Source: Thiogranum longum
GTDB lineage: Bacteria; Pseudomonadota; Gammaproteobacteria; DSM-19610
Reading direction: 5' to 3'
DNA: 64,000 nt
Assembly: GCF_004339085.1 (NCBI RefSeq)
Contig: NZ_SMFX01000001.1
Location: 2,389,352-2,453,351, forward strand
The position numbers were made by a program, and so were the translations under genes. Numbering within the stretch: the stretch's first letter is position 1; the number at the start of each line of letters is the position of its first letter. The notes under the pieces are model-generated. The model did no database searches. It saw only the letters and a list, made by a program, of their open reading frames with translations, and was not told where the DNA came from. This document shows, in pieces, positions 1 to 64,000 of the stretch.

Positions 1-2
1 CC

Positions 3-533
3 GTTGGTCGCCCTGGGCGAGCCAAGGACTACCCTACCCTGCTACGTGCCTTTGCACTGCTTCACAAAAAACGTCGCGCACGCCTGATTATCCTTGGCGA
101 AGCACGCGATCCGCACAAGAGCCAGGAGCGCATGGGAAAACTTCAGACCCTGATCAGTGAACTGGGCGTATCTGAAGATGTGGACATGCCGGGTTACACG
201 CATAACCCGTATCGCTACATGGCCCGCGCCTCTCTCCTTGTCCTGTCATCCGTGTACGAAGGCTTTCCGAGCGTTGTACCCGAAGCCCTCGCTTGTGGCT
301 GCCCTGTTGTCAGCACGCGCTGCCCGGGCGGCGTCGCCGAGGCACTCGATGAAGGCCGCTACGGAAAACTGGTCCCGGTGGGCGATGATCGCGCCATGGC
401 AGATGCCATCCATGCAACACTCGAGGAATCGCCGCAACGCGACAGGCTTATGGAACGTGGATCATCATTTTCTATCCAGCGCAGCACCGATGCCTATGAA
501 TCGCTTGTTTCATCTCTGACGGCTTCCTGCTGA
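3..533 (+). CDS. Glycosyltransferase family 4 (GT-B), C-terminal part
   Basis: The C-terminal 176 residues of a retaining sugar transferase, cut by the left window edge. The frame is open from base 3, and the ATG at 132 is internal because conserved sequence (VGRPGRAKDYPTLLRAF) lies upstream of it. The nucleotide-sugar binding EX7E motif is visible in SSVYEGFPSVVPEALACG, followed by the usual PVVSTRCPGG loop. The family transfers sugars to lipid or polysaccharide acceptors on the cytoplasmic side of the membrane. A divergently read O-antigen ligase overlaps its 3' end by 40 bp, so the job is probably LPS or O-antigen assembly. The exact sugar cannot be read. Confidence 0.85.
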   Translation, partial: VGRPGRAKDYPTLLRAFALLHKKRRARLIILGEARDPHKSQERMGKLQTLISELGVSEDVDMPGYTHNPYRYMARASLLVLSSVYEGFPSVVPEALACGCPVVSTRCPGGVAEALDEGRYGKLVPVGDDRAMADAIHATLEESPQRDRLMERGSSFSIQRSTDAYESLVSSLTASC

Positions 534-1675
534 CTGATCCCGACAAACAACGCGAGCGGAAACCAGAAAAACAACCACAGCTCCTTGGGCCGAACAATCA
601 GGCGATCTATATCGGGAGCAATCACGACAAACGCAAATACCAGTAATGGCACAATATATTTTGCCCGCTTGCACCCGTAACGGATTATGTGCCTGAAAAA
701 TCCGGCGACCATAACAAGAAATATCGCCGCACCTGCAATCCCGCCATCGCGCAAAAAACCCAGGTAACTGCTGTGGGCATGCTGAAACATCCTCCGCCCT
801 ACCGGCACCGTCGTGTCAGACAAATACCCATGCCCGAACCACGGCGCTTCTGCAATGTGTGCCAGCACGTTTTCCCAGATCAGTGGGCGCCAGTGCAAAT
901 CCATATAAAAGCGATCAAACACGCCGGGAAAAGCGCTGAGTGCCACCACCATGATCATGCTCAACAGCACAAGCATGGCCAGCGCAGCCCTGCGACCAAA
1001 ACAGAAAGGCATGGCAATGAAGGCCGCCAGCAAGCCCAGCATGGCTGTGCGACTGTGGGTTAGCAGAATTGCGGCCGCCAGAACAAGGAAAGCCGCACCG
1101 TATAGGACACGCACCGGCAAAACCCGTGACACTACGGCAAAGTGCAATGCCAGCAAGGCAAATGCCCCATAGGCGCAACCGGCCAAAATAGCATTATCGA
1201 TGCGGCCAATCGGCTCCAGTCTGGACATGGGGAATGGACGGGTGGCGTACCAGCTGAATATAGAAACAACCGCCAACAATGCGATGCCTGCCACGAGCAC
1301 TCTCATCAGGAAATCAAATTCTTCCGGGTACCGGCGCACCAGGCTCGCTGTGACAATAATAAAGGTGACAACCTGCACCCACCATCCTGCCAGGGTGGAA
1401 AAATCAGCCCGCGTCAGGTTGTCACTCCATAGGCCACTCAACAACTGGTAAGACAACCACACCAGCAATAATTTGAACAGGCCGTTTTTCCAGAGCAGCG
1501 GGAGCTCCCTGTATGCCATAAACAGGCCGGGCAACAGCACAGCTGCATAGTAGAACTTGTAGTGCAGTGGACGATCCGGGAAAAAGAAAAAACCCAGCAG
1601 GAAAACGCCATAGCTGACAAAAACCCACAAACTCAGTCGATCAGAAAACAACGCTCTCTCACTCAAGCCCGTCAT
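494..1675 (-). CDS. O-antigen ligase / WaaL-Wzy family membrane protein
   Basis: A 393-residue polytopic membrane protein with about ten hydrophobic segments. It carries the characteristic periplasmic-loop region near residues 295-320 (HAHSSYLGFLRDGGIAG), which matches the Wzy_C/O-antigen ligase family. Such proteins join undecaprenyl-linked glycan to lipid A core, or polymerise O units, at the periplasmic face. The start ATG overlaps the stop of the upstream ELM1-family gene by 4 bp (ATGA), so the two are translationally coupled. The 3' end overlaps the convergent glycosyltransferase by 40 bp. Ligase versus polymerase cannot be decided from sequence. Confidence 0.8.
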   Translation of the reverse strand: MTGLSERALFSDRLSLWVFVSYGVFLLGFFFFPDRPLHYKFYYAAVLLPGLFMAYRELPLLWKNGLFKLLLVWLSYQLLSGLWSDNLTRADFSTLAGWWVQVVTFIIVTASLVRRYPEEFDFLMRVLVAGIALLAVVSIFSWYATRPFPMSRLEPIGRIDNAILAGCAYGAFALLALHFAVVSRVLPVRVLYGAAFLVLAAAILLTHSRTAMLGLLAAFIAMPFCFGRRAALAMLVLLSMIMVVALSAFPGVFDRFYMDLHWRPLIWENVLAHIAEAPWFGHGYLSDTTVPVGRRMFQHAHSSYLGFLRDGGIAGAAIFLVMVAGFFRHIIRYGCKRAKYIVPLLVFAFVVIAPDIDRLIVRPKELWLFFWFPLALFVGISQQEAVRDETSDS

Positions 1676-2787
1676 ACCTTATCCGTCTTTTCACGATTCA
1701 TCATTTGTCTGACGCCTTCCACGGCATAATCAAGTCCCTTCCCCCCCGAAGCCTGTACTTCCTGCACAACGGATTGCCCGGCCCAGGCCGCAACGCCGGA
1801 CTGTACGAGTGCAGACTGAATACGCGTTATGTCCCTGCGCATCCGTTCCGGGGCGATCAGCATGGCAAGACGGTGCGTCAGCGGTTTGAAGCGGAAGTTA
1901 TGCGCGACCAACCACCACGGCCTGTCGACAGACTGGCTTGCATCGGCCGGACTATCCGACAGATCGAAGATATAAAGTGGTCTTTGCGCCGCCGCCGCTT
2001 CTGCCAGCATTGACATGCTTTCACCTGTTACGACAAACCGGTCAGCAACAGACAGCAGGCCCTGATAGGGATTCGCTTCATCACTGCCCCAGTGATAGGC
2101 GTATACCGGAACGTCGAGCGCCTCCAGAAACGCCTTGTATGCAGTATCCGGTGTACGCGCGCTGTTACTGGCCAGCACCGAACCCCCCTCCTCACCTACC
2201 CTGTCATTCAGCCAGGCTGCCAACCGCCGGGCCTTGTCGGCCGTAAACACAAAAGGGCCACTGTCACCACCGAGCAAAACGGCCCAGCGCGGCCCTGGCA
2301 GGTAACTGAATTGCGTCATCCATTCACCGCGCAATTCATCAAGCGATTCGCGTGTCTGGGCATGCAAAGGAAGATCGACGGTCATCACCTCCGACCGCCC
2401 GGAAATATTATATTGAGGCGTAGTTATCACCAGATCGAAATTTTCGGGCGGCGACCAGGGCCTCCCGACATGCACCAGGCGTGTCTTCCCGCCAGACTGC
2501 TTGTGTATCCAGCGTGCAACCGGCTCATTCCGCCGGCCCGCGGTCAGCACCAGGTCCGGCCACGGCGGCTCCAGCCTGTCTGAACGCTTCCTGTCAACAC
2601 CCGCAAGGGTAGCGCCAAGCAATATGTTGGCGAGCAATTCAAACTTGCGGTTATATATCTTTTTGAGTTCGAACGGCCAACCCAGTGCCTCGGCCAGTGC
2701 CTGTAACTGCGTATTGTCTCCCGCCTTTCGCCCGCAAAGAACCCAGACCCGCGGGGCCGGTGACCGGCTTTTTTCCGATTTTTTCAC
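1672..2787 (-). CDS. ELM1-family protein (DUF1022), copy 1
   Basis: A 371-residue soluble protein of the mitochondrial-fission ELM1 family (PF06258). Bacterial members have no settled function and look like GT-B glycosyltransferases. Recognisable family blocks are the N-terminal GRKAGDNTQLQALAEALGWP, LVLTAGRRNEPVARWI, LVHVGRPWSPPENFDLVITTP, LLGGDSGPF and VTGESMSMLAEA. The start is GTG at 2787, with AGGAAG about 10 nt upstream. It is coupled to the downstream O-antigen ligase gene. A second homologue lies at 6845-7939. I infer a role in glycolipid or LPS assembly from the neighbours only. Confidence 0.75.
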   Translation of the reverse strand: MKKSEKSRSPAPRVWVLCGRKAGDNTQLQALAEALGWPFELKKIYNRKFELLANILLGATLAGVDRKRSDRLEPPWPDLVLTAGRRNEPVARWIHKQSGGKTRLVHVGRPWSPPENFDLVITTPQYNISGRSEVMTVDLPLHAQTRESLDELRGEWMTQFSYLPGPRWAVLLGGDSGPFVFTADKARRLAAWLNDRVGEEGGSVLASNSARTPDTAYKAFLEALDVPVYAYHWGSDEANPYQGLLSVADRFVVTGESMSMLAEAAAAQRPLYIFDLSDSPADASQSVDRPWWLVAHNFRFKPLTHRLAMLIAPERMRRDITRIQSALVQSGVAAWAGQSVVQEVQASGGKGLDYAVEGVRQMMNREKTDKV

Positions 2788-2894
2788 GCTGAAAAACGCT
2801 TCCTCGCGACCAGCCGCGAGCTTACCTTAATCATCGGGAATCTGCAGCGCAAATCGTTTAACATGACCGCTAACCTTTTCTTGCCGGAGCCATC

Positions 2895-3962
2895 TTGGTA
2901 CTCGACCGCTACATCACCATTGAAACCACCAAACCGCTGGTGCTGGGCACGTTCCTGCTGATGGTGATTTTCACGGGCTATACCGCTGCGATCAAGCTCG
3001 GTGAAGCAGCCAGCGGCCTGATTGATCCTGAAACCGTTATACGGCTGATTGGCCTGAGCACCATAATTGCGCTGGAAATACTGCTGCCCACGGCACTCTA
3101 CCTGTCAATTATCGCCACCCTGAGCCGCCTGTACCGTGACTCGGAAATGGTCGCCATGCGCGCCGCAGGTGTCGGTGAGTTGCGGGTTATGCGCTCGCTG
3201 GTTTTCCTTTCTGTACTCATTTCCGTACTGGCCGGCATCATCTCCGTTTATGGACGCCCCTGGGCTTACCGTGAAAGCTACCGCCTGGAAGCCGAAGCAC
3301 GCGCTGAGTTTGATATTCGTAAAATCGAACCTGGCCAGTTCATCGAATTGCAGGACAGTAAATATGTCCTTTACGCCCGTGAAGTTGACCAGGACTCCGG
3401 CAGACTGAGGGGCGTTTTTCTCCAGACACAACTTGGTGACAAACTCCAGGCGATTTACGCACAAGAAGCCTACCTGCCACCTGTCACCTATGGTGAAGCG
3501 CGCAGTTTCGAGCTGTTCGAAGGCTATGGTTATACGCTGGACCGTAAAAGTACCCGCGACACGACACTGAAGTATGGCCAGATGATTATTCACATCCCCC
3601 CGGAAGAACCGGATACCAACTACCGACGCAAGGCCGAACCGACGCATAACCTGTTCCAGTCCGATGCACCCAAGGATATCGCAGAATTCCAGTGGCGATT
3701 ATCTACTCCGATTTCGACCCTGCTGCTGGCAATGCTGGCCGTACCACTCAGTCGCAGCGCGCCTCGCCAGGGACGACACAACAGTTTCCTCGTTGCCATA
3801 CTGGTATACATCGGTCTGTTCAACCTGATCAGCCTTGCCCGCAACGAAGTCGAGGAAGGCGTCATTCCGGCGTTCCCCGGCATCTGGTGGTCCTACCTGC
3901 TACCTGCCGTGCTTTTTATTATCCTCATGGCATGGCCGGCCTGGCGTAGAGGCAAGCACTGA
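2895..3962 (+). CDS. lptF: LPS export ABC transporter permease LptF
   Basis: An inner-membrane permease of the LptB2FG complex, which extracts LPS from the inner membrane and feeds it to LptC and the Lpt bridge. The 355 residues have the YjgP/YjgQ layout: three N-terminal transmembrane helices, a large periplasmic jellyroll domain (roughly 130-260) and three C-terminal helices. The coupling-helix region RLYRDSEMVAMRAAGVGE is clear. The start is TTG at 2895, preceded by GGAG at 6-nt spacing; no in-frame ATG is nearby. lptG follows after 1 bp. The ATPase LptB is not in the window. Confidence 0.93.
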   Translation: MVLDRYITIETTKPLVLGTFLLMVIFTGYTAAIKLGEAASGLIDPETVIRLIGLSTIIALEILLPTALYLSIIATLSRLYRDSEMVAMRAAGVGELRVMRSLVFLSVLISVLAGIISVYGRPWAYRESYRLEAEARAEFDIRKIEPGQFIELQDSKYVLYAREVDQDSGRLRGVFLQTQLGDKLQAIYAQEAYLPPVTYGEARSFELFEGYGYTLDRKSTRDTTLKYGQMIIHIPPEEPDTNYRRKAEPTHNLFQSDAPKDIAEFQWRLSTPISTLLLAMLAVPLSRSAPRQGRHNSFLVAILVYIGLFNLISLARNEVEEGVIPAFPGIWWSYLLPAVLFIILMAWPAWRRGKH

Positions 3963-3963
3963 T

Positions 3964-5034
3964 ATGAATCGCCTCGATCGCTACATTGCCTGGCAACTGG
4001 TCAAGGACTGGACACTGGTCTGGATAGTCATGTCAGCAATTTTCAGTCTGCTTGCCATCGTGGACGAACTGGAACGCATCCAGAATCACTACCAGACTGC
4101 TGACGTTGTTCAATACATACTCTACACCCTGCCGCAAAGGTCGATGGACCTGGTCCCTGTTATCGTGCTGCTGGGTACCATTCTGGCACTGGCCAGACTG
4201 AACAAGAACAGTGAGATTATCGCCATGCGTGCCGCCGGCATGCCGCTGACATACTTCTTTCGCGCTGTCGCCGTACCTGCGCTATTGCTGGTGCTGCTGC
4301 TTTACGGTGTTTCAGAATATGTATCTGCACCGCTTTACCAGAAGGCCGAAACCGAAAAGAGTCTGGCGCGCACCGGACGCACCAATCTGCTGCGTGGCAA
4401 AGGCCTATGGTCTGTTAATAACCTGCATTTTTTCAATGTCCGGACCCTGCGCCATGGCAAGATCCCGTCCGACATTTATCTTTTCCAGTTCGCTCCTGAC
4501 GGCAGACTCCTGAACTTTATCTACGCCGAAACGGCAGAGCCCTCAAAAGACCGCGAGTGGGAGCTTCGCGATGTCACACAAAAAACCCTGGAAGACAGTA
4601 CGCTGAAAACCACCTTCCGCAAGGAGCTGGCAACAGGTCCGTTCTGGTCACCCGAGGAACTGCCGGTACTGCCGCTTCCGATCACCGGTATGACGCTGAC
4701 CGGGCTTTATGGCTATGTCGAGTATCTGCATGCCACCAACCAGAACTGGCAGCGCGCCGAACAGTTGTTCTGGCAAAAAATAGCGTTGCCACTGACGGCG
4801 GGCGCCATGGTGCTGCTGGCCACACCGATTGGCGCCAGCCTGCGCTCCCAGCGTAGCACCGCGTTTGGCAGCAACCTGGCCATTGGCGCAGGTCTTGGCA
4901 TCGGCTTTTACCTGTTGATCCAGATCATTAACACCGGAAGCTCGCTGGTCGGCATACCACCGGCCATTGTCGCCTTTACCCCGACGATTCTGGTGCTGGC
5001 CGCGACAGGCTGGTTGTTCTCACGAATGCGCTAG
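3964..5034 (+). CDS. lptG: LPS export ABC transporter permease LptG
   Basis: The partner permease of LptF in LPS export. It has 356 residues, six predicted membrane helices and a periplasmic jellyroll domain. The coupling-helix sequence RLNKNSEIIAMRAAGMPL parallels that of LptF. The frame is open upstream to 3835, but the ATG at 3964 (MNRLDRYIAWQLVKDW) gives the canonical N-terminus and starts 1 bp after the lptF stop. The two genes form a typical lptFG operon. The gene is complete, with no anomaly seen. Confidence 0.94.
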   Translation: MNRLDRYIAWQLVKDWTLVWIVMSAIFSLLAIVDELERIQNHYQTADVVQYILYTLPQRSMDLVPVIVLLGTILALARLNKNSEIIAMRAAGMPLTYFFRAVAVPALLLVLLLYGVSEYVSAPLYQKAETEKSLARTGRTNLLRGKGLWSVNNLHFFNVRTLRHGKIPSDIYLFQFAPDGRLLNFIYAETAEPSKDREWELRDVTQKTLEDSTLKTTFRKELATGPFWSPEELPVLPLPITGMTLTGLYGYVEYLHATNQNWQRAEQLFWQKIALPLTAGAMVLLATPIGASLRSQRSTAFGSNLAIGAGLGIGFYLLIQIINTGSSLVGIPPAIVAFTPTILVLAATGWLFSRMR

Positions 5035-5113
5035 ATTTGTTCAGGCGCGCCACAAAAGGCATAATTCCCCCCTTATGCAAAGCCTTCCCAACCCTGCCTG
5101 CTGACCCACCGCC

Positions 5114-6844
5114 ATGCGTCTGATGCTCTCTTTCTTCAGTGCCTACCCCTGGCACTCTGTCATTATGCTGCTGGCGCTGCTGTTTGCCGGTATCGCGGAA
5201 GGCGTGGGCTTATCGGCATTATTGCCACTGATCAGCATCGCCATAAAAAATGATGTCGGGGAAAGTGCCAACACCGACAGGCAACCCGCCAACGAATACG
5301 AACAGATGGTCATCGATGCCCTGCAACAGGCCGGCATCTCACCCGGTATTGGTGTACTGCTGTCGATAATTGTGCTCGGTGTAACCCTGAAAAGCCTGTT
5401 GCTGCTGGTTGCCAAGAAGCAGGTCGGTTATACCGCAGCCCAGGTAGCAACTGACCTGCGGCTCGAAATGCTGCGCGTAATGTTGCGCAGCAAATGGGAA
5501 TACTTTATCCATCAGCCGATCGGCCGGCTGACCAACCGGCTGGCGACAGAAGCACAGCGTTCATCTGAATCTTTTGTCAATGGTGCCACTGTCATCACCT
5601 ACCTGGTACAGGCCATTATCTATGGCGGTGTTGCCGTCGCTGTTTCCTGGAAGGCGACCCTGACCACACTCGCCGTCGGCAGTGTCATCATCGGTATTTC
5701 GCATTTCCTGGTGCGTATGACACGCCGCGCCGGGAAAAAGCAAACCCGCCTGCTGACCTCCCTGCTGTCACAGTTGACCGATACACTGCAATCCGTCAAG
5801 CCCCTCAAGGCCATGTCAAAGGAACACCTTGCCGACAAGGTGCTGGCCACGGAAACCACGCGACTCAACAAGGCGTTCCGCAAACAGGTATTCAGCAGCG
5901 CTGCTCTGAATGCCGCGCAGGAGGAAATGTTCGCTATTGTAGTTGCAGGGGGTATGTTCATTGCGCTGGTCAAACTTGGTATGCCGGTGGCCACGGTAAC
6001 AGTACTGGCCGTGGTACTTGGCAAGATGCTCAGTCAGCTGGGCAAGGTGCAGAAGCAATACCAGAAAATGGTGGTGGGCGAGAGTGCCTTCTGGTCACTC
6101 AAGGATGCCATCGAAGAGGCGCGCCAGGCCGAGGAATACCTCGGGGAAGGTGTAACACCGGGTCTGGAAACCGGTATCCGGCTCGATCATGTAACCTTCA
6201 GTTATGATCCTGGAAGACCCGTATTGCGTAACATCAGTATTGACATTCCGCAGGGTCAGCTGACGACACTGACCGGTCCCTCGGGATCAGGCAAAACAAC
6301 CGTGATCGACCTGGTCATCGGTCTGCTAAAACCCCAGGACGGGCATGTCCTTATTGACGACGTCCCTCTCAACAAACTCGATATGCGCGCCTGGCGTCGC
6401 ATGATCGGCTATGTCCCCCAGGAAACCCTGCTGCTGCACGCCTCCATCGCCCACAACGTCACACTCGGCGACCCGGAACTCGGTGAACAAGATGCCATCC
6501 GTGCGTTAAAAGAGGCTGGCGCCTGGGACTTCATCGCGCACCTGCCAGACAGCATCCACAGCACCGTGGGGGAGCGCGGCACCAAATTCTCGGGCGGCCA
6601 GCGTCAGCGCATCATGATCGCCCGCGCACTGGTGCATAAACCCCGCCTGCTGATCCTCGATGAAGCCACCAGCGCACTGGACCCGGAAAACGAGGCCGCC
6701 ATTGGACGGACTATGGAAGCCTTGCGTGGCAAGTTGACCATTCTCGCCATTTCTCACCAGACGGCACTGGTCGAGGCGGCAGACTGTGTCTACCGAATGG
6801 AAAATGGCAGTGCGGTGAAGGTTCGGGGCACGCACACCACCTGA
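5114..6844 (+). CDS. MsbA-like ABC exporter (fused permease-ATPase)
   Basis: A 576-residue half-transporter with an N-terminal six-helix ABC type-1 exporter domain (about 1-330) and a C-terminal ATPase. It shows Walker A GPSGSGKTT at 388-396, signature SGGQRQRIMIARAL, Walker B LLILDEATSALD and a switch His in ISHQ. The family flips lipids or exports hydrophobic compounds and works as a homodimer. Its place 79 bp after lptG and next to lipid genes suggests a lipid A, glycolipid or sphingolipid substrate. The sequence does not prove it is MsbA itself. It ends on the base before the stop end of the convergent ELM1-family gene. Confidence 0.85.
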   Translation: MRLMLSFFSAYPWHSVIMLLALLFAGIAEGVGLSALLPLISIAIKNDVGESANTDRQPANEYEQMVIDALQQAGISPGIGVLLSIIVLGVTLKSLLLLVAKKQVGYTAAQVATDLRLEMLRVMLRSKWEYFIHQPIGRLTNRLATEAQRSSESFVNGATVITYLVQAIIYGGVAVAVSWKATLTTLAVGSVIIGISHFLVRMTRRAGKKQTRLLTSLLSQLTDTLQSVKPLKAMSKEHLADKVLATETTRLNKAFRKQVFSSAALNAAQEEMFAIVVAGGMFIALVKLGMPVATVTVLAVVLGKMLSQLGKVQKQYQKMVVGESAFWSLKDAIEEARQAEEYLGEGVTPGLETGIRLDHVTFSYDPGRPVLRNISIDIPQGQLTTLTGPSGSGKTTVIDLVIGLLKPQDGHVLIDDVPLNKLDMRAWRRMIGYVPQETLLLHASIAHNVTLGDPELGEQDAIRALKEAGAWDFIAHLPDSIHSTVGERGTKFSGGQRQRIMIARALVHKPRLLILDEATSALDPENEAAIGRTMEALRGKLTILAISHQTALVEAADCVYRMENGSAVKVRGTHTT

Positions 6845-7939
6845 TCAGAACAGGGCTCTGACCCGCGCCACCGCGCGCTCCATATCATCTGATGACGATA
6901 CAGAAACTGCAGGTGGCTCGCCCAGCCAGGCAACGCGCCCCTGTTCGAGCAAACGCTGGTGAACAAGACGGATATCCCTGCTCAGGCGGGGGTGTCCCCA
7001 ACGCATCATCAGGCTGTAGCTCCAGGCACTGAGACGAAAGTCTACGGGGATATCCCGGTCCTCGCGCATCAGATAACCGTAGCCTCCCAGCGGCGCCATC
7101 CACACCGGCTTGCCGGTCGCACAGGCCTCACTGAGCATGGATATACTGTCAGCCGTCACCACCAGGTCATCGCACAGGGCGAGCATACCGAAGTAAGGAT
7201 TTTCCGTATCCTCCGGACGCCAGCGATACAGCACATGCGGTGCACTGATTTCACGTTCGAATATATCGATAACGGCCGGTGAGGTGCGTGCGCTGGTGGA
7301 GATCATCAGCGAACCGCCACGCTGGCGTGCCTGCGCGTTCACCTGTTGCGCAATGGCATGGGCATTTTTCGGCCCCAGGGTATACGGCCCGCTGTTACCG
7401 CCGAGGATCACTGCGGTCCGCGGGCCGGGCAGTTGTGCAAACGGCTTTCTCCAGCGTACGGCTTCCTGCTCCAGCCGCTGCGGCGTGACACGATGCAGGG
7501 TCAGGGTGTTCTGCAATACCTTCGGGTGCTCGGCCAGTCGATACTGGGGCGTAGTCACAATCAGGTCAAAATGGTCGAGATGCGCCCAGGGCCTGCCGAT
7601 ATGCACAATGCGCGTCGTACCACCCTGCTGGTCCCGAATCCAGCGACACACGGGCTCGTTGCGCATGCCTGCGGAGATCACCAGGTCCGGCCAGGGCGCT
7701 ACTAGCGGGGAAGAGCTGTCCTGCCGGATGCCGCGCAGATCGCTGCCGCGAAACAGGCTGGTACGGAATTCTGTGCTGCGGTAATCGAGCTCCTTCAGCT
7801 CGAAAGGCCAGCCCAGCGCCTCCCCCAGGGCAATCACCTGGTTACGCTCACCGGCACGATAGCCCGTGACCAGCCACACAACAGGGGGTTTTCCGCCGGA
7901 ATCGGCCAGACCGGACTGTACGGGTTCAACGGGACTCAT
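6845..7939 (-). CDS. ELM1-family protein (DUF1022), copy 2
   Basis: A second ELM1-family protein of 364 residues, paralogous to 1672-2787 with the same blocks: GYRAGERNQVIALGEALGWP, LVISAGMRNEPVCRWI, IVHIGRPWAHLDHFDLIVTTP, LGGNSGPYTLG and VTADSISMLSEA. The frame continues to 8035, but the ATG at 7939 puts the family block close to the N-terminus. It is read divergently from the ACP-serine palmitoyltransferase pair and ends 0 bp from the exporter gene. Function is unproven. The family fold suggests a sugar-nucleotide transferase, and the context suggests lipid glycosylation. Confidence 0.72.
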   Translation of the reverse strand: MSPVEPVQSGLADSGGKPPVVWLVTGYRAGERNQVIALGEALGWPFELKELDYRSTEFRTSLFRGSDLRGIRQDSSSPLVAPWPDLVISAGMRNEPVCRWIRDQQGGTTRIVHIGRPWAHLDHFDLIVTTPQYRLAEHPKVLQNTLTLHRVTPQRLEQEAVRWRKPFAQLPGPRTAVILGGNSGPYTLGPKNAHAIAQQVNAQARQRGGSLMISTSARTSPAVIDIFEREISAPHVLYRWRPEDTENPYFGMLALCDDLVVTADSISMLSEACATGKPVWMAPLGGYGYLMREDRDIPVDFRLSAWSYSLMMRWGHPRLSRDIRLVHQRLLEQGRVAWLGEPPAVSVSSSDDMERAVARVRALF

Positions 7940-8068
7940 GGTAATGATTTCAGGGCTGACACCCGTGGCGCCGCCGCTCAACTCCAAGTACAATTCAGCG
8001 TTTGCGAATCTAGCGGCTTGTGCCGCGCGGCGCAACTATCAAGCCCCGGATCCGAACGAGTTTTCTGC

Positions 8069-8311
8069 ATGCCTGACTACAATGAATACCTTGAACGCAT
8101 CTTCGACGTGCTCAAGCCCTTCGCCAAGCAGGGCATATTGCTCAACGAGGAAAGTGAACTGGTCACCGAACTGGGGCTGACCTCACTGCAGGTCATGGAG
8201 CTGATCGAGCAACTGGAAGACCATTTTGACATGTCCATTCCGCTCAATATCCTGCCCGACATCCGTACCGTACACGATCTGGCCCAGGCGCTGGAAAAGC
8301 TCAACCCCTGA
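8069..8311 (+). CDS. Acyl carrier protein paired with serine palmitoyltransferase
   Basis: An 80-residue, acidic, helical protein of the acyl carrier family. The phosphopantetheine attachment serine is S39 in ELGLTSLQVMELI; the usual D-S-L is T-S-L here. The ATG at 8069 is chosen over an upstream in-frame ATG at 8018 because the family N-terminus begins there. The stop is 2 bp before the start of the SPT-like gene, a sign of shared translation. In Caulobacter-type sphingolipid loci a dedicated ACP supplies the acyl chain to serine palmitoyltransferase; I infer the same role. It is distinct from housekeeping AcpP. Confidence 0.85.
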   Translation: MPDYNEYLERIFDVLKPFAKQGILLNEESELVTELGLTSLQVMELIEQLEDHFDMSIPLNILPDIRTVHDLAQALEKLNP

Positions 8312-8313
8312 TC

Positions 8314-9504
8314 ATGAGCCTGTTCGATAAATTTCAGCCGATTGCCGATATCCAGGCCGACCTACAGGCACTGGGTATCATGCCCTTTGGTGCCGTCACC
8401 GAGAAACTGTTGTCCTCCACCGAGGCCATCGTCAACGGTCACAAGGTCATTCTCGCCGGCACCAACAATTATCTCGGACTCACGTTTGAGCCCGAATGCC
8501 TGGAGGCTGCCAAGAACGCCATCGACGAGCTGGGCACGGGTACCACCGGCTCGCGTATGGCCAACGGGACTTTCGCCGGACACGTCGCGCTGGAGAAAGA
8601 GCTGGCGGAATTTTTCGATCGCAAGCGCTCGATTGTATTTTCCACCGGCTATGCCGCCACCATGGGAATGGGGTCAACACTGGCCGGCCCGGGTGACGTC
8701 ATTGTACTGGACGCCGACAGCCACGCCAGTATCTATGACGGCGTGCGCCTCGGTGGCGCCGATGTGATCCGCTTCCGCCACAATGATCCCGCAGACCTCG
8801 ACAAACGCCTGCGCCGGCTCGGTGATCGTATCGACAATACGCTTATCATTGTAGAAGGCATCTACAGCATGATGGGTGACCAGGCGCCGCTGGCCGAGAT
8901 CGCAGAGGTCAAACGCAAGTACGGCGGTCTGCTGCTGGTCGACGAGGCTCATTCGCTGGGCATGCTCGGCGATCACGGACGAGGCGTTGCAGAAGCTGCC
9001 GGCGTCGAGGATGACGTGGATTTTGTGGTTGGCACCTTCAGTAAAAGCCTGGGCTCTATCGGTGGCTATTGCGTCAGCAACCACGACCAGCTTGACGCCA
9101 TTCGTTTCGCGATACGCGCCTATATTTTTACCGCGTCGCCGTCACCCTCGGTCATCGCCTCCACGCGCGCGGCACTGCGCCTGATGCAGGAACGTCCGTA
9201 TCTTCGTGATCAGCTCTGGGCCAACGCCCAACACCTTTATGACGGACTGAAAGCACTTGGGCTACAGGTCAGCCCCGAGGTCAGCCCCGTGGTGGCTGTC
9301 ACCATCAAGAACCGCAACCAGGCCATCGACTGGTGGAACCGGCTGTTACAACGCGGCGCCTACGTCAACCTGGTCATGCCGCCCGCATCACCGACCGAAG
9401 ACAGCCTGCTGCGATGCAGCGTCAGTGCCGCACACAGCGCGGAACAGATAGACCGGATTATTGAAGCGTTTGCCAATGTACAAAATACTCCGGTAGCCAA
9501 CTGA
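8314..9504 (+). CDS. spt: Serine palmitoyltransferase-like alpha-oxoamine synthase
   Basis: A 396-residue PLP enzyme of the alpha-oxoamine synthase family. It closely resembles the soluble bacterial serine palmitoyltransferase of Sphingomonas, which condenses serine with an acyl thioester to 3-keto-sphinganine. Visible signatures are GTGTTGSRMANGT, VLDADSHASIYDG with the PLP-stacking H137, IYSMMGD, DEAHS (D210, H213) and the Schiff-base K244 in GTFSKSLGSIGG. The DADSHASIYDG and SMMGD blocks favour SPT over BioF or Kbl. It follows an ACP gene by 2 bp. No ceramide synthase or reductase gene is in the window, so the end product is unknown. Confidence 0.85.
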   Translation: MSLFDKFQPIADIQADLQALGIMPFGAVTEKLLSSTEAIVNGHKVILAGTNNYLGLTFEPECLEAAKNAIDELGTGTTGSRMANGTFAGHVALEKELAEFFDRKRSIVFSTGYAATMGMGSTLAGPGDVIVLDADSHASIYDGVRLGGADVIRFRHNDPADLDKRLRRLGDRIDNTLIIVEGIYSMMGDQAPLAEIAEVKRKYGGLLLVDEAHSLGMLGDHGRGVAEAAGVEDDVDFVVGTFSKSLGSIGGYCVSNHDQLDAIRFAIRAYIFTASPSPSVIASTRAALRLMQERPYLRDQLWANAQHLYDGLKALGLQVSPEVSPVVAVTIKNRNQAIDWWNRLLQRGAYVNLVMPPASPTEDSLLRCSVSAAHSAEQIDRIIEAFANVQNTPVAN

Positions 9505-9528
9505 TTTTCATCCATGCCCTTATATCCC

Positions 9529-9608
9529 GTCATTGCGAGCACAGCGAAGCAATCTCCAGACGTCTCGCACCAGACTGAAAAAGATTGCCGCGCTGCGCTC
9601 GCAATGAC
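9529..9608. repeat. 80-bp palindromic interspersed repeat, copy 1
   Basis: An 80-bp element beginning GTCATTGCGAGC and ending GCTCGCAATGAC. It forms an imperfect hairpin (outer arms 12 bp, inner arms around AGCAATCT/AGATTGC). A second copy of exactly 80 bp in the same orientation lies at 26993-27072. Similar TCATTGCGAG-type repeats are widespread in bacterial genomes. It sits between spt and murA and may also act as a transcript 3' structure. Confidence 0.85.
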
Positions 9609-9630
9609 AGAGACTTTCCAGGTTACGTGA

Positions 9631-10905
<1,275 letters not shown>

Positions 10906-10939
10906 ATCACCACGACATCAAACACGAGGAACACACTTC

Positions 10940-12049
10940 ATGAAAGCCAAAGCCGCCGTCGCATGGGAACCCAGGCAACCTCTGTCCATCGAGCTCATCG
11001 ACGTGGAAGGCCCGAAGGAAGGCGAGGTTTTACTGAAAGTCATCGCCTCGGGGGTCTGCCATACCGACGCTTTCACGCTCTCCGGGGAAGATCCTGAGGC
11101 GGCCTTCCCCGCCGTACTCGGCCACGAGGGCGGCTGCGAAGTGGTGGAATGCGGCCCGGGGGTCAAGGACCTGAAACCCGGCGACCATGTTATTCCTCTC
11201 TATATCCCCGAATGCGGGGAATGCGAATACTGCAAGTCAACGAAGACCAACCTGTGTCAGTCCATTGCCTCCACCGTGTGGACCGGGTATATGCCTGACC
11301 ATACACGACGCTTCTCCCTGGATGGCAAACCCATCTATCACTACATGGGTTGCTCGACGTTCTCCGAATATACCGTGGTGCCGGAAATCGCACTGGCGAA
11401 GATCAATCCCGCGGCACCACTCGACAAGGTCTGTTTGCTGGGCTGCGGCATCACAACAGGCATCGGTGCTGTACTCAACACAGCCAGGGTCGAACCCGGA
11501 TCGACCGTCGCCGTTTTCGGCCTCGGCGGCATTGGCCTGTCCTGCGTACAGGGCGCGGTAATGGCCAAAGCCGAACGCATCATCGCCATTGACATGAACC
11601 CGGCAAAATTCGACATGGCCAGGGCACTGGGCGCTACGGACTTCATCAACCCCTCGGACCTGGGCGGGAGTGTCACCGAGGCGATTGTCGAAATGACAAA
11701 CGGCGGTGTGGATTATTCTTTTGAATGCATCGGCAATGTCGAAGTCATGCGCGAAGCGCTCGAGTCCTGCCACATGGGATGGGGTGTCTCCACCATCATC
11801 GGTGTTGCCGGGGCCGGACAGGAGATCCACACCCGGCCCTTCCAGCTGGTCACAGGCCGCACCTGGAAGGGAACGGCCTTTGGCGGCGTCAAGGGTCGCA
11901 GTCAGTTGCCCGGCTATGTCGACCGCTACCTGGCGGGTGAAATCGAGGTGGACAAAATGGTAACCCACACCATGCCGCTGGAAGATATCAACCGCGCCTT
12001 TGACCTCATGCACCGTGGCGAGAGCATCCGCTCTGTCATTATCTTCTGA
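10940..12049 (+). CDS. adhC: S-(hydroxymethyl)glutathione dehydrogenase (class III ADH)
   Basis: Oxidises S-hydroxymethylglutathione, formed from formaldehyde and glutathione, with NAD, and also reduces S-nitrosoglutathione. The 369 residues are typical. Catalytic zinc ligands C40 and H62 (GVCHTD, GHEGG) and the structural zinc cysteines C92, C95, C98 and C106 are visible, as is the NAD-binding [13 protein letters not shown]. The frame is open upstream from 10799 inside murA, but the ATG at 10940 ([11 protein letters not shown]) is the family start. The next gene, S-formylglutathione hydrolase, begins 10 bp later, so together they form a formaldehyde-detoxification operon. Confidence 0.95.
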
Positions 12050-12059
12050 GAAACCCGAC

Positions 12060-12899
12060 ATGCGTCAGATTGAACACATCAAGGAATCCGGTGGCTGGTT
12101 GAACCGCTACACGCATGACTCGGCATGCTGCCATTGCGAAATGACCTTCTCTGTCTACCTGCCCCCTGCCGCCAGCACGCGAAAAGTACCGGCGCTCTAT
12201 TTCCTGTCGGGACTGACCTGTACGGATGACAATGTTCGTGTCAAAGCCGGCGCACAGCGCTATGCCGCAGCGCTGGGTATCGCACTGGTCATGCCCGACA
12301 CCAGCCCCCGTGGCGAAGGTGTGGCGGATGATCCCGACCGCTACGACCTGGGTCAGGGCGCAGGCTTTTATATCAACGCCACCTGTGAACCCTGGGCCAG
12401 CCATTACCAGATGTACGACTACGTCACACGCGAATTACCAGCCCTGGTTGAGGCTGAGTTGCCACTGATACCCGGCCTCAAATCCATTACCGGGCATTCC
12501 ATGGGGGGTCATGGCGCACTGATATGCGCCTTCAAAAACCCCGGCGCCTACCAGTCCGTGTCGGCCTTTGCACCGATCTGCAATCCGGTAAACTGCGGTT
12601 GGGGCGAAGGCTGCCTGAGCGCCTACCTCGGTGATGACCGGGAAGCCTGGAATGCCTGGGATGCGACAGCGCTGGTGAAGGCCGGCGCAAAACCCCTCCC
12701 GCTACTCATCGACCAGGGTACCGGTGATGAATTCCTTGCCGAACAACTTCATCCCCGGGCACTGGTTGATGCCTGCCTTGAGCGAAACATTCCGATTCAG
12801 TTTCGCATGCAGGAAGACTACGACCATAGCTACCATTTCATCGCCAGTTTTATCGGTGAGCACCTGGCATTTCATGCGCGACATTTACAGAGTGACTGA
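12060..12899 (+). CDS. fghA: S-formylglutathione hydrolase
   Basis: A serine hydrolase of the esterase D family that releases formate and glutathione from S-formylglutathione, the product of the preceding dehydrogenase. The 279 residues carry the nucleophile S147 in GHSMGGHGAL, with Asp and His candidates in DQGTGDEFL and YDHSYHFI. The ATG at 12060 gives the usual N-terminus (MRQIEHIKESGGW); an earlier in-frame ATG at 12000 lies inside adhC and is rejected. It is in an operon with adhC. frmB and yeiG are other names for this function. Confidence 0.94.
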   Translation: MRQIEHIKESGGWLNRYTHDSACCHCEMTFSVYLPPAASTRKVPALYFLSGLTCTDDNVRVKAGAQRYAAALGIALVMPDTSPRGEGVADDPDRYDLGQGAGFYINATCEPWASHYQMYDYVTRELPALVEAELPLIPGLKSITGHSMGGHGALICAFKNPGAYQSVSAFAPICNPVNCGWGEGCLSAYLGDDREAWNAWDATALVKAGAKPLPLLIDQGTGDEFLAEQLHPRALVDACLERNIPIQFRMQEDYDHSYHFIASFIGEHLAFHARHLQSD

Positions 12900-12937
12900 C
12901 CACCTTACAAAGAAATTGACTTCGCCTGTTTACCCGC

Positions 12938-15900
12938 TCATTTTCTTTCAATACTGTACTTCAGATCTATCGATTGCTGGGCACCGGAGTTCCCGATCAG
13001 GCTGAGGTGCCGCGTCAGCTTGTAGATCACCTGAAAAGCGGCGCTTTCATTAAACAGACCATAGACATAATCAATATGCAGGCGTGGTGACAACTGTTTA
13101 CCCACGGTCAGTGCGGTGTCTGTGTCGGTAGCACCCGATTGAACGCCAAGGTCAATCCCGAGCTTCTGGCTTATTTCCCGGGAAACGGGATTGTTGGCGC
13201 CCAACGATGCCGCCGCGGCGGCGAGCGCCTGCGAATCCTTGCCCGTAGATGAATCATTGAGCGGTTTGCCGGTGACCAGGTAGGACATGATTTCGGCGTT
13301 GGCCATGGCCGGGTTGGAAAACAAGCTCAACCGGGGTGACTCGACATTACCGGTCAGTTGCAGGCCTGCCGTTACCTCGCCAATGATACGCGCTGCCTGA
13401 ATATCCAGCGCCGGATTGCCCAGTGGTCCGGCAAACAACAGTCGACCTCGCTGGATGGCCAGTTTCTGGCCATAGCCGTCATAGCGGCCGTTCCTGAGTT
13501 CCAGCACACCATTGCCGATGAGTATTTTCGACTCCAGGCTGCGAATAGCGAGGCTGCCTGCCAGGTTGGTACTCAGACCCAGGCCTTCGAAGTGCACATC
13601 ATCGCCGATGTTCGCCACAACATTGACACTGACAGGAAGGGTTGAGGGTTGCTGTACAGGCGCACCCGCCGGACCAACAATCACCTGGTCTGCGGACACC
13701 TTGACGGTATTGGGCGGAAGTTTCCTGAGTTTGATCCGGGCGTAGGGAACACGTACCGAGCCGGTAACATCGACCCGCTGCATCGATCCTGCAACCTGAA
13801 GCTCAGGGTCGACCTCTATGATCTTGTCCGGCAGGCTGATGATGGCGAAGTGTTCGCCCTGCAACTTAACGTTGAAAGGCCAGTTACGCGCCCTGGCCAG
13901 AGACAGCGTTCCATCAAGACGAATACTGCCTTTGCCTGAGTCCGCCGAGCCACTCAACACAACATCGGAGCCTTTCCCCTCTGCCTGAAAACCGATGTTT
14001 TTCATCTCAATGCCCAACGCCGGAATAATCATCTGGCCCTTGCTGAGTGATGCAGTACCGCCGATTTCCGGCGCATCCAGAGAACCGGAAAGTCGGATCT
14101 CGGCGGCCGCCGCACCGCCGGCAACCTTGATATCGGTCATCAGTGGTTCCATAAAGCGCAGGTCCGGGAAATCAAGATTGACCGTGCCGGACAACTGATC
14201 TTTTCCACCACCAGGCCGGCCCAGCCTGATATCGCCGTGCAGTTGACCTTCTGCAGACTCACCATCCAGGGCCAGTTGCAATGCATCATTCTCCCGGCTG
14301 CCCCGCACACAGACCTGGCGCTGTTGCGCCTGCCAGCAGGCCTTGAACGGTCGTGCATCGCGCGCAGTGACGTGCAATTCAACCGGATCGCGTAGCTGCC
14401 AGTTACCCAGCGCTCGCAACTCGAGCGTTGCAACTTCCAGTACACCGTCCCAGGCCGCCTGACGATAACCGCCACGCAATTCAACCAGGGTACGCCCTTG
14501 TCCGGCCGTCACGTCGAGACTCACTTTGTGACGGTCGATCCAGCCCTGGCTCGTGAGTGCCAGGCTCTGCACCGGCGTTTTGCCGATTAGTGCGCCCTGC
14601 GCCCGGATGCTGAGCTTTGATGCTTGCGGCCTGACAGGATCAATCAACGCCTGAGCGCTCAGCGTTTGCACCGAGTTTCCCTGGTAGCTGAGTCCGCTTG
14701 CCGACAGATCCAGGTTGGCCGAAACAGCATCCATCGGACCTTTTATAACACCGTTCGCACGCACCTGGCCGGCGAGGCCCGGCATCACACCAGCCAACTT
14801 CGGGGCATCGACCTGGTATCGCAAACCGGTTCGCGCATCCAGAACACCGGAAACTTCTGCGCGATTTTCACCCAGGGCAATGCGTAACCCTGTTGACTCC
14901 GGCAAGCCATTTTTGAAACCCAGATCTCCCTCTACTGTAATCGGCTGGGTGTGCAAGGTGCCTTTTAACCTGAGTTTGCGGAAGGCCGCAGCAACACGCT
15001 CATCCTTGCTGGTGACATCGAGTCGTGTTTCGAGATCCAGTCGACCCGGCCACTCGGGCCACTGCAAACCGGGGTTGATCCCGGATGCCTTGATATCCAT
15101 AGCCAGCGTAAACCCGGGTGCCCAAGCCACATTGCCGCTCGCCGCAAGGCTGCCGTCGAGCATAGTGATGTCCAACGCATCGATGGCCAGTTGCCCGGAA
15201 TCTCCATGCCCGCGTGCCTGCACCTGCATGGCCGGTGCATTGCGAATATCGAGCGGTCCCTCAAGTTTGAGCCTGTAGTCATCGACATGGCCTTCAATCT
15301 CGTAATCCCCTTGCGCACTCGCGTATTCCACGTCCCCCGACAACGGCCAGCGCAGCGACTGCCATTGCCCGGAAAACCGGAATTCCGGCTGCTCACCCTC
15401 CAGCTGAACGGTGCCGTCACTGGTCAGCTGGAACGGGCCTGAGAGTGTGTGTTTAACGCTGAACCGGTGCAGATCACCCTTCAGTTCGGCTTCCCCGGAA
15501 ACGGTGACTGCATCGGGCAAACGGGTTGCCCAGTTCAGCGTTGCGCCGAAGCTGTAAGGCTTGTGCAGGTCGGCCTTCCCACTCAGTTGCAGCATCTTGT
15601 CCTGCAAACTGACATCGAACTGTTTAATGTGGAGCCCGCGAACCGGGCCGGCACTCACTGACAGGACAAGTTTATCAACCACGGTTTTAGCTTTATCTGC
15701 TTCTACCAGCAGACCGGTGACCCGCACCTTGTCTACCTGAAGAGCCAACGGCAAGGGTATGCGTTCCGGCAACACGAACGGCTCGGCATCAGGCGCTGCG
15801 GGAGGTGCCCGGTAGTACATATTTCGGGCGTCGAGCAGACGTATCCGCGCTGTGCCACGCAGCAGGTCAGGCAGGTACACGTCGAGAACAAGCCGGTCAA

Positions 15901-16132
15901 TTTCAATGACCCTCTCGTCCTGACGGTAACTCACACCCTTTAGCGTCAGACCGGACACCAGCTCGCCGCTGATGCTGCTGATCTCGAGCTCTCCGGGCGC
16001 GTACCGCTGTGCTTCCCGGATCAACCAGCGGTTCCCGGTTTCACTGAGGGTGATAAAGGCAAGTGCCGCAGTGATCAGCACCAGCAGCCCGAAAAAAACC
16101 AGGAACAGATATTTTGCGATACGTTGCAGCAT
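12938..16132 (-). CDS. tamB: Translocation and assembly module subunit TamB
   Basis: A 1064-residue AsmA/VPS13-like bridge protein with an N-terminal membrane anchor (residues about 5-27, YLFLVFFGLLVLITAALAF), a long beta-taco periplasmic region and the C-terminal TamB (DUF490) domain ending near SIDLKYSIERK. TamB spans the periplasm and supports phospholipid transport to, and protein assembly in, the outer membrane. The ATG at 16132 places the anchor at the N-terminus; the frame is open to 16180, overlapping tamA. The stop of tamA is 14 bp upstream, giving a tamA-tamB operon. Confidence 0.93.
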   Translation of the reverse strand: MLQRIAKYLFLVFFGLLVLITAALAFITLSETGNRWLIREAQRYAPGELEISSISGELVSGLTLKGVSYRQDERVIEIDRLVLDVYLPDLLRGTARIRLLDARNMYYRAPPAAPDAEPFVLPERIPLPLALQVDKVRVTGLLVEADKAKTVVDKLVLSVSAGPVRGLHIKQFDVSLQDKMLQLSGKADLHKPYSFGATLNWATRLPDAVTVSGEAELKGDLHRFSVKHTLSGPFQLTSDGTVQLEGEQPEFRFSGQWQSLRWPLSGDVEYASAQGDYEIEGHVDDYRLKLEGPLDIRNAPAMQVQARGHGDSGQLAIDALDITMLDGSLAASGNVAWAPGFTLAMDIKASGINPGLQWPEWPGRLDLETRLDVTSKDERVAAAFRKLRLKGTLHTQPITVEGDLGFKNGLPESTGLRIALGENRAEVSGVLDARTGLRYQVDAPKLAGVMPGLAGQVRANGVIKGPMDAVSANLDLSASGLSYQGNSVQTLSAQALIDPVRPQASKLSIRAQGALIGKTPVQSLALTSQGWIDRHKVSLDVTAGQGRTLVELRGGYRQAAWDGVLEVATLELRALGNWQLRDPVELHVTARDARPFKACWQAQQRQVCVRGSRENDALQLALDGESAEGQLHGDIRLGRPGGGKDQLSGTVNLDFPDLRFMEPLMTDIKVAGGAAAAEIRLSGSLDAPEIGGTASLSKGQMIIPALGIEMKNIGFQAEGKGSDVVLSGSADSGKGSIRLDGTLSLARARNWPFNVKLQGEHFAIISLPDKIIEVDPELQVAGSMQRVDVTGSVRVPYARIKLRKLPPNTVKVSADQVIVGPAGAPVQQPSTLPVSVNVVANIGDDVHFEGLGLSTNLAGSLAIRSLESKILIGNGVLELRNGRYDGYGQKLAIQRGRLLFAGPLGNPALDIQAARIIGEVTAGLQLTGNVESPRLSLFSNPAMANAEIMSYLVTGKPLNDSSTGKDSQALAAAAASLGANNPVSREISQKLGIDLGVQSGATDTDTALTVGKQLSPRLHIDYVYGLFNESAAFQVIYKLTRHLSLIGNSGAQQSIDLKYSIERK

Positions 16133-16146
16133 GATAAATGCGTAAC

Positions 16147-17895
16147 CTAGAGATCCGGACCCATTACGAAGTGAACCCACAGCTGATTGCTCTTTCTGTC
16201 GAGCGGGCGTGCAAAATCCAGCCGGACCGGTCCGACCGGGGAGCGCCAGCGGATTCCCAGCCCGACACCTGTTTTCAGGTCAACAGGGAGGTCATTAAAT
16301 GCATTTCCGGTATCGACAAACGCGGCCAACCCCCACTTTTCGGTTATCCTGTGGTCCAGCTCCAGGCTGCCAACCAACAGGTGCTTGCCACCTTCCACCT
16401 CGCCACTGGCGTTGTCGGGACCGAGAGATTTGTAACCGTAGCCGCGCACGCTGCTGTCGCCACCGGCAAAAAAACGTACCGAAGGCGGTAAGGCGTCGAA
16501 CTTGTTCATAAACGTTGAGCCACCATCGAAGCGGCCAATCAAACGGGTTTGCCACGGCAGGCCGAGAATGCCTTTGGCACCCCCGATCAATTGCAGAAAG
16601 CTGATATCAGACGCTACACCTTGCAGGCTGCCGCGTGTTGTGAAGTTCAGCCGAAAACCTCTACGCGGGTAGAGTGGATTATCGGCAACTGATTTCGACC
16701 AGCCGATACCCGGCATCAGTAACGACGATGAATCATTCAGATCGCCGCTGATTTTGAATGACTCCCTGCTGTATTCCAGCACCTGCTCCTCCAGCCAACG
16801 GTTTTTTAACTGGCGGGTTCGCGTTACGGATACTGCGGTGGTATCTGCGCGATAGCTGTCAGTGTTCTCCTGTTTATAACCGGCCTCAAATCTCATTTTG
16901 TCGGTAACAGGATGCTCCAGTGGCAGTGTGTAGGCAAAGGTCACTCTGGATATCACGGTTGACAGAGACAGGTCACTTGAGAGCTGGTGTCCTTTGCGGT
17001 TGAGGCGCAGGTTTTTATAGCCAGCCCCGAGACGCGGGCCAGTATCGGTCGCGAAACCGGTCGATAGCGTATAGCGGTGCCGGTTGGCGGGTGTAAGTGT
17101 TATACGAACCGGAACCTCGTGGCCCTCGGCCTCATCGATCAGCGGCTGCACCAGCACCTGGGCAAAGTAGCCACTGCCGCTCAATGCAAGGGAGGTCTCC
17201 GTCAGTGCAGTGCGCACATAGGGCTCGCCTTTCCGGTAACCAAGGTAGCGCCGCAACAGCTTGTCATCGATAATGTCCTGCGCCGCACGCGTCTCACCAA
17301 AGCGGAAACGCACGCCGGATTCGAATCTCAGGTTGATGTCTGCATATCCCGAAACAGGATCAACCCGCAGCTCATGCACGGTGAACCGGCTATCAAAATA
17401 TCCCCGCTCTGCGGCAAGATTGGTAATGCCGGACTTCAGTGACTCATAGTCGTCATGTCGCAGCGGAAGGCCTGGCCTGAGTCCGGTTTTATCAATCAAT
17501 TTCTGAAAGTTTTCATCACGACCGGCTTCACCCGTAATAGCGATATTGATATCGCGCAGGATTACCCGTTTCCCTGGCTGGATATCGAATCTGGCTGTCC
17601 AGCAATTACTTTTACCTTTTTTCCTGTAAGTCTGGTTAATGACAGGCTGGTAGTAACCGAATGCCTGAAGCGCCTCACGGATCTCACTTTCTGCCTTGAT
17701 CAGGCTGACCTGCATGCGCCATTGAGGCGCATCGCAGGCTTCCTGTTCAAGCGACAGCATGGCCCTGATATTAGCTTCAAGCGCCTTGTCCACACCCTTG
17801 ACAATCACAGTGCCATTTGCAAATACGACGCACGGCAAAACGAGCAGGGTAACCAGCACGAAATGGTTGAGCAGGAGCGTGTTTATGGTTTTCAT
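16147..17895 (-). CDS. tamA: Translocation and assembly module outer-membrane protein TamA
   Basis: A 582-residue Omp85-family protein. It has a signal peptide (about residues 1-26, ending VVFANG), three POTRA domains up to about residue 270, and a C-terminal beta-barrel that includes the lid-lock type VRGYGYKSLGP motif and a terminal strand ending VHFVMGPDL. It works with TamB in outer-membrane assembly. tamB follows 14 bp downstream. The length and order match the classical tamAB operon. Confidence 0.94.
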   Translation of the reverse strand: MKTINTLLLNHFVLVTLLVLPCVVFANGTVIVKGVDKALEANIRAMLSLEQEACDAPQWRMQVSLIKAESEIREALQAFGYYQPVINQTYRKKGKSNCWTARFDIQPGKRVILRDINIAITGEAGRDENFQKLIDKTGLRPGLPLRHDDYESLKSGITNLAAERGYFDSRFTVHELRVDPVSGYADINLRFESGVRFRFGETRAAQDIIDDKLLRRYLGYRKGEPYVRTALTETSLALSGSGYFAQVLVQPLIDEAEGHEVPVRITLTPANRHRYTLSTGFATDTGPRLGAGYKNLRLNRKGHQLSSDLSLSTVISRVTFAYTLPLEHPVTDKMRFEAGYKQENTDSYRADTTAVSVTRTRQLKNRWLEEQVLEYSRESFKISGDLNDSSSLLMPGIGWSKSVADNPLYPRRGFRLNFTTRGSLQGVASDISFLQLIGGAKGILGLPWQTRLIGRFDGGSTFMNKFDALPPSVRFFAGGDSSVRGYGYKSLGPDNASGEVEGGKHLLVGSLELDHRITEKWGLAAFVDTGNAFNDLPVDLKTGVGLGIRWRSPVGPVRLDFARPLDRKSNQLWVHFVMGPDL

Positions 17896-17971
17896 TGACT
17901 GTGCAGTGTACCGCCTTTCACGCGCAACCCGGTAAACGGGGCTGCACAGAAAGATTGCAAGGCGTCGGAAA

Positions 17972-18193
17972 TCAGGCAGCCCCTGGCTCTACAGCATTGC
18001 CGAAAACCAGTGCCGGTATTTCGAAATCAAGCGCATGCGGCATGTATAAACCGATCATATCGAGAGACTGATCGAGCTGTCGCTGGTAGAATCCGGCAAT
18101 GGCTTTGTCAGTTGCTGTGCACGGGAAGGAGCCGTGACCCGCACGGTTGAAGGAAGTCTCAAAGACCGGAAGTTCAGGATTCGGATACCCCAT
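17972..18193 (-). CDS. Doubtful small ORF in the tamA-lipoprotein gap
   Basis: The 317-bp stretch 17896-18212 between divergent tamA and the OmpA-type lipoprotein holds one 73-codon frame on the minus strand (MGYPNPELPVFETSFN...). Its composition is protein-like, but I recognise no family, and no ribosome site is seen upstream of its ATG. The AAGGATAG near 18199 serves the plus-strand lipoprotein. It may be chance. Apart from the divergent promoters that must lie here, I see no other structure in the stretch. Confidence 0.25.
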   Translation of the reverse strand: MGYPNPELPVFETSFNRAGHGSFPCTATDKAIAGFYQRQLDQSLDMIGLYMPHALDFEIPALVFGNAVEPGAA

Positions 18194-18212
18194 TTAAACC
18201 AAGGATAGAAAA

Positions 18213-19595
18213 ATGTTGAAAAACTTGATACGTATATCTACTGGCCTGTTTATCGCAGTCCTGCTAACCGCCTGCGCCTCCACACCAAAGCTCAGCAACG
18301 AACAGGTCCTCGAACAGAATGAACAGATTGCGCAACTCGACAAGGCACTGCAGGACGCACGCGCACAGGGCGCAGACTATCTTGCACCCGATGGCTATAA
18401 AACGGTATCAGGGTATCTCGATCAGGCAATTGAGGAAGCTGCCGGTGGGCGCGATGAAGCTGCCAATAGCTCTGCGCGACTCGGTCTCAACAGCATGAAA
18501 AAGCTGAACAGTGACACGGAAAAGAGCAAGGACTTGCTGCGTGAAGTGCTGGCCGCAAGAGAGCGGGCCCTGGATGCCGGTGCCGCCACCGTGTTGACAA
18601 AGGACACCTCAGAGCAGGAAACCGAGTTGCGGAAAACCGCTGCCATGGTAGAGCGTGGCCGCCTGGAGGATGTCAAGAAACGTCGCCCTAAACTGATTGC
18701 CGGCTATGAGCGACTGGAACTGCTTTCACTGAAAGAAGGCACAATGGATACGGCTAAAACCGCGTTGGAAAAAGCCCGTGAAAACGGTGCTGCAAAGTAC
18801 GCACCGAAAACGTACAAGCTGGCTTCTGAAGAACTGAATCTTGCTCTGTCTGTTCTGGACGCCGATCGCACGAAGACGGAAAAGGCCAATACCCATGCCT
18901 CGCGCGCCAAATGGCTTGCCGAGCGTAGTATTGTTATTACCGAACTTATCAAGGATTTCAAACGCCGGGATTACACAGACGAGGAGGTCCTTCTCTGGTA
19001 CCAGGCACAACTTGGCGAAGTTGCCACACCACTGGGCAAGGAGCTTCCCTTCAACCGCGATAACCGCGAGGTCGTTATCGGCCTCCGAAATTCGATTGAG
19101 GAACTGATCAAACAGAGGGATGAGACCGCAATTGCGTCCAGTCAGTATGAACAGGAGTTATCACTCACCGAAGAGCAGAAAAGATCCATTGCAAAGGTCG
19201 AATCCATGTTCAGTCCGAACGAGGCCAGCGTATACCAGCAACGCAAGAATGTGCTGATTGCCGCCCACGGATTCCGCTTCCCACCGGGAGGCAGTGAACT
19301 GGAAGCCGACAACTTTGCCTTGCTGAATAAAATTATTCAGGCCGTCAAAACTTTCCCGAACAGTATGATCAAGGTTTCCGGTCATACCGACTCGACAGGG
19401 AGTGACGCACTGAACCTGAAGCTGTCCGAAGAAAGAGCCACGAAAGTCGCCAGGTTCCTGACGGAAGTGGGTGGCATAGACGCAGGCCGGATCAGCGTCT
19501 ACGGCTATGGAGAATCACGCCCGGTTGCCAGCAACGATACACCGGAAGGCAGATCAGCGAACCGGCGGGTCGAGATACTTATCGAAAACCCGTAA
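18213..19595 (+). CDS. OmpA-family lipoprotein with coiled-coil N-terminal region
   Basis: A 460-residue outer-membrane lipoprotein. The signal peptide ends in the lipobox LLTAC, so C21 would be acylated. Residues about 25-330 are rich in Lys, Glu and Ala and predicted helical (DUF4398-like, with internally similar segments LAPDGYKTVSGYL and YAPKTYKLASEEL). Residues about 345-460 are an OmpA C-terminal peptidoglycan-binding domain with GHTDSTGSDALNLKLSEERA and GYGESRPVASND. It probably tethers the outer membrane to peptidoglycan. A ribosome site AAGGATAG precedes the ATG. A strong hairpin follows the stop. Confidence 0.85.
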   Translation: MLKNLIRISTGLFIAVLLTACASTPKLSNEQVLEQNEQIAQLDKALQDARAQGADYLAPDGYKTVSGYLDQAIEEAAGGRDEAANSSARLGLNSMKKLNSDTEKSKDLLREVLAARERALDAGAATVLTKDTSEQETELRKTAAMVERGRLEDVKKRRPKLIAGYERLELLSLKEGTMDTAKTALEKARENGAAKYAPKTYKLASEELNLALSVLDADRTKTEKANTHASRAKWLAERSIVITELIKDFKRRDYTDEEVLLWYQAQLGEVATPLGKELPFNRDNREVVIGLRNSIEELIKQRDETAIASSQYEQELSLTEEQKRSIAKVESMFSPNEASVYQQRKNVLIAAHGFRFPPGGSELEADNFALLNKIIQAVKTFPNSMIKVSGHTDSTGSDALNLKLSEERATKVARFLTEVGGIDAGRISVYGYGESRPVASNDTPEGRSANRRVEILIENP

Positions 19596-19603
19596 TAACT
19601 GTC

Positions 19604-19629
19604 CGACCCTTGTGAAAACAGGGGTCGGG
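19604..19629. terminator. Bidirectional terminator hairpin
   Basis: An 11-bp stem (CCGACCCTTGT paired with ACAGGGGTCGG, one G-T pair) around a GAAA loop. It lies between the convergent lipoprotein and c-di-GMP genes and probably ends both transcripts, though no long T-run follows on the plus strand. Confidence 0.65.
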
Positions 19630-19632
19630 TAA

Positions 19633-21987
19633 TTATCTCTGACCTTCACCAGCGCTCCTTGGCAACTCCGGAGCCGGTTTACCGAGAAAGAAACCCTGCG
19701 AGTAATCCACTCCAAGAGCAGTCACCTTGTCCAGTACAGCTTGTGAATCGACATACTCGGCAATCGTTTCCATACCCAGCCGACGCGCGAAATCAACGAG
19801 AGTACGTGTCACCAGTTCCGAGTTCCTGTCATCATTTATACGTTTGATAATTGAACCATCTATCTTCAGATAATCCGCATTCAGATGCATGAGATGTGTG
19901 AAGTTGGAGTATCCGGTACCAAAGTCATCAATAGCCACGCGGCAACCCAGCCTCTTGATCTCGGCAATAAAGCGACTGACCTCTTCGTAATTCTCAATCC
20001 CTTCGCTCTCGATCAATTCCACCACCACACGACCCGCAGCATTATATTCATTCAGTTTCTGCTTGAAGAAATGAACTGTTTCGGAATTACGAATATCTTC
20101 TACGGTAAAATTGAGCGATATACTGACAGCACGATCACCCAGCATATCCAGACTCTGCTCGATCATGGTACGTGTCAGAATAGCGTACTGACGCGTGCGC
20201 TTTGCCGCCTCAAGGAAGAAAAACGGTGTGACAACACTGCCATCCTCGTCTATCAGGCGTACCAACGCTTCATATTTGGTCTGTTTACCGCTGGCATTAT
20301 GAATAATGGGCTGAAAGAAAGGTCTGATGCGGCCTGTTTCCAGGGCTGTACTCAGCTTGTTGGCCCATAGAATATTCTGCTTCTGGCGTTCTGCATCCTC
20401 CAGTGCGTCATCATCGACCGCGTACCCTTCGTTGCGCTCTCTGGCTATATGCAGGGCCTGCTCGGCCCCGGCAATCAGCGTAGTACTTTCACGGCCACTG
20501 ATACCTGCACTTGCCGTCAGATGGATTTCCGGCTCACCGATTGACAGATGGCTGTCTCTCAATGCCTCCACAATCCGGGCTATCAGCTGTCTGAATACTG
20601 CAAACTGCATGGCACCGTCCGCAAGCACACCAAACTGGTCACGCCCCATCCTGTAGAGCCTTGTCCCGCCCGGAAGCAGGCAGGCAATTTCCCGGCTGAC
20701 AGCAACGAGGACCGCGTCCCCGGTATCCAGGCCGTAGAAACTGTTAATTGCCTTGAAGTTGTTTATGTCAATCACTGCAAAACGGGGGTTCGACATCGAA
20801 AGAGTGTCCTGCAGCAAGCGTGTACGATTGGGCAGACCCGTCAGATCATCTGTTGTCTGTTCCCTGATAATGCGGTTCTTGCGCTGTGTAACAAAAACAA
20901 AAATGCCGATAATGATTACAGCGATAGTGATAAATATACCCAGCACCCACCAGACCAGTTGCGGGTGGCGATCGAGAAAAGGAAGTGGTTGATTGATAAT
21001 TCTGGCACTGTCCAGGAGATCCTCGTTCAGCCGTATGCCAAAGTGCTGTAATGTGTTCCAGTCAAATACAAGTTCCCCGAGGCTTTCCTTGACTGGCTCA
21101 ACATCCGAAACAGGCTCACCCCTGATAATACGCACCGCAAGCCGCGCTGCCGACTCACCCTGTAGTCGCGCCGTGGTCACATATCCACCGAGTACACCGG
21201 GGAACAGATAGCCATCTTCCATGACAAGCACCATGCGGCCTGTGCCGGTAATCTCCCGCATGACTTCATCCAGTTCAAGTACTCGCCCGTTTTCGTCGTG
21301 CACACCGCCTATCGAGGTAACGATCACAACACCCGGGCCCGCTGTTTTCAGTGAATCCAGGAGCTCGTACTTCGAGCTCATTCCAATGCGTACAATTTCC
21401 AACCCGGTGTAATGCCGGGAAATTCCACTGATTCCTGCGCTGATAGCCTGATCGGTGGGACCACCATCACCCAGAAATATGATGCGTTTTGTCTGCGGGC
21501 GTATCTGACGGACGAGATTGACACTGCGCTCTACACCCTTGCGTTCGAACACACCGGTGATACGCTGCCGGTCCAGCGTATCTCCAAGAGAAAGGTTATT
21601 GACACCGGAAAAAACCACGGGTGTTGACCGAAATGACAGTACACCAGCCGCAAGCATAAAATTCATTGCGTTATCATCTGTCACATAGATGAGATCGGGT
21701 GTGTCGCCGGCATGCTTGGCCTGCAGGTAGTACAGGAATTTTTGCAAATAACCAGGACTGGGCTTTACACGCTTGGTATCGAGATATTCGACCGAGAAAT
21801 TAATGTCATAATCAGGCAAGCTGCTGGACAGCATTCCGGTAAAGCCTTCATGCTGCAAAGCCGTCCAGGGGTAATCCTGGTGGTAGGAATGGATAACGAC
21901 GACTTCTCGCCGCTCACGCGCCACAGCGTCCGCGGCCATGGAGATGGCCAGCACAGCAAATAGCAGGATAACCATTATCCTGCACAA
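19633..21987 (-). CDS. c-di-GMP protein: periplasmic binding domain-TM-degenerate GGDEF-EAL
   Basis: A 784-residue membrane protein. It has a signal or anchor at 1-22, then a periplasmic ABC-type substrate-binding domain (about 25-320; begins VVVIHSYHQDYPWT), a membrane helix near 345-367, GGDEF (about 380-540) and EAL (about 550-775). The GGDEF signature is degenerate (YRMGRDQF), so cyclase activity is unlikely. The EAL domain keeps YEALVR, LNFTVED, ELIESE, DDFGTGYSN and KIDGS, as expected for an active c-di-GMP phosphodiesterase. It probably couples a periplasmic ligand to c-di-GMP breakdown. No dedicated permease gene is adjacent. Confidence 0.85.
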   Translation of the reverse strand: MCRIMVILLFAVLAISMAADAVARERREVVVIHSYHQDYPWTALQHEGFTGMLSSSLPDYDINFSVEYLDTKRVKPSPGYLQKFLYYLQAKHAGDTPDLIYVTDDNAMNFMLAAGVLSFRSTPVVFSGVNNLSLGDTLDRQRITGVFERKGVERSVNLVRQIRPQTKRIIFLGDGGPTDQAISAGISGISRHYTGLEIVRIGMSSKYELLDSLKTAGPGVVIVTSIGGVHDENGRVLELDEVMREITGTGRMVLVMEDGYLFPGVLGGYVTTARLQGESAARLAVRIIRGEPVSDVEPVKESLGELVFDWNTLQHFGIRLNEDLLDSARIINQPLPFLDRHPQLVWWVLGIFITIAVIIIGIFVFVTQRKNRIIREQTTDDLTGLPNRTRLLQDTLSMSNPRFAVIDINNFKAINSFYGLDTGDAVLVAVSREIACLLPGGTRLYRMGRDQFGVLADGAMQFAVFRQLIARIVEALRDSHLSIGEPEIHLTASAGISGRESTTLIAGAEQALHIARERNEGYAVDDDALEDAERQKQNILWANKLSTALETGRIRPFFQPIIHNASGKQTKYEALVRLIDEDGSVVTPFFFLEAAKRTRQYAILTRTMIEQSLDMLGDRAVSISLNFTVEDIRNSETVHFFKQKLNEYNAAGRVVVELIESEGIENYEEVSRFIAEIKRLGCRVAIDDFGTGYSNFTHLMHLNADYLKIDGSIIKRINDDRNSELVTRTLVDFARRLGMETIAEYVDSQAVLDKVTALGVDYSQGFFLGKPAPELPRSAGEGQR

Positions 21988-22095
21988 TCCTTCCCTGAAC
22001 GGACATTCGGCGGGACCAACCCGTGAAATATTCAGTTACAACCCCCCTGCTTTCGCAGCCTGCTGCAATGCTTATCGTCTTATAAGGGCTGAACT

Positions 22096-22482
22096 TCAGC
22101 CTTTCTTGCCGATCAATTCGATCTGGTAGCCATCCGGGTCTTCCACGAAGGAAATAACCGTCGTGCCGGCATTCATCGGACCGGCTTCACGCAGTATCTT
22201 GCCACCGTTATTACGGATCTGCCCGGTTGCTTCGTATACATCGTTTACCTCCAGGGCAATATGACCAAATCCTGTGCCGAGCTCATAACGGTCTATATCC
22301 CAGTTATGTGTGAGCTCGATGACGGTATTCTCCGACTCGTCACCGTAACCAACAAATGCCAATGTAAATCTGCCGTCCGGGTAGTCTTTCTTGCGCAACA
22401 ACTTCATGCCCAGCACTTCTGTATAAAAGCTGATGGAGCGATCAAGATCACCGACCCGTAGCATGGTGTGCAGTATACGCAT
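22096..22482 (-). CDS. gloA: Lactoylglutathione lyase (glyoxalase I)
   Basis: Converts the methylglyoxal-glutathione hemithioacetal to S-lactoylglutathione. The 128 residues and the four metal ligands H5, E56, H74 and E122 match E. coli GlxI position for position, which suggests a Ni-type enzyme. It lies 14 bp downstream of argG on the same strand and may be cotranscribed. The gloA-argG pairing also occurs, from memory, in pseudomonads. Confidence 0.95.
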
Positions 22483-22496
22483 TTATACGCCCCCTT

Positions 22497-23708
22497 TTAC
22501 CGCTTCTTCCTCGCCGCAATCCGCAGCCGCAGCGCATTGAGTTTAATGAAACCTTCCGCGTCCTTCTGGTTATAGGCACCCTCGTCATCCTCAAAGGTCG
22601 CAATGCGCTCGTCAAACAGAGAGTCTGTATCTGACATACGACCAGCCACTGTGACATTGCCCTTGTACAACTTGACACGCACCTTGCCATTTACTGTTGC
22701 CTGCGAACTGTCGATCATCTCCTGCAACATTTCGCGCTCGGGGCTCCACCAGTAACCGTTATAAACCAGCTCGGCATAGCGCGGCATCAAATCGTCTTTC
22801 AGATGCGCTACCTCGCGATCCAGCGTCAACGATTCAATGGCACGGTGCGCCTTTAGCATGATGGTACCTGCCGGCGTCTCGTAACAGCCGCGCGACTTCA
22901 TTCCAACATAACGGTTTTCGACAATATCATCACGACCGACGCCGTTGTCACCACCGAGCTTGTTCAGCTGCTCCATTACCCGGGCCGGCGTCACCGACTT
23001 GCCATCGATAGCGACAATGTCACCTTTTTCGTAGCTCAACTCCACATAGGTTGGCTTGTCCGGCGCCTGTTCCGGCGATACCGTCCAGCGCCACATACTG
23101 TCTTCCGGCTCCGCCCAGGGGTCTTCCAGAATGCCGCCTTCGTAAGAGATGTGCAGCGAATTGGCATCCATCGAATAAGGCGACTTCTTGCCTTTCTTGA
23201 AATCGACAGGAATATTATGCTCTTCGGCATAGGCCATCAGCGTTTCACGCGAACTCAGGTCCCACTCACGCCACGGCGCAATGACCTTGACATCCGGCTT
23301 CAGCGCATAGGCGCCCAGCTCAAACCGCACCTGGTCATTGCCCTTGCCGGTGGCACCGTGTGAAATTGCATCTGCACCTGTCTCGTTGGCAATCTCCACC
23401 AGGCGTTTGGCAATCAGCGGGCGGGCAATCGATGTTCCAAGAAGGTACTCACCTTCGTAGATGGCGTTGGCGCGGAACATGGGGAACACATAGTCACGCG
23501 CAAAGTCTTCGCGCAGGTCTTCGATGTAGATTTCCTTCACACCCATGGCCTGTGCCTTGGCGCGCGCCGGCTCGACTTCCTCTCCCTGACCGATGTCTGC
23601 GGTAAAGGTCACGACTTCACAGCCATAAGTATCTTCCAGCCATTTGAGAATAATGGAGGTATCCAGACCACCGGAGTAGGCGAGAACGACTTTGTTAATT
23701 TTTGACAT
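22497..23708 (-). CDS. argG: Argininosuccinate synthase
   Basis: Joins citrulline and aspartate with ATP in arginine synthesis. The 403 residues open with the PP-loop motif [12 protein letters not shown] and keep [15 protein letters not shown], both typical. The short ArgG type (about 400 residues) is the one seen here. argD and argF, two other arginine genes, lie at 42898-44981 rather than beside it. It is followed by gloA after 14 bp. The 122 bp downstream of the E2-E3 gene's stop and upstream of this start show nothing distinctive. Confidence 0.96.
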
Positions 23709-23830
23709 GGGTTACATAACCTTTATTAAAACTTCTGAAACCTGAAATCTCGCGCCAATGGGCATTGTTGTTCTCCACCACTGTGCAAACCTGAACCAGT
23801 CTCAACGCTGCCCGTCTACCCAAACAACAT

Positions 23831-26800
23831 TCAATCCTTGCTCCTGGACTTCATCTTCGCACTACGCCGCAACCGGGAACCCAATCGCCGCGCCAGCTCA
23901 CCAAACAACTCCGTCTGCGTCGGATGCGGATGAATCGCATGCCCCACCTGCTCCAGCGTCAGGTCAGCCGATACCATCATCACCGCTTCACCAATCAGCG
24001 TGTCCGCATGATCCGCCAACAGGTGAACACCAATGACGCGTTGCGTCTTTTTGTCCGCCACAATCTTGATCATACCGTGCAGCTCATTGTTGATCATCGC
24101 CTTGGCATCAATGCTCATCGGCACCTTGGCTTCCACGGCGTCAATACCTTTTGCTTTTGCCTGGTCAACAGACAGGCCGACAAACGCCGCTTCGGGCCGG
24201 GTAAAGATCACACCGCAATCCTTGTCCTGGTCGTATTTCATGTCTTCGCCAAGGATGGTGGCGGCCGCCACGCGACCCTGTTGTGCGGCGGTGTGTGCCA
24301 GCATCAGCCCACCTATCACATCGCCAATGGCGAAGATGTGCGGCACGTTGGTTCTGCACCGCGCATCCGCCTTGATGATGCTGTGCTCGCTGGCCACACC
24401 GGCCTTGTCCAGGTCCAGCCCGTCCAGTACCGGGCGCTTGCCGGTCCCCATAATGATGTAATCGACCTTGGTTGTATGTGCCTTGCCGTCGCTGTCCTTG
24501 TACTTGACAGTAACAGCCCCGGCCTTGCCACTGATCTTGTCAATCTGTACCGAGGTATGCACGGTCAGACGGGGATCGTCGTTGAGCACACCGGTCAGGT
24601 GTTTGGCAATTTCCGGTTCCACCTCGGCGAGGATGCGGTCTTTGGCTTCCAGCAACGTCACATGGGTACCGAAGTCCTGGAAGATCTGCGCCATTTCCAG
24701 GCCGATGGCGCCGCCGCCGATGACAACCAGTTTCTTCGGTTGCTGTTCCAGTTGCCAGACGGTGTCGGAAGTGAGTACGCCACCACCTTCGACCAGCCCT
24801 TCCACAGCACCGGGAATCGGCGGCACGAATGGAGGGGCGCCGGTAGCAATGACAGCACAGCCAAAGGTCATGGTTTCGCCACTCGGCTTGCTGGCATTTT
24901 CGGCGCGAGTATGCGGATCCGCCTGGTTGCCGGAGGTATCGACAAACACGGTATGATCATCGACAAAGCGGCCAAAGCCCTGGATGTATTTGATCTTCAC
25001 ACCCTTGTCGGTTTTCAGCGCCATGTCGCCGCGGGTTTCCAGCACCTTGCGGCGCGTGGTTTCCAGCGCTTTCCAGTCCAGCTTCGGTTTACCCGGGGTG
25101 ATACCAAGATGGCTGTCGTGCAGGCGGTCGCGAATACGGTCCGCGGCAGCACGCCAGGCCTTGGACGGAATGCAACCGCGCCACAGGCACTCGCCACCCG
25201 GCAAGGGAGAATCATTGATCATCGCCACCTTGAGGCCGTGCGCAACCAGATCACGCGCGCAATCTTCACCGCCGGGACCACCGCCGACCACGACCACGTC
25301 GTAATCCCAGTTGCCTTCCGGGATGGCGGGGCCGCTCGGGCCCATCCAGCTGTCGGGTTGTTCGATGAGTTCTTTCAGGGCATTCAGGTACAACGCCACT
25401 TCAGCCCCATTAACCACGCGGTGATCGGCGGTAATAGTGAACGGGCTACCCTGCTCGGTGTTGGCCGAAATCGCAAGGATAGCGGCGATGCCAGGGGTGG
25501 CAATCGCATCGAAATGACTGACGCCGAACATGCCCATGTTGGAAATCTGGAAGGTGGAACCGGTGTATTCTTCCGGTTTCAGACGGCGCTTGCGCGCACG
25601 CCCGACCAGGTCCTTCCAGTCTTCACCCAGATCGGCGAGATCACGGCTTTCGCAATTGCGCAGCACCGGAACCACCAGGCCACCACCATCGGCGGATACC
25701 GCCATACCGATATCGACATTGCTGCGTTCGATCAGCTTGTCCTGTGGCTGGTAGCACCAGTTCATTTTCGGATACTGCTGCATGGCCATGGCACAGGCCC
25801 TGGCAATCGTGACGGTGACAGACGCACCCTGTGCCTTGGACGCCTTGATCAGCGCACCAAGTTTGATGTGTGCGGTTACGTGGAAAGTCGGCATGCTCAG
25901 CGAAGATGTCATCGCATCGCTGATGGCCTTTTCCAGCTTGTTCATGGGACGACCGTTACCCGGCACGTCGACCTGCGGGAAGCCGACGGTGGCCGATGCT
26001 GCAGTCGGCTGTGCGGCGTGGACATCTGCAGCGACAATTGCGCCACCCGGACCGGTACCACCCAGCCCGGACAGGTCAATACCACGGGCACCGGCTACGG
26101 CACGTGCATAGGGTGTTGCACCTCGACCATGGGGCCGTGGGGCCGGTGTGCCACCGGCTGTAATAACCGCGGGTGATGCAGGCACTGCAGCCTGTGGCGT
26201 GCTGGCCGCAGACTGATCCGCTTCCGCTGACACCTTGACTGAATCACTTTTTGGCAGCGTGGCCGGTACAGCATCTTCATTCACTACCTTGTCTGCACTA
26301 TCGACGAGGTACGCCAGCGGTGCACCGACAGGGACTGTGGCATCCACCGGTACGCGAGGTCCGGACAGGTAACCGTCACGGAATACTTCCACATCCATGA
26401 TCGCCTTGTCGGTTTCGACCTGGGCAACGATGTCGCCACGCTTGACCTTGTCACCGATATCTTTTTCCCAACTGACCAGTATGCCCTCGGTCATGGTGTC
26501 GGAAAGCTGGGGCATGATTATGGTGTGCGTGGCGCCTTCCGGGGCGACCGCTTCGGCACTGGCCTGTTCGACTTCAGCCACCGGGGCTTTAGCCGGCTCC
26601 TCCGCGACAGTTCCAGCCGCTGTCGCCGGCTCCTGCGCTGTAACTGCGGGTGCAGGTGCGTCGCCGCTGTTCACTTCATCGGCACTGGAGACCAGGTAAC
26701 CCATCGGCTCCCCGACCGGCACGGTCGAATCGACCGGGGCCAGCGGTCCGGACAGGTAGCCATCACGGAATACTTCCACATCCATAATGGCCTTGTCGGT

Positions 26801-26926
26801 TTCCACCGTGGCAACGATGTCGCCGCGTTCCACCTTGTCGCCAACGTTCTTCTCCCAGCTGACCACCACACCTTCGGTCATGGTGTCGGAAAGCTGGGGC
26901 ATTTTGATCACATAGGGTTCAGCCAT
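23831..26926 (-). CDS. Pyruvate dehydrogenase E2-E3 fusion (acetyltransferase + dihydrolipoyl dehydrogenase)
   Basis: A 1031-residue fusion. In order: lipoyl domain 1 (about 4-80, lipoyl K45 in ETDKAIMD); a Pro/Ala linker; lipoyl domain 2 (about 134-210, K174); the E1/E3-binding domain (about 268-303); the E2 catalytic domain (about 325-528); then a full dihydrolipoyl dehydrogenase (about 540-1031) with FAD site VVVGGGPGG, redox pair C580 and C585 (GGECLWRGCIPSK), NAD site VVIGGGAIGLEMA, and H1001/E1006 in HPHPTQTE. The E2 active-site motif reads DHRVVNG: H502 is kept but the usual Asp is N506. The start is ATG at 26926; an in-frame extension to 27016 only crosses the repeat and is rejected. 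pdhA and pdhB lie upstream. Confidence 0.9.
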   Translation of the reverse strand: MAEPYVIKMPQLSDTMTEGVVVSWEKNVGDKVERGDIVATVETDKAIMDVEVFRDGYLSGPLAPVDSTVPVGEPMGYLVSSADEVNSGDAPAPAVTAQEPATAAGTVAEEPAKAPVAEVEQASAEAVAPEGATHTIIMPQLSDTMTEGILVSWEKDIGDKVKRGDIVAQVETDKAIMDVEVFRDGYLSGPRVPVDATVPVGAPLAYLVDSADKVVNEDAVPATLPKSDSVKVSAEADQSAASTPQAAVPASPAVITAGGTPAPRPHGRGATPYARAVAGARGIDLSGLGGTGPGGAIVAADVHAAQPTAASATVGFPQVDVPGNGRPMNKLEKAISDAMTSSLSMPTFHVTAHIKLGALIKASKAQGASVTVTIARACAMAMQQYPKMNWCYQPQDKLIERSNVDIGMAVSADGGGLVVPVLRNCESRDLADLGEDWKDLVGRARKRRLKPEEYTGSTFQISNMGMFGVSHFDAIATPGIAAILAISANTEQGSPFTITADHRVVNGAEVALYLNALKELIEQPDSWMGPSGPAIPEGNWDYDVVVVGGGPGGEDCARDLVAHGLKVAMINDSPLPGGECLWRGCIPSKAWRAAADRIRDRLHDSHLGITPGKPKLDWKALETTRRKVLETRGDMALKTDKGVKIKYIQGFGRFVDDHTVFVDTSGNQADPHTRAENASKPSGETMTFGCAVIATGAPPFVPPIPGAVEGLVEGGGVLTSDTVWQLEQQPKKLVVIGGGAIGLEMAQIFQDFGTHVTLLEAKDRILAEVEPEIAKHLTGVLNDDPRLTVHTSVQIDKISGKAGAVTVKYKDSDGKAHTTKVDYIIMGTGKRPVLDGLDLDKAGVASEHSIIKADARCRTNVPHIFAIGDVIGGLMLAHTAAQQGRVAAATILGEDMKYDQDKDCGVIFTRPEAAFVGLSVDQAKAKGIDAVEAKVPMSIDAKAMINNELHGMIKIVADKKTQRVIGVHLLADHADTLIGEAVMMVSADLTLEQVGHAIHPHPTQTELFGELARRLGSRLRRSAKMKSRSKD

Positions 26927-26992
26927 GTATACATCCAGATTCTGAGAAATTTTTATCCAGGAATATCCTGAAGTAATAAATACAGCATTCCC

Positions 26993-27072
26993 GTCATTGC
27001 GAGCGCAGCGAAGCAATCTTCAGCAGTCTGGCGCCAGGCCCGGAAAGATTGCCGCGCTGCGCTCACAATGAC
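26993..27072. repeat. 80-bp palindromic interspersed repeat, copy 2
   Basis: Same length, ends and orientation as 9529-9608 (starts GTCATTGCGAGC, ends GCTCACAATGAC). The outer and inner arms are conserved and the central loop diverges. It sits in the 154-bp gap between pdhB and the E2-E3 gene, inside what should be one operon, so its hairpin would be part of the pdh mRNA. Confidence 0.85.
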
Positions 27073-27080
27073 GAAATTAA

Positions 27081-28061
27081 TCAGCGCCCTAACATTTTCC
27101 TGGCCGCCGCAACCACATCACCGGGGTTGGGGATGGCCGCTTTCTCCAGCGTGTGGTTATAGGGAATCGGCACGTTGACAGCCGACACGCGCTGCGGTGC
27201 AGCATCGAGCTCAAAGAAACATTCTTCGTTGATGATTGCCATCACTTCGGCACCGACACCTACCGGGGCTTCGGCCTCTTCAACAACAATTGCGCGATGT
27301 GTCTTGCGCACGGATGCGGCAATACCGGCACGATCCAGCGGCGACAGCGCATACAGATCGATCACTTCTGCCTCGATACCAAACTGCTTTGACAAGGTTT
27401 CCGCCGCCTGCAAACACCAGTGCACGGAAATGTTGTAACCGAACAGGGTCACATCGCGCCCTTCGCGCGCCACGTCTGAACCTTCCAGCGGCAGGAAAAA
27501 TTCCTCGTCGGGTACTTCACCCTTCATGTTGTACATCAGTTCGTGTTCGTTGATGTACACCGGGTCATTGCAGCGTATGGCCGACTTCAGCAAACCGTAA
27601 GCCTGCTTCGGTGTACTCGGTGTCACCACACGCAGCCCGGCAATACCCATGAACACCTTTTCCATACGCGCCGAATGCTGTGCTCCAAGCTGATGCGCGG
27701 TACCACCGGCAGAGCGCATGACGATCGGCGCTGTCAACTGGCCACCGGACATATAACGCACCTTGGCAGCCGAATTGAACAGCTGATCCATCGCCAGCCA
27801 GGCAAAGTTCACTGACATGATTTCGATAATCGGGCGCATACCAAGGAACGAGGCACCGATACCCAGACCGGTGTAACCGTTCTCGGAAATCGGCGTATCA
27901 ATGACACGCTCCGGCCCGTATTTTTCGAACAGACCCTTGGTCGCCTTGTAGGTGCCACCGGCAACACCGATGTCCTCGCCCATGCAGATCACCATGGGAT
28001 CACGTTCCATTTCTTCATCGTGGGCGCGACGGATCGCTTCCCAGTACATTAGTTCAGCCAT
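27081..28061 (-). CDS. pdhB: Pyruvate dehydrogenase E1 component, beta subunit
   Basis: The beta half of heterotetrameric E1, which decarboxylates pyruvate with thiamine diphosphate and acetylates the E2 lipoyl group. The 326 residues carry family blocks GEDIGVAGGTYKATKGL, DTPISENGYTGLGIGA, RSAGGTAHQLGAQHS and ALSPLD. Its ATG overlaps the pdhA stop (ATGA). The 80-bp repeat and then the E2-E3 gene follow. The alpha/beta E1 form differs from the single-chain AceE usual in enteric gammaproteobacteria. Confidence 0.94.
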   Translation of the reverse strand: MAELMYWEAIRRAHDEEMERDPMVICMGEDIGVAGGTYKATKGLFEKYGPERVIDTPISENGYTGLGIGASFLGMRPIIEIMSVNFAWLAMDQLFNSAAKVRYMSGGQLTAPIVMRSAGGTAHQLGAQHSARMEKVFMGIAGLRVVTPSTPKQAYGLLKSAIRCNDPVYINEHELMYNMKGEVPDEEFFLPLEGSDVAREGRDVTLFGYNISVHWCLQAAETLSKQFGIEAEVIDLYALSPLDRAGIAASVRKTHRAIVVEEAEAPVGVGAEVMAIINEECFFELDAAPQRVSAVNVPIPYNHTLEKAAIPNPGDVVAAARKMLGR

Positions 28062-29053
28062 CAGCGGCCACCTCCCAGCACCCAGGGGTCATTCTCCGCC
28101 AGGCAATACTTCTCCAGTTCCTCGACGCGTGGTTCGGGCGACGCTTCGGCAAAGGCAATAATTTCATCCTCGATCTGGTCGAGAATTTCTGTATCCATTG
28201 CCTTGTAATCATCCCTGGAAATTTCACCGGCCTCGATCAGACGGTCGCGCAGCATGATTATCGGGTCACGTTTCGACCACATGCGCTCTTCGTCCCTGGA
28301 ACGATAGGCATTGGAATCAGACATGGAATGCCCTCGATAACGGTAAGTCATCAGCTCCAGGAAGTAAGGTCCCTTGCCGGAACGCACATGGTCGACAGCT
28401 TTTTTCGCCGACTTGAAGACTTCTTCGATATCCTGGCCGTCAGCCTGGGCGGATGGAATATCGTAGCCGGATACACGCTTGTACTGGTCAATAACCGCCG
28501 TGGATCGATCAATGCGGGTGCCAATGCCGTACAGGTTGTTCTCACATACGTACAGTACGGGCAGGTTCCACACCTTGGCCATGTTCAGTGATTCGTGAAA
28601 GGTGCCCTGGTTGTTGGCGGCATCACCGAGGAAACAGATCGAGATCTGGTCGGTCCCTTTCATTTTGATGGCCTTGGCCATACCGGCCGCCAGCGGGAAC
28701 GGCCCGCCAACCAGCGCGTAGCCCCCCATGAAGTGATGCTCGGCGTCGAAAATATGCATGGAACCGCCGCGACCCTTGGACGAACCGGTTTCCTTGCCAT
28801 ACAGCTCGGCCATGACTTTTTTCGGGTCAGCGCCACACTTGATGGCGTGGATATGGTCCCGGTAGCCGGTGATCACATAGTCATCACCCGGCCGTGCCGC
28901 TTCCAGTACCCCGTGGGCGCAGGCTTCCTCACCTGAATACAGGTGCAGAAAACCGCCAATTTTTCGTTCGACGTACGCTTCGTAGCAGCGCTCCTCAAAG
29001 CGCCGCGCAAACAACATTTCGCGCAGCAGCCGTTTCTTGTCGGCAACGTTCAT
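28061..29053 (-). CDS. pdhA: Pyruvate dehydrogenase E1 component, alpha subunit
   Basis: The thiamine-diphosphate-binding alpha subunit of E1, 330 residues from the ATG at 29053. That start is chosen because AAGGAG lies 6 nt upstream. The frame continues to a TTG at 29143, but that adds an unconserved tail without a ribosome site. ThDP binding is seen in GDAANNQG (143-150) and ENNLYG, and the phosphorylation-loop-like region RYRGHSMSD is kept. First gene of the operon pdhA-pdhB-(E2-E3). The branched-chain 2-oxoacid E1 is a possible alternative substrate class, but the sequence reads as the pyruvate type. Confidence 0.92.
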   Translation of the reverse strand: MNVADKKRLLREMLFARRFEERCYEAYVERKIGGFLHLYSGEEACAHGVLEAARPGDDYVITGYRDHIHAIKCGADPKKVMAELYGKETGSSKGRGGSMHIFDAEHHFMGGYALVGGPFPLAAGMAKAIKMKGTDQISICFLGDAANNQGTFHESLNMAKVWNLPVLYVCENNLYGIGTRIDRSTAVIDQYKRVSGYDIPSAQADGQDIEEVFKSAKKAVDHVRSGKGPYFLELMTYRYRGHSMSDSNAYRSRDEERMWSKRDPIIMLRDRLIEAGEISRDDYKAMDTEILDQIEDEIIAFAEASPEPRVEELEKYCLAENDPWVLGGGR

Positions 29054-29071
29054 GAGGCTCCTTGCAGTTCC

Positions 29072-29090
29072 CGAGACCCGGTTGGTCTCG
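29072..29090. promoter_or_regulatory. Inverted repeat in pdhA leader
   Basis: Perfect 7-bp arms CGAGACC and GGTCTCG separated by CGGTT, 19 nt upstream of the pdhA ATG and just upstream of its ribosome site. It could be an operator for the pdh operon or an mRNA hairpin affecting translation. It does not match the E. coli PdhR site. The rest of the 263-bp gap to pyrC shows nothing clear. Confidence 0.4.
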
Positions 29091-29316
29091 TCAATGAATT
29101 GAAAGTATTGATATTTTACCGAATTTTCCGCATGCTCCGACAAGGCCTCCTGGCGCTGTCGTCATGCTCGGCGCGGTGTACACGAGGTAACCGCTACCCG
29201 GCAAAAACCGAGCGCGATATGATCTGTGTTTTAGGCGCCAAGGTCAAGGTGAAAAATGCCGTGAACAGCAGCAAAAGCGTCGAAAAATCAACGGAAAACA
29301 ACCGGAATTCACACAC

Positions 29317-30348
29317 ATGAACTTGACAATCCAGCGCCCGGACGATTGGCACCTGCACATACGTGACGGCGATGCCCTGCGCGCTGTCATCGCCCACACG
29401 GCAAACCAGTTTGGCCGCGCCATCATCATGCCTAACCTGAAACCACCGGTTACCGATGCCGAAGCCGCCGTTGCCTACCGCCAACGCATTCTCGATGCGC
29501 TGCCTGCAGGCAATCGCTTTCAACCCCTGATGACACTGTACCTTACCGACAGAACATCTCCGGAAACCATACGTAGTGCAATGGAAAGCGGCATAGTGAA
29601 CGCCGTAAAATACTACCCGGCCGGCGCCACCACCAACTCCGATGCCGGCGTCACCCGTATCGAAAATACCTGGTCCGCGCTGGACGCCTTGCAGGAAGCC
29701 GGCATGCCGCTACTGGTACATGGCGAAGTAACTGACCCGACGGTAGACATATTCGATCGTGAAGCCGTATTCATCGAACAGGTACTGGAACCTGTTACGA
29801 AACGCTTTCCTGCGCTGAAAATCGTCCTCGAGCATATTACTACGCAACAGGGCATTGATTTCGTCAACGGCATGCCGGACAACATCGCCGGCACCCTCAC
29901 CGCCCATCACTTGCTGCTCAACCGCAATGCACTGTTTGTCGGCGGCATACGTCCGCATAACTACTGCCTCCCGATACTCAAACGTGAACAACATCGCCAG
30001 GCACTCGTAAAGGCCGCGACGAGCGGAAACCCGAAATTCTTCCTCGGCACTGACAGTGCGCCGCACCCCCGACAGGCCAAGGAAAGCGCCTGTGGCTGTG
30101 CCGGGCTGTACACGGCCCATGCGGCTATCGAGCTTTATGCAGAGGCCTTCGAACTGGCTGGCGCACTGGACAAGCTCGAAGCTTTCGCCAGCCACTTCGG
30201 GCCAGACTTCTATGGTCTGCCACGCAATAAAGACACGATCACCCTGACCCGGAAAGCGTGGACCGTGCCGGATGCCTACCCGATGGGCCAGGACAGGCTG
30301 ATTCCCATGCGGGCAGGCGAGGTATTGCACTGGAAGCTGACGGGCTAA
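29317..30348 (+). CDS. pyrC: Dihydroorotase
   Basis: Cyclises carbamoyl aspartate to dihydroorotate in pyrimidine synthesis. The 343 residues match the class II (E. coli-type) zinc enzyme. H12 and H14 in WHLHIRDG, the carbamylated lysine K98 in [13 protein letters not shown], and the catalytic Asp in FLGTDSAPH are visible. The ATG at 29317 gives the canonical start. rnt follows 70 bp later on the same strand, as it does from memory in pseudomonads. Confidence 0.96.
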
Positions 30349-30418
30349 AAACCGCCAGCCCCTCAAAAACCTGTGCACGAGTTTCGTCATGCGCAATTCC
30401 TTCCGGTATGCTTGTTCA

Positions 30419-31042
30419 ATGCCTGATGAAAACACTACCGCAAAACTTGCTAACCGCTTCCGTGGTTTCCTTCCCGTCGTAGTTGATGTCGAAACCGCCG
30501 GGTTCAATGCAAAGCGCGATGCATTACTGGAAATTGCCGCCGTTATTCTGGATTACGATGAACAGGGAAAACTGTGCCCGGTAGAGACCTACGCCTGTCA
30601 CGTCGAACCCTTCCCTGGCGCCAATCTGGAGGAAAAGTCTCTGGAATTTACCGGCATCGACCCCTACCACCCGTTTCGTATGGCCAAGTCTGAACCCGAA
30701 GCTCTGGGTGAAGTGTTTCCGCCGATACGCAAGGCGGTAAAAGAAGCCGCCTGTACACGCGCCATTCTCGTTGGGCACAACCCCTCTTTCGACCTGGGAT
30801 TCGTGAACGCTGCAGCTGACCGTTGCAAGATCAAACGCAACCCTTTCCATCCTTTCAGCAGTTTCGACACCGCCTCACTGGCAGGTCTGGCATTCGGTCA
30901 GACCGTACTGGCTCGCGCTGCAGTTGCAGCCGGAATAGCGTGGGATCAGGAACAGGCACACTCGGCCAAATACGATGCCGAACGCACCGCGGAGCTGTTC
31001 TGCATAATCGTGAACAAATGGGATGAACTGAACGGGCAGTGA
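30419..31042 (+). CDS. rnt: Ribonuclease T
   Basis: A DEDD-family 3'-5' exoribonuclease that trims tRNA CCA ends and stable RNA 3' ends. The 207 residues align closely with E. coli RNase T. The DEDD residues are seen in [20 protein letters not shown], the central [10 protein letters not shown], and [26 protein letters not shown] is also typical. The ATG at 30419 ([16 protein letters not shown]) matches the E. coli N-terminus; an in-frame ATG at 30389 adds ten unconserved residues. Confidence 0.95.
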
Positions 31043-31073
31043 CAGCGCCCCCGCCCGGGAGTGCCGTCACTGC
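31036..31073. terminator. Possible terminator between convergent rnt and peroxidase
   Basis: Inverted arms GCAGTGAC (31036-31043) and GTCACTGC (31066-31073) flank a GC-rich centre with its own CCCG/CGGG pairing. It overlaps the rnt stop codon and lies between convergent genes. No T-run follows, so this is a weak call. Confidence 0.35.
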
Positions 31074-31080
31074 AGCCAGA

Positions 31081-32124
31081 TCAGTTGCCGGACAGTAGCG
31101 ACCAGCCTGGTGTCGCCGGCAACCGTGGCAGTTTCTGCTCAGGGAACTCGCCGGTCAGCGCATTGAGGAAGGCCTCGATATCGGCAACCTTTGTATCATC
31201 GAGATCGGCATTTAACTGCAGCTTTGCCATGACCCGGATAGCCTCTCCCAGTGTCGCGACCGAACCGTTATGGAAGTACGGTGCGGTCAAGCTCACGTTA
31301 CGCAGGGTTGGCACCTTGAACAGGTACATATCCACCTTGTTGCCAGTGGATTCAAAGCGCCCCTTGTCTTTCATGAAATCGTATTTCTTTACGTAGCTGT
31401 TGTCTGTAAAGGTCGGGAATTTCATGAAGAAGCCGGTGCCGGCAGGCATGGCCGGGCCATTGAAAGCAGGCCCCGAATGGCAACTGGTGCAACCGGTATC
31501 CGCAAATGCCTGCATGCCACGCTGCTGCTGTGCTGTCAGTGCCGTCTTGTCGCCCTTCACAAAGCGATCGTACGGGCTGTTTGGTGTAATCAGAGTACGC
31601 TCGAATGCCGCTACAGCTTTTGCTGCATTGTCTACTGTCACAGGGTCCTTGCCGCCAAAGGCACGCTCAAAGTAAGGCTTGTACCCCGGAATGGCCCGTA
31701 CCCGACTCATGGCCTTCTCAAGGTCGCTCATCCCCATTTCAACCGGGTTGACGACCGGCCCCTTGGCCTGTTCCTCCAGGCTCGCTGCACGGCCATTCCA
31801 GAATTGCGATGACGCAAAAGCGGCATTCCAGACCGTCGGCGCACTGCGTCCACCGGTCTTTCCATGCACACCCATGGAAAAATTGCGGTTGTCGTCTCCG
31901 CCCAGCATCAGGTTGTGACAGGAGTTACAGGAGACCGTACCCGTCTGTGAAAACCGCGGATCGAAATACAGCATCTGGCCGAGTTCGACCTTTTCCGCTG
32001 TGGTGGGATTGTCAGCAGGTTCCGGCGCCTTGTCCGGCAATGCCTGCCAATTGGCCGCCATCGCCACTCCCGTGGCCAGAAACCAGACAAGCAGACCCTG
32101 AACTAACCTTGAATGTTTTAGCAT
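31081..32124 (-). CDS. Dihaem cytochrome c peroxidase (MauG/CcpA family)
   Basis: A periplasmic dihaem c-type protein that reduces hydrogen peroxide with electrons from a small cytochrome. The 347 residues have a signal peptide (about 1-23, ending GVAMA), a first haem site CNSCH at 66-70 and a second CTSCH at 212-216. The middle is peroxidase-like (VWNAAFASSQFWNGRAASLEEQA) and the end has the LRNVSLTAPYFHNG block. The ATG at 32124 is chosen over upstream in-frame codons because it begins the signal peptide and has GGGAG upstream. Context gives no partner cytochrome. Confidence 0.9.
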   Translation of the reverse strand: MLKHSRLVQGLLVWFLATGVAMAANWQALPDKAPEPADNPTTAEKVELGQMLYFDPRFSQTGTVSCNSCHNLMLGGDDNRNFSMGVHGKTGGRSAPTVWNAAFASSQFWNGRAASLEEQAKGPVVNPVEMGMSDLEKAMSRVRAIPGYKPYFERAFGGKDPVTVDNAAKAVAAFERTLITPNSPYDRFVKGDKTALTAQQQRGMQAFADTGCTSCHSGPAFNGPAMPAGTGFFMKFPTFTDNSYVKKYDFMKDKGRFESTGNKVDMYLFKVPTLRNVSLTAPYFHNGSVATLGEAIRVMAKLQLNADLDDTKVADIEAFLNALTGEFPEQKLPRLPATPGWSLLSGN

Positions 32125-32219
32125 AAGATATAACTCCCTGAACCTGTGTTCATTTCCGCTGAAGCACACTATTATCCCACACAAATGCACTCCATACACA
32201 AGCTGATAAAGGTGAACTC

Positions 32220-32777
32220 ATGGTTATGCTTCCCGAAAAAGACCAGCAAATCATCGAAGCACATACCGGGCTGATCCATCGCGTGGTGATCGGTTGCCAG
32301 AACCGGGACATGGTGCCGGACCTGGACGAAATCCTGAAACAGGCCGAGCAGAATGGCTGGCTGCAGCTGGTGGCAGCAGTCCGCAAGATTCTCGGCGGTT
32401 CACGAGACACCACCATCCTCAAAAATCTCGATGAGGAAGATGCTGTCATCGTAGGTTCGATACTGCGCGGCCTGCAGAACCCGGAAACGCTCCCCGACCT
32501 CGGCAAAGGAGTAAACGGCGCCATGGCGGCTCCCGGCCTCGCCGCCATGATCCACGGCGCCCGTACCGGCAACCTGGAAACCCTGCAGCTGCTTGGCAAC
32601 ATGGCGCAGCAAATGATGCACGCCGGCGGCGATATGGCTCGCCTGGCGGGTATATTGCGACCCCTGGTTCAGGGCAATCGCGAACCCGAGGAACTAACCG
32701 AAGGAATGAGCGAAGAGGGCGAAAAGCTGGTTATGGGTATACTTGCAGAGCTGGAAAAGATGGACCAGCGGCATTAA
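32220..32777 (+). CDS. Conserved-looking protein of unknown function
   Basis: A soluble, mostly helical 185-residue protein that I do not recognise. It has no signal peptide or membrane segment. It is Met- and Gly-rich in the middle (GVNGAMAAPGLAAMIHGARTGNLETLQLLGNMAQQMMHAGGDM) and acidic at the end. An AAGGTG ribosome site precedes the ATG at 32220, and a second ATG two codons on is also usable. It is divergent from the dihaem peroxidase (95 bp between starts) and is followed 132 bp later by the CBS-GGDEF gene. Coding is well supported by composition and the ribosome site. Confidence 0.7.
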   Translation: MVMLPEKDQQIIEAHTGLIHRVVIGCQNRDMVPDLDEILKQAEQNGWLQLVAAVRKILGGSRDTTILKNLDEEDAVIVGSILRGLQNPETLPDLGKGVNGAMAAPGLAAMIHGARTGNLETLQLLGNMAQQMMHAGGDMARLAGILRPLVQGNREPEELTEGMSEEGEKLVMGILAELEKMDQRH

Positions 32778-32909
32778 ACACACTGCCAGCAGGTGAATAC
32801 AACAGCGGCAGGCAAATCTGAAAAAAACCGGAAATTCATTTAAATTCCACACGCTATGTGCCGCTAACGGGACCAATATTGTTTTTAAACGAGCAACCTG
32901 GATCCCGTT

Positions 32910-33884
32910 GTGACGCAAATACCCATCCACAAACTGATGACCCAACATGTTGAATTGCTTAGCCCGGCAACCCCTCTGCATTCTGTGGCACACGCGATGC
33001 AGTCAAAGCGCCATTCCTGTGTCGTCCTTGGAGAGGACAAGATTCCTGCAGGCATTATTACGGAACGTGACCTGGTCAGTATTCTGGGGCGTATTCTTGA
33101 TGAGCCGGAACTGGCGAATGAACCTGCAGCAAACTTCATGTCCACCCCTCCCTGCACGGTAGACGACAAGCAGACACTTTTTGATGCACTGGTGATTTCA
33201 CGTGCCGATGGTGTTCGCCACCTGCCGGTAGTGAACAACTCCGGGAAACTGGTTGGACTGATTACGCAAACAGACCTTGCCCAGGCTCACTTCCAAGTCA
33301 TCGAAGAGCAACAACACGTAATAGAGCGGGCAATCCACAAACGCACAGAACAACTGGTCGCCGCGAATGCAGAACTGCAATCCCTGTCGATGGAAGACGG
33401 CCTGTTGCATATTGGTAACCGGCGGGCAATGGAAGTCGATATGGAACACACGCACGCGCGTGCAGTTCGCTACAACCAGACTTATACCACCGTGTTACTG
33501 GATGTCGATTTTTTCAAGGCATATAACGACCACTACGGACATATGGCTGGAGACGACGCCCTGAAGCAAACAGCCTCAATTGTGAAGTCCGCTATACGCA
33601 AATCTGACCGTGTCTACCGATACGGCGGAGAAGAACTGCTACTGCTACTGCCAGACACAGGGCCGGATGGCGGCGCAATCCTGACGCAACGTATCCTGAA
33701 GGCACTACAGGATACGGCAATTACACATTGCAAAAGCCCTTATGGCGTCATTACCATGAGTGCGGGAATCGCCAATCACGACCCTGAACAAGAGGCATCA
33801 GCGACGGACTGGTCTGCAGTGGTTCACGCCGCAGACCAGCGTCTGTACCAGGCAAAGGAAGCCGGGCGCAACCGTGTCGCCTGA
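32910..33884 (+). CDS. Cytoplasmic diguanylate cyclase with CBS pair
   Basis: A 324-residue soluble protein with two CBS motifs (about 1-130), a short coiled coil (about 130-160) and a GGDEF domain (about 165-320). The active-site loop reads RYGGEEL, in the active GGEEF class apart from a final Leu. An RxxD inhibitory site (RKSD) lies five residues before it, so the enzyme probably makes c-di-GMP and is product-inhibited. CBS pairs bind adenine nucleotides or SAM, suggesting energy-state control. The start is GTG at 32910, and an ATG at 32937 is a possible alternative. Confidence 0.88.
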   Translation: MTQIPIHKLMTQHVELLSPATPLHSVAHAMQSKRHSCVVLGEDKIPAGIITERDLVSILGRILDEPELANEPAANFMSTPPCTVDDKQTLFDALVISRADGVRHLPVVNNSGKLVGLITQTDLAQAHFQVIEEQQHVIERAIHKRTEQLVAANAELQSLSMEDGLLHIGNRRAMEVDMEHTHARAVRYNQTYTTVLLDVDFFKAYNDHYGHMAGDDALKQTASIVKSAIRKSDRVYRYGGEELLLLLPDTGPDGGAILTQRILKALQDTAITHCKSPYGVITMSAGIANHDPEQEASATDWSAVVHAADQRLYQAKEAGRNRVA

Positions 33885-33935
33885 CCCGGCAAAACCCGTC
33901 AGATTTACAGGATACAGGACACAGGGAACTTAAGG

Positions 33936-35387
33936 ATGAAACACATCACTGTCTCAAACAGCCAACATTGGATTCTCGCAATATTACTGACTGCCCTGCC
34001 GGGCCTGGCACTGGCTTCGGGTGACAGCATGCAACTACAGAATTTCACCAACCACTGGGCAGGCTGGCTGGCCATCGGCATATTCGTGCTGGCCTATGCG
34101 CTGGTGATTGGTGAAGAGGCATTGCACCTGCGGAAATCCAAACCCACCATGGTCGCAGCCGGCTTCATCTGGCTCATCGTCGCGTTACTCTATATCCAGG
34201 CGGGAGACACCCATACGGCAGAACAGGCCGTTCGCCATAATCTTGAAGAATTCGGGGAACTGTTCCTGTTCCTGCTCGCCGCCATGACCTACATTAATAC
34301 CATGGAAGAGCGCGGTGTCTTCGATGCCCTGCGTGCATGGCTGGTCGGACGCGAATTCTCACTGCGCAAGATATTCTGGATAACCGGTGGCCTGGCATTC
34401 GTCATATCACCCATCGCAGACAATCTCACGACCGCACTGCTGATGGCAACGGTTGTCATGGCGGTAGGCGGCTCGGATCACCGCTTTGTCGCCGTGGCCT
34501 GTGTCAATATCGTGGTTGCCGCCAATGCAGGAGGCGCTTTCAGCCCATTCGGCGATATCACCACCCTGATGGTGTGGCAAAAAGGCATTGTACAGTTCCA
34601 GGAATTCTTTGCCCTGTTCGTACCCTCGGTAGTTAACTGGCTTGTACCTGCCGTGATACTTGGCATGACCGTCCCGAGTACTGCCCCACAGGCGCGTCAT
34701 GAAGCAGTGGAGCTCAAGCATGGCGCCTGGATCGTGGTTGGCCTTTTCATTCTCACCATCAGCATGGCGGTTTCAGCACATAACTTCCTGCACCTGCCGC
34801 CGGTGCTGGGCATGATGACTGGCCTGGGTTTCCTGAAGTTTTATGGTTACTACCTGAAGAAACGCTCTCAACCGGAACCTGCTGAAACGCTATCCGGGGA
34901 TACGCTCGACCTGGAAGGAAAACCGGCTGCAGACGCCAATTTCAATATTTTCAAATCACTTGAACGCGCCGAGTGGGATACGCTGATGTTCTTTTACGGC
35001 ATTATCCTGTGCGTTGGCGGGCTTGGCACTATCGGCTACCTCGCAGTCGGCTCGCAATTGATGTACGGCGACCTGGGTGCCACACAGGCAAATATCCTGG
35101 TTGGAGTACTGTCTGCCATCGTTGATAATATCCCGGTGATGTTCGCCGTACTTGCCATGGAGCCCTCCATGGACCATGGGCAATGGTTGCTGGTAACACT
35201 GACAGCCGGTGTTGGCGGTTCAATGTTATCTATCGGCTCAGCTGCAGGTGTAGCCGTGATGGGCCAGGCTCGTGGTATTTACACCTTTTTTGCGCATCTG
35301 AAGTGGAGCTGGGCCATTGCGCTGGGTTATGCCGCCAGTATCTGGGTACACTTCCTGATCAATGCGAAACTGTTCACAGGACACTAG
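33936..35387 (+). CDS. nhaD: NhaD-type sodium/proton antiporter
   Basis: A 483-residue inner-membrane antiporter of the NhaD family with around twelve to thirteen hydrophobic segments and an N-terminal signal-like segment (ILAILLTALPGLALA). Family blocks include NTMEERGVFDALRAWL, ISPIADNLTTALLMA, AANAGGAFSPFGDITTLMVW and GVLSAIVDNIPVMFA, with conserved Asp residues likely involved in Na+/H+ exchange. It would expel sodium in alkaline or saline conditions, consistent with a marine habitat. It stands alone, followed by a strong hairpin. Confidence 0.93.
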   Translation: MKHITVSNSQHWILAILLTALPGLALASGDSMQLQNFTNHWAGWLAIGIFVLAYALVIGEEALHLRKSKPTMVAAGFIWLIVALLYIQAGDTHTAEQAVRHNLEEFGELFLFLLAAMTYINTMEERGVFDALRAWLVGREFSLRKIFWITGGLAFVISPIADNLTTALLMATVVMAVGGSDHRFVAVACVNIVVAANAGGAFSPFGDITTLMVWQKGIVQFQEFFALFVPSVVNWLVPAVILGMTVPSTAPQARHEAVELKHGAWIVVGLFILTISMAVSAHNFLHLPPVLGMMTGLGFLKFYGYYLKKRSQPEPAETLSGDTLDLEGKPAADANFNIFKSLERAEWDTLMFFYGIILCVGGLGTIGYLAVGSQLMYGDLGATQANILVGVLSAIVDNIPVMFAVLAMEPSMDHGQWLLVTLTAGVGGSMLSIGSAAGVAVMGQARGIYTFFAHLKWSWAIALGYAASIWVHFLINAKLFTGH

Positions 35388-35405
35388 GGAAACGTTCGAT
35401 TAAAT

Positions 35406-35431
35406 GTCATGCCGGCGAAAGCCGGCATGAC
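35406..35431. repeat. Perfect 26-bp hairpin after nhaD
   Basis: Arms GTCATGCCGGC and GCCGGCATGAC around GAAA. It belongs to the common 'GTCATxCC-GCGAAAGC-GGxATGAC' class of extragenic palindromes and probably also terminates nhaD and/or grxD transcripts. It differs in sequence from the 80-bp repeats. Confidence 0.75.
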
Positions 35432-35458
35432 GTGAGATTAGCTATAGGGGCCGGGAAA

Positions 35459-35782
35459 TCAGGATGCTTTCTTGACGGCTTCCTGCAACAGAGGCTTGAG
35501 TTCACCCTTCTGAAACATCTCCAGGGTGATGTCATGGCCACCGATCAACTCACCATTAACGTACACCTGGGGGAAGGTGGGCCAGTTGGCAAAACGCGGC
35601 AGGTTTTCGAAAATTTCCGGGTCGGCCAGTACATTAACGTGGCCAAAATCAACCTCACAGGCCTGCAAGACCTGTGCAGTGCGAGCAGAATAACCACAGC
35701 TCGGTAGCTGGGGCGTACCTTTCAGAAAAACAACAATCGGTTGACTGTTGACGGCTTGCTGTATGCGCTCCATGACATCCAT
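35459..35782 (-). CDS. grxD: Monothiol glutaredoxin (Grx4/GrxD type)
   Basis: A 107-residue monothiol glutaredoxin that binds and transfers [2Fe-2S] clusters with glutathione. The active site at C29 reads CGYS where the family norm is CGFS, a conservative change. K21 (FLKGTP), WPTFPQVYVNGELIGGHDI and the glutathione-binding region are intact. It stands alone between nhaD and the amidotransferase gene. Confidence 0.92.
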   Translation of the reverse strand: MDVMERIQQAVNSQPIVVFLKGTPQLPSCGYSARTAQVLQACEVDFGHVNVLADPEIFENLPRFANWPTFPQVYVNGELIGGHDITLEMFQKGELKPLLQEAVKKAS

Positions 35783-35874
35783 GGTTATTTACCTCTCAAT
35801 TCGAACCTAATTCACCAGTTCAGGCAATTGTACGCAGCCTGCGGGGGCCGAAAAAGCTTTTTTTAGAGGGGTTT

Positions 35875-37668
35875 TCAGGAATTTGCGCCCGCCATCGGGT
35901 CAACATTGCGTTGTAGCCAGTATTCCAGCGCAGCCAGATGCCACAGTTTGCTGCCCTGCAGGCGTGTAAATTGCTGCTGTGGGTTTTCCAGCAATAGTTT
36001 CACATAGCTTTCACGGTACAGACCGCGCTCGCGGCAGGCCCGCGAAGTCAGGATGTCACGCATGAATTCCAGAAATGGCCCGCTGATGTACTTCAGTGCC
36101 GGTACCGGGAAATAGGCCTTGGGGCGGTCGATAACAGCGTCCGGCACCAGACCGCGTGCGAGCTTCTTGAGCGGATATTTGCCGTTTTCACGAAGCTTCA
36201 GTTCGGCCGGCATACGTGCCACCAGCTCGACCAGTTGCTGATCAAGGAACGGGACGCGTGCCTCTAGCCCCCACGCCATGGTCATGTTATCCACACGCTT
36301 CACCGGATCATCGACAATCAGCGTGGTGACATCAAAATGTAGCACCTTGTTCAGATACTCATTTGTTCTGGCCGCCTTGAGACGCTCCTCTACCAGGGCC
36401 GCTGTATAATCGGGGCCGGCATACTTCCCGGTCACCATCTGCAGGTATTCGCTGTGGTCGCGGTCAAAATAAAAGGGCTGGAAACGCTCGATATCCGAGC
36501 CACGCGCTGCATGCATGCGCGGGTACCAGAAATAACCGGCGAACACCTCGTCAGCCCCCTGTCCGCTTTGTACCACCTTGACGTGCTTTGACACCTGTTC
36601 TGACAGCAGGTAAAACGCCACTGCATCCTGGGCAACCATCGGTTCAGCCATCTGATCAACGGCTTCAGGCAATCGATCCAGTACTTCGTGATTGGGCACA
36701 TGGATTTTGTGATGTTGCGTGCCATAACGCTCCGCAACTGCATCCGAGAATTCAAACTCGTCACCACGCTCATCGGCGTGATCCTCGAACCCTACCGAGA
36801 ATGTCAGCAGATCGTTGCCTCCTTCCCGGGCCAGCAACGCAACCAGCAGACTACTGTCGAGTCCACCGGACAACAGTACACCGACAGGCACATCCGCGAT
36901 TACCCTGCGTCGCCGCACGGCTTCCAGCAGGGCTTCACGCGTTGCCTCCAGCCATTCATCTTCACCAAGCGGTCGATCGGGTGGTGAGGCATCAAGCTGC
37001 CAATAGGCCGAAAGCCGTTCCTTGCCCTTCGCATCCATAATCATGATATGCGCGGGGGGTAACTTGCGGATACCCCGAAGCAAAGTTCGCGGCGCCGGTA
37101 CGACGGCGTGCAGGGTAAAGTGATGATGCAGGGCCACGCTGTCAAAGCCTGTGTCAACACCACCTGCAGCTAACAAAGCCTGTGTGTTTGAAGCAAATCG
37201 GAAACTGTCGCGCGTATGGTGATAGTAAAACGGTTTTATCCCAAAACGGTCACGCGCCGCCAGTAACTGCTGACGCCGGCTGTCCCAGATAGCCAGTGCG
37301 AACATGCCATGCAGGCGCGAGACAAACGCTTCGCCCCAGTGTGCATAGGCCTTCAGGATAACTTCGGTATCTCCGTCACTGACAAATGTCACACCGTCAC
37401 GGACCAGCTCCGCCCGCAGCTCACGGTAGTTATAGATGGCGCCGTTAAAGACCAGTGCAAGTCCCAGCGCCTCATCGACCCAGGGCTGGTTTGATGCATC
37501 GGACAGATCAATCACTGACAGACGGCGGTGTCCCAGTGACACGGGGCCTTTTATATACCGCCCTTCATGATCCGGTCCACGCCGTGCCAGCCTGGGCAGC
37601 ATACGCGCCACGACTCCTGCGTCGGGAGGCTTGCCATCAAAACGGAGTTCGCCGCAGATTCCACACAT
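35875..37668 (-). CDS. N-acetylglutaminylglutamine-amidotransferase-like AsnB-family enzyme
   Basis: A 597-residue class II amidotransferase-synthetase. The N-terminal glutaminase domain starts at the Cys2 nucleophile (MCGICGELRFDG), and the C-terminal synthetase domain has the PP-loop VGVLLSGGLDSSLLV. The opening MCGICGELRFDG, HAVVPAPRTL and VVQSGQGADEVFAGYFWYP resemble the AsnO-type enzyme that amidates acetylated Glu-Gln dipeptide to the osmoprotectant NAGGN. The usual partner ligase gene (ngg) is not next to it. It starts 3 bp after a BON lipoprotein gene. Ordinary asparagine synthetase is the alternative. Confidence 0.78.
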   Translation of the reverse strand: MCGICGELRFDGKPPDAGVVARMLPRLARRGPDHEGRYIKGPVSLGHRRLSVIDLSDASNQPWVDEALGLALVFNGAIYNYRELRAELVRDGVTFVSDGDTEVILKAYAHWGEAFVSRLHGMFALAIWDSRRQQLLAARDRFGIKPFYYHHTRDSFRFASNTQALLAAGGVDTGFDSVALHHHFTLHAVVPAPRTLLRGIRKLPPAHIMIMDAKGKERLSAYWQLDASPPDRPLGEDEWLEATREALLEAVRRRRVIADVPVGVLLSGGLDSSLLVALLAREGGNDLLTFSVGFEDHADERGDEFEFSDAVAERYGTQHHKIHVPNHEVLDRLPEAVDQMAEPMVAQDAVAFYLLSEQVSKHVKVVQSGQGADEVFAGYFWYPRMHAARGSDIERFQPFYFDRDHSEYLQMVTGKYAGPDYTAALVEERLKAARTNEYLNKVLHFDVTTLIVDDPVKRVDNMTMAWGLEARVPFLDQQLVELVARMPAELKLRENGKYPLKKLARGLVPDAVIDRPKAYFPVPALKYISGPFLEFMRDILTSRACRERGLYRESYVKLLLENPQQQFTRLQGSKLWHLAALEYWLQRNVDPMAGANS

Positions 37669-37671
37669 GAC

Positions 37672-38004
37672 TTAATACGTCAGTGACGATTCGACTCGCC
37701 TGACCCCATCAACCGAACGCGCCAGCTCCAAAGCTCGCTGTTTTGCTTTCGTATCACGCACCTGACCGGACAACCGGACAACCCCGTTGCGAGTATCAAT
37801 TCTGACATCGAATGCACTGATTTGCGCATCCCTGACAAACTGCCGGTTGATTTCTGCGGTGATCGCCGCATCTCGTCGCTCTGCCGCAGAAGCCGTTGCC
37901 GATGACCGGCCTCCCTGCGCCTGCCCGCTGACGATCAGCGAACCACAGGCCGACAAAGCGCCGGCGAGCAACAGTACTACCAGCACGTGCTGCAAAACCC
38001 GCAT
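37672..38004 (-). CDS. BON-domain lipoprotein
   Basis: A 110-residue envelope lipoprotein with a signal peptide ending in lipobox LSAC (C20 acylated), then one BON domain (about 45-110; ITAEINRQFVRDAQISAFDVRIDTRNG, VRLSGQV). BON domains bind phospholipid surfaces and are common in osmotic or envelope stress proteins such as OsmY. The ATG at 38004 starts the signal peptide; the frame is open further upstream. The gene ends 3 bp before the AsnB-family gene, so the two are probably cotranscribed. Confidence 0.85.
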   Translation of the reverse strand: MRVLQHVLVVLLLAGALSACGSLIVSGQAQGGRSSATASAAERRDAAITAEINRQFVRDAQISAFDVRIDTRNGVVRLSGQVRDTKAKQRALELARSVDGVRRVESSLTY

Positions 38005-38081
38005 TGGAATCCCCTGCCTGGAAAACGCATAGTCTACGACAATCATTTGCCGGGGGACAGAAGGCAATAGCCGGCAATCCG

Positions 38082-39695
38082 TCAGAAAGGTTTTTTGGTG
38101 TTAGTTACCAGTGAAAGCGATTGTTTCTGATTCTTCTTGCGGGCCATCGTGCTGGCTTCCTTACAACTGCTGTGAACGACAACACGATTACGCCCGCTGG
38201 CCTTGGCCTCGTACAGCGCCTTGTCTGCCGAGCGCATAAGGCGGGATAACGAGCCCTCGCCCAAACGGCCTGAATAACAGCTGATACCTGCACTGACCGT
38301 CATCGGGATTCGCACACCCTGGTACGTTGCCGGTGATTCACTGACCAGTTCGCGAACCTTCTCGGCCAGCGCCACATTACCATCCGGGTTCTCCGACACG
38401 TTGAGAATAAGGAACTCCTCACCACCAATTCTGAATAACTGGTCATTGGCCCTGGAGTTATGTTTCAACAGACGTGCAAAGTGCACCAGCACAGCATCAC
38501 CGCCGAGGTGGCCATGCTCATCGTTGACAGCTTTGAAGTAGTCCAGGTCCAGCAGGATCGCTGTCAGATAACGGCCGTCACGTTCAACCTGGGCAAACAG
38601 TCCGGGAGTGACTTCCTGTAGATAGCGCCGGTTGTACATACCCGTAAGACTGTCAGTAATAGCCGTTTCCTGCAGTTTCTTGTGCGCCCGTTTTACTTTG
38701 GCTTTTTCACGCCGCAGGGCATCCAGCACATCAGCGAACCGGTTCAGCAACAGGTCGAGTTCGGTGCGTGACTCATTCCTGTCCAGAACAGGCAGGCGCC
38801 CGTGGATCATGGCTTCGGTCGTCTCCATAAGCTGTGCGAGCGGACGACGGAAGTTCCGCACCATCAACCAGCCAAGCAGCAAAACTGTAAGGCCGCCCAG
38901 GAATGAAAACGCGTAGGCCCAGTACCGGTAGCGGTTCAACATGTGTATCAGGCGTGTTTCCGAAGCCGCAAACCAGAGACGTGGAATTTCCGTTCCCGCT
39001 TCCGGCAGATCAACTTCATGCAGGTAAAATGACCGCTCGGTATCGACAACCATCTTGCTGGCCCGATTGATCTGGAAGCCCCGGTAGTCGGGGTTACTAC
39101 TCCATAACACACGACCGTCACTTTCGAAAAAGATCAGGTATTCGCCGGAGTTGCTTTCCTGCTGCTGTAACCAGCTGTCACCAAGGAGGCGGGCAACGGC
39201 ACTGGTTGCAAGCGTCTCTCCCTGATATACAAGTGGCTGCACTGCCACCATGACAGGGCCATCCGGCGACATGAAGAAAAATTTTTCACGGCTGGTTGCT
39301 TTTTTTCGCTGACGCAGCGCATTAATCAGTCTTGAGTATTTTGCCCCGTACAACACCTCTCCACTACGTGAAAGAATCACATGCGCATCGGTCGGCAGTG
39401 AACTGAACTGGCGATCATAATACGACGCAAGGGCTTCACTGCTGGCACCAAGCTGAACGATGATGTAGATATGTTCCTGCAGACGAAGGTCGTTAACGAT
39501 AATATCCGTGTAATTGAGTAACTCATCGCCCTGATGACGAACGGACTCCTGCTTGCGCATGGCCGCATGCCTGAGGTGCTCTCGAGAACCGGAAACCACA
39601 ATATCCGTTGCCGTTTTGAACGAAAGCAACATCATCCCTGTGAGTAGTGCGATCAGCATCCCTACGTATATAAATATACGGGATGTATAATTCAC
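38082..39695 (-). CDS. Membrane-bound diguanylate cyclase with periplasmic sensor
   Basis: A 537-residue protein: TM1 (about 9-27), a periplasmic sensing domain (about 30-258, Cache-like), TM2 (about 262-282), a HAMP-like segment, then GGDEF (about 350-510). The active site RIGGEEF is intact, with a RAND (RxxD) inhibitory site five residues before it, so active, feedback-inhibited c-di-GMP synthesis is expected. A basic tail follows. It overlaps the upstream small periplasmic protein gene by 4 bp, suggesting that protein modulates the cyclase. Confidence 0.88.
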   Translation of the reverse strand: MNYTSRIFIYVGMLIALLTGMMLLSFKTATDIVVSGSREHLRHAAMRKQESVRHQGDELLNYTDIIVNDLRLQEHIYIIVQLGASSEALASYYDRQFSSLPTDAHVILSRSGEVLYGAKYSRLINALRQRKKATSREKFFFMSPDGPVMVAVQPLVYQGETLATSAVARLLGDSWLQQQESNSGEYLIFFESDGRVLWSSNPDYRGFQINRASKMVVDTERSFYLHEVDLPEAGTEIPRLWFAASETRLIHMLNRYRYWAYAFSFLGGLTVLLLGWLMVRNFRRPLAQLMETTEAMIHGRLPVLDRNESRTELDLLLNRFADVLDALRREKAKVKRAHKKLQETAITDSLTGMYNRRYLQEVTPGLFAQVERDGRYLTAILLDLDYFKAVNDEHGHLGGDAVLVHFARLLKHNSRANDQLFRIGGEEFLILNVSENPDGNVALAEKVRELVSESPATYQGVRIPMTVSAGISCYSGRLGEGSLSRLMRSADKALYEAKASGRNRVVVHSSCKEASTMARKKNQKQSLSLVTNTKKPF

Positions 39696-40192
39696 GGAGC
39701 GTGTTCCCGCGCAGTTTTCAAAGGCAGCAGGTTGTACTCAGCAGCAACCTTGCGGAATACCGGGCCGGTCTGTACTTCGTTTATTATCTTTACAACATCG
39801 TCAGACGGATGCTGGTCGGTCACCGCTGACAGCTCGCGATAGAAAGGATACTTCTTCAGGCGCAGGTTTTCCGGTGTCGGCATGACACCTCCCACACTCA
39901 GCGGGCAACAGACCATCCCGAAGGTTTCGTTATCCGGGCGGTTCTGCAATGCCGTCTTGATGTCCGCATTGCATCCCATCCCCAGCGTGGAGTTACGACC
40001 ATGCAAAATGATGGAGCGCCCGGAGACTTCTTCCAGGTCGCAATTGAGCCTGTCAAAAATCACCCACACAAAATGCACACCGGCACCGGTAATCACATTG
40101 TCGGTGTCTGCGTACAGGGATTTAACCGGGGTAATGAAGGCAACAAGGAGTCCGGCGAAAATGCCGATCAGCCTGATCAAGTTTTTCGTCAT
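39692..40192 (-). CDS. Small periplasmic protein coupled to diguanylate cyclase
   Basis: A 166-residue secreted protein with a signal peptide of about 27 residues (ending VKSLYA). It resembles half of a PstS/PhnD-type periplasmic binding domain (ITGAGVHFVWVIFDRL; RPDNETFGMVCCPLS) but is too short for a full two-lobe binding protein. Four cysteines (CD, CN, CC region) could form disulfides. Its stop overlaps the diguanylate cyclase start by 4 bp (ATGA). I infer a ligand-binding modulator of that cyclase; the family is not certain. The 254 bp upstream hold a palindrome at 40295. Confidence 0.65.
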   Translation of the reverse strand: MTKNLIRLIGIFAGLLVAFITPVKSLYADTDNVITGAGVHFVWVIFDRLNCDLEEVSGRSIILHGRNSTLGMGCNADIKTALQNRPDNETFGMVCCPLSVGGVMPTPENLRLKKYPFYRELSAVTDQHPSDDVVKIINEVQTGPVFRKVAAEYNLLPLKTAREHAP

Positions 40193-40294
40193 AAATACAG
40201 CCCTGTTTAAAAATCTTGCGCGTACGTTGCAAAAAGCAAGACGGCATCAATAAGTACTGTGCTCCGATTCACTAACGGCAAAGCGTCAAAAATC

Positions 40295-40306
40295 TGAACT
40301 AGTTCA
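40295..40306. promoter_or_regulatory. 12-bp palindrome upstream of the small periplasmic protein gene
   Basis: A perfect palindrome, TGAACTAGTTCA, flanked by A- and T-rich runs, about 105 bp upstream of the start at 40192. It could be an operator for an unidentified dimeric regulator. It does not match LexA, Fur or Pho-box consensus sequences. Confidence 0.3.
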
Positions 40307-40446
40307 CAAATTTTTAAACACGGTATTTATAACTGACTGATATTAATAGTATTAGAATGCAGCGCCCAGCACCCTGAAACAGTGACTCAGGTTACAAAGA
40401 AGCAGCAATATTTTGACAGTAGACGCGCTTTCTGTCGCAGCGGAGC

Positions 40447-41979
40447 TCAATTCTCGCCGTAGCCACCGCCACCTGGACTCTGAATTTCCAACCGGTCCCC
40501 GGCTTTCACAGTGCATGTTATTTTCGGCTCCAGCGGCCTTCCATTGAGTAAATTCTTTCCTGCTGCACCGGGCTGACCACCGGCCAGCCCCCAAGGCGCA
40601 TGAACACGTCTTTCGGTCAGCAGGGTAACTTCAGCAGAAGCCAGGAATTCATATTCCCGGACAAGTCCGTCACCGCCCCGCACGCGTCCTGCTCCACCGG
40701 AACCATTACGCAGGGCGTAACGCCGGATCCGCAATGGATAAGCCGATTCCAGCACCTCAATGGGTGTATTCAACGTATTGGTCATATGGGTCTGTACACC
40801 ATTCAACCCACCGCCATCGGCACCCGCACCCATACCGCCACCGATTGTTTCGTAATAGTCCCAGCCACTGCCAAGCCGGGACCCCATGGCCAGATTATTC
40901 ATCGTGCCCTGACTGGCTGCTGCTACGCGCTCGGGGATTACCTGCGCAAGAGCACCCAGCACCAGGTCCACCACCCGGCTGCTGGTTTCAACATTTCCTG
41001 CAGCAACGGCGGCCGGCGCGCATGCATTCAACAGGCAGCCAGGAGGGGCATGAATATGAATAGAGCGAAAACTGCCCGCGCAAGCTGGTGTTCGCTCATC
41101 CATAAGGCAGCGGAAGACATAAAATACTGCCGCGGCAGCCACCGACAGGGGACAATTAATATTGCCTTCGACCTGCCCGGCACTACCTGAAAAATCTACA
41201 TCAATCCGATCACCGTGAATTGTCAGCCGCACTCGCAGTTCGATGTCACGGTTACCCTGACCATCATCATCCATATAGTCGGTAAAGCAGTATTCGCCGT
41301 CCGGCAACGCTGAAAGGGCTTCCCGCGCCATTCGTTCACCGTAACGGTTTATTTCAGCGAGCCCCGACAGCCAGCGCTCCACACCACTACCTGATACCAG
41401 TGCGCTGACCCGCTCTACTCCGGTTCGGTTGGCGCTGATCTGGGCAGAAAAATCGCCCTCGGTCACAATCGGGTTGTGGGTTGCGGCAATAATCTCGTCG
41501 AGTACAGGGCGAATTACTTCGCCACGCTCGACCAGCAATGTTGGTGGAATGAGCAGTCCTTCATCCTCGATCGTCGAACCAACAGGCATGGATCCCGGGC
41601 TATCAGCCCCGATATCCGCGTGGTGTGCACGATTGGCGATAAACCCGACACAGCTATCCCTGATAAATACCGGGGTAACCAGCGTTACGTCCGGCAGGTG
41701 AGTCCCTCCCCGGTAGGGATCGTTAACGACCAGCATGTCACCCTCTCTCCACGCGCGGCACTTCACCAGATCGTGCATGGCGTAAGCCATACTGCCCAGG
41801 TGTACGGGTATGTGTGCGGCCTGCGCACACAACTCCCCGCCGGGATCAAAGACAGCACAGGAGTAATCGAGACGGTCACGGATGTTGGGCGAGAAAGCAG
41901 CCTGTTGCAGCATGGCCCCCATTTCATCACAAACGGCCTCAAGGCGGCTTGCAAACAGACCCAGCTCTATACTATCCAT
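40447..41979 (-). CDS. HyuB-family hydantoinase/oxoprolinase subunit B
   Basis: A 510-residue member of the hydantoinase B family, which with HyuA hydrolyses hydantoins, 5-oxoproline or related cyclic amides using ATP, or carboxylates ketones. Family blocks are FSPNIRDRLDYSCAVFD, AAHIPVHLGSM, VNDPYRGGTHLPDVTLV, NRAHHADIGADSPGSMP and PGGGGYG at the end. The partner HyuA gene is not adjacent, so the substrate is unclear. A PuuD-like membrane gene is divergent, 145 bp away. Confidence 0.85.
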   Translation of the reverse strand: MDSIELGLFASRLEAVCDEMGAMLQQAAFSPNIRDRLDYSCAVFDPGGELCAQAAHIPVHLGSMAYAMHDLVKCRAWREGDMLVVNDPYRGGTHLPDVTLVTPVFIRDSCVGFIANRAHHADIGADSPGSMPVGSTIEDEGLLIPPTLLVERGEVIRPVLDEIIAATHNPIVTEGDFSAQISANRTGVERVSALVSGSGVERWLSGLAEINRYGERMAREALSALPDGEYCFTDYMDDDGQGNRDIELRVRLTIHGDRIDVDFSGSAGQVEGNINCPLSVAAAAVFYVFRCLMDERTPACAGSFRSIHIHAPPGCLLNACAPAAVAAGNVETSSRVVDLVLGALAQVIPERVAAASQGTMNNLAMGSRLGSGWDYYETIGGGMGAGADGGGLNGVQTHMTNTLNTPIEVLESAYPLRIRRYALRNGSGGAGRVRGGDGLVREYEFLASAEVTLLTERRVHAPWGLAGGQPGAAGKNLLNGRPLEPKITCTVKAGDRLEIQSPGGGGYGEN

Positions 41980-42124
41980 GATTTGCTATTATGCCCGAGT
42001 GGCGGGCGGATATTGCATTAACCTATAGCGTGCCGTAAGCTTCGCAATCCTGACTAATCTAGTCGGCTATTCCAACCGCTATAAAATCCAAAGTTAAACC
42101 CCATTGTTTCGAGGAGCAGTAACA

Positions 42125-42733
42125 ATGAACCCGTTAAAATCCATCACCGGCACCATCGTATCAGGCATCGTGCTGGCCCTCATCTTTGCCTTCGCCATGA
42201 GTAATGGCCAGGGCAACCCAATAGAGTGGACCGTGTGGTTTCATGTGATTGTAGGTATCACCTGGATTGGTCTGCTGTACTACTTCAACTTCGTCCAGGT
42301 ACCGGCTGTCGGCGCGGCATTGTCAGAAAAAGACAAGGGTGGCCCTGGACCAGCTGCCATTAACAAATACGTAGCGCCACGCGCATTATTGTGGTTCCGC
42401 TGGTCCGCCTTGCTGACCTGGCTGTCTGGCGCAGCGGCATTGGGCAAATTAGGCATCTTCAACGAGGCCTTCACCTTCGAGAACTTCAGCTTTAGCGGAA
42501 GTGCCTCGGTTATCGGCATGGGTGCATGGCTGGGTACCATCATGCTGTTCAATGTATGGGTTCTGATCTGGCCGAACCAGAAGAAGATCCTGGGTCTGGA
42601 CGGCAAGGAGCACAGTGCTGAAGAAATCGCCGGCGCCAAAACTGTGGCCCTGATGGCGTCCCGTACCAATACCTTGTTGTCAATCCCCATGCTACTGGGC
42701 ATGACAGCTTTTGCCCACGGCCTGCCCTTCTGA
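42125..42733 (+). CDS. PuuD-like membrane domain protein
   Basis: A 202-residue inner-membrane protein with about four to five helices. It resembles the membrane part of PuuD-type urate hydroxylases (PF06181): WTVWFHVIVGITWIGLLYYFNFVQVPAV, ALLWFRWSALLTWLSGA. Full PuuD has a C-terminal cytochrome c domain with CXXCH; none is present here. The ATG at 42125 has GAGGAG upstream and is preferred over 42104. Conserved His and Trp residues in helices could bind haem. Function is not known. A strong terminator follows. Confidence 0.7.
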   Translation: MNPLKSITGTIVSGIVLALIFAFAMSNGQGNPIEWTVWFHVIVGITWIGLLYYFNFVQVPAVGAALSEKDKGGPGPAAINKYVAPRALLWFRWSALLTWLSGAAALGKLGIFNEAFTFENFSFSGSASVIGMGAWLGTIMLFNVWVLIWPNQKKILGLDGKEHSAEEIAGAKTVALMASRTNTLLSIPMLLGMTAFAHGLPF

Positions 42734-42754
42734 CAGCGCAGTAACCTGGCATCG

Positions 42755-42782
42755 AAACCCGGCCCCTGGCCGGGTTTTTTTT
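42755..42782 (+). terminator. Rho-independent terminator
   Basis: A perfect 10-bp stem AAACCCGGCC/GGCCGGGTTT with a CCT loop, running directly into a T-tract. It ends the PuuD-like gene and is the clearest intrinsic terminator in the window. Confidence 0.92.
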
Positions 42783-42857
42783 GCCCCGGGTTTGCCGGAA
42801 AAATGCCATAAAACTTGGAAATACGGGGGATACTCTATAAAATCCCCGCTTTGCGGT

Positions 42858-42883
42858 GGCGGCCTCTCTGGGGCTGCCTTTTT
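42858..42883 (+). promoter_or_regulatory. Terminator-like hairpin in the argD leader
   Basis: A 7-bp stem GGCGGCC/GGCTGCC (one G-T pair), a 7-nt loop, then TTTTT, ending 15 nt before the argD start. Its position suggests attenuation or control of ribosome access for argD-argF. It could also be a backup terminator for upstream transcription. Confidence 0.4.
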
Positions 42884-42897
42884 GTTTTGGGGGTTCC

Positions 42898-44079
42898 ATG
42901 CCCGATCATCTGATGAACACATACCTGCCGTTGCCAGTCAGTTTTACCCATGGCGAAGGCGCCTGGATATTCGACACCGACGGCACGCGCTACCTGGACG
43001 CGCTCGGCGGCATTGCCGTGTGTGCGCTCGGTCATGCTCACCCGGCAGTCACCAAAGCCATTTGCGAACAGGCCGGTCGCCTGCTGCACAGCTCAAACCT
43101 GTACCGGATCGAAAACCAGGATGCACTTGCTGACACACTTTGTGAAAAAGCCGGCATGCGGCGTGTGTTCTTTTCCAACTCCGGCGCCGAAGCCAATGAA
43201 GCCGCGCTGAAACTGGCGCGCCTGTACGGCCACCAGAAAGGTATCGACACACCACAGGTCATCGTTACCGAAGGCAGTTTCCATGGCCGCACCATGGCCA
43301 CCCTTACCGCTACCGGCAACCGCAAGATACAGGCAGGTTTCGAACCGCTGGTAGCGGGTTTCCTGCGCGCCCCCTACAACGATATCGAAGCACTGCGCAC
43401 CATTGCCGGCAACAGCCCGGATGTGGTCGCCATCCTGGTCGAACCGATCACCGGTGAAGGTGGCATACGCATACCCGACGATGATTATCTCACCACCATT
43501 CGGGCATTGTGCGATGAACACGGCTGGTTGATGATGCTGGACGAAATACAGACCGGCATGGGTCGTACCGGCCGCTGGTTCGCGCACCAGCATGCCGGTA
43601 TCAAGCCTGACGTTATGACGCTGGCGAAAGCACTGGGCAACGGCGTACCGATCGGCGCCTGTCTGGCCAACGGCCCTGCTGCCGATGTATTCAAGCCGGG
43701 TAACCACGGCTCGACGTTTGGTGGCAACCCGCTGGCAACACGCGCAGCGCTGGCGGTTGTCGATACGATCGAGAAAGAAAACCTGGTCACGCGTGCTGCG
43801 GCTCTCGGGGATCAGCTGCTGACCGGTTTCCAGGAACGTCTTGGTGCAAAAGACGGCGTAACAGAAGTCCGTGGCAAGGGACTCATGCTGGGTATCGAAC
43901 TCAACCGTCCCTGCGGCGTACTGGTACAGCGCGCGCTCGACAAGAGACTGCTGATCAATGTTACGGCTGAAAATGTCGTTCGCCTGCTGCCGCCACTGAT
44001 TCTCAGTGATGAGCAGGCTGTAACCCTGAACGACAGCGTATGCGAGCTGATTGAAACTTTCCTGGATGAAACGCCATGA
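42898..44079 (+). CDS. argD: Acetylornithine aminotransferase
   Basis: A PLP aminotransferase that makes N-acetylornithine in arginine synthesis; many homologues also act on succinyl-diaminopimelate for lysine. It has 393 residues from the ATG at 42898, with a GGGGG run 5-9 nt upstream; the ATG at 42913 is also possible. Motifs: [49 protein letters not shown], and the PLP lysine in [14 protein letters not shown]. argF overlaps its end by 4 bp, giving an argDF operon. Confidence 0.94.
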
Positions 44080-44981
44080 GCACAAGACACTTCCTGACCC
44101 TGCTGGATTTCTCACCCGATGAACTGCGCGGTCTGATTGCACGCGCCATCGAACTGAAAACATGGCAGCGCGAAGGCCGTATCTTCGAACCGCTGAAGAA
44201 CAAGGTGCTCGCCATGGTGTTCGAGAAATCCTCCACCCGCACCCGCGTTTCGTTCGAAACCGGCATGGTACAACTGGGTGGACACGCCATGTTCCTGTCC
44301 CCCAAAGACACCCAGATCGGCCGCGGAGAACCCATTGAAGACAGCGCCCGCGTGCTGTCGCGCATGGTCGACGCCATTATGATCCGGACGTTTGAACACG
44401 AAAAAATCACACGTTTCGCAGCATTCTCCAGTGCACCGGTCATCAATGCGCTGACTGACGACTACCATCCCTGCCAGTTACTGGCGGACATACAGACCTG
44501 GTTTGAGCACCGCGGAGACATTCGTGGCGCAACCGTTGCCTTCATCGGCGACGGTAACAACATGTGCCATTCCTACATCAATGCCGCACGCCAGTTTGAT
44601 TTCCGTTTACAAATCGCCGCACCCGAAGGCTACCTGCCAAATGCAGACATCATGGCGACCGCGGGTAACCACATCACACTCAGCCATGACCCGATGGAAG
44701 CAGCTAAAGGAGCGGATCTTGTCGTTACCGATGTGTGGGCCAGCATGGGCCAGGAAGAAGAACAACGCATACGGGAAAAAGCTTTCAACGGGTACCAGGT
44801 GAATGCGGATCTGATGGCGCAAGCCAGCAAGGATGCTCTGTTCATGCACTGTCTGCCCGCGCACCGCGGCGAGGAAGTGACGGCGGACATTATCGATGGG
44901 CCGCAAAGTGTGGTGTGGGACGAGGCTGAAAACCGCCTGCACGCACAGAAAGCCTTGCTGGAAATCCTGCTTACTACTTAA
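44076..44981 (+). CDS. argF: Ornithine carbamoyltransferase
   Basis: Forms citrulline from ornithine and carbamoyl phosphate. The 301 residues are the anabolic trimeric type. Carbamoyl-phosphate site [43 protein letters not shown] and the ornithine-site [11 protein letters not shown] are all intact. The ATG overlaps the argD stop (ATGA), so the genes are translationally coupled. argG is elsewhere in the window (22497-23708). Confidence 0.96.
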
Positions 44982-44989
44982 CGATCCTC

Positions 44990-45160
44990 CCGGGGTGTTC
45001 CGTTTCGTCGGTGCAGCCGGGCATCGCAGCGACATGTGGATGAAGCGATCCCTGTTTGAGCGGTTCACGCAGTGAGCAGCGAGTTTGGGATCGCGCCACA
45101 TGTCGCGAGAAGCGCAGGGAACCCGCGCAGCGGGCAAAGCGTTGAACCGGAAAACCCCGG
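44990..45160. repeat. Nested palindromic element between argF and phoU
   Basis: The 209-bp argF-phoU gap is almost filled by a three-level imperfect inverted repeat. Outer arms are at 44990-45002 and 45148-45160 (CCGGGGTGTTCCG versus CGGAAAACCCCGG). Middle arms GCGACATGTGG (45029-45039) and CCACATGTCGC (45096-45106) are perfect. Inner arms GCGATCCC (45045-45052) and GGGATCGC (45087-45094) are perfect. It looks like an extragenic, possibly mobile, repeat. Only one copy is in the window. Confidence 0.65.
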
Positions 45161-45190
45161 CAAGCCAGCGCCAACCTGCCCGCGATAAAA

Positions 45191-45889
45191 TCAACCCGAC
45201 TTGTCAACCCGCGTATGCCGCACGTCCTTGCCCTTGACCAGGTAAATCACGTACTCACAAATATTACCCGCACGGTCACCGATCCGCTCCATCGCGCGTG
45301 CCGCGAACATGGCCTGCAAAATACTCGGTATCGAACGCGGGTCTTCCATCATGTAAGTCATCAGCTCACGCATCAACGAATCATATTCGTCATCGACCAG
45401 TCGGTCTTCACTCCAGACTTCCACTGACTTTTCCGTGTCCAGATGCGCGAATGCATCGAGCGCACCGTGCACCATACTGCTCACATGGTGGCCAAGGTTG
45501 CGTATCTGGGTAAACAGGCGTGTTGAATGCTCCTCTCTCACCAGGGTGCTGACCATACGCGCGATACGTTCCGCCTCGTCACCGATACGTTCCAGGTCGG
45601 TAATAGTCTTGATGACGGCCACCACCAGGCGAAGATCACTGGCAGCCGGCTGTCTGCGCGCCAGCACGCGATTACACTCCTCGTCTATCGCCACTTCCAT
45701 GGCATTGACCTCGCAGTCCCGCTCCACTACTTGTGCAGCAAGGCCGGCATCACGCTTCTCCAGGGCAGTCATGGCGTCTTTTAGCTGTTGCTCAACCAGG
45801 CCGCCCATCGCCAGCACGCGGTTGCGGATATCTTCCAGCTCTTCGTTATAGCGCCGTGAAATATGTTGTCCGATATTGAGGTTTTCCAT
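45191..45889 (-). CDS. phoU: Phosphate signalling protein PhoU
   Basis: A 232-residue helical protein with two PhoU repeats, each carrying the metal-binding E/DxxxD motif (ITDLERIGDEAERIARM and ARAMERIGDRAGNICEYV). It links the Pst transporter to PhoR so that the Pho regulon is off when phosphate is plentiful. Last gene of pstC-pstA-pstB-phoU, 11 bp after pstB. Confidence 0.95.
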   Translation of the reverse strand: MENLNIGQHISRRYNEELEDIRNRVLAMGGLVEQQLKDAMTALEKRDAGLAAQVVERDCEVNAMEVAIDEECNRVLARRQPAASDLRLVVAVIKTITDLERIGDEAERIARMVSTLVREEHSTRLFTQIRNLGHHVSSMVHGALDAFAHLDTEKSVEVWSEDRLVDDEYDSLMRELMTYMMEDPRSIPSILQAMFAARAMERIGDRAGNICEYVIYLVKGKDVRHTRVDKSG

Positions 45890-45900
45890 GCGCCGACTCC

Positions 45901-46731
45901 TTATCCGTAACGCCCGGTAATATAGTCTTCTGTCATTTTCTCGCTCGGGTTGGTGAAGATCGTATCCGTATCACCGCGTTCTATCAGTTTACCCATATAC
46001 AAGAATGCCGTCTGGTCTGAAACACGCGCCGCCTGTTGCATATTATGCGTCACAATCACGATGGTGTAGCGTTCTTTCAGTTCATCGATCAGTTCCTCGA
46101 TCTTGAGCGTGGAAATCGGGTCCAGTGCCGAAGCGGGTTCATCGAGCAGCAACACTTCCGGTTCAACCGCTATGGCACGCGCAATGACCAGACGCTGTTG
46201 CTGACCACCCGACATACCCAGGGCATTCTCGTGCAGACGGTCCTTGACCTCATCCCACAATGCAGCCCCACGCAAGGCTTTCTCGACTACTTCGTCCAGC
46301 ACACGGCGGCTTTTCATGCCCTGCAGGCGCAAGCCGTAAGCCACGTTCTCATAGATACTCTTGGGAAAAGGATTGGGTTTCTGGAAGACCATTCCAATAC
46401 GCTGGCGCAACTGGGCAACCTGCACACCCGGCGCATAGATATCTTCACTGTCGAGCAGAATGCTTCCTTCGATACGCACGCTGTCGACCAGGTCATTCAT
46501 ACGATTGAAACAACGAAGCAGCGTTGACTTGCCGCAACCACTGGGACCGATAAAGGCCGTTACCTGTTTTTCAGGGATCGGCATACAGATGTTATCCAGC
46601 GCCTGTGATTCGGCATAGAAAAGATTCAGGTTCTTGACCTCAAGGCATATCCCGGCCTTATCTGAGGCCCTCACATCCGGGGTTGCCTGCGTGGCTTCAG
46701 CCATCCTGGTGGAATTTGAACTTTCACTCAT
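45901..46731 (-). CDS. pstB: Phosphate ABC transporter ATP-binding protein PstB
   Basis: The ATPase of the high-affinity phosphate importer, 276 residues. Walker [10 protein letters not shown], the Q-loop region [17 protein letters not shown], signature MSGGQQQRL, Walker [13 protein letters not shown] and the switch His in [13 protein letters not shown] are all present. It sits 11 bp from both pstA and phoU in one operon. The first 25 residues are a variable tail. Confidence 0.96.
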
Positions 46732-46742
46732 AATAGATCCTG

Positions 46743-48413
46743 TTATTGATCCAGTGTGCGGTAGCGTTCACGCAAACGGTTCCGGATGGAAATTGCTGTC
46801 AGATTAAGTGCCACGATAACCAGTACCAGCAACAGCGCGGTTGCGTAGACCAGGGGTCGTGCCGCCTCGACATTGGGACTCTGGAACCCGACGTCATATA
46901 TATGAAAACCAAGGTGCATAAACTTGCGATCCAGATGGATAAACGGTGCATTACCGTCCAGCGGTAACGCCGGTGCCAGCTTCACCACACCCACCAGCAT
47001 CAGTGGCGCCACTTCACCGGCTGCACGTGCGACAGCCAGTATGACGCCGGTCATCATGGCCGGGCTGGCCATCGGCAAAACGGTTCGCCACAGTGTTTCT
47101 GCCTTGGTGGCGCCCAGCGCAAGGCTGCCCTCGCGAATGGATCTCGGGATACGTGACAAGCCTTCTTCGGTTGCCACAATGACAACAGGCACAGTCAACA
47201 ATGCCAGTGTCAACGATGCCCACATCAACCCGGGCGTTCCAAACGTCGGTGCAGGTAGCGCCTCCGGGAAGAGCAACTGATCGATATTGCCACCAAGAAC
47301 ATAGACGAAGAAGCCCAGGCCGAACACACCGTAAACAATCGAGGGTACGCCGGCCAGATTATTGACCGCGATTCGAATCAACCGGGTCAGCGGGCCCTGC
47401 GTCGCATACTCGCGCAGGTAGACGGCGGCTATCACACCGAACGGTGTTACCAACAGCGCCATCAACATCACCATCATCACCGTACCGAAAATAGCCGGGA
47501 AAATACCACCCTCTGTATTTGCTTCGCGCGGGTCTTCACTGACGAATGCCCACAGGCTGGAAAGGTAGAACCCTGTTTTGTGCCAAAACCCCATGGTATT
47601 CGGCTGCCAGGCTCGCACGATATTCGCCAGGGGAATGTTGACGGCCTCGCCTCCCATCGCCAGCATCGTGATGGAATCACGCCTGAGTTCCCGGTAGCGA
47701 GCGTCCAGCTTTTCCTGTAGTTCACTGAATTCGGCCTGCAGGGATTGTTTGCGGCGTTCGATATCCGCGATGGCTTCCGGTGTATCCTCGTCATCCAGCT
47801 CCAGCCTCCTCCGCTCCAGACGCAACTGCTCAAGCCGGTAGTTGATTGCACCGATATCTTTACGTTCCAGTTTACGAATCAGCTTGCGAATATCGCGTAC
47901 GCGTTCGAGTCTGGGTTGTAGCTCGAGCCATGCCGCGTCCTTCCCGGCAACCAGCTTCCCTTCTTCACGGACATCCTGCAGGAAACCGTAAAAGTTACCC
48001 CACTCGGTACGCTCCAGTTCAACCAGTTCTTTCGGTGTCTCCCGGCTGATGATGGACGGCTCATTGATCCAGCGAAAATCCAGCCCGGAAATATCCCGAT
48101 TACCGGTCTTGATGAGGTAACGTTCGATGTCCACGGCGTCGCCATAAGACTCGACCGGCTCTCCCGCTTCACGCAATCGTTCGACAGTGATGCGCTCGGT
48201 ATCGGAAATTTCACCGATCAAATGCTGTACGCTGCCATCCGGCATGCGGTACTGCATTTCCTGCAGCGGTGACGGCCAGAAGTGCCCAAGTCCATTTACG
48301 GCAATCAGGCCCAGTAAACCCAGCACCATGATCAGGCTGGCAGAGACCGCAGCAGCATTCAGCCATATCCATGGCTTGCCGCTTTTTACCCAACTGCCAA
48401 AGTCTTTACTCAT
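46743..48413 (-). CDS. pstA: Phosphate ABC transporter permease PstA, long form
   Basis: A membrane permease of PstSCAB. At 556 residues it is about twice the E. coli length. After TM1 (about 22-45) there is a roughly 250-residue periplasmic insertion with a charged coiled coil ([39 protein letters not shown]). The six-helix permease domain follows (about 295-545), with the EAA-type loop [26 protein letters not shown]. Long PstA/PstC forms are known in pseudomonads and vibrios. It lies 12 bp from pstC and 11 bp from pstB. Confidence 0.92.
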
Positions 48414-48425
48414 ACATCATTCCCG

Positions 48426-50672
48426 TCACAGGCTACTGTACTTGTTACGCAGCCGCTGACGAATCAGCTCGGCGCCGGTATTAAAGACAAAGGTAAACAG
48501 GAACAGCACCAACGCGGCAAGAAACAGGATACGGTAGTGCGTACTCGCCACTTCGGACTCTGGCATTTCCACTGCAATATTGGCAGACAGGGTACGCATG
48601 CCCTGGAAGATACTCAGGTCCATTACCGGTGTATTGCCGGTCGCCATCAGCACAATCATGGTTTCACCAACAGCACGTCCCACTCCCATCATGACACCGG
48701 AGAAAATTCCCGGGCTGGCGGTCAGCAGAACGACGCGAACCAGCGTTTGCCAGCTGGTTGCACCGAGCGCCAGTGAGCCGCTGGTCAAGTGCCGCGGCAC
48801 ACTGAAAATCGCATCCTCGGCAATCGAAAAGATGGTTGGAATAACGGCAAACCCCATCGCCATTCCCACCACCAGCGAGTTGCGCTGGTCAAACCCGATA
48901 CCCATTTCATGCTGCAGCCAGGCCGGCATATCACCACCAAACAGCCATTGTTCCAGCAAGGGACTCACGGCCAGCGACAAATATCCCGCTCCCAGTATGA
49001 CCGGAATCAACAACGCAGCCTCCCAGCCCGTTGATATCCGGCCGGTGACACGTAGTGGCAAGCAATGCCACAACCAGGCCGTGGCCAGTACCAGCAGGGG
49101 CATCAACAGCAACATGGCGAACAGGCCGGGTAAATGCGTCTCCACCAGCGGTGCCAGCCAAAGTCCGGCCAGAAATCCCAGGATAACCGTGGGCAGGGCT
49201 TCCATAATCTCGATGGTCGGCTTCACCATCTGGCGCATCTTTGGCGCCATGAAATAGGCGGTGAATACTGCGCCAAGTATTGAAAGAGGAATCGCGAACA
49301 GCATGGCGTAAAACGCCGCCTTGAGTGTACCGAACGCCAACGGCGTCAGACTGAATTTGGGTTCGAAGTCATTATCTGCCGCCGAAGACTGCCAGATATA
49401 TTCCGGCTGGTCATAACCCTCGTACCAGACCTTGCCCCATAGCGCGCCCCAGGACACTTCCGGGTGCGGGTTATTGATACGCCAGAACTCGAGTTGATTG
49501 TTATCATTCAATGCCCACAATGCATCGGCACGCGGACTGACTGCCAGCAGACGTACAGGCGCATCCGAAACGGTTTTCCGGATCAACCGCTGTCCGGCCG
49601 TCGCATGATAGATCGAAACACTGCCATCTTCACCCGCAACCAGGAAACCTTTTCGACTGGACTCCGGTACCAGCGCCCGTGTGCTGACTTCATTATCAAA
49701 ACTGCGAATCTGTTGAAGGTGGGATACACCCTCCTCGTCCCTGACCTGGAACCACTGACTAATCCTGCCGTCGTCACTGGCCACCATGATAGAGTTGCCA
49801 CCTGCCAGGAAGCCTGCGGAAACCACACGGGTATTTTTTGCCGTGACCCTGATCTGTTCATGCAGACGCGCCTGCGACAAATCTGAAATATCGAACCAGG
49901 CCAGTGTCCCGTCACGGCTTACCAGGTACAGCTCACGCTGCGAGGGATCGACCAGCAGACTAACAATGTCTTCAATATCGGTATAGCCACTGCTTCGCTC
50001 GAATGTCCAGCCGGCATCTTCCTCCATAAGCGACGCTTCGGGAGAGGCACGCACGACCGACAGCATGCCACCCTGTGTCCAGGCCACGATCGTGAAAGAC
50101 TCGTCCTGTTGAATCGCAAGTTTGTCCAGCGATGCCCTGTCAGTGTTGACATCAACGGGTGTCTTGCCGAGCGGGTACTGCACTTCCGGTGTAATGACAC
50201 GTTTGTCATTCGGGAAACTGACCTGGTAGTTGAGTTTGACGACCAGTGCCTGCCCGTTACTGAAACCCAGCGCAACAATGCCGGAATTCGGACGCGCCGC
50301 CGAAAAACCGGCAACTTCTGCCGCGTCCGGAACGGGTAACTGCACCTGACTGATTTCGTGACCATCGCTTGTGGAAAGAAAACGTACGTGCCCCTTGCGA
50401 TCGATCACTGCACCGATTTCTGCCTGCTCTTCCATCGACAGGTAAACCGCCTCATTGCCGTCCGGCAGCGGATAGGTCGCCTCGTGCTGCATCTCGGCAG
50501 ATTTGAGCAGCGGCATAACAACATACAAAAGATAGATGAATATCAACAGGATAGCGATGATGACTGAAACACCACCAGCACCGATCAGCCAACGCGCCAG
50601 GCGATCCCTGAGCAGGCGCAGGCGAAGGTGAACACTACTTTTATAACTGTTTGAAGTTGATGGCCCGGACAT
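48426..50672 (-). CDS. pstC: Phosphate ABC transporter permease PstC, long form
   Basis: The first gene of the pstC-pstA-pstB-phoU operon, 748 residues against about 320 in E. coli. TM1 (about 30-53) is followed by a periplasmic region of about 400 residues. That region carries repeated beta-strand segments like a WD/propeller fold (IDRKGHVRFLSTSDG, DGTLAWFDISDLSQ, SDDGRISQWFQV, EDGSVSIYHATAG, WALNDNNQLEFWRI). The permease domain comes next (about 450-740) with [26 protein letters not shown]. The ATG at 50672 is preferred to 50705. A Pho box lies 25 bp upstream. Confidence 0.92.
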   Translation of the reverse strand: MSGPSTSNSYKSSVHLRLRLLRDRLARWLIGAGGVSVIIAILLIFIYLLYVVMPLLKSAEMQHEATYPLPDGNEAVYLSMEEQAEIGAVIDRKGHVRFLSTSDGHEISQVQLPVPDAAEVAGFSAARPNSGIVALGFSNGQALVVKLNYQVSFPNDKRVITPEVQYPLGKTPVDVNTDRASLDKLAIQQDESFTIVAWTQGGMLSVVRASPEASLMEEDAGWTFERSSGYTDIEDIVSLLVDPSQRELYLVSRDGTLAWFDISDLSQARLHEQIRVTAKNTRVVSAGFLAGGNSIMVASDDGRISQWFQVRDEEGVSHLQQIRSFDNEVSTRALVPESSRKGFLVAGEDGSVSIYHATAGQRLIRKTVSDAPVRLLAVSPRADALWALNDNNQLEFWRINNPHPEVSWGALWGKVWYEGYDQPEYIWQSSAADNDFEPKFSLTPLAFGTLKAAFYAMLFAIPLSILGAVFTAYFMAPKMRQMVKPTIEIMEALPTVILGFLAGLWLAPLVETHLPGLFAMLLLMPLLVLATAWLWHCLPLRVTGRISTGWEAALLIPVILGAGYLSLAVSPLLEQWLFGGDMPAWLQHEMGIGFDQRNSLVVGMAMGFAVIPTIFSIAEDAIFSVPRHLTSGSLALGATSWQTLVRVVLLTASPGIFSGVMMGVGRAVGETMIVLMATGNTPVMDLSIFQGMRTLSANIAVEMPESEVASTHYRILFLAALVLFLFTFVFNTGAELIRQRLRNKYSSL

Positions 50673-50697
50673 GATCAGAACAGGGTACGCGACGATT

Positions 50698-50715
50698 ATG
50701 ACCATTGTGTGACAG
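50698..50715 (-). promoter_or_regulatory. Pho box upstream of pstC
   Basis: Read on the minus strand: CTGTCAC-ACAA-TGGTCAT, two 7-bp half sites at 11-bp spacing that match CTGTCAT at 6/7 and 5/7. It ends 25 nt before the pstC start, where PhoB would activate the pstCAB-phoU operon. Confidence 0.75.
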
Positions 50716-50742
50716 GCAATTCACCTGAACAAAGCCCCCCTT

Positions 50743-50758
50743 TGGCATTGAATTTGCT
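50743..50758 (+). promoter_or_regulatory. Sigma-54-type promoter for the PilZ gene
   Basis: TGGCATTGAATTTGCT has the -24 GG and -12 GC at the required 10-nt separation, and it fits TGGCAC-N5-TTGCW at all but one conserved base. It is 61 nt upstream of the PilZ ATG. The match suggests RpoN control, typical of motility and flagellar genes. Confidence 0.6.
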
Positions 50759-50819
50759 TTTGTTACTACCAGCAACACCGGACCGCCACACGTCTGGCAC
50801 ATATGGGAGGGCATGCCAC

Positions 50820-51137
50820 ATGGGCATCGAACATCGCTGGAGTTCACGACGCGAAATTGATCTTGAAGTAAACCTGCACTATCCACCTGTTGGAACGGTC
50901 AACGGGAAAACACGCAATATCAGCCTTGAAGGTATGTACGTCGATCTCAAGGGCGTACGCATTCCACCACAGGCAAGACTGGAAATTTCCTTTATTGCCG
51001 AAATGCGCGGCCGACCTGTCGAGCACCGTCTGCCGGCCTACGTGGTGCACACCCGGGACGGTGGTGTAGGACTGATGCTGCAACACGTCGGTTACCGCGA
51101 ATTCGACGCACTGCGCTTCATGCTCAACGCCGCATAA
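50820..51137 (+). CDS. PilZ-domain c-di-GMP receptor
   Basis: A 105-residue single-domain PilZ protein. Both c-di-GMP binding motifs are intact: RWSSR (RxxxR, at residues 6-10) and NISLEG (N/DxSxxG). The ATG at 50820 has GGGAGGG upstream; an in-frame ATG at 50709 would add an unconserved 37-residue leader crossing the Pho box and promoter, so it is rejected. It is divergent from pstC and convergent with pstS. It is the one clear c-di-GMP effector among the cyclase and phosphodiesterase genes in this window. Confidence 0.88.
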   Translation: MGIEHRWSSRREIDLEVNLHYPPVGTVNGKTRNISLEGMYVDLKGVRIPPQARLEISFIAEMRGRPVEHRLPAYVVHTRDGGVGLMLQHVGYREFDALRFMLNAA

Positions 51138-51145
51138 AATATCGC

Positions 51146-51180
51146 TAAAAAAAAGCCCCCGCCGTAGCGGCGAGGGCTTT
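51146..51180 (-). terminator. Terminator of pstS
   Basis: A 12-bp stem with one mismatch (AAAGCCC-CGCCG against CGGCG-GGGCTTT, loop TAG). On the minus strand it runs into eight Ts, so it ends pstS 17 nt after its stop. The same hairpin may slow transcription from the PilZ side. Confidence 0.85.
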
Positions 51181-51196
51181 CCGATCGGCAGGAAAC

Positions 51197-52174
51197 TTAC
51201 TGCAGCTTGAGCAATTCCTTGTCGACAACCGACTTCGGCAGCGGGATGTAGCCGTCCTTGATGACAACATTCTGGCCCGGGCGGGATAACACCAGCTTCA
51301 GGAACTCACGCTCCAGGGGTGGTAGCGGCTTGTTCGGATGCTTGTTCACGTAGACATACAGAAAGCGTGACAGCGGGTACTTGCCGGTAATGGCATTTTC
51401 AGACGTTGCTTCAACAAACGGCTGCCCGTCCTTTTTGGCCAACGGCACAGTACGCACACCCGAGGTGGTATAACCGATACCGGAATAACCAATGCCGTTT
51501 AGCGAGGAAGAAACCGACTGCACAACCGAAGCAGAACCCGGTTGCTCATTTACGTTGTTCCTGTAGTCGCCCTTGCACAAGGCTTTCTTTTTGAAGTAAC
51601 CGTAAGTCCCGGAAACCGAATTGCGGCCATAGAGCTGAATGGTACGGTTTTTCCAGGCGCCTTCCAGGCCCAACTGGCCCCAGCGCGTGATATCTTCCGG
51701 GTAGCCGCACTTGCGGGTGGATGAAAATATTGCATCAACCTGTGGAATTGTCATGCCCTTGACCGGGTTGTCCTTGTGTACAAATACCGCGAGCGCATCG
51801 ATTGCGACCCGGATCGGGGTCGGCTTGTAACCGTAGCGGCGCTCGAAAGCTTCCAGTTCCTTGTCCTTCATCTTGCGACTCATCGGACCCAGGTTTGAAG
51901 TGCCTTCGGTCAGTGCAGGCGGTGCAGTGGAGGAACCTGCCGCCTGGATCTGTATGTTGACGTTCGGGTATGCGCGCTTGAATTCCTCGGCCCACAGGGT
52001 CATCAGGTTGGCCAGGGTATCTGAACCGACACTGGACAGGTTGCCGGATACGCCACTGACGCGGTTATAGTCCGGTATACCGGAATCTACCCTGGATTCT
52101 GCCATCAGCGAACTGCTGAAACCCAGTACGGCCGACAGCACGCCGGCGACCAGTGTGTGTTTACGTAAAGCCAT
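51197..52174 (-). CDS. pstS: Phosphate-binding protein PstS
   Basis: The periplasmic phosphate receptor of the Pst importer, 325 residues with a signal peptide (about 1-25, ending SSSLMAES). Family blocks: [75 protein letters not shown] and [25 protein letters not shown] precedes the ATG. It is transcribed separately from pstCAB, with its own Pho-box-like site and terminator, downstream of phoB-phoR on the same strand. Confidence 0.94.
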
Positions 52175-52247
52175 TCGTGTTCTCCTTGCTCAGGAACAAT
52201 TATGTTGAATCGGGTTTGTTACTGTGTGGAGATGCTAGTCCTGTAAT

Positions 52248-52265
52248 ATGACAGGCGTATTACAA
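52248..52265 (-). promoter_or_regulatory. Pho box upstream of pstS
   Basis: Minus strand: TTGTAAT-ACGC-CTGTCAT, half sites at 11-bp spacing matching 5/7 and 7/7. It lies 73 nt upstream of the pstS ATG and directly after the phoR stop. It is overlapped by a wider inverted repeat (CCTGTAAT at 52240 and ATTACAGG at 52265). Confidence 0.65.
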
Positions 52266-53576
52266 TTACAGGGCTTTTGCTGATTTACAACTGCGTAATT
52301 GCGATTCGGGGAAGCGGCAACCGAAACGGCTGCCACGGCCCGGTTCACTGTCAATTTCGAGACGCCCCTGGTGCCGTAATAACACATGCTTCACAATGGC
52401 AAGCCCCAGCCCGGTGCCACCACGCGCACGCGATCTTCCGGCATCGACACGGTAAAAGCGTTCCGTCAGGCGGGGAATATGCTGTGCCTCGATACCTGGC
52501 CCGCTATCGGTTACTGAAAATAACCCGGTCTCGTTCTCGCGCACCCAATCCACCTGAATACTGCCACCTGCCGGCGTGTAACGTACCGCATTGAACACCA
52601 GGTTGGAGAATGCGCTGAACAGTTCACTCTTGACGCCAACCAGGCACAGTGTATTTTCGATATGAACTTCGAACCGGTGCCCCTCGACACCACTTAGCGT
52701 CTTCGCCTGGCTGACAACCTGTGCAACCAGCTCCGGTATATCCACAACCCGGGCCGCATCATTGGGCTCATCGCTCTCGAGTCGCGCCAGCAGCATCAGG
52801 TCCTCGACCAGCCTGCGCATCCGCTCGCTCTGCTCTTGCATGCTTTGCAGGGGAACGACACAACGCTCATCCGGCTCATCATCGATCATTGCTTCAAGGT
52901 AACCGGTAATCACTGTAAGCGGTGTACGCAGTTCATGTGACACATTGGCCACAAAATCCTGCCGCATGCGTTCCAGCTTTTGTATATGCGTCATGTCGCG
53001 GGCCACCAGCAAACGACGATTACCCGCATAGCGGACAAGACGGATACGTAATGTCTGGCCTTCGTTGACCGGCGAGGGTATTTCAACACCGCCCTCATAA
53101 TTATCGCTGTGGAGATAGTCCAGAAAGGCAGGGTGTCGAATCAGGTTACTGATGCGCTGGCCACTGTCACGCGGAAACTCAAAACCAAGGTAGCGGGCAG
53201 CGGCTGTATTCCACCATTCGATTTCCTCGCTGTCCGGCCTGAGTTCGACAGTCGCGTCCGGCAATGCACCGGTCATTTTATGCAACCGCTTCAGCATATG
53301 ACTCAGGTTGCGTTTGCGCTTCTGGTTGCGTTGCTGCAATCGGTAAATATGCTCGAAAGCCTCGTCCCAGATGCCGCTGGCCTCGGGCGGCTTGAATGAC
53401 TTGCTCTCGCGTAACCAGCGGACCAGTCGATTGAGATTATAGAGATGCCAGCCAAGATAAATAACCAGCACCAGCAACAGGCCAGCCATTACCTGGCCAG
53501 CCAGTGCACCAACAAGTACACCGACCAGTATCAGCGCGGCCAGCCGCCACAGCTCATGCTGCCAGGCTCGGGTCAC
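52266..53576 (-). CDS. phoR: Phosphate regulon sensor histidine kinase PhoR
   Basis: A 436-residue kinase. It has two N-terminal membrane helices (about 11-44), a PAS domain (about 100-195), HisKA with H214 in [14 protein letters not shown], and HATPase with [22 protein letters not shown] and [14 protein letters not shown]. It phosphorylates PhoB when phosphate is low, under PhoU/Pst control. The start is GTG at 53576, overlapping the phoB stop by 4 bp (GTGA). pstS follows. Confidence 0.95.
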
Positions 53577-54265
53577 ACCTTCGCCTTGTCTGAAAAACGA
53601 TAACCGGCGCCGCGTACGGTTTGTATGAATCGATCACAGCCACAGCTTGCCAGAGCCTTGCGCAAGCGCCTGATGTGCACATCCACCGTGCGTTCTTCTA
53701 CATATATGCCACGCCCCCATACACGGTCGAGCAATTGTTCGCGGCTGTAGACCCGGTCGGGGTGTCGCATAAAAAAAGACAGTAAGCGAAACTCGGTCGG
53801 CGCCAGCTCGATTTCCGTTTCATCAGCCAGAACACGATGATCGACCGGGTTAAGTGCAAGCCCACCAATCTGCACCACTTCCTGCCCGGATTCGGGACTG
53901 GTACGCCGTAACACCGCCTGGATACGGGCAACCAGTTCCCTGGGCGAGAACGGCTTGGTGACATAGTCATCAGCCCCGGTTTCCAGGCCACGCACCCGGT
54001 CATTTTCATCACTGCGGGCCGTTATCATGATGACAGGCAGTGCGGCGGTGAGTTCTTCGCGGCGCAGACGTCTGGCAAGATCGACACCGCTCATACCCGG
54101 CAACATCCAGTCCAGCAAAACAAGGTCAGGAGGGTTTGCCGCAATCGCCAGCAAGGCCTGCTCGGCATCGGCAACCTCATCCACGCGAAAGCCGGCTTTT
54201 GTCAGTGAGAAACCCAGCATTTCGCGGATTGCCGACTCGTCTTCTACGACCAGAATACGTTTCAT
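53573..54265 (-). CDS. phoB: Phosphate regulon response regulator PhoB
   Basis: An OmpR/PhoB-family regulator of 230 residues. Receiver domain 1-120: acidic pocket VVEDES, phospho-acceptor D52 (VLLDWMLPG), T in MITARS, and K in YVTKPFSP. Winged-helix DNA-binding domain about 130-228, with [19 protein letters not shown] and [12 protein letters not shown]. It activates pst and other phosphate-starvation genes. phoR is coupled downstream. Two Pho-box-like sites precede it, implying autoregulation. Confidence 0.96.
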
Positions 54266-54280
54266 TATCTCTGTTACCGG

Positions 54281-54330
54281 ATCACAACAGTGTCACAGCA
54301 AAGCACAGAAGTATTACGATTGTGTGACAG
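54281..54330 (-). promoter_or_regulatory. Two tandem Pho boxes upstream of phoB
   Basis: Minus strand: CTGTCAC-ACAA-TCGTAAT (54313-54330) and CTGTGAC-ACTG-TTGTGAT (54281-54298), each a pair of 7-bp half sites at 11-bp spacing. The boxes are 32 bp apart, about three helical turns. The distal one overlaps the end of egtD, and the proximal one ends 15 nt before the phoB ATG. Confidence 0.65.
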
Positions 54331-55321
54331 GGCCGCCTTCCGGACCGGCAAGTACCAGTGAAAACCAGCCATTGTCCGGTTCAAAATGGCGCTGAATGGC
54401 CAGCCCCGCATCATTCAGCAAGGACTCCAGTCGGGCCGGAGTAAACTTGCGACTGATCTCGGTCAGGATACGCTCACCGTCCTCCAGTTCGAGAGTGCGG
54501 TCGAGTGCACCAATATGAACAGATTGCCTGCAACGTGATACCAGGTACATCTCTATCTGGCTGGCCTCGGCATTAAACAGTGCGCGGTGCTCAAAATTGG
54601 TATCGCAAAACTCTGCGTCCAGCTCGCGATTCAATACTTGCAACAGGTTCAGGTTAAACCGGGCAGTAACGCCTGATTCATCATTATAGGCGGCATGCAG
54701 TACCCCGGCGTCCTTGACCCGGTCTGCGCCCAGCAGCAATCCATCACCCGGCCGCATAATTGCGCGCACCTCGTCGAGAAACGCTGCCGCTTCTTCCCCG
54801 GTAAAGTTGCCGATCGTTCCACCAAGGAACAGATACAGACAGCGTCCTTCACGTGGCGGCAAACCGGCCAGGCCACCGTGGTAGTCCCCGACCAGTGCAT
54901 TGACCTGTAACCACTCATACTCCTCCACCAGTTGCTGGCCGCTATCACGGAGCATTTCCTCGCACACATCAAAGGGCCAGTAGGAGGTTGTTTCACCTGC
55001 CCGGTCACAGGCGTCGAACAGGTGCCGCGTCTTGCGCGCCGTACCGCTACCGAACTCCACAATATGATCCGGGCGAAGCTGCTCGATAATATCCCGCGCA
55101 CAGACCTGCAACAGCGCCTCCTCGGTTCGCGTTGGATAATATTCCCGGGTTTCACAGATTGCATCGAACAGCTGTGAACCGCGCTCGTCATAAAAGTACT
55201 TGGGCGGCATGAAGCGCGGCGCATCGATCAGCCCTGCACTGGCATCCTCCAGAATATCCTGCACCGGTAACCGTGCGGGCACCTTGTGACTGGTCAGGCG
55301 TGACTCGGCATTCTCCTCCAT
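54314..55321 (-). CDS. egtD: L-histidine N-alpha-methyltransferase EgtD
   Basis: A SAM-dependent enzyme that trimethylates histidine to hercynine, the first step of ergothioneine synthesis. The 335 residues have the family N-terminus (DVLxGL-like region, MPPKYFYDERGSQLFDAICETREYYPTRTE), the SAM site VEFGSGTARKTRHLFDA, and LFLGGTIGNF. It is divergent from egtC-egtB, with 80 bp between starts. Its 3' end lies 48 bp from phoB on the same strand and overlaps a Pho box. Confidence 0.93.
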   Translation of the reverse strand: MEENAESRLTSHKVPARLPVQDILEDASAGLIDAPRFMPPKYFYDERGSQLFDAICETREYYPTRTEEALLQVCARDIIEQLRPDHIVEFGSGTARKTRHLFDACDRAGETTSYWPFDVCEEMLRDSGQQLVEEYEWLQVNALVGDYHGGLAGLPPREGRCLYLFLGGTIGNFTGEEAAAFLDEVRAIMRPGDGLLLGADRVKDAGVLHAAYNDESGVTARFNLNLLQVLNRELDAEFCDTNFEHRALFNAEASQIEMYLVSRCRQSVHIGALDRTLELEDGERILTEISRKFTPARLESLLNDAGLAIQRHFEPDNGWFSLVLAGPEGGPVTQS

Positions 55322-55401
55322 TTACACCACCATATTGGATAAGCAGGCTGCATAGGCTACCATCGACGGCAATCCAGCGAAACAGAGAGCCTTGCCACCC
55401 G

Positions 55402-56181
55402 ATGTGCCGGATCGCCGCCTACCTGGGAGAACCCGTTGCACTGAGCCATTTTTTGCTCGATCCGCCACACAGCCTGGAGGTCCAGGGCTGGGCGCCACAG
55501 GAACTCAAATACGCCAAACTGAATGCCGACGGTTTTGGTTTTGCCTGGTATGACGCTGAGGGCAGGCCGGCGGCTTACGTCAATCCGGCACCCATCTGGT
55601 CCGATCCGAATCTGCCGCACCTGGCACGAACCCTCGTCAGCCCACTGTGGATTGCGAGTGTCCGCAGTGCAACAACAGGCAATCCTGTCAATCACGCCAA
55701 CACCCAGCCCTTCCTCGACAACGAGTTCCTGTTTGATCACAACGGACTCATCGATGATTTTCACGGCGCGCTACAACAACACATGGTTCAGCAACTGGCT
55801 CCGGAGCTGCTGGCCACAATACGTGGCAATACTGAATCTGAATACCTGTTTGCCGCACTGCGACAACGGCTCAAAGACAACCCTGATCTCCCTGTAGAAA
55901 CTGCACTGGCAGAACTGATGGATAACATCGCAACATGGACAGAAGGCCATCGTTGCCTGCTCAACATTGTTGTCAGCGACGGCGAACGCTTGTACGCCGT
56001 ACGTCACGCAATCGGTGACGACTGCCCCTCACTGTATTACACTACCGATGATGAAATGTTCCCCGGCGCGCAACTCATAGCCTCGGAGCGACTGACCGAA
56101 TCCTCGTTCTGGCAAAGCATGCCGGAACACCAGATTCTGATCCTTGACCCGGAAGAGCCACCCGAACTACTGTCACTTTAA
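55402..56181 (+). CDS. egtC: Ergothioneine biosynthesis glutamine amidotransferase EgtC
   Basis: An Ntn-type amidohydrolase of 259 residues that removes the gamma-glutamyl group from gamma-glutamyl-hercynylcysteine sulfoxide. The ATG at 55402 puts the nucleophile at Cys2 (MCRIAAYLGEP); the longer upstream frame is rejected for that reason. VRSATTGNPVNHANTQPF and FDHNGLIDDF are family blocks. egtB starts 2 bp later. Its presence implies that EgtB uses gamma-glutamylcysteine rather than free cysteine. Confidence 0.93.
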   Translation: MCRIAAYLGEPVALSHFLLDPPHSLEVQGWAPQELKYAKLNADGFGFAWYDAEGRPAAYVNPAPIWSDPNLPHLARTLVSPLWIASVRSATTGNPVNHANTQPFLDNEFLFDHNGLIDDFHGALQQHMVQQLAPELLATIRGNTESEYLFAALRQRLKDNPDLPVETALAELMDNIATWTEGHRCLLNIVVSDGERLYAVRHAIGDDCPSLYYTTDDEMFPGAQLIASERLTESSFWQSMPEHQILILDPEEPPELLSL

Positions 56182-56183
56182 AC

Positions 56184-57332
56184 ATGAACGCACTGATCAA
56201 TGAACTGGAAATGGCGCATGCACTGATCCTGGCACTTGCCGAGGGTGTCGATGACACCACCTTCCGCACCCAGTATCACCCCGACCTGAGCCCCCTGGGC
56301 TGGCATCTTGGCCACTGCGTATTTACCGAATGCCTGTGGTTACATGAAACTATTCGGGGCGAGGATAGTGTTACTGCACCCATCGCCGACCTCTACACAC
56401 CGCCACGCACACCAAAACAGGAGCGAGGTCGCCTGCTGCCGCCCCGGGAACCCATGCTCACCTGGGCACGGGATCTGCTGGCATACAACCTGCACTTTCT
56501 CTCTGAAATACCCGAGCAATGGCGTGAACACGCATTATTCAGGGATGATTACATTCTTCATTTTCTCATCCAGCACTACTGTCAGCACTATGAAACCATG
56601 CTCATGGTGTTGACCCAGAAAGCCCTTGCTGAAACAGCACCGAACGGACTGAACCCCTCGCCCATGACAGCACAAGCGCCAGGGCGTGAGCGTATCGATA
56701 TTCCTGCGGGACATTTTCAAATCGGCGGTGAAACACCCACCGCCTACGATAATGAAGTGCCACCACAACAGGCTGAACTGGGCGAATTCCAGATCAGCAA
56801 GACACCTGTCAATAACGCCGAATTCCTGGGCTTTATCGAAGACAGGGGATATCAGCGCGAAGACCTCTGGGAAACCACAGGCTGGGCCTGGCGAGAACAA
56901 AACGGGATTTCCGCACCCGATCACTGGCGACAGACCGATGATGGCATCTGGTATGGCGTCAGCCTGCGCGGCAGCTATGAACTGGCGGAGGATGAACCTG
57001 TGTCAGGTATCAGCCGGCACGAAGCCCTCGCCTTTGCCAACTGGGCCGGCGGACGCCTGCCCCACGAATACCAGTGGGAAGCCGCATGCCGCAGTGGCGT
57101 ACTTGAACAGACCGGCCACGCCTGGGAATGGTGTGGCAACACCTTCCACCCTTATAAAGGCTTCCAGCCATTCCCCTACCCGGAGTATTCACAATCCTGG
57201 TTCGATGAAAACCACTACAGCCTGCGCGGTGGCTGCCTGCATACACGCCCTGCGATCAAGCGCCCCAGCTTCCGCAACTTCTATGAAGCCGACAAGCGCC
57301 ACATATTTGCCGGCCTGCGACTGGTATTTTGA
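56184..57332 (+). CDS. egtB: Hercynine oxygenase / sulfoxide synthase EgtB
   Basis: A non-haem iron enzyme that joins hercynine to gamma-glutamylcysteine with O2. The 382 residues have a DinB-like N-terminal domain and a C-terminal FGE-sulfatase-like domain. The iron-binding histidines are H44 (GWHLGH) and H131/H135 in HYCQHYE (HX3HXE). The C-terminal domain shows AYDNEVPPQQ, WEAACRSG, WEWCGNTFHPY and LRGGCLHTRP. It is in an operon with egtC. EgtE, the final lyase, is not in the window. Confidence 0.94.
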   Translation: MNALINELEMAHALILALAEGVDDTTFRTQYHPDLSPLGWHLGHCVFTECLWLHETIRGEDSVTAPIADLYTPPRTPKQERGRLLPPREPMLTWARDLLAYNLHFLSEIPEQWREHALFRDDYILHFLIQHYCQHYETMLMVLTQKALAETAPNGLNPSPMTAQAPGRERIDIPAGHFQIGGETPTAYDNEVPPQQAELGEFQISKTPVNNAEFLGFIEDRGYQREDLWETTGWAWREQNGISAPDHWRQTDDGIWYGVSLRGSYELAEDEPVSGISRHEALAFANWAGGRLPHEYQWEAACRSGVLEQTGHAWEWCGNTFHPYKGFQPFPYPEYSQSWFDENHYSLRGGCLHTRPAIKRPSFRNFYEADKRHIFAGLRLVF

Positions 57333-57427
57333 CCCAGGTCAAGCCCACAGCAGACCACGCATACTAGAATCGTGCCTGTATTGCCGGATTTTCAAAGGCA
57401 TTCTGCCCCAGGCAAAACCGGAGACAC

Positions 57428-58030
57428 ATGCAAACACCCGTTCTGGCCTATACGATAGGTGACAAACGTTACCTGAATATAACCGACAGGTGCACACTGC
57501 GCTGCACCTTCTGTCCGAAATACTGCACCCTGCCCAGGGTCCATGAGTTTGATCTCAGCCTTGCGCAACGCCCTGAAACCGACGATGTCATTAACGCACT
57601 CGGAAATCCTGCTGACTACCGGGAAGTTGTATTTTGTGGATTTGGGGAACCAACACTTCGTCTCGGACCGCTACTGGAAATCGCAACCCATATCAAACTG
57701 CACCGTGGCCGCGTTCGTGTTAACACCGATGGTCTCGCCAACCTGGTTCACAAGCGCAACGTACTGCCCGAACTCGTTGGCAAAATCGACGCCCTGTCGG
57801 TATCGATGAATACACAGAACGAGACGCTCTACCAACAACATTGCCAGCCGGCCCTGGCCGGCTCCTTCCAGGCTATGCTGGACTTCCTGGAGCTGGCACC
57901 GGACTACATTGAATCAGTCACAGCAACCGCTATCGATGGCCTCGAAGGTGTGAATATAGAAGCCTGCCGGGAACTGGCGACACAACGAAAGGTGGCTTTC
58001 CGAAAGCGTGTGCTGGATATTGTCGGCTGA
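57428..58030 (+). CDS. TatD-linked-type radical SAM protein
   Basis: A 200-residue short radical SAM protein with the 4Fe-4S motif CTLRCTFC (C22, C26, C29), then VVFCGFGEPTLRL (GGE-like SAM motif) and VNTDGLANLVHKRNV. It matches the group usually found fused or adjacent to TatD nucleases. No TatD gene is next to it here. It follows egtB by 95 bp on the same strand and may be cotranscribed, but I see no known role in ergothioneine synthesis. The substrate is unknown. Confidence 0.8.
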   Translation: MQTPVLAYTIGDKRYLNITDRCTLRCTFCPKYCTLPRVHEFDLSLAQRPETDDVINALGNPADYREVVFCGFGEPTLRLGPLLEIATHIKLHRGRVRVNTDGLANLVHKRNVLPELVGKIDALSVSMNTQNETLYQQHCQPALAGSFQAMLDFLELAPDYIESVTATAIDGLEGVNIEACRELATQRKVAFRKRVLDIVG

Positions 58031-58069
58031 TACACAGAACGCCCGGTAATCCACCCACATGGAAATTTC

Positions 58070-58600
58070 TCACCGCAGCACCCGGTTTGCCGGCATAAAC
58101 TCGGGAACCTCGCCCAGATCCCGTATCTTGTGGTAGACGTTATTGAGATGCGTCCTCAATGTCGCCTTTGAAATTGAAAGTTCCTTGCAAATTTCCGGGT
58201 TGGAAATTCCCTTGATTGTCAGGGAGACCACCTCGACTTCACGCTTCGTCAGCCCCTTGTCGCGGTAATAGGCCATCGCCATTTCATAACGGTCCTCGAG
58301 TGGCTGCAGGAAAGTGATGAGGCTTTCAGCACTGCACAGCAACGTAACATCGAAGAAACCACCATGCATATAACTGTTCTTGTACACCCGGGAACCCCAG
58401 TCTTTCCACTGCTGGTTGTTATCGCTGGCGTACAGTTCCATACATCCTGTCTCGCACAACTCACCAACCCGCTCTCCACACAATTCGCGGCAATAATCGT
58501 TCTGGCTCAGCACGCATTTGTTCCCGTCCTTGACGCAAACCGCGATATTGCTGGCGTCCAGCGAAGACTCCAGTATTGCACTCATTGACGTTGTCAGCAT
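58070..58600 (-). CDS. Cysteine-rich LuxR-type transcriptional regulator
   Basis: A 176-residue DNA-binding protein. The C-terminal LuxR helix-turn-helix is at about 115-165 (LTKREVEVVSLTIKGISNPEICKELSISKATLRTHLNNVY). The N-terminal region has six cysteines within about 32 residues (C22, C29, C37, C41, C49, C53) plus C89, suggesting a metal, Fe-S or redox sensor. It has no receiver or autoinducer domain. It is divergent from the AGCS symporter, 183 bp away, which is the likely target. Confidence 0.8.
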   Translation of the reverse strand: MLTTSMSAILESSLDASNIAVCVKDGNKCVLSQNDYCRELCGERVGELCETGCMELYASDNNQQWKDWGSRVYKNSYMHGGFFDVTLLCSAESLITFLQPLEDRYEMAMAYYRDKGLTKREVEVVSLTIKGISNPEICKELSISKATLRTHLNNVYHKIRDLGEVPEFMPANRVLR

Positions 58601-58704
58601 TTATAGCCCCCCTTTGCGTTGATTCAGGGCAATCTAGCAAAGCCCCTGGGTATGAAAAATCGACATCCAGGGTGGATTTTATGGGGTCTCAGGCTGCAAT
58701 TTCG

Positions 58705-58731
58705 TTGATATAGCTCAGATTCCTTTATAAT
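58705..58731 (+). promoter_or_regulatory. Possible sigma-70 promoter of the AGCS gene
   Basis: TTGATA (58705) and TATAAT (58726) with 15-bp spacing, 52 nt upstream of the AGCS start. The -10 is perfect but the spacing is short, so this is a modest call. Confidence 0.35.
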
Positions 58732-58783
58732 CCCGGAATGTCAGACTCGAACCGACTCCACACGCCAGACCCGCATATTTCCC

Positions 58784-60166
58784 ATGAGTAGCACTATGCA
58801 GACCCTCACCGACTGGAGCGGCCAGCTCGCCGGCCTGTTATGGGGCAACGCACTGACACTTAGCCTGCTGCTCGGGATGGGGCTGTACCTGACGATACGC
58901 ATGGGGCTGATCCAGTTTCGCGGCTTCCGGCATTCACTCGCATTACTGTCCGGTGCCTATGACCAGCCGCACCACGAAGGCCACATCACCCACTTCCAGG
59001 CACTGTCTACGGCCCTGTCGGCCACAGTCGGCACCGGTAATATTGCCGGTGTTGCAACCGCGATATCGCTGGGCGGTCCAGGCGCCCTGTTGTGGATGTG
59101 GGTAACCGCTTTCTTCGGTATGGCCACAAAGTTTACCGAGTGCACGCTGGCACTGCGCTTCCGCGAAGTTCGCGAGGACGGCACCATTGCCGGTGGCCCC
59201 ATGTATACCCTGTTGCACGGGTTGAAAATGAAGCGCACGGCCATGTTGTTCGCCAGCTTTGCACTGATTGCCTCGTTCGGTATCGGTAACATGGTACAGG
59301 CCAATTCGGTCGTGGATGGACTGGGTTACCTGTTCCCCGAAGTGCGCGAATACGCCTGGCTGGCCGGGTTGGTTCTTGCATCACTGGTAGGTGCAGTGAT
59401 CCTGGGCGGGGTAAAACGTATCGCACGCGTAGCATCGATGATTGTCCCGTTCATGGCGCTGCTCTATGTTGGCGCCGCGATCCTGGTACTGATTAATCAC
59501 CTGCCGGAGATTCCTGCTGCCTTCGCCACCATATTCAATCATGCCCTGAACCCCTGGGCCGTGGGCGGCGCGGCCGTGGGTGAAGCTATACGCTGGGGCG
59601 TGGCACGCGGATTGTTCTCCAACGAGGCCGGACTCGGATCTTCGCCTATCGCCCATTCCGCCGCACGAACCAACGAACCGGTTCGTGAAGGCCTGGTTGC
59701 CATGATGGAGCCGTTTATCGATACCCTGGTGATCTGCACCATGACCGGACTGGTTATCGTAGTGACGGGTGCCTGGACCCTGCAACGCGATGACCTTGTA
59801 GGCGCAGCACTGACGGCTCATGCCTTTCAGAGCTCCATTGGTGTATCGGGTGCCAGCGTAGTTGGCATCGGTCTCAGCCTGTTTGCCTTCTCCACCATTA
59901 TCGCCTGGTCTTACTACGGTGACCGCTCGGCCAGCTTCCTGTTCGGTGAGCGCGCCGTGCTGCCCTACCGTCTGTTGTATACCGTTCTCGTCATGGTCGG
60001 TGCTGCGGTTCCCCTGCAGCTGGTCTGGAACCTTGCCGACATCACCAATATTCTGATGGCGGCCCCCAACCTGCTGAGCCTGGCGTTGCTGGCCGGACTG
60101 GCACAAAAACTCAAGACCGGGTATTTTTCCCGTTCCTTGAATATGGAACAGAACGAGGCAAGCTGA
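58784..60166 (+). CDS. AGCS-family sodium/alanine-type amino acid symporter
   Basis: A 460-residue inner-membrane carrier of the alanine-or-glycine:cation symporter family with about eleven helices. Signature blocks are ALSATVGTGNIAGVATAISLGGPGALLWMW, FSNEAGLGSSPIAHSAA and AWSYYGDRSASFLFG. It takes up alanine, glycine or similar small amino acids with Na+, fitting the sodium-based physiology suggested by NhaD. The ATG at 58784 is used; the ATG at 58796 is possible. It ends 1 bp before the FKBP remnant. Confidence 0.92.
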   Translation: MSSTMQTLTDWSGQLAGLLWGNALTLSLLLGMGLYLTIRMGLIQFRGFRHSLALLSGAYDQPHHEGHITHFQALSTALSATVGTGNIAGVATAISLGGPGALLWMWVTAFFGMATKFTECTLALRFREVREDGTIAGGPMYTLLHGLKMKRTAMLFASFALIASFGIGNMVQANSVVDGLGYLFPEVREYAWLAGLVLASLVGAVILGGVKRIARVASMIVPFMALLYVGAAILVLINHLPEIPAAFATIFNHALNPWAVGGAAVGEAIRWGVARGLFSNEAGLGSSPIAHSAARTNEPVREGLVAMMEPFIDTLVICTMTGLVIVVTGAWTLQRDDLVGAALTAHAFQSSIGVSGASVVGIGLSLFAFSTIIAWSYYGDRSASFLFGERAVLPYRLLYTVLVMVGAAVPLQLVWNLADITNILMAAPNLLSLALLAGLAQKLKTGYFSRSLNMEQNEAS

Positions 60167-60298
60167 ATGAGTGAAGTTACAACCGATAGTGGTCTGAAAC
60201 ACGAGGATCACGACTGCGGGGAACGCGGCGCGGGTAACGTGATTCCACCCGATGCCACCCTGGTATTTGAAATCGGGTTACTGGAGCTTTCTGAATAG
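60167..60298 (+). pseudogene. Internally deleted FKBP-type peptidyl-prolyl isomerase remnant
   Basis: A 43-codon open frame too short to be an isomerase. Its first part reads like an FKBP N-terminus (TTDSGLKHED; the family has TTxSGLxYED), and its last part is an almost perfect FKBP C-terminus (GERGAGNVIPPDATLVFE then a LLEL-type strand). The roughly 70 central residues, with the HYTGWL and GMKVGGKR regions, are gone, joined in frame at about codon 15. The stop overlaps the nadC GTG start by 1 base, so it may survive as a translation-coupling leader for nadC. Confidence 0.75.
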
Positions 60299-61134
60299 TG
60301 TTACTGGAAGTCCTCGAAGCACACATCGACGAAGATGTGCATCATGCACTGGAAGAAGACGTTGGCCAGGGCGATATCACAGCCCAACTGGTCCCTGCTG
60401 ACGGCATCTGGAAAGCCAGCGTGTATAGCCGCGAGCACGCCATCCTGTGTGGTCGTAACTGGTTTGACGCTGTATTCCGCCAACTCGATGAGAAAGTAGA
60501 CCTGCGCTGGTATGCCGCCGACGGTGATTCCATGGCACCGCACCAGGTTGTCTGTACGCTGAAAGGCCCGGCACGCAGCCTGCTCACCGGTGAACGTACA
60601 GCACTCAATTTCCTGCAAACCTTGTCTGGCACTGCTACCCTCGCCCACCAGTACGCGAAACAGGTTGAAGGGTTAAGTACGCGCATTCTGGACACCCGGA
60701 AGACTATCCCCGGTCTGCGCCGCGCGCAAAAGTATGCCGTGCGCACCGGTGGTTGCCATAACCACCGTATGGGGCTCTACGACGCATTCCTGATCAAGGA
60801 AAACCACATCGCAGCGGCAGGCTCAATCAGTGCAGCAGTGCGGAATGCACGCAACCTGGATGCTGAATTGCCGGTTGAAGTGGAAGTCGAAAACATGGAT
60901 GAACTACAGCAGGCCCTGCAAACCGGCGTCAAGCGGATCATGCTGGACAATTTCAGCCTCGAAAATATTGGTGCGGCAGTTGCACTTAATGATGGCAAGG
61001 CAGAACTCGAAGCTTCTGGCGGCATCACACTGGACAACCTGCGGCAGTATGCCGAAACCGGCGTCGACTACATCTCTACCGGTGCGTTAACCAAGGATGT
61101 GAAGGCCATAGACCTTTCCATGCGCTTTGACTGA
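60298..61134 (+). CDS. nadC: Nicotinate-nucleotide pyrophosphorylase (quinolinate phosphoribosyltransferase)
   Basis: Converts quinolinate and PRPP to nicotinate mononucleotide in NAD synthesis. The 278 residues keep [74 protein letters not shown] and EASGGI. The start is GTG at 60298, overlapping the stop of the FKBP remnant (TAGTG), so translation is probably coupled to that mini-frame. Confidence 0.95.
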
Positions 61135-61164
61135 GCAAAGCATCATAAAAAAGAGGTATACAGA

Positions 61165-61587
61165 ATGGCTGCAAAAAGCTTCCGTTTTACGGATTTCCTG
61201 ATTCGCTTCCTGGTGGCGCTGGTACTGGTATTCGCCACTTACAATCCGTCCCGCTATTCCCTGTATCACTGGTTCATCCAGACCCCCGACAAACTTGATC
61301 CACTGCTGGCGTTTGCTGCCGTGGTGGTACTGATCGGCTGGGTGGTTTACCTGCGCGCAACAGTGCGTTCGCTGGGTGTAATCGGCACCCTGCTGGCATT
61401 TGCCTTCTTTGCCACGCTCACCTGGCTAATGATTGATTACAACATCCTCTCTGTTGAGAACATAAAAGTACTGACCTATGTCGTACTGGTCATGCTGGCA
61501 GCCATCATAGCGACGGGCATGTCATGGTCGCACATACGCCGCCGCATGTCCGGACAACTGGATGTTGATGAAGTTGACGGGGACTAG
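61165..61587 (+). CDS. Small four-helix membrane protein (DUF6524-like)
   Basis: A 140-residue inner-membrane protein with four hydrophobic segments (about 12-28, 46-64, 70-90 and 100-120) and an acidic tail. It resembles the DUF6524 family (FTDFLIRFLVALVLVFATYNPSRYSLYHW), which has no assigned function. AAGAGG precedes the ATG. It follows nadC by 30 bp and may be cotranscribed. Confidence 0.75.
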   Translation: MAAKSFRFTDFLIRFLVALVLVFATYNPSRYSLYHWFIQTPDKLDPLLAFAAVVVLIGWVVYLRATVRSLGVIGTLLAFAFFATLTWLMIDYNILSVENIKVLTYVVLVMLAAIIATGMSWSHIRRRMSGQLDVDEVDGD

Positions 61588-61602
61588 GCATCCGCCTGCC
61601 GA

Positions 61603-62013
61603 CTAGCCAACCGGACCCGTCAGACGCTTTCGCATATCAGGGCGGCAGGCAAGTACGATAATCGCGACATGCATTGCGCTGGCCGCAAAAAACATCGACG
61701 ACCCCATCAGCTTTATCATAAAGAATTCCGGCCAGGGATTCGTTGTCTGGATTGCGAATGCAGATAACGCATCCCAGACAGCCAGCGAATTCCAGACAAT
61801 AATCACTGTCCAGACCCACATACCGGTTTTCCTCAAAATCAGGTACGCGACCCATAGCCCCGTAACGCCTATCACCGCATCGCCAACCAGGGGCATCAGC
61901 CACGCAGGCGGCGGGTCACCCGGCATGCCTCCACCAACGCGGTGAATAAAAGCCAGTGTCATGGCTCGCCCGGATAACATCAACGTCAGAAACAGAATGA
62001 TTCTTTGATTCAT
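61603..62013 (-). CDS. Small membrane protein under apparent HxlR control
   Basis: A 136-residue protein with four hydrophobic segments, no recognised family and no catalytic motif. The ATG at 62013 has GGGAG 8 nt upstream and begins a membrane segment (IILFLTLMLSGRAM); the frame runs on to 62061 but would cross the operator. It is divergent from the HxlR gene, with two palindromes in the 112-bp gap, so it is the likely regulated target. Confidence 0.7.
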   Translation of the reverse strand: MNQRIILFLTLMLSGRAMTLAFIHRVGGGMPGDPPPAWLMPLVGDAVIGVTGLWVAYLILRKTGMWVWTVIIVWNSLAVWDALSAFAIQTTNPWPEFFMIKLMGSSMFFAASAMHVAIIVLACRPDMRKRLTGPVG

Positions 62014-62041
62014 TTTCAGCTCCCTGATTACGTTATCTTGC

Positions 62042-62097
62042 AATCTACTTGCATTGTGCAAGTAGATTCATTGTAGCCGAGTACTTGCATTTTGCAA
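62042..62097. promoter_or_regulatory. Paired palindromic operators between HxlR and its divergent gene
   Basis: Site 1 (62042-62068) is a perfect inverted repeat with 12-bp arms, AATCTACTTGCA and its complement, around TTG. Site 2 (62085-62097) repeats the core as TTGCA-TTT-TGCAA. Centres are 36 bp apart. Both contain the shared TACTTGCATT core, as expected for a dimeric HxlR repressor controlling both divergent genes. Confidence 0.75.
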
Positions 62098-62125
62098 TCG
62101 CTTATTTTTCAGTACACTTCGATTT

Positions 62126-62560
62126 ATGAAAAAACACGAAAATCACAACAGCGGCAAATGCCCGATTACCTTTGCGCTGGATATATTCGGCGACAAATGG
62201 AGCCTCATCATCCTTCGGGATATTCTGTTCAAGGGGAAAAAATACTATGGCGAATTTCTCAACTCACCCGAGAAAATTTCAACCAATATACTGGCGAGCC
62301 GCCTGAGCAAGCTGGAGTCCGAAGGACTGATATCAAAAACGCAGGACTCGAAAAACCTGTCGAAATTTATTTACCGGCTCACCTGCAAGGGGAAAGACCT
62401 GCTCCCTTTACTGCTTGATATGATCGAATGGAGTGTAAAGTACAACCCTCAACCCGACACACCTGACAACGTTATCAATGGCGCTCCACGCAACCTGCTT
62501 ACCAGGCTGCACAAGGACCGGGAACGACTGCTCAACGAGATCCTGAGCAAACTGGAGTAG
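62126..62560 (+). CDS. HxlR-family winged-helix transcriptional regulator
   Basis: A 144-residue dimeric winged-helix regulator. The family N-terminus is clear: CPITFALDIFGDKWSLIILRDILF, with C12 at the position of the redox- or electrophile-sensing cysteine of YodB/HypR-type members. NILASRLSKLESEGLI is the recognition-helix region. It is divergent from a small membrane protein with strong palindromes between them, so it probably represses both genes. The tRNA-Thr gene lies 7 bp after its stop on the other strand. Confidence 0.88.
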   Translation: MKKHENHNSGKCPITFALDIFGDKWSLIILRDILFKGKKYYGEFLNSPEKISTNILASRLSKLESEGLISKTQDSKNLSKFIYRLTCKGKDLLPLLLDMIEWSVKYNPQPDTPDNVINGAPRNLLTRLHKDRERLLNEILSKLE

Positions 62561-62567
62561 AAGGAAA

Positions 62568-62643
62568 TGGTGCCGGAAAGAGGAGTTGAACCCCCGACCT
62601 TCTCATTACGAGTGAGCTGCTCTACCGACTGAGCTATTCCGGC
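62568..62643 (-). tRNA. tRNA-Thr (anticodon CGT)
   Basis: A 76-nt tRNA on the minus strand with encoded CCA. Acceptor GCCGGAA pairs with TTCCGGC, D arm GCTC/GAGC, anticodon loop CTCGTAA with CGT at 34-36, T loop TTCAACT. Position 27-43 is a G-A mismatch at the base of the anticodon stem. It reads ACG codons. Confidence 0.96.
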
Positions 62644-62753
62644 AATGGAATGATGCTGTGCTGTGAGGCCAGCCAGCGCACTGTGCACAGGAACCAGCGA
62701 AGACGCATATTACCCTGCTGGTGGCATTTTTACACCCCGAGGCGCAACCTCAG

Positions 62754-64000
62754 CTAGCTGAAAATGCCTTTCAGCATATAGAAGAACACGATCGCCAGCA
62801 GCCCGCCAGCAGGCAGCGTAACAATCCAGGACATGAAAATGTTACGGATCACGGTCAAATTCAACGCTTCCATGCCACGCGCCAGACCGACACCGAGGAC
62901 GGCGCCGACCAGCGTGTGGGTGGTGGATATCGGCAGGCCGGTACCGGAAGCCAGTACAACCGTGGTGGCCGCCGCGAGTGTGGCGGCAAAGCCCCGGCTT
63001 GGCGTCAACTCGGTGATATTATTGCCCACCGTGGCAATCACGTGTTTGCCAAACATTGCCAGTCCAAGCACGATACCTGCGCCGCCCAGTAACAGCACCC
63101 ACATCGGCAGCATGGATTTTGATGCCACTTCACCACCGCTCTGCACGATACCGACTACCGCTGCCACTGGCCCGATAGCATTGGCGACATCATTTGAACC
63201 GTGCGCAAAAGCCATCGCGCATGCTGTCACGACCATCAACACACTGAACACACGCTCAACGTTGGTGTAGTGAAAATCCTTGTCGACCGAAGGATCAAGC
63301 TGGATGCGGTTGACAAAATATCGCCCGACGAAAAACATCACCACGCCGACGGCAAAAGCGTAGCTGTAATTTTCCAGCATGGTATTTTCCAGCCCGAGGT
63401 GCTTCAGGCCTTTCAGGAAAGTAACCAGCGAAATAATGAAACCAACCAGGAAGATATAATAGGGCACGTATTTCTTGGCATTACGGAACGGCTCTTCGGT
63501 ATTCAGAATCAGCTTCTGTACGCTTCGAAACAGTGAATAGGCTATAAACCCGGCCAGCAGGGGTGAAACCACCCAGCTGGCCACAATGGACATAACCTTG
63601 TCCCAGTGCACGGCATCCATGCCGATGCCAACCATGGCAAAACCGACGATTGCGCCAACGATAGAGTGCGTTGTAGAAACCGGCCAGCCATTTTTTGAGG
63701 CGATCAACAGCCAGATACCCGCTGCCAATAAAGATGCCAGCATGCCGTAGACCAGCAACTCGGGCGAAGCTGACAGCATATCGGCATCGACAATGCCTTT
63801 GCGAATCGTCTTTGTTACCTGCCCGCCGGCCAGTATGGCGCCGGCAAATTCGAACACCGCGGCTATCAGCACGGCCTGCTTGATGGTCAGCGCTTTGGAA
63901 CCGACCGATGTTGCCATGGCGTTGGCAACATCATTGGCGCCGATACCCCAGGCCATGAACAGGCCAAATACACCGGCAAGAATCAGGAAGACCGCACCAT
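62754..64000 (-). CDS. pitA: Low-affinity inorganic phosphate transporter, PiT family (5' end outside window)
   Basis: The C-terminal 414 residues of a PiT-family phosphate permease, which cotransports phosphate with H+ or Na+. Both halves carry the family signature: GANDVANAMATSVGSKALT and GSNDVANAIGPVAAVV, with STTHSIVGAIVG and STTHTLVGAVLG. The frame is open to the right edge (GAVFLILAGVFGLF precedes the internal Met), so the start is outside. In many genomes a DUF47 PhoU-like gene lies upstream, out of view here. It gives the cell a second phosphate uptake route beside Pst. Confidence 0.93.
   Translation of the reverse strand, partial: GAVFLILAGVFGLFMAWGIGANDVANAMATSVGSKALTIKQAVLIAAVFEFAGAILAGGQVTKTIRKGIVDADMLSASPELLVYGMLASLLAAGIWLLIASKNGWPVSTTHSIVGAIVGFAMVGIGMDAVHWDKVMSIVASWVVSPLLAGFIAYSLFRSVQKLILNTEEPFRNAKKYVPYYIFLVGFIISLVTFLKGLKHLGLENTMLENYSYAFAVGVVMFFVGRYFVNRIQLDPSVDKDFHYTNVERVFSVLMVVTACAMAFAHGSNDVANAIGPVAAVVGIVQSGGEVASKSMLPMWVLLLGGAGIVLGLAMFGKHVIATVGNNITELTPSRGFAATLAAATTVVLASGTGLPISTTHTLVGAVLGVGLARGMEALNLTVIRNIFMSWIVTLPAGGLLAIVFFYMLKGIFS

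Follow-up and report, generated by a model that had tools for sequence, protein, structure and literature searches.

According to the excerpted report, the Vibrio cholerae polyamine substrate-binding protein (SBP) NspS binds the membrane c-di-GMP enzyme MbaA and changes its activity (PMC8967002). In the AioX/ArxX/ArrX-AioS systems an SBP serves the sensing of arsenic oxyanions, and an extract of the study describes a pocket cysteine that binds arsenite (PMC5908839). YfiR, in the excerpted part of PMC3375315, is a periplasmic protein encoded with the membrane cyclase YfiN, which it controls. An extract of PMC7589609 describes the engineered D1 form of TmArgBP, in which residues 20-114 are joined to residues 207-233, as a protein that folds and binds arginine at about 3 uM.

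The gene pair described here lies in a window of 64,000 nucleotides, the whole stretch of Thiogranum longum DNA that was analysed (contig NZ_SMFX01000001.1, positions 2,389,352 to 2,453,351). The conserved entity is a full-length, four-cysteine SBP together with a cyclase, and the "small half-binding protein" of the window is a deletion form found in a single genome. The original prediction had recognised a secreted protein of 166 residues overlapping a cyclase by 4 bp, and both open reading frames, with the 4 bp that they share, were recovered in our analysis. The features of the locus are as follows.

40283..40299, minus strand: 17-bp upstream element GTTCAGATTTTTGACGC, perhaps a promoter or operator, recognised by sequence identity
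40295..40306, no strand assigned: palindrome TGAACTAGTTCA, overlapping the 17-bp element
39692..40192, minus strand: secreted one-lobe SBP of 166 aa, PstS-like four-cysteine type minus lobe 2, from ORF and alignment
40109..40192, minus strand: Sec-type signal peptide of this SBP, spanning residues 1-28 with cleavage ahead of D29, both read by eye
39899..40108, minus strand: N-terminal arm of lobe 1, residues 29-98, with C74 (GCNA) and C95-C96 (CCPL), from alignment
39895..39902, minus strand: deletion junction, 8 bp GCTGAGTG, aligning to L021, the nearest relative, at either end of its 378-bp lobe-2 stretch, from alignment
39695..39898, minus strand: C-terminal arm (residues 99-166), which by PstS homology comprises the return strand and the C-terminal helices of lobe 1
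38082..39695, minus strand: membrane diguanylate cyclase of 537 aa, with TM, periplasmic CHASE4-like sensor (about 30-255), TM/HAMP and GGDEF (345-504), from Pfam and alignment
38931..39608, minus strand: periplasmic sensor region of the cyclase, residues 30-255, used for the co-occurrence and rate tests

The GGDEF domain of the cyclase is matched by PF00990 in Pfam (E 7.2e-39, 133.6 bits), and alignment places GGEEF at residues 424-428 and an RxxD I-site at R415xxD418. Having both the GG[DE]EF motif and the PF00990 match of an active GGDEF diguanylate cyclase, the protein is predicted to be active. Its Pfam matches to CHASE4 and HAMP fall below the cut-off. At E<=1 neither Pfam nor NCBIfam has a family that matches the 166-aa protein, and a PDB search with it by itself returned chance-level matches only. 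AlphaFold runs on two-row alignments (window and L020) gave mean pLDDT values of 38.9 and 37.8, and the assignment as half of an SBP rests on sequence alignment.

Homologues of the window protein were found in nine of 56 genomes of relatives, its own included. Judged by raw ORF, the other eight are 291-329 aa long, and the alignment of the window protein to them falls into two segments. The profile built from these eight full-length relatives matches it at positions 1-98 and 223-290 of 291, with nothing between, and this, with the PF12849 matches of the relatives, bears out the proposal that it is half of a PstS-like binding protein. At the DNA level the two arms are 83% and 80% identical to those of the nearest relative (L021, record JALVCM010000361.1), and the two alignments overlap by the 8 bp GCTGAGTG at the junction, an 8-bp microhomology. 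The points that meet there lie exactly 378 bp, or 126 codons, apart in all seven nearest relatives, and the present-day repeat sites of L021 match at six of eight bases. The window SBP is an in-frame deletion of exactly 378 bp at short direct repeats. By alignment, the 126 residues taken out would be lobe 2 together with the first crossing strand, within lobe limits that we take from homology to PstS. PF12849 calls for two lobes joined by two crossing strands, which the window protein does not have. Elsewhere in its own genome no full-length copy of the SBP was found at E<=0.1, only two distant PstS-like genes, and none of the 37 related loci lacks lobe 2. A PstS-like gene with a 330-aa frame, distantly paralogous to the SBP family (E 3.5e-5), is also present in the window, part of it at 51329-51808 (minus strand).

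Besides the window, the 37 loci comprise eight from relatives' genomes, 13 from 369 genomes of the class, where members were taken at E below 1e-50, and 16 from 24 genomes of another order. L019 (E 0.003), L101 and L102 (both E about 1e-31) and class hits between 1e-20 and 1e-28 were dropped before any count and are taken as ordinary PstS-type paralogues; near L101 and L102 the sole GGDEF match is weak and lies over 1 kb further on. A frame break splits the SBP gene in two of the 37 loci, L075 and L098, which were counted as loci and kept outside the 35-row alignment. At L075 (5041-6124) and L098/L100 the SBP stands in two frames and the cyclase is open, a state that may reflect either sequencing error or further losses.

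Full-length relatives measure 291-339 aa by raw ORF, and four cysteines are invariant in all 35 aligned rows (C77, C98, C99 and C168 in L024 numbering): one in GCNAG, two in CCPL and one in the lobe-2 motif HCKxRPGHW. The several cysteines first noticed in the window protein are C51, C74, C95 and C96; the last three occupy family-invariant columns, C51 is a gain, and the fourth invariant cysteine was lost with lobe 2. PF12849 (PBP_like_2) matched all seven full-length relatives scanned, at 43.8-71 bits against a gathering score of 27, and TIGR02136 (PstS) reached 59.5-80.9 bits against a cut-off of 206.6, falling below it in all four scanned. Identity with the PstS of a phosphate ABC transporter was rejected, given the TIGR02136 scores and immediate neighbours that consist of the cyclase and unrelated genes. 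In some own-family loci pstB- and phoU-like genes, assigned by eye, lie 5-7 kb upstream, behind other genes. A PDB profile search returned 29 sequences at E<=1, mostly phosphate-binding proteins, with 4q8r and 4gd5 as the best solved relatives. Membership of the AioX family, by AioX/PhnD homology, was also rejected, as none of 6ESK, 6EU7 and 6ESV stands among these 29 matches. In a phylum sample of 398 genomes, only four besides the window's own matched at E<=1e-35 (about 1e-45); these distant SBPs (L107-L110, also L103-L106) show the same cysteine pattern by eye. A plasmid search with the full-length SBP gave no match. Among the literature matches listed, mostly from non-subscription journals, the titles and abstract beginnings held no account of a four-cysteine SBP family or of the pair.

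Coupling to the cyclase, the second element of the original prediction, is supported by the rest of the family. A gene for a homologous sensor lies directly downstream of the SBP gene, on the same strand, in 36 of the 37 loci, which is the conserved gene pairing expected of an SBP-cyclase co-receptor; in the seven own-family relatives the two genes also share the 4-bp overlap. The output domain is GGDEF in 32 loci, a kinase in one and uncovered in three (L021, L095 and L096), where the sequence stops ahead of it. The kinase is encoded at L070 (3796-5619, minus strand), where a homologous sensor, aligning to residues 3-328 of the window cyclase, is joined to HisKA and HATPase_c with no GGDEF; judged by these domains, the partner would be an output swap from cyclase to histidine kinase. 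The sole locus with no same-strand sensor partner is L028 (6416-7348), where a convergent ABC_sub_bind histidine kinase follows. Among the 24 genomes of the second order, 18 have both SBP and sensor and the remaining six have neither. Genomes independent of one another would match in this way with a chance of 1 in 134,596, but these are not independent; 15 of them reach a completeness of 90% or more. Because the pair stands in differing chromosomal surroundings in different groups, its linkage is more than shared synteny. The co-occurrence search proposed at the outset, with failure of the pair to recur in other genomes as the result to fear, instead found the pair conserved.

The partners of the distant SBPs, encoded on the same strand 3' of them, are all HAMP membrane proteins: GGDEF-EAL proteins at L109 and L110, a hybrid histidine kinase at L108, and at L107 a HAMP-GAF protein in which no output domain was detected, followed by a CheR gene. 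CHASE4 rises above its cut-off in two of these four partners, supporting a CHASE4-like sensor. As a clue to the ligand the neighbouring genes gave nothing, since no recurrent neighbour except the cyclase pointed to one.

Of the 20 genomes of the window's own order, 15 have the sensor and eight have the SBP. Six of the seven extra sensor-bearing genomes were examined, G009, with a weak sensor match, being left out. In five genomes of the genus (L118, L120, L121, L123 and L125) the cyclase is followed by an asparagine-synthetase-like gene, as in the window, and the 6 kb read at each holds no SBP gene or remnant. A hydantoinase B gene lies directly upstream in L118, L123 and L125, as in the window; in L120 and L121 it is missing as well, and arginine genes are nearer. 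L119 is partly masked, and its upstream neighbour differs. The five SBP-less loci form two groups on a GGDEF tree in which some branches are weakly supported, suggesting at least two losses of the SBP.

Relative to GGDEF, the sensor evolves roughly twofold faster in the SBP-less genomes taken together, and most of them individually show a faster sensor. Branch totals give a sensor/GGDEF ratio of 6.3 for SBP-less lineages (8 branches) versus 3.2 for lineages that have the SBP (9 branches, of which one has zero length), some individual ratios being inflated by very short GGDEF branches. The topology was fixed for this comparison, and branches above both kinds, L021 (contig end) and L119 (masked) were left out. 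We read the difference as a sensor freed from constraint once the SBP was gone. One SBP-less lineage, L118, is not accelerated (ratio 3.4). L122 and L124 (G011 and G016) carry a second, paralogous cyclase whose sensor is 26-27% identical; it has no adjoining SBP gene and adjoins a gene that by eye resembles citrate synthase.

The 17-bp upstream element is identical in all eight SBP-bearing family loci (window and L021-L027) and is still present in three of the five SBP-less genomes (L118, L120 and L123). In the window's own genome there is a single site for a longer form of 27 positions when at most 3 mismatches are allowed. The palindrome TGAACNNGTTCA occurs at 13 genomic places versus one for its reversed control, and its sites possibly mark the regulon of a regulator. 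Scans for sigma-70 promoters and terminators found nothing above chance.

The retained arms remain under purifying selection. In a joint codon-model fit of arms and cyclase (fitted to the arms only, the model yielded branch lengths that were saturated and unstable), omega on the window branch is 0.16, with profile support from about 0.1 to just under 0.3, against a background of 0.095 (p 0.066), and an omega of 1 is rejected (p 2e-12). This argues against a non-functional remnant, that is, a secreted fragment heading for loss beside a cyclase that works alone, as does the preservation of signal peptide, frame, overlap and upstream element. We put the remnant at somewhat short of an even chance, because the cyclase occurs without the SBP in five genomes and because the window arms carry 11 amino-acid changes versus one in the sister (p 0.006; cyclase 18 versus 15). 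Six of the 11 fall at sites invariant in the family's other seven sequences, including G77D in GCNAG. Against this, only four window residues are unseen in the 35 relatives, which themselves range from 0 to 26, and the intact L026 has 10 changes at otherwise invariant sites; the sister branch of the window is itself unusually conserved (p 0.006). In the PDB profile alignment G77D aligns with the glycine of a loop in PstS proteins that we take to be their anion- or phosphate-binding loop, which argues for lost ligand binding. Signs of acceleration in the window sensor are mixed. The sensor/GGDEF ratio since the L024 split, 3.16, resembles that of SBP-bearing lineages and goes against a remnant, but a large part of this branch is older than the split from L021. 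After the latter split the sensor has 17 changes in the window versus 9 in L021 (p 0.17) and the next 101 residues 0 versus 4, a contrast in favour of a remnant (Fisher p 0.026, the regions having been picked afterwards). The data do not separate a recent deletion from a half protein with a remaining role or from constraint that is starting to relax.

Purifying selection on both arms together would also suit a functional one-lobe regulator, a small ligand- or redox-responsive protein that controls the cyclase through its retained cysteines, of which three of the invariant four are kept and one is gained. Its occurrence in one genome only, the absence of the fourth cysteine and of the whole of lobe 2, and G77D in the putative anion loop make such a regulator improbable, even though the extract of PMC7589609 shows folding and ligand binding by one SBP lobe on its own. 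The idea of the small half protein as a purpose-built, ligand-dependent regulator is the part of the original prediction that finds no support here, for the protein is a deletion form that has lost lobe 2 and the fourth invariant cysteine. The junction occurs in no second genome, as would be expected if the true gene were full length and the gap an assembly or sequencing artefact. We regard such an error as very unlikely: the genome is one contig rated 100% complete, the deletion is exactly in frame, the arms differ from the sister gene by 17-20%, and repeats of just 8 bp are not long enough to confuse an assembler. Finally, a repressor of the YfiR type would be an unrelated small periplasmic protein that inhibits the cyclase; it would share with yfiR-yfiN, as excerpted from PMC3375315, the encoding of a small periplasmic protein with a membrane cyclase. 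The window protein matches no Pfam family at E<=1 and strongly matches the PstS-like SBP profile; this homology contradicts a YfiR-type identity, to which we give next to no credence. The likeness to YfiR had been proposed in logic and not in sequence, and it stands in the second respect, with no YfiR match found; in the first, NspS-MbaA and AioX-AioS are the closer analogues.

We consider it probable that the pair is an SBP-cyclase co-receptor with the logic of NspS-MbaA and AioX-AioS, and that the window SBP is a probably recent single-lobe allele whose ligand gating has likely been lost. This reading draws on the 378-bp deletion, the conserved pairing, the joint presence of SBP and sensor, the output swap, the invariant cysteines and the rate ratio, as well as on the distant homologues that precede HAMP proteins and on the engineered single lobe that folds in the extract of PMC7589609. 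The intact co-receptor would consist of two genes. Its periplasmic PstS-like SBP, with four cysteines placed by homology in the ligand cleft, would bind a ligand, perhaps a thiophilic metal, metalloid or sulfur species, and dock on the periplasmic sensor of the cyclase encoded directly downstream, and thereby set c-di-GMP synthesis. In the window genome, deletion at short direct repeats took out lobe 2 in frame and left a secreted lobe 1 that may still fold. Lobe 1 cannot close over a ligand and is therefore probably ligand-blind, and the half SBP may remain in contact with the sensor and keep the cyclase fixed in one state. Several points go against the co-receptor reading: the purifying selection on the arms fits a still-functional half protein as well as lost gating, L028 has no sensor partner, sensors occur without the SBP in the genus, and L118 is not accelerated. 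More tentative, and on balance doubtful, is the further proposal that the natural single-lobe SBP is a ligand-independent or thiol/metal-gated co-receptor that locks the cyclase in one state, derived from a four-cysteine, PstS-like sensory SBP family whose membrane partners have a common sensor type and, as output, a cyclase, a cyclase-phosphodiesterase or a kinase.

With this pair, the SBP co-receptors that govern c-di-GMP gain a PstS-like branch rich in cysteines. One genus offers a natural series of full SBP, half SBP and no SBP, all with an orthologous cyclase, which permits asking which part of the SBP touches the sensor and what a receptor does after the loss of its binding protein; the four cysteines open the class of ligand to direct test.

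With NspS-MbaA the pair, known here from its sequence, shares a periplasmic SBP and a membrane c-di-GMP enzyme. NspS has a polyamine ligand and MbaA is a bifunctional cyclase/phosphodiesterase, whereas here a PstS-like, four-cysteine SBP stands beside a GGDEF-only partner, and in the window the SBP is without one lobe. AioX-AioS likewise uses an SBP as sensor, and its kinase AioS resembles the L070 partner; AioX, however, resembles PhnD, while the SBP profile matches PstS-type entries. The full-length relatives match PF12849, and PstS-type proteins are their closest solved structures, from which they differ in the four invariant cysteines and the sensor partner, and the window form in the absence of lobe 2. 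YfiR-YfiN is similar in that a periplasmic protein is encoded beside a membrane cyclase and different in family, the window protein having no YfiR match (no hit to any family of Pfam or NCBIfam at E<=1). The closest parallel to the half protein itself is the D1 form of TmArgBP, as its report is excerpted: in both, the N-terminal and C-terminal parts of lobe 1 are joined after removal of lobe 2, in D1 by a linker in the laboratory and in the window naturally and directly.
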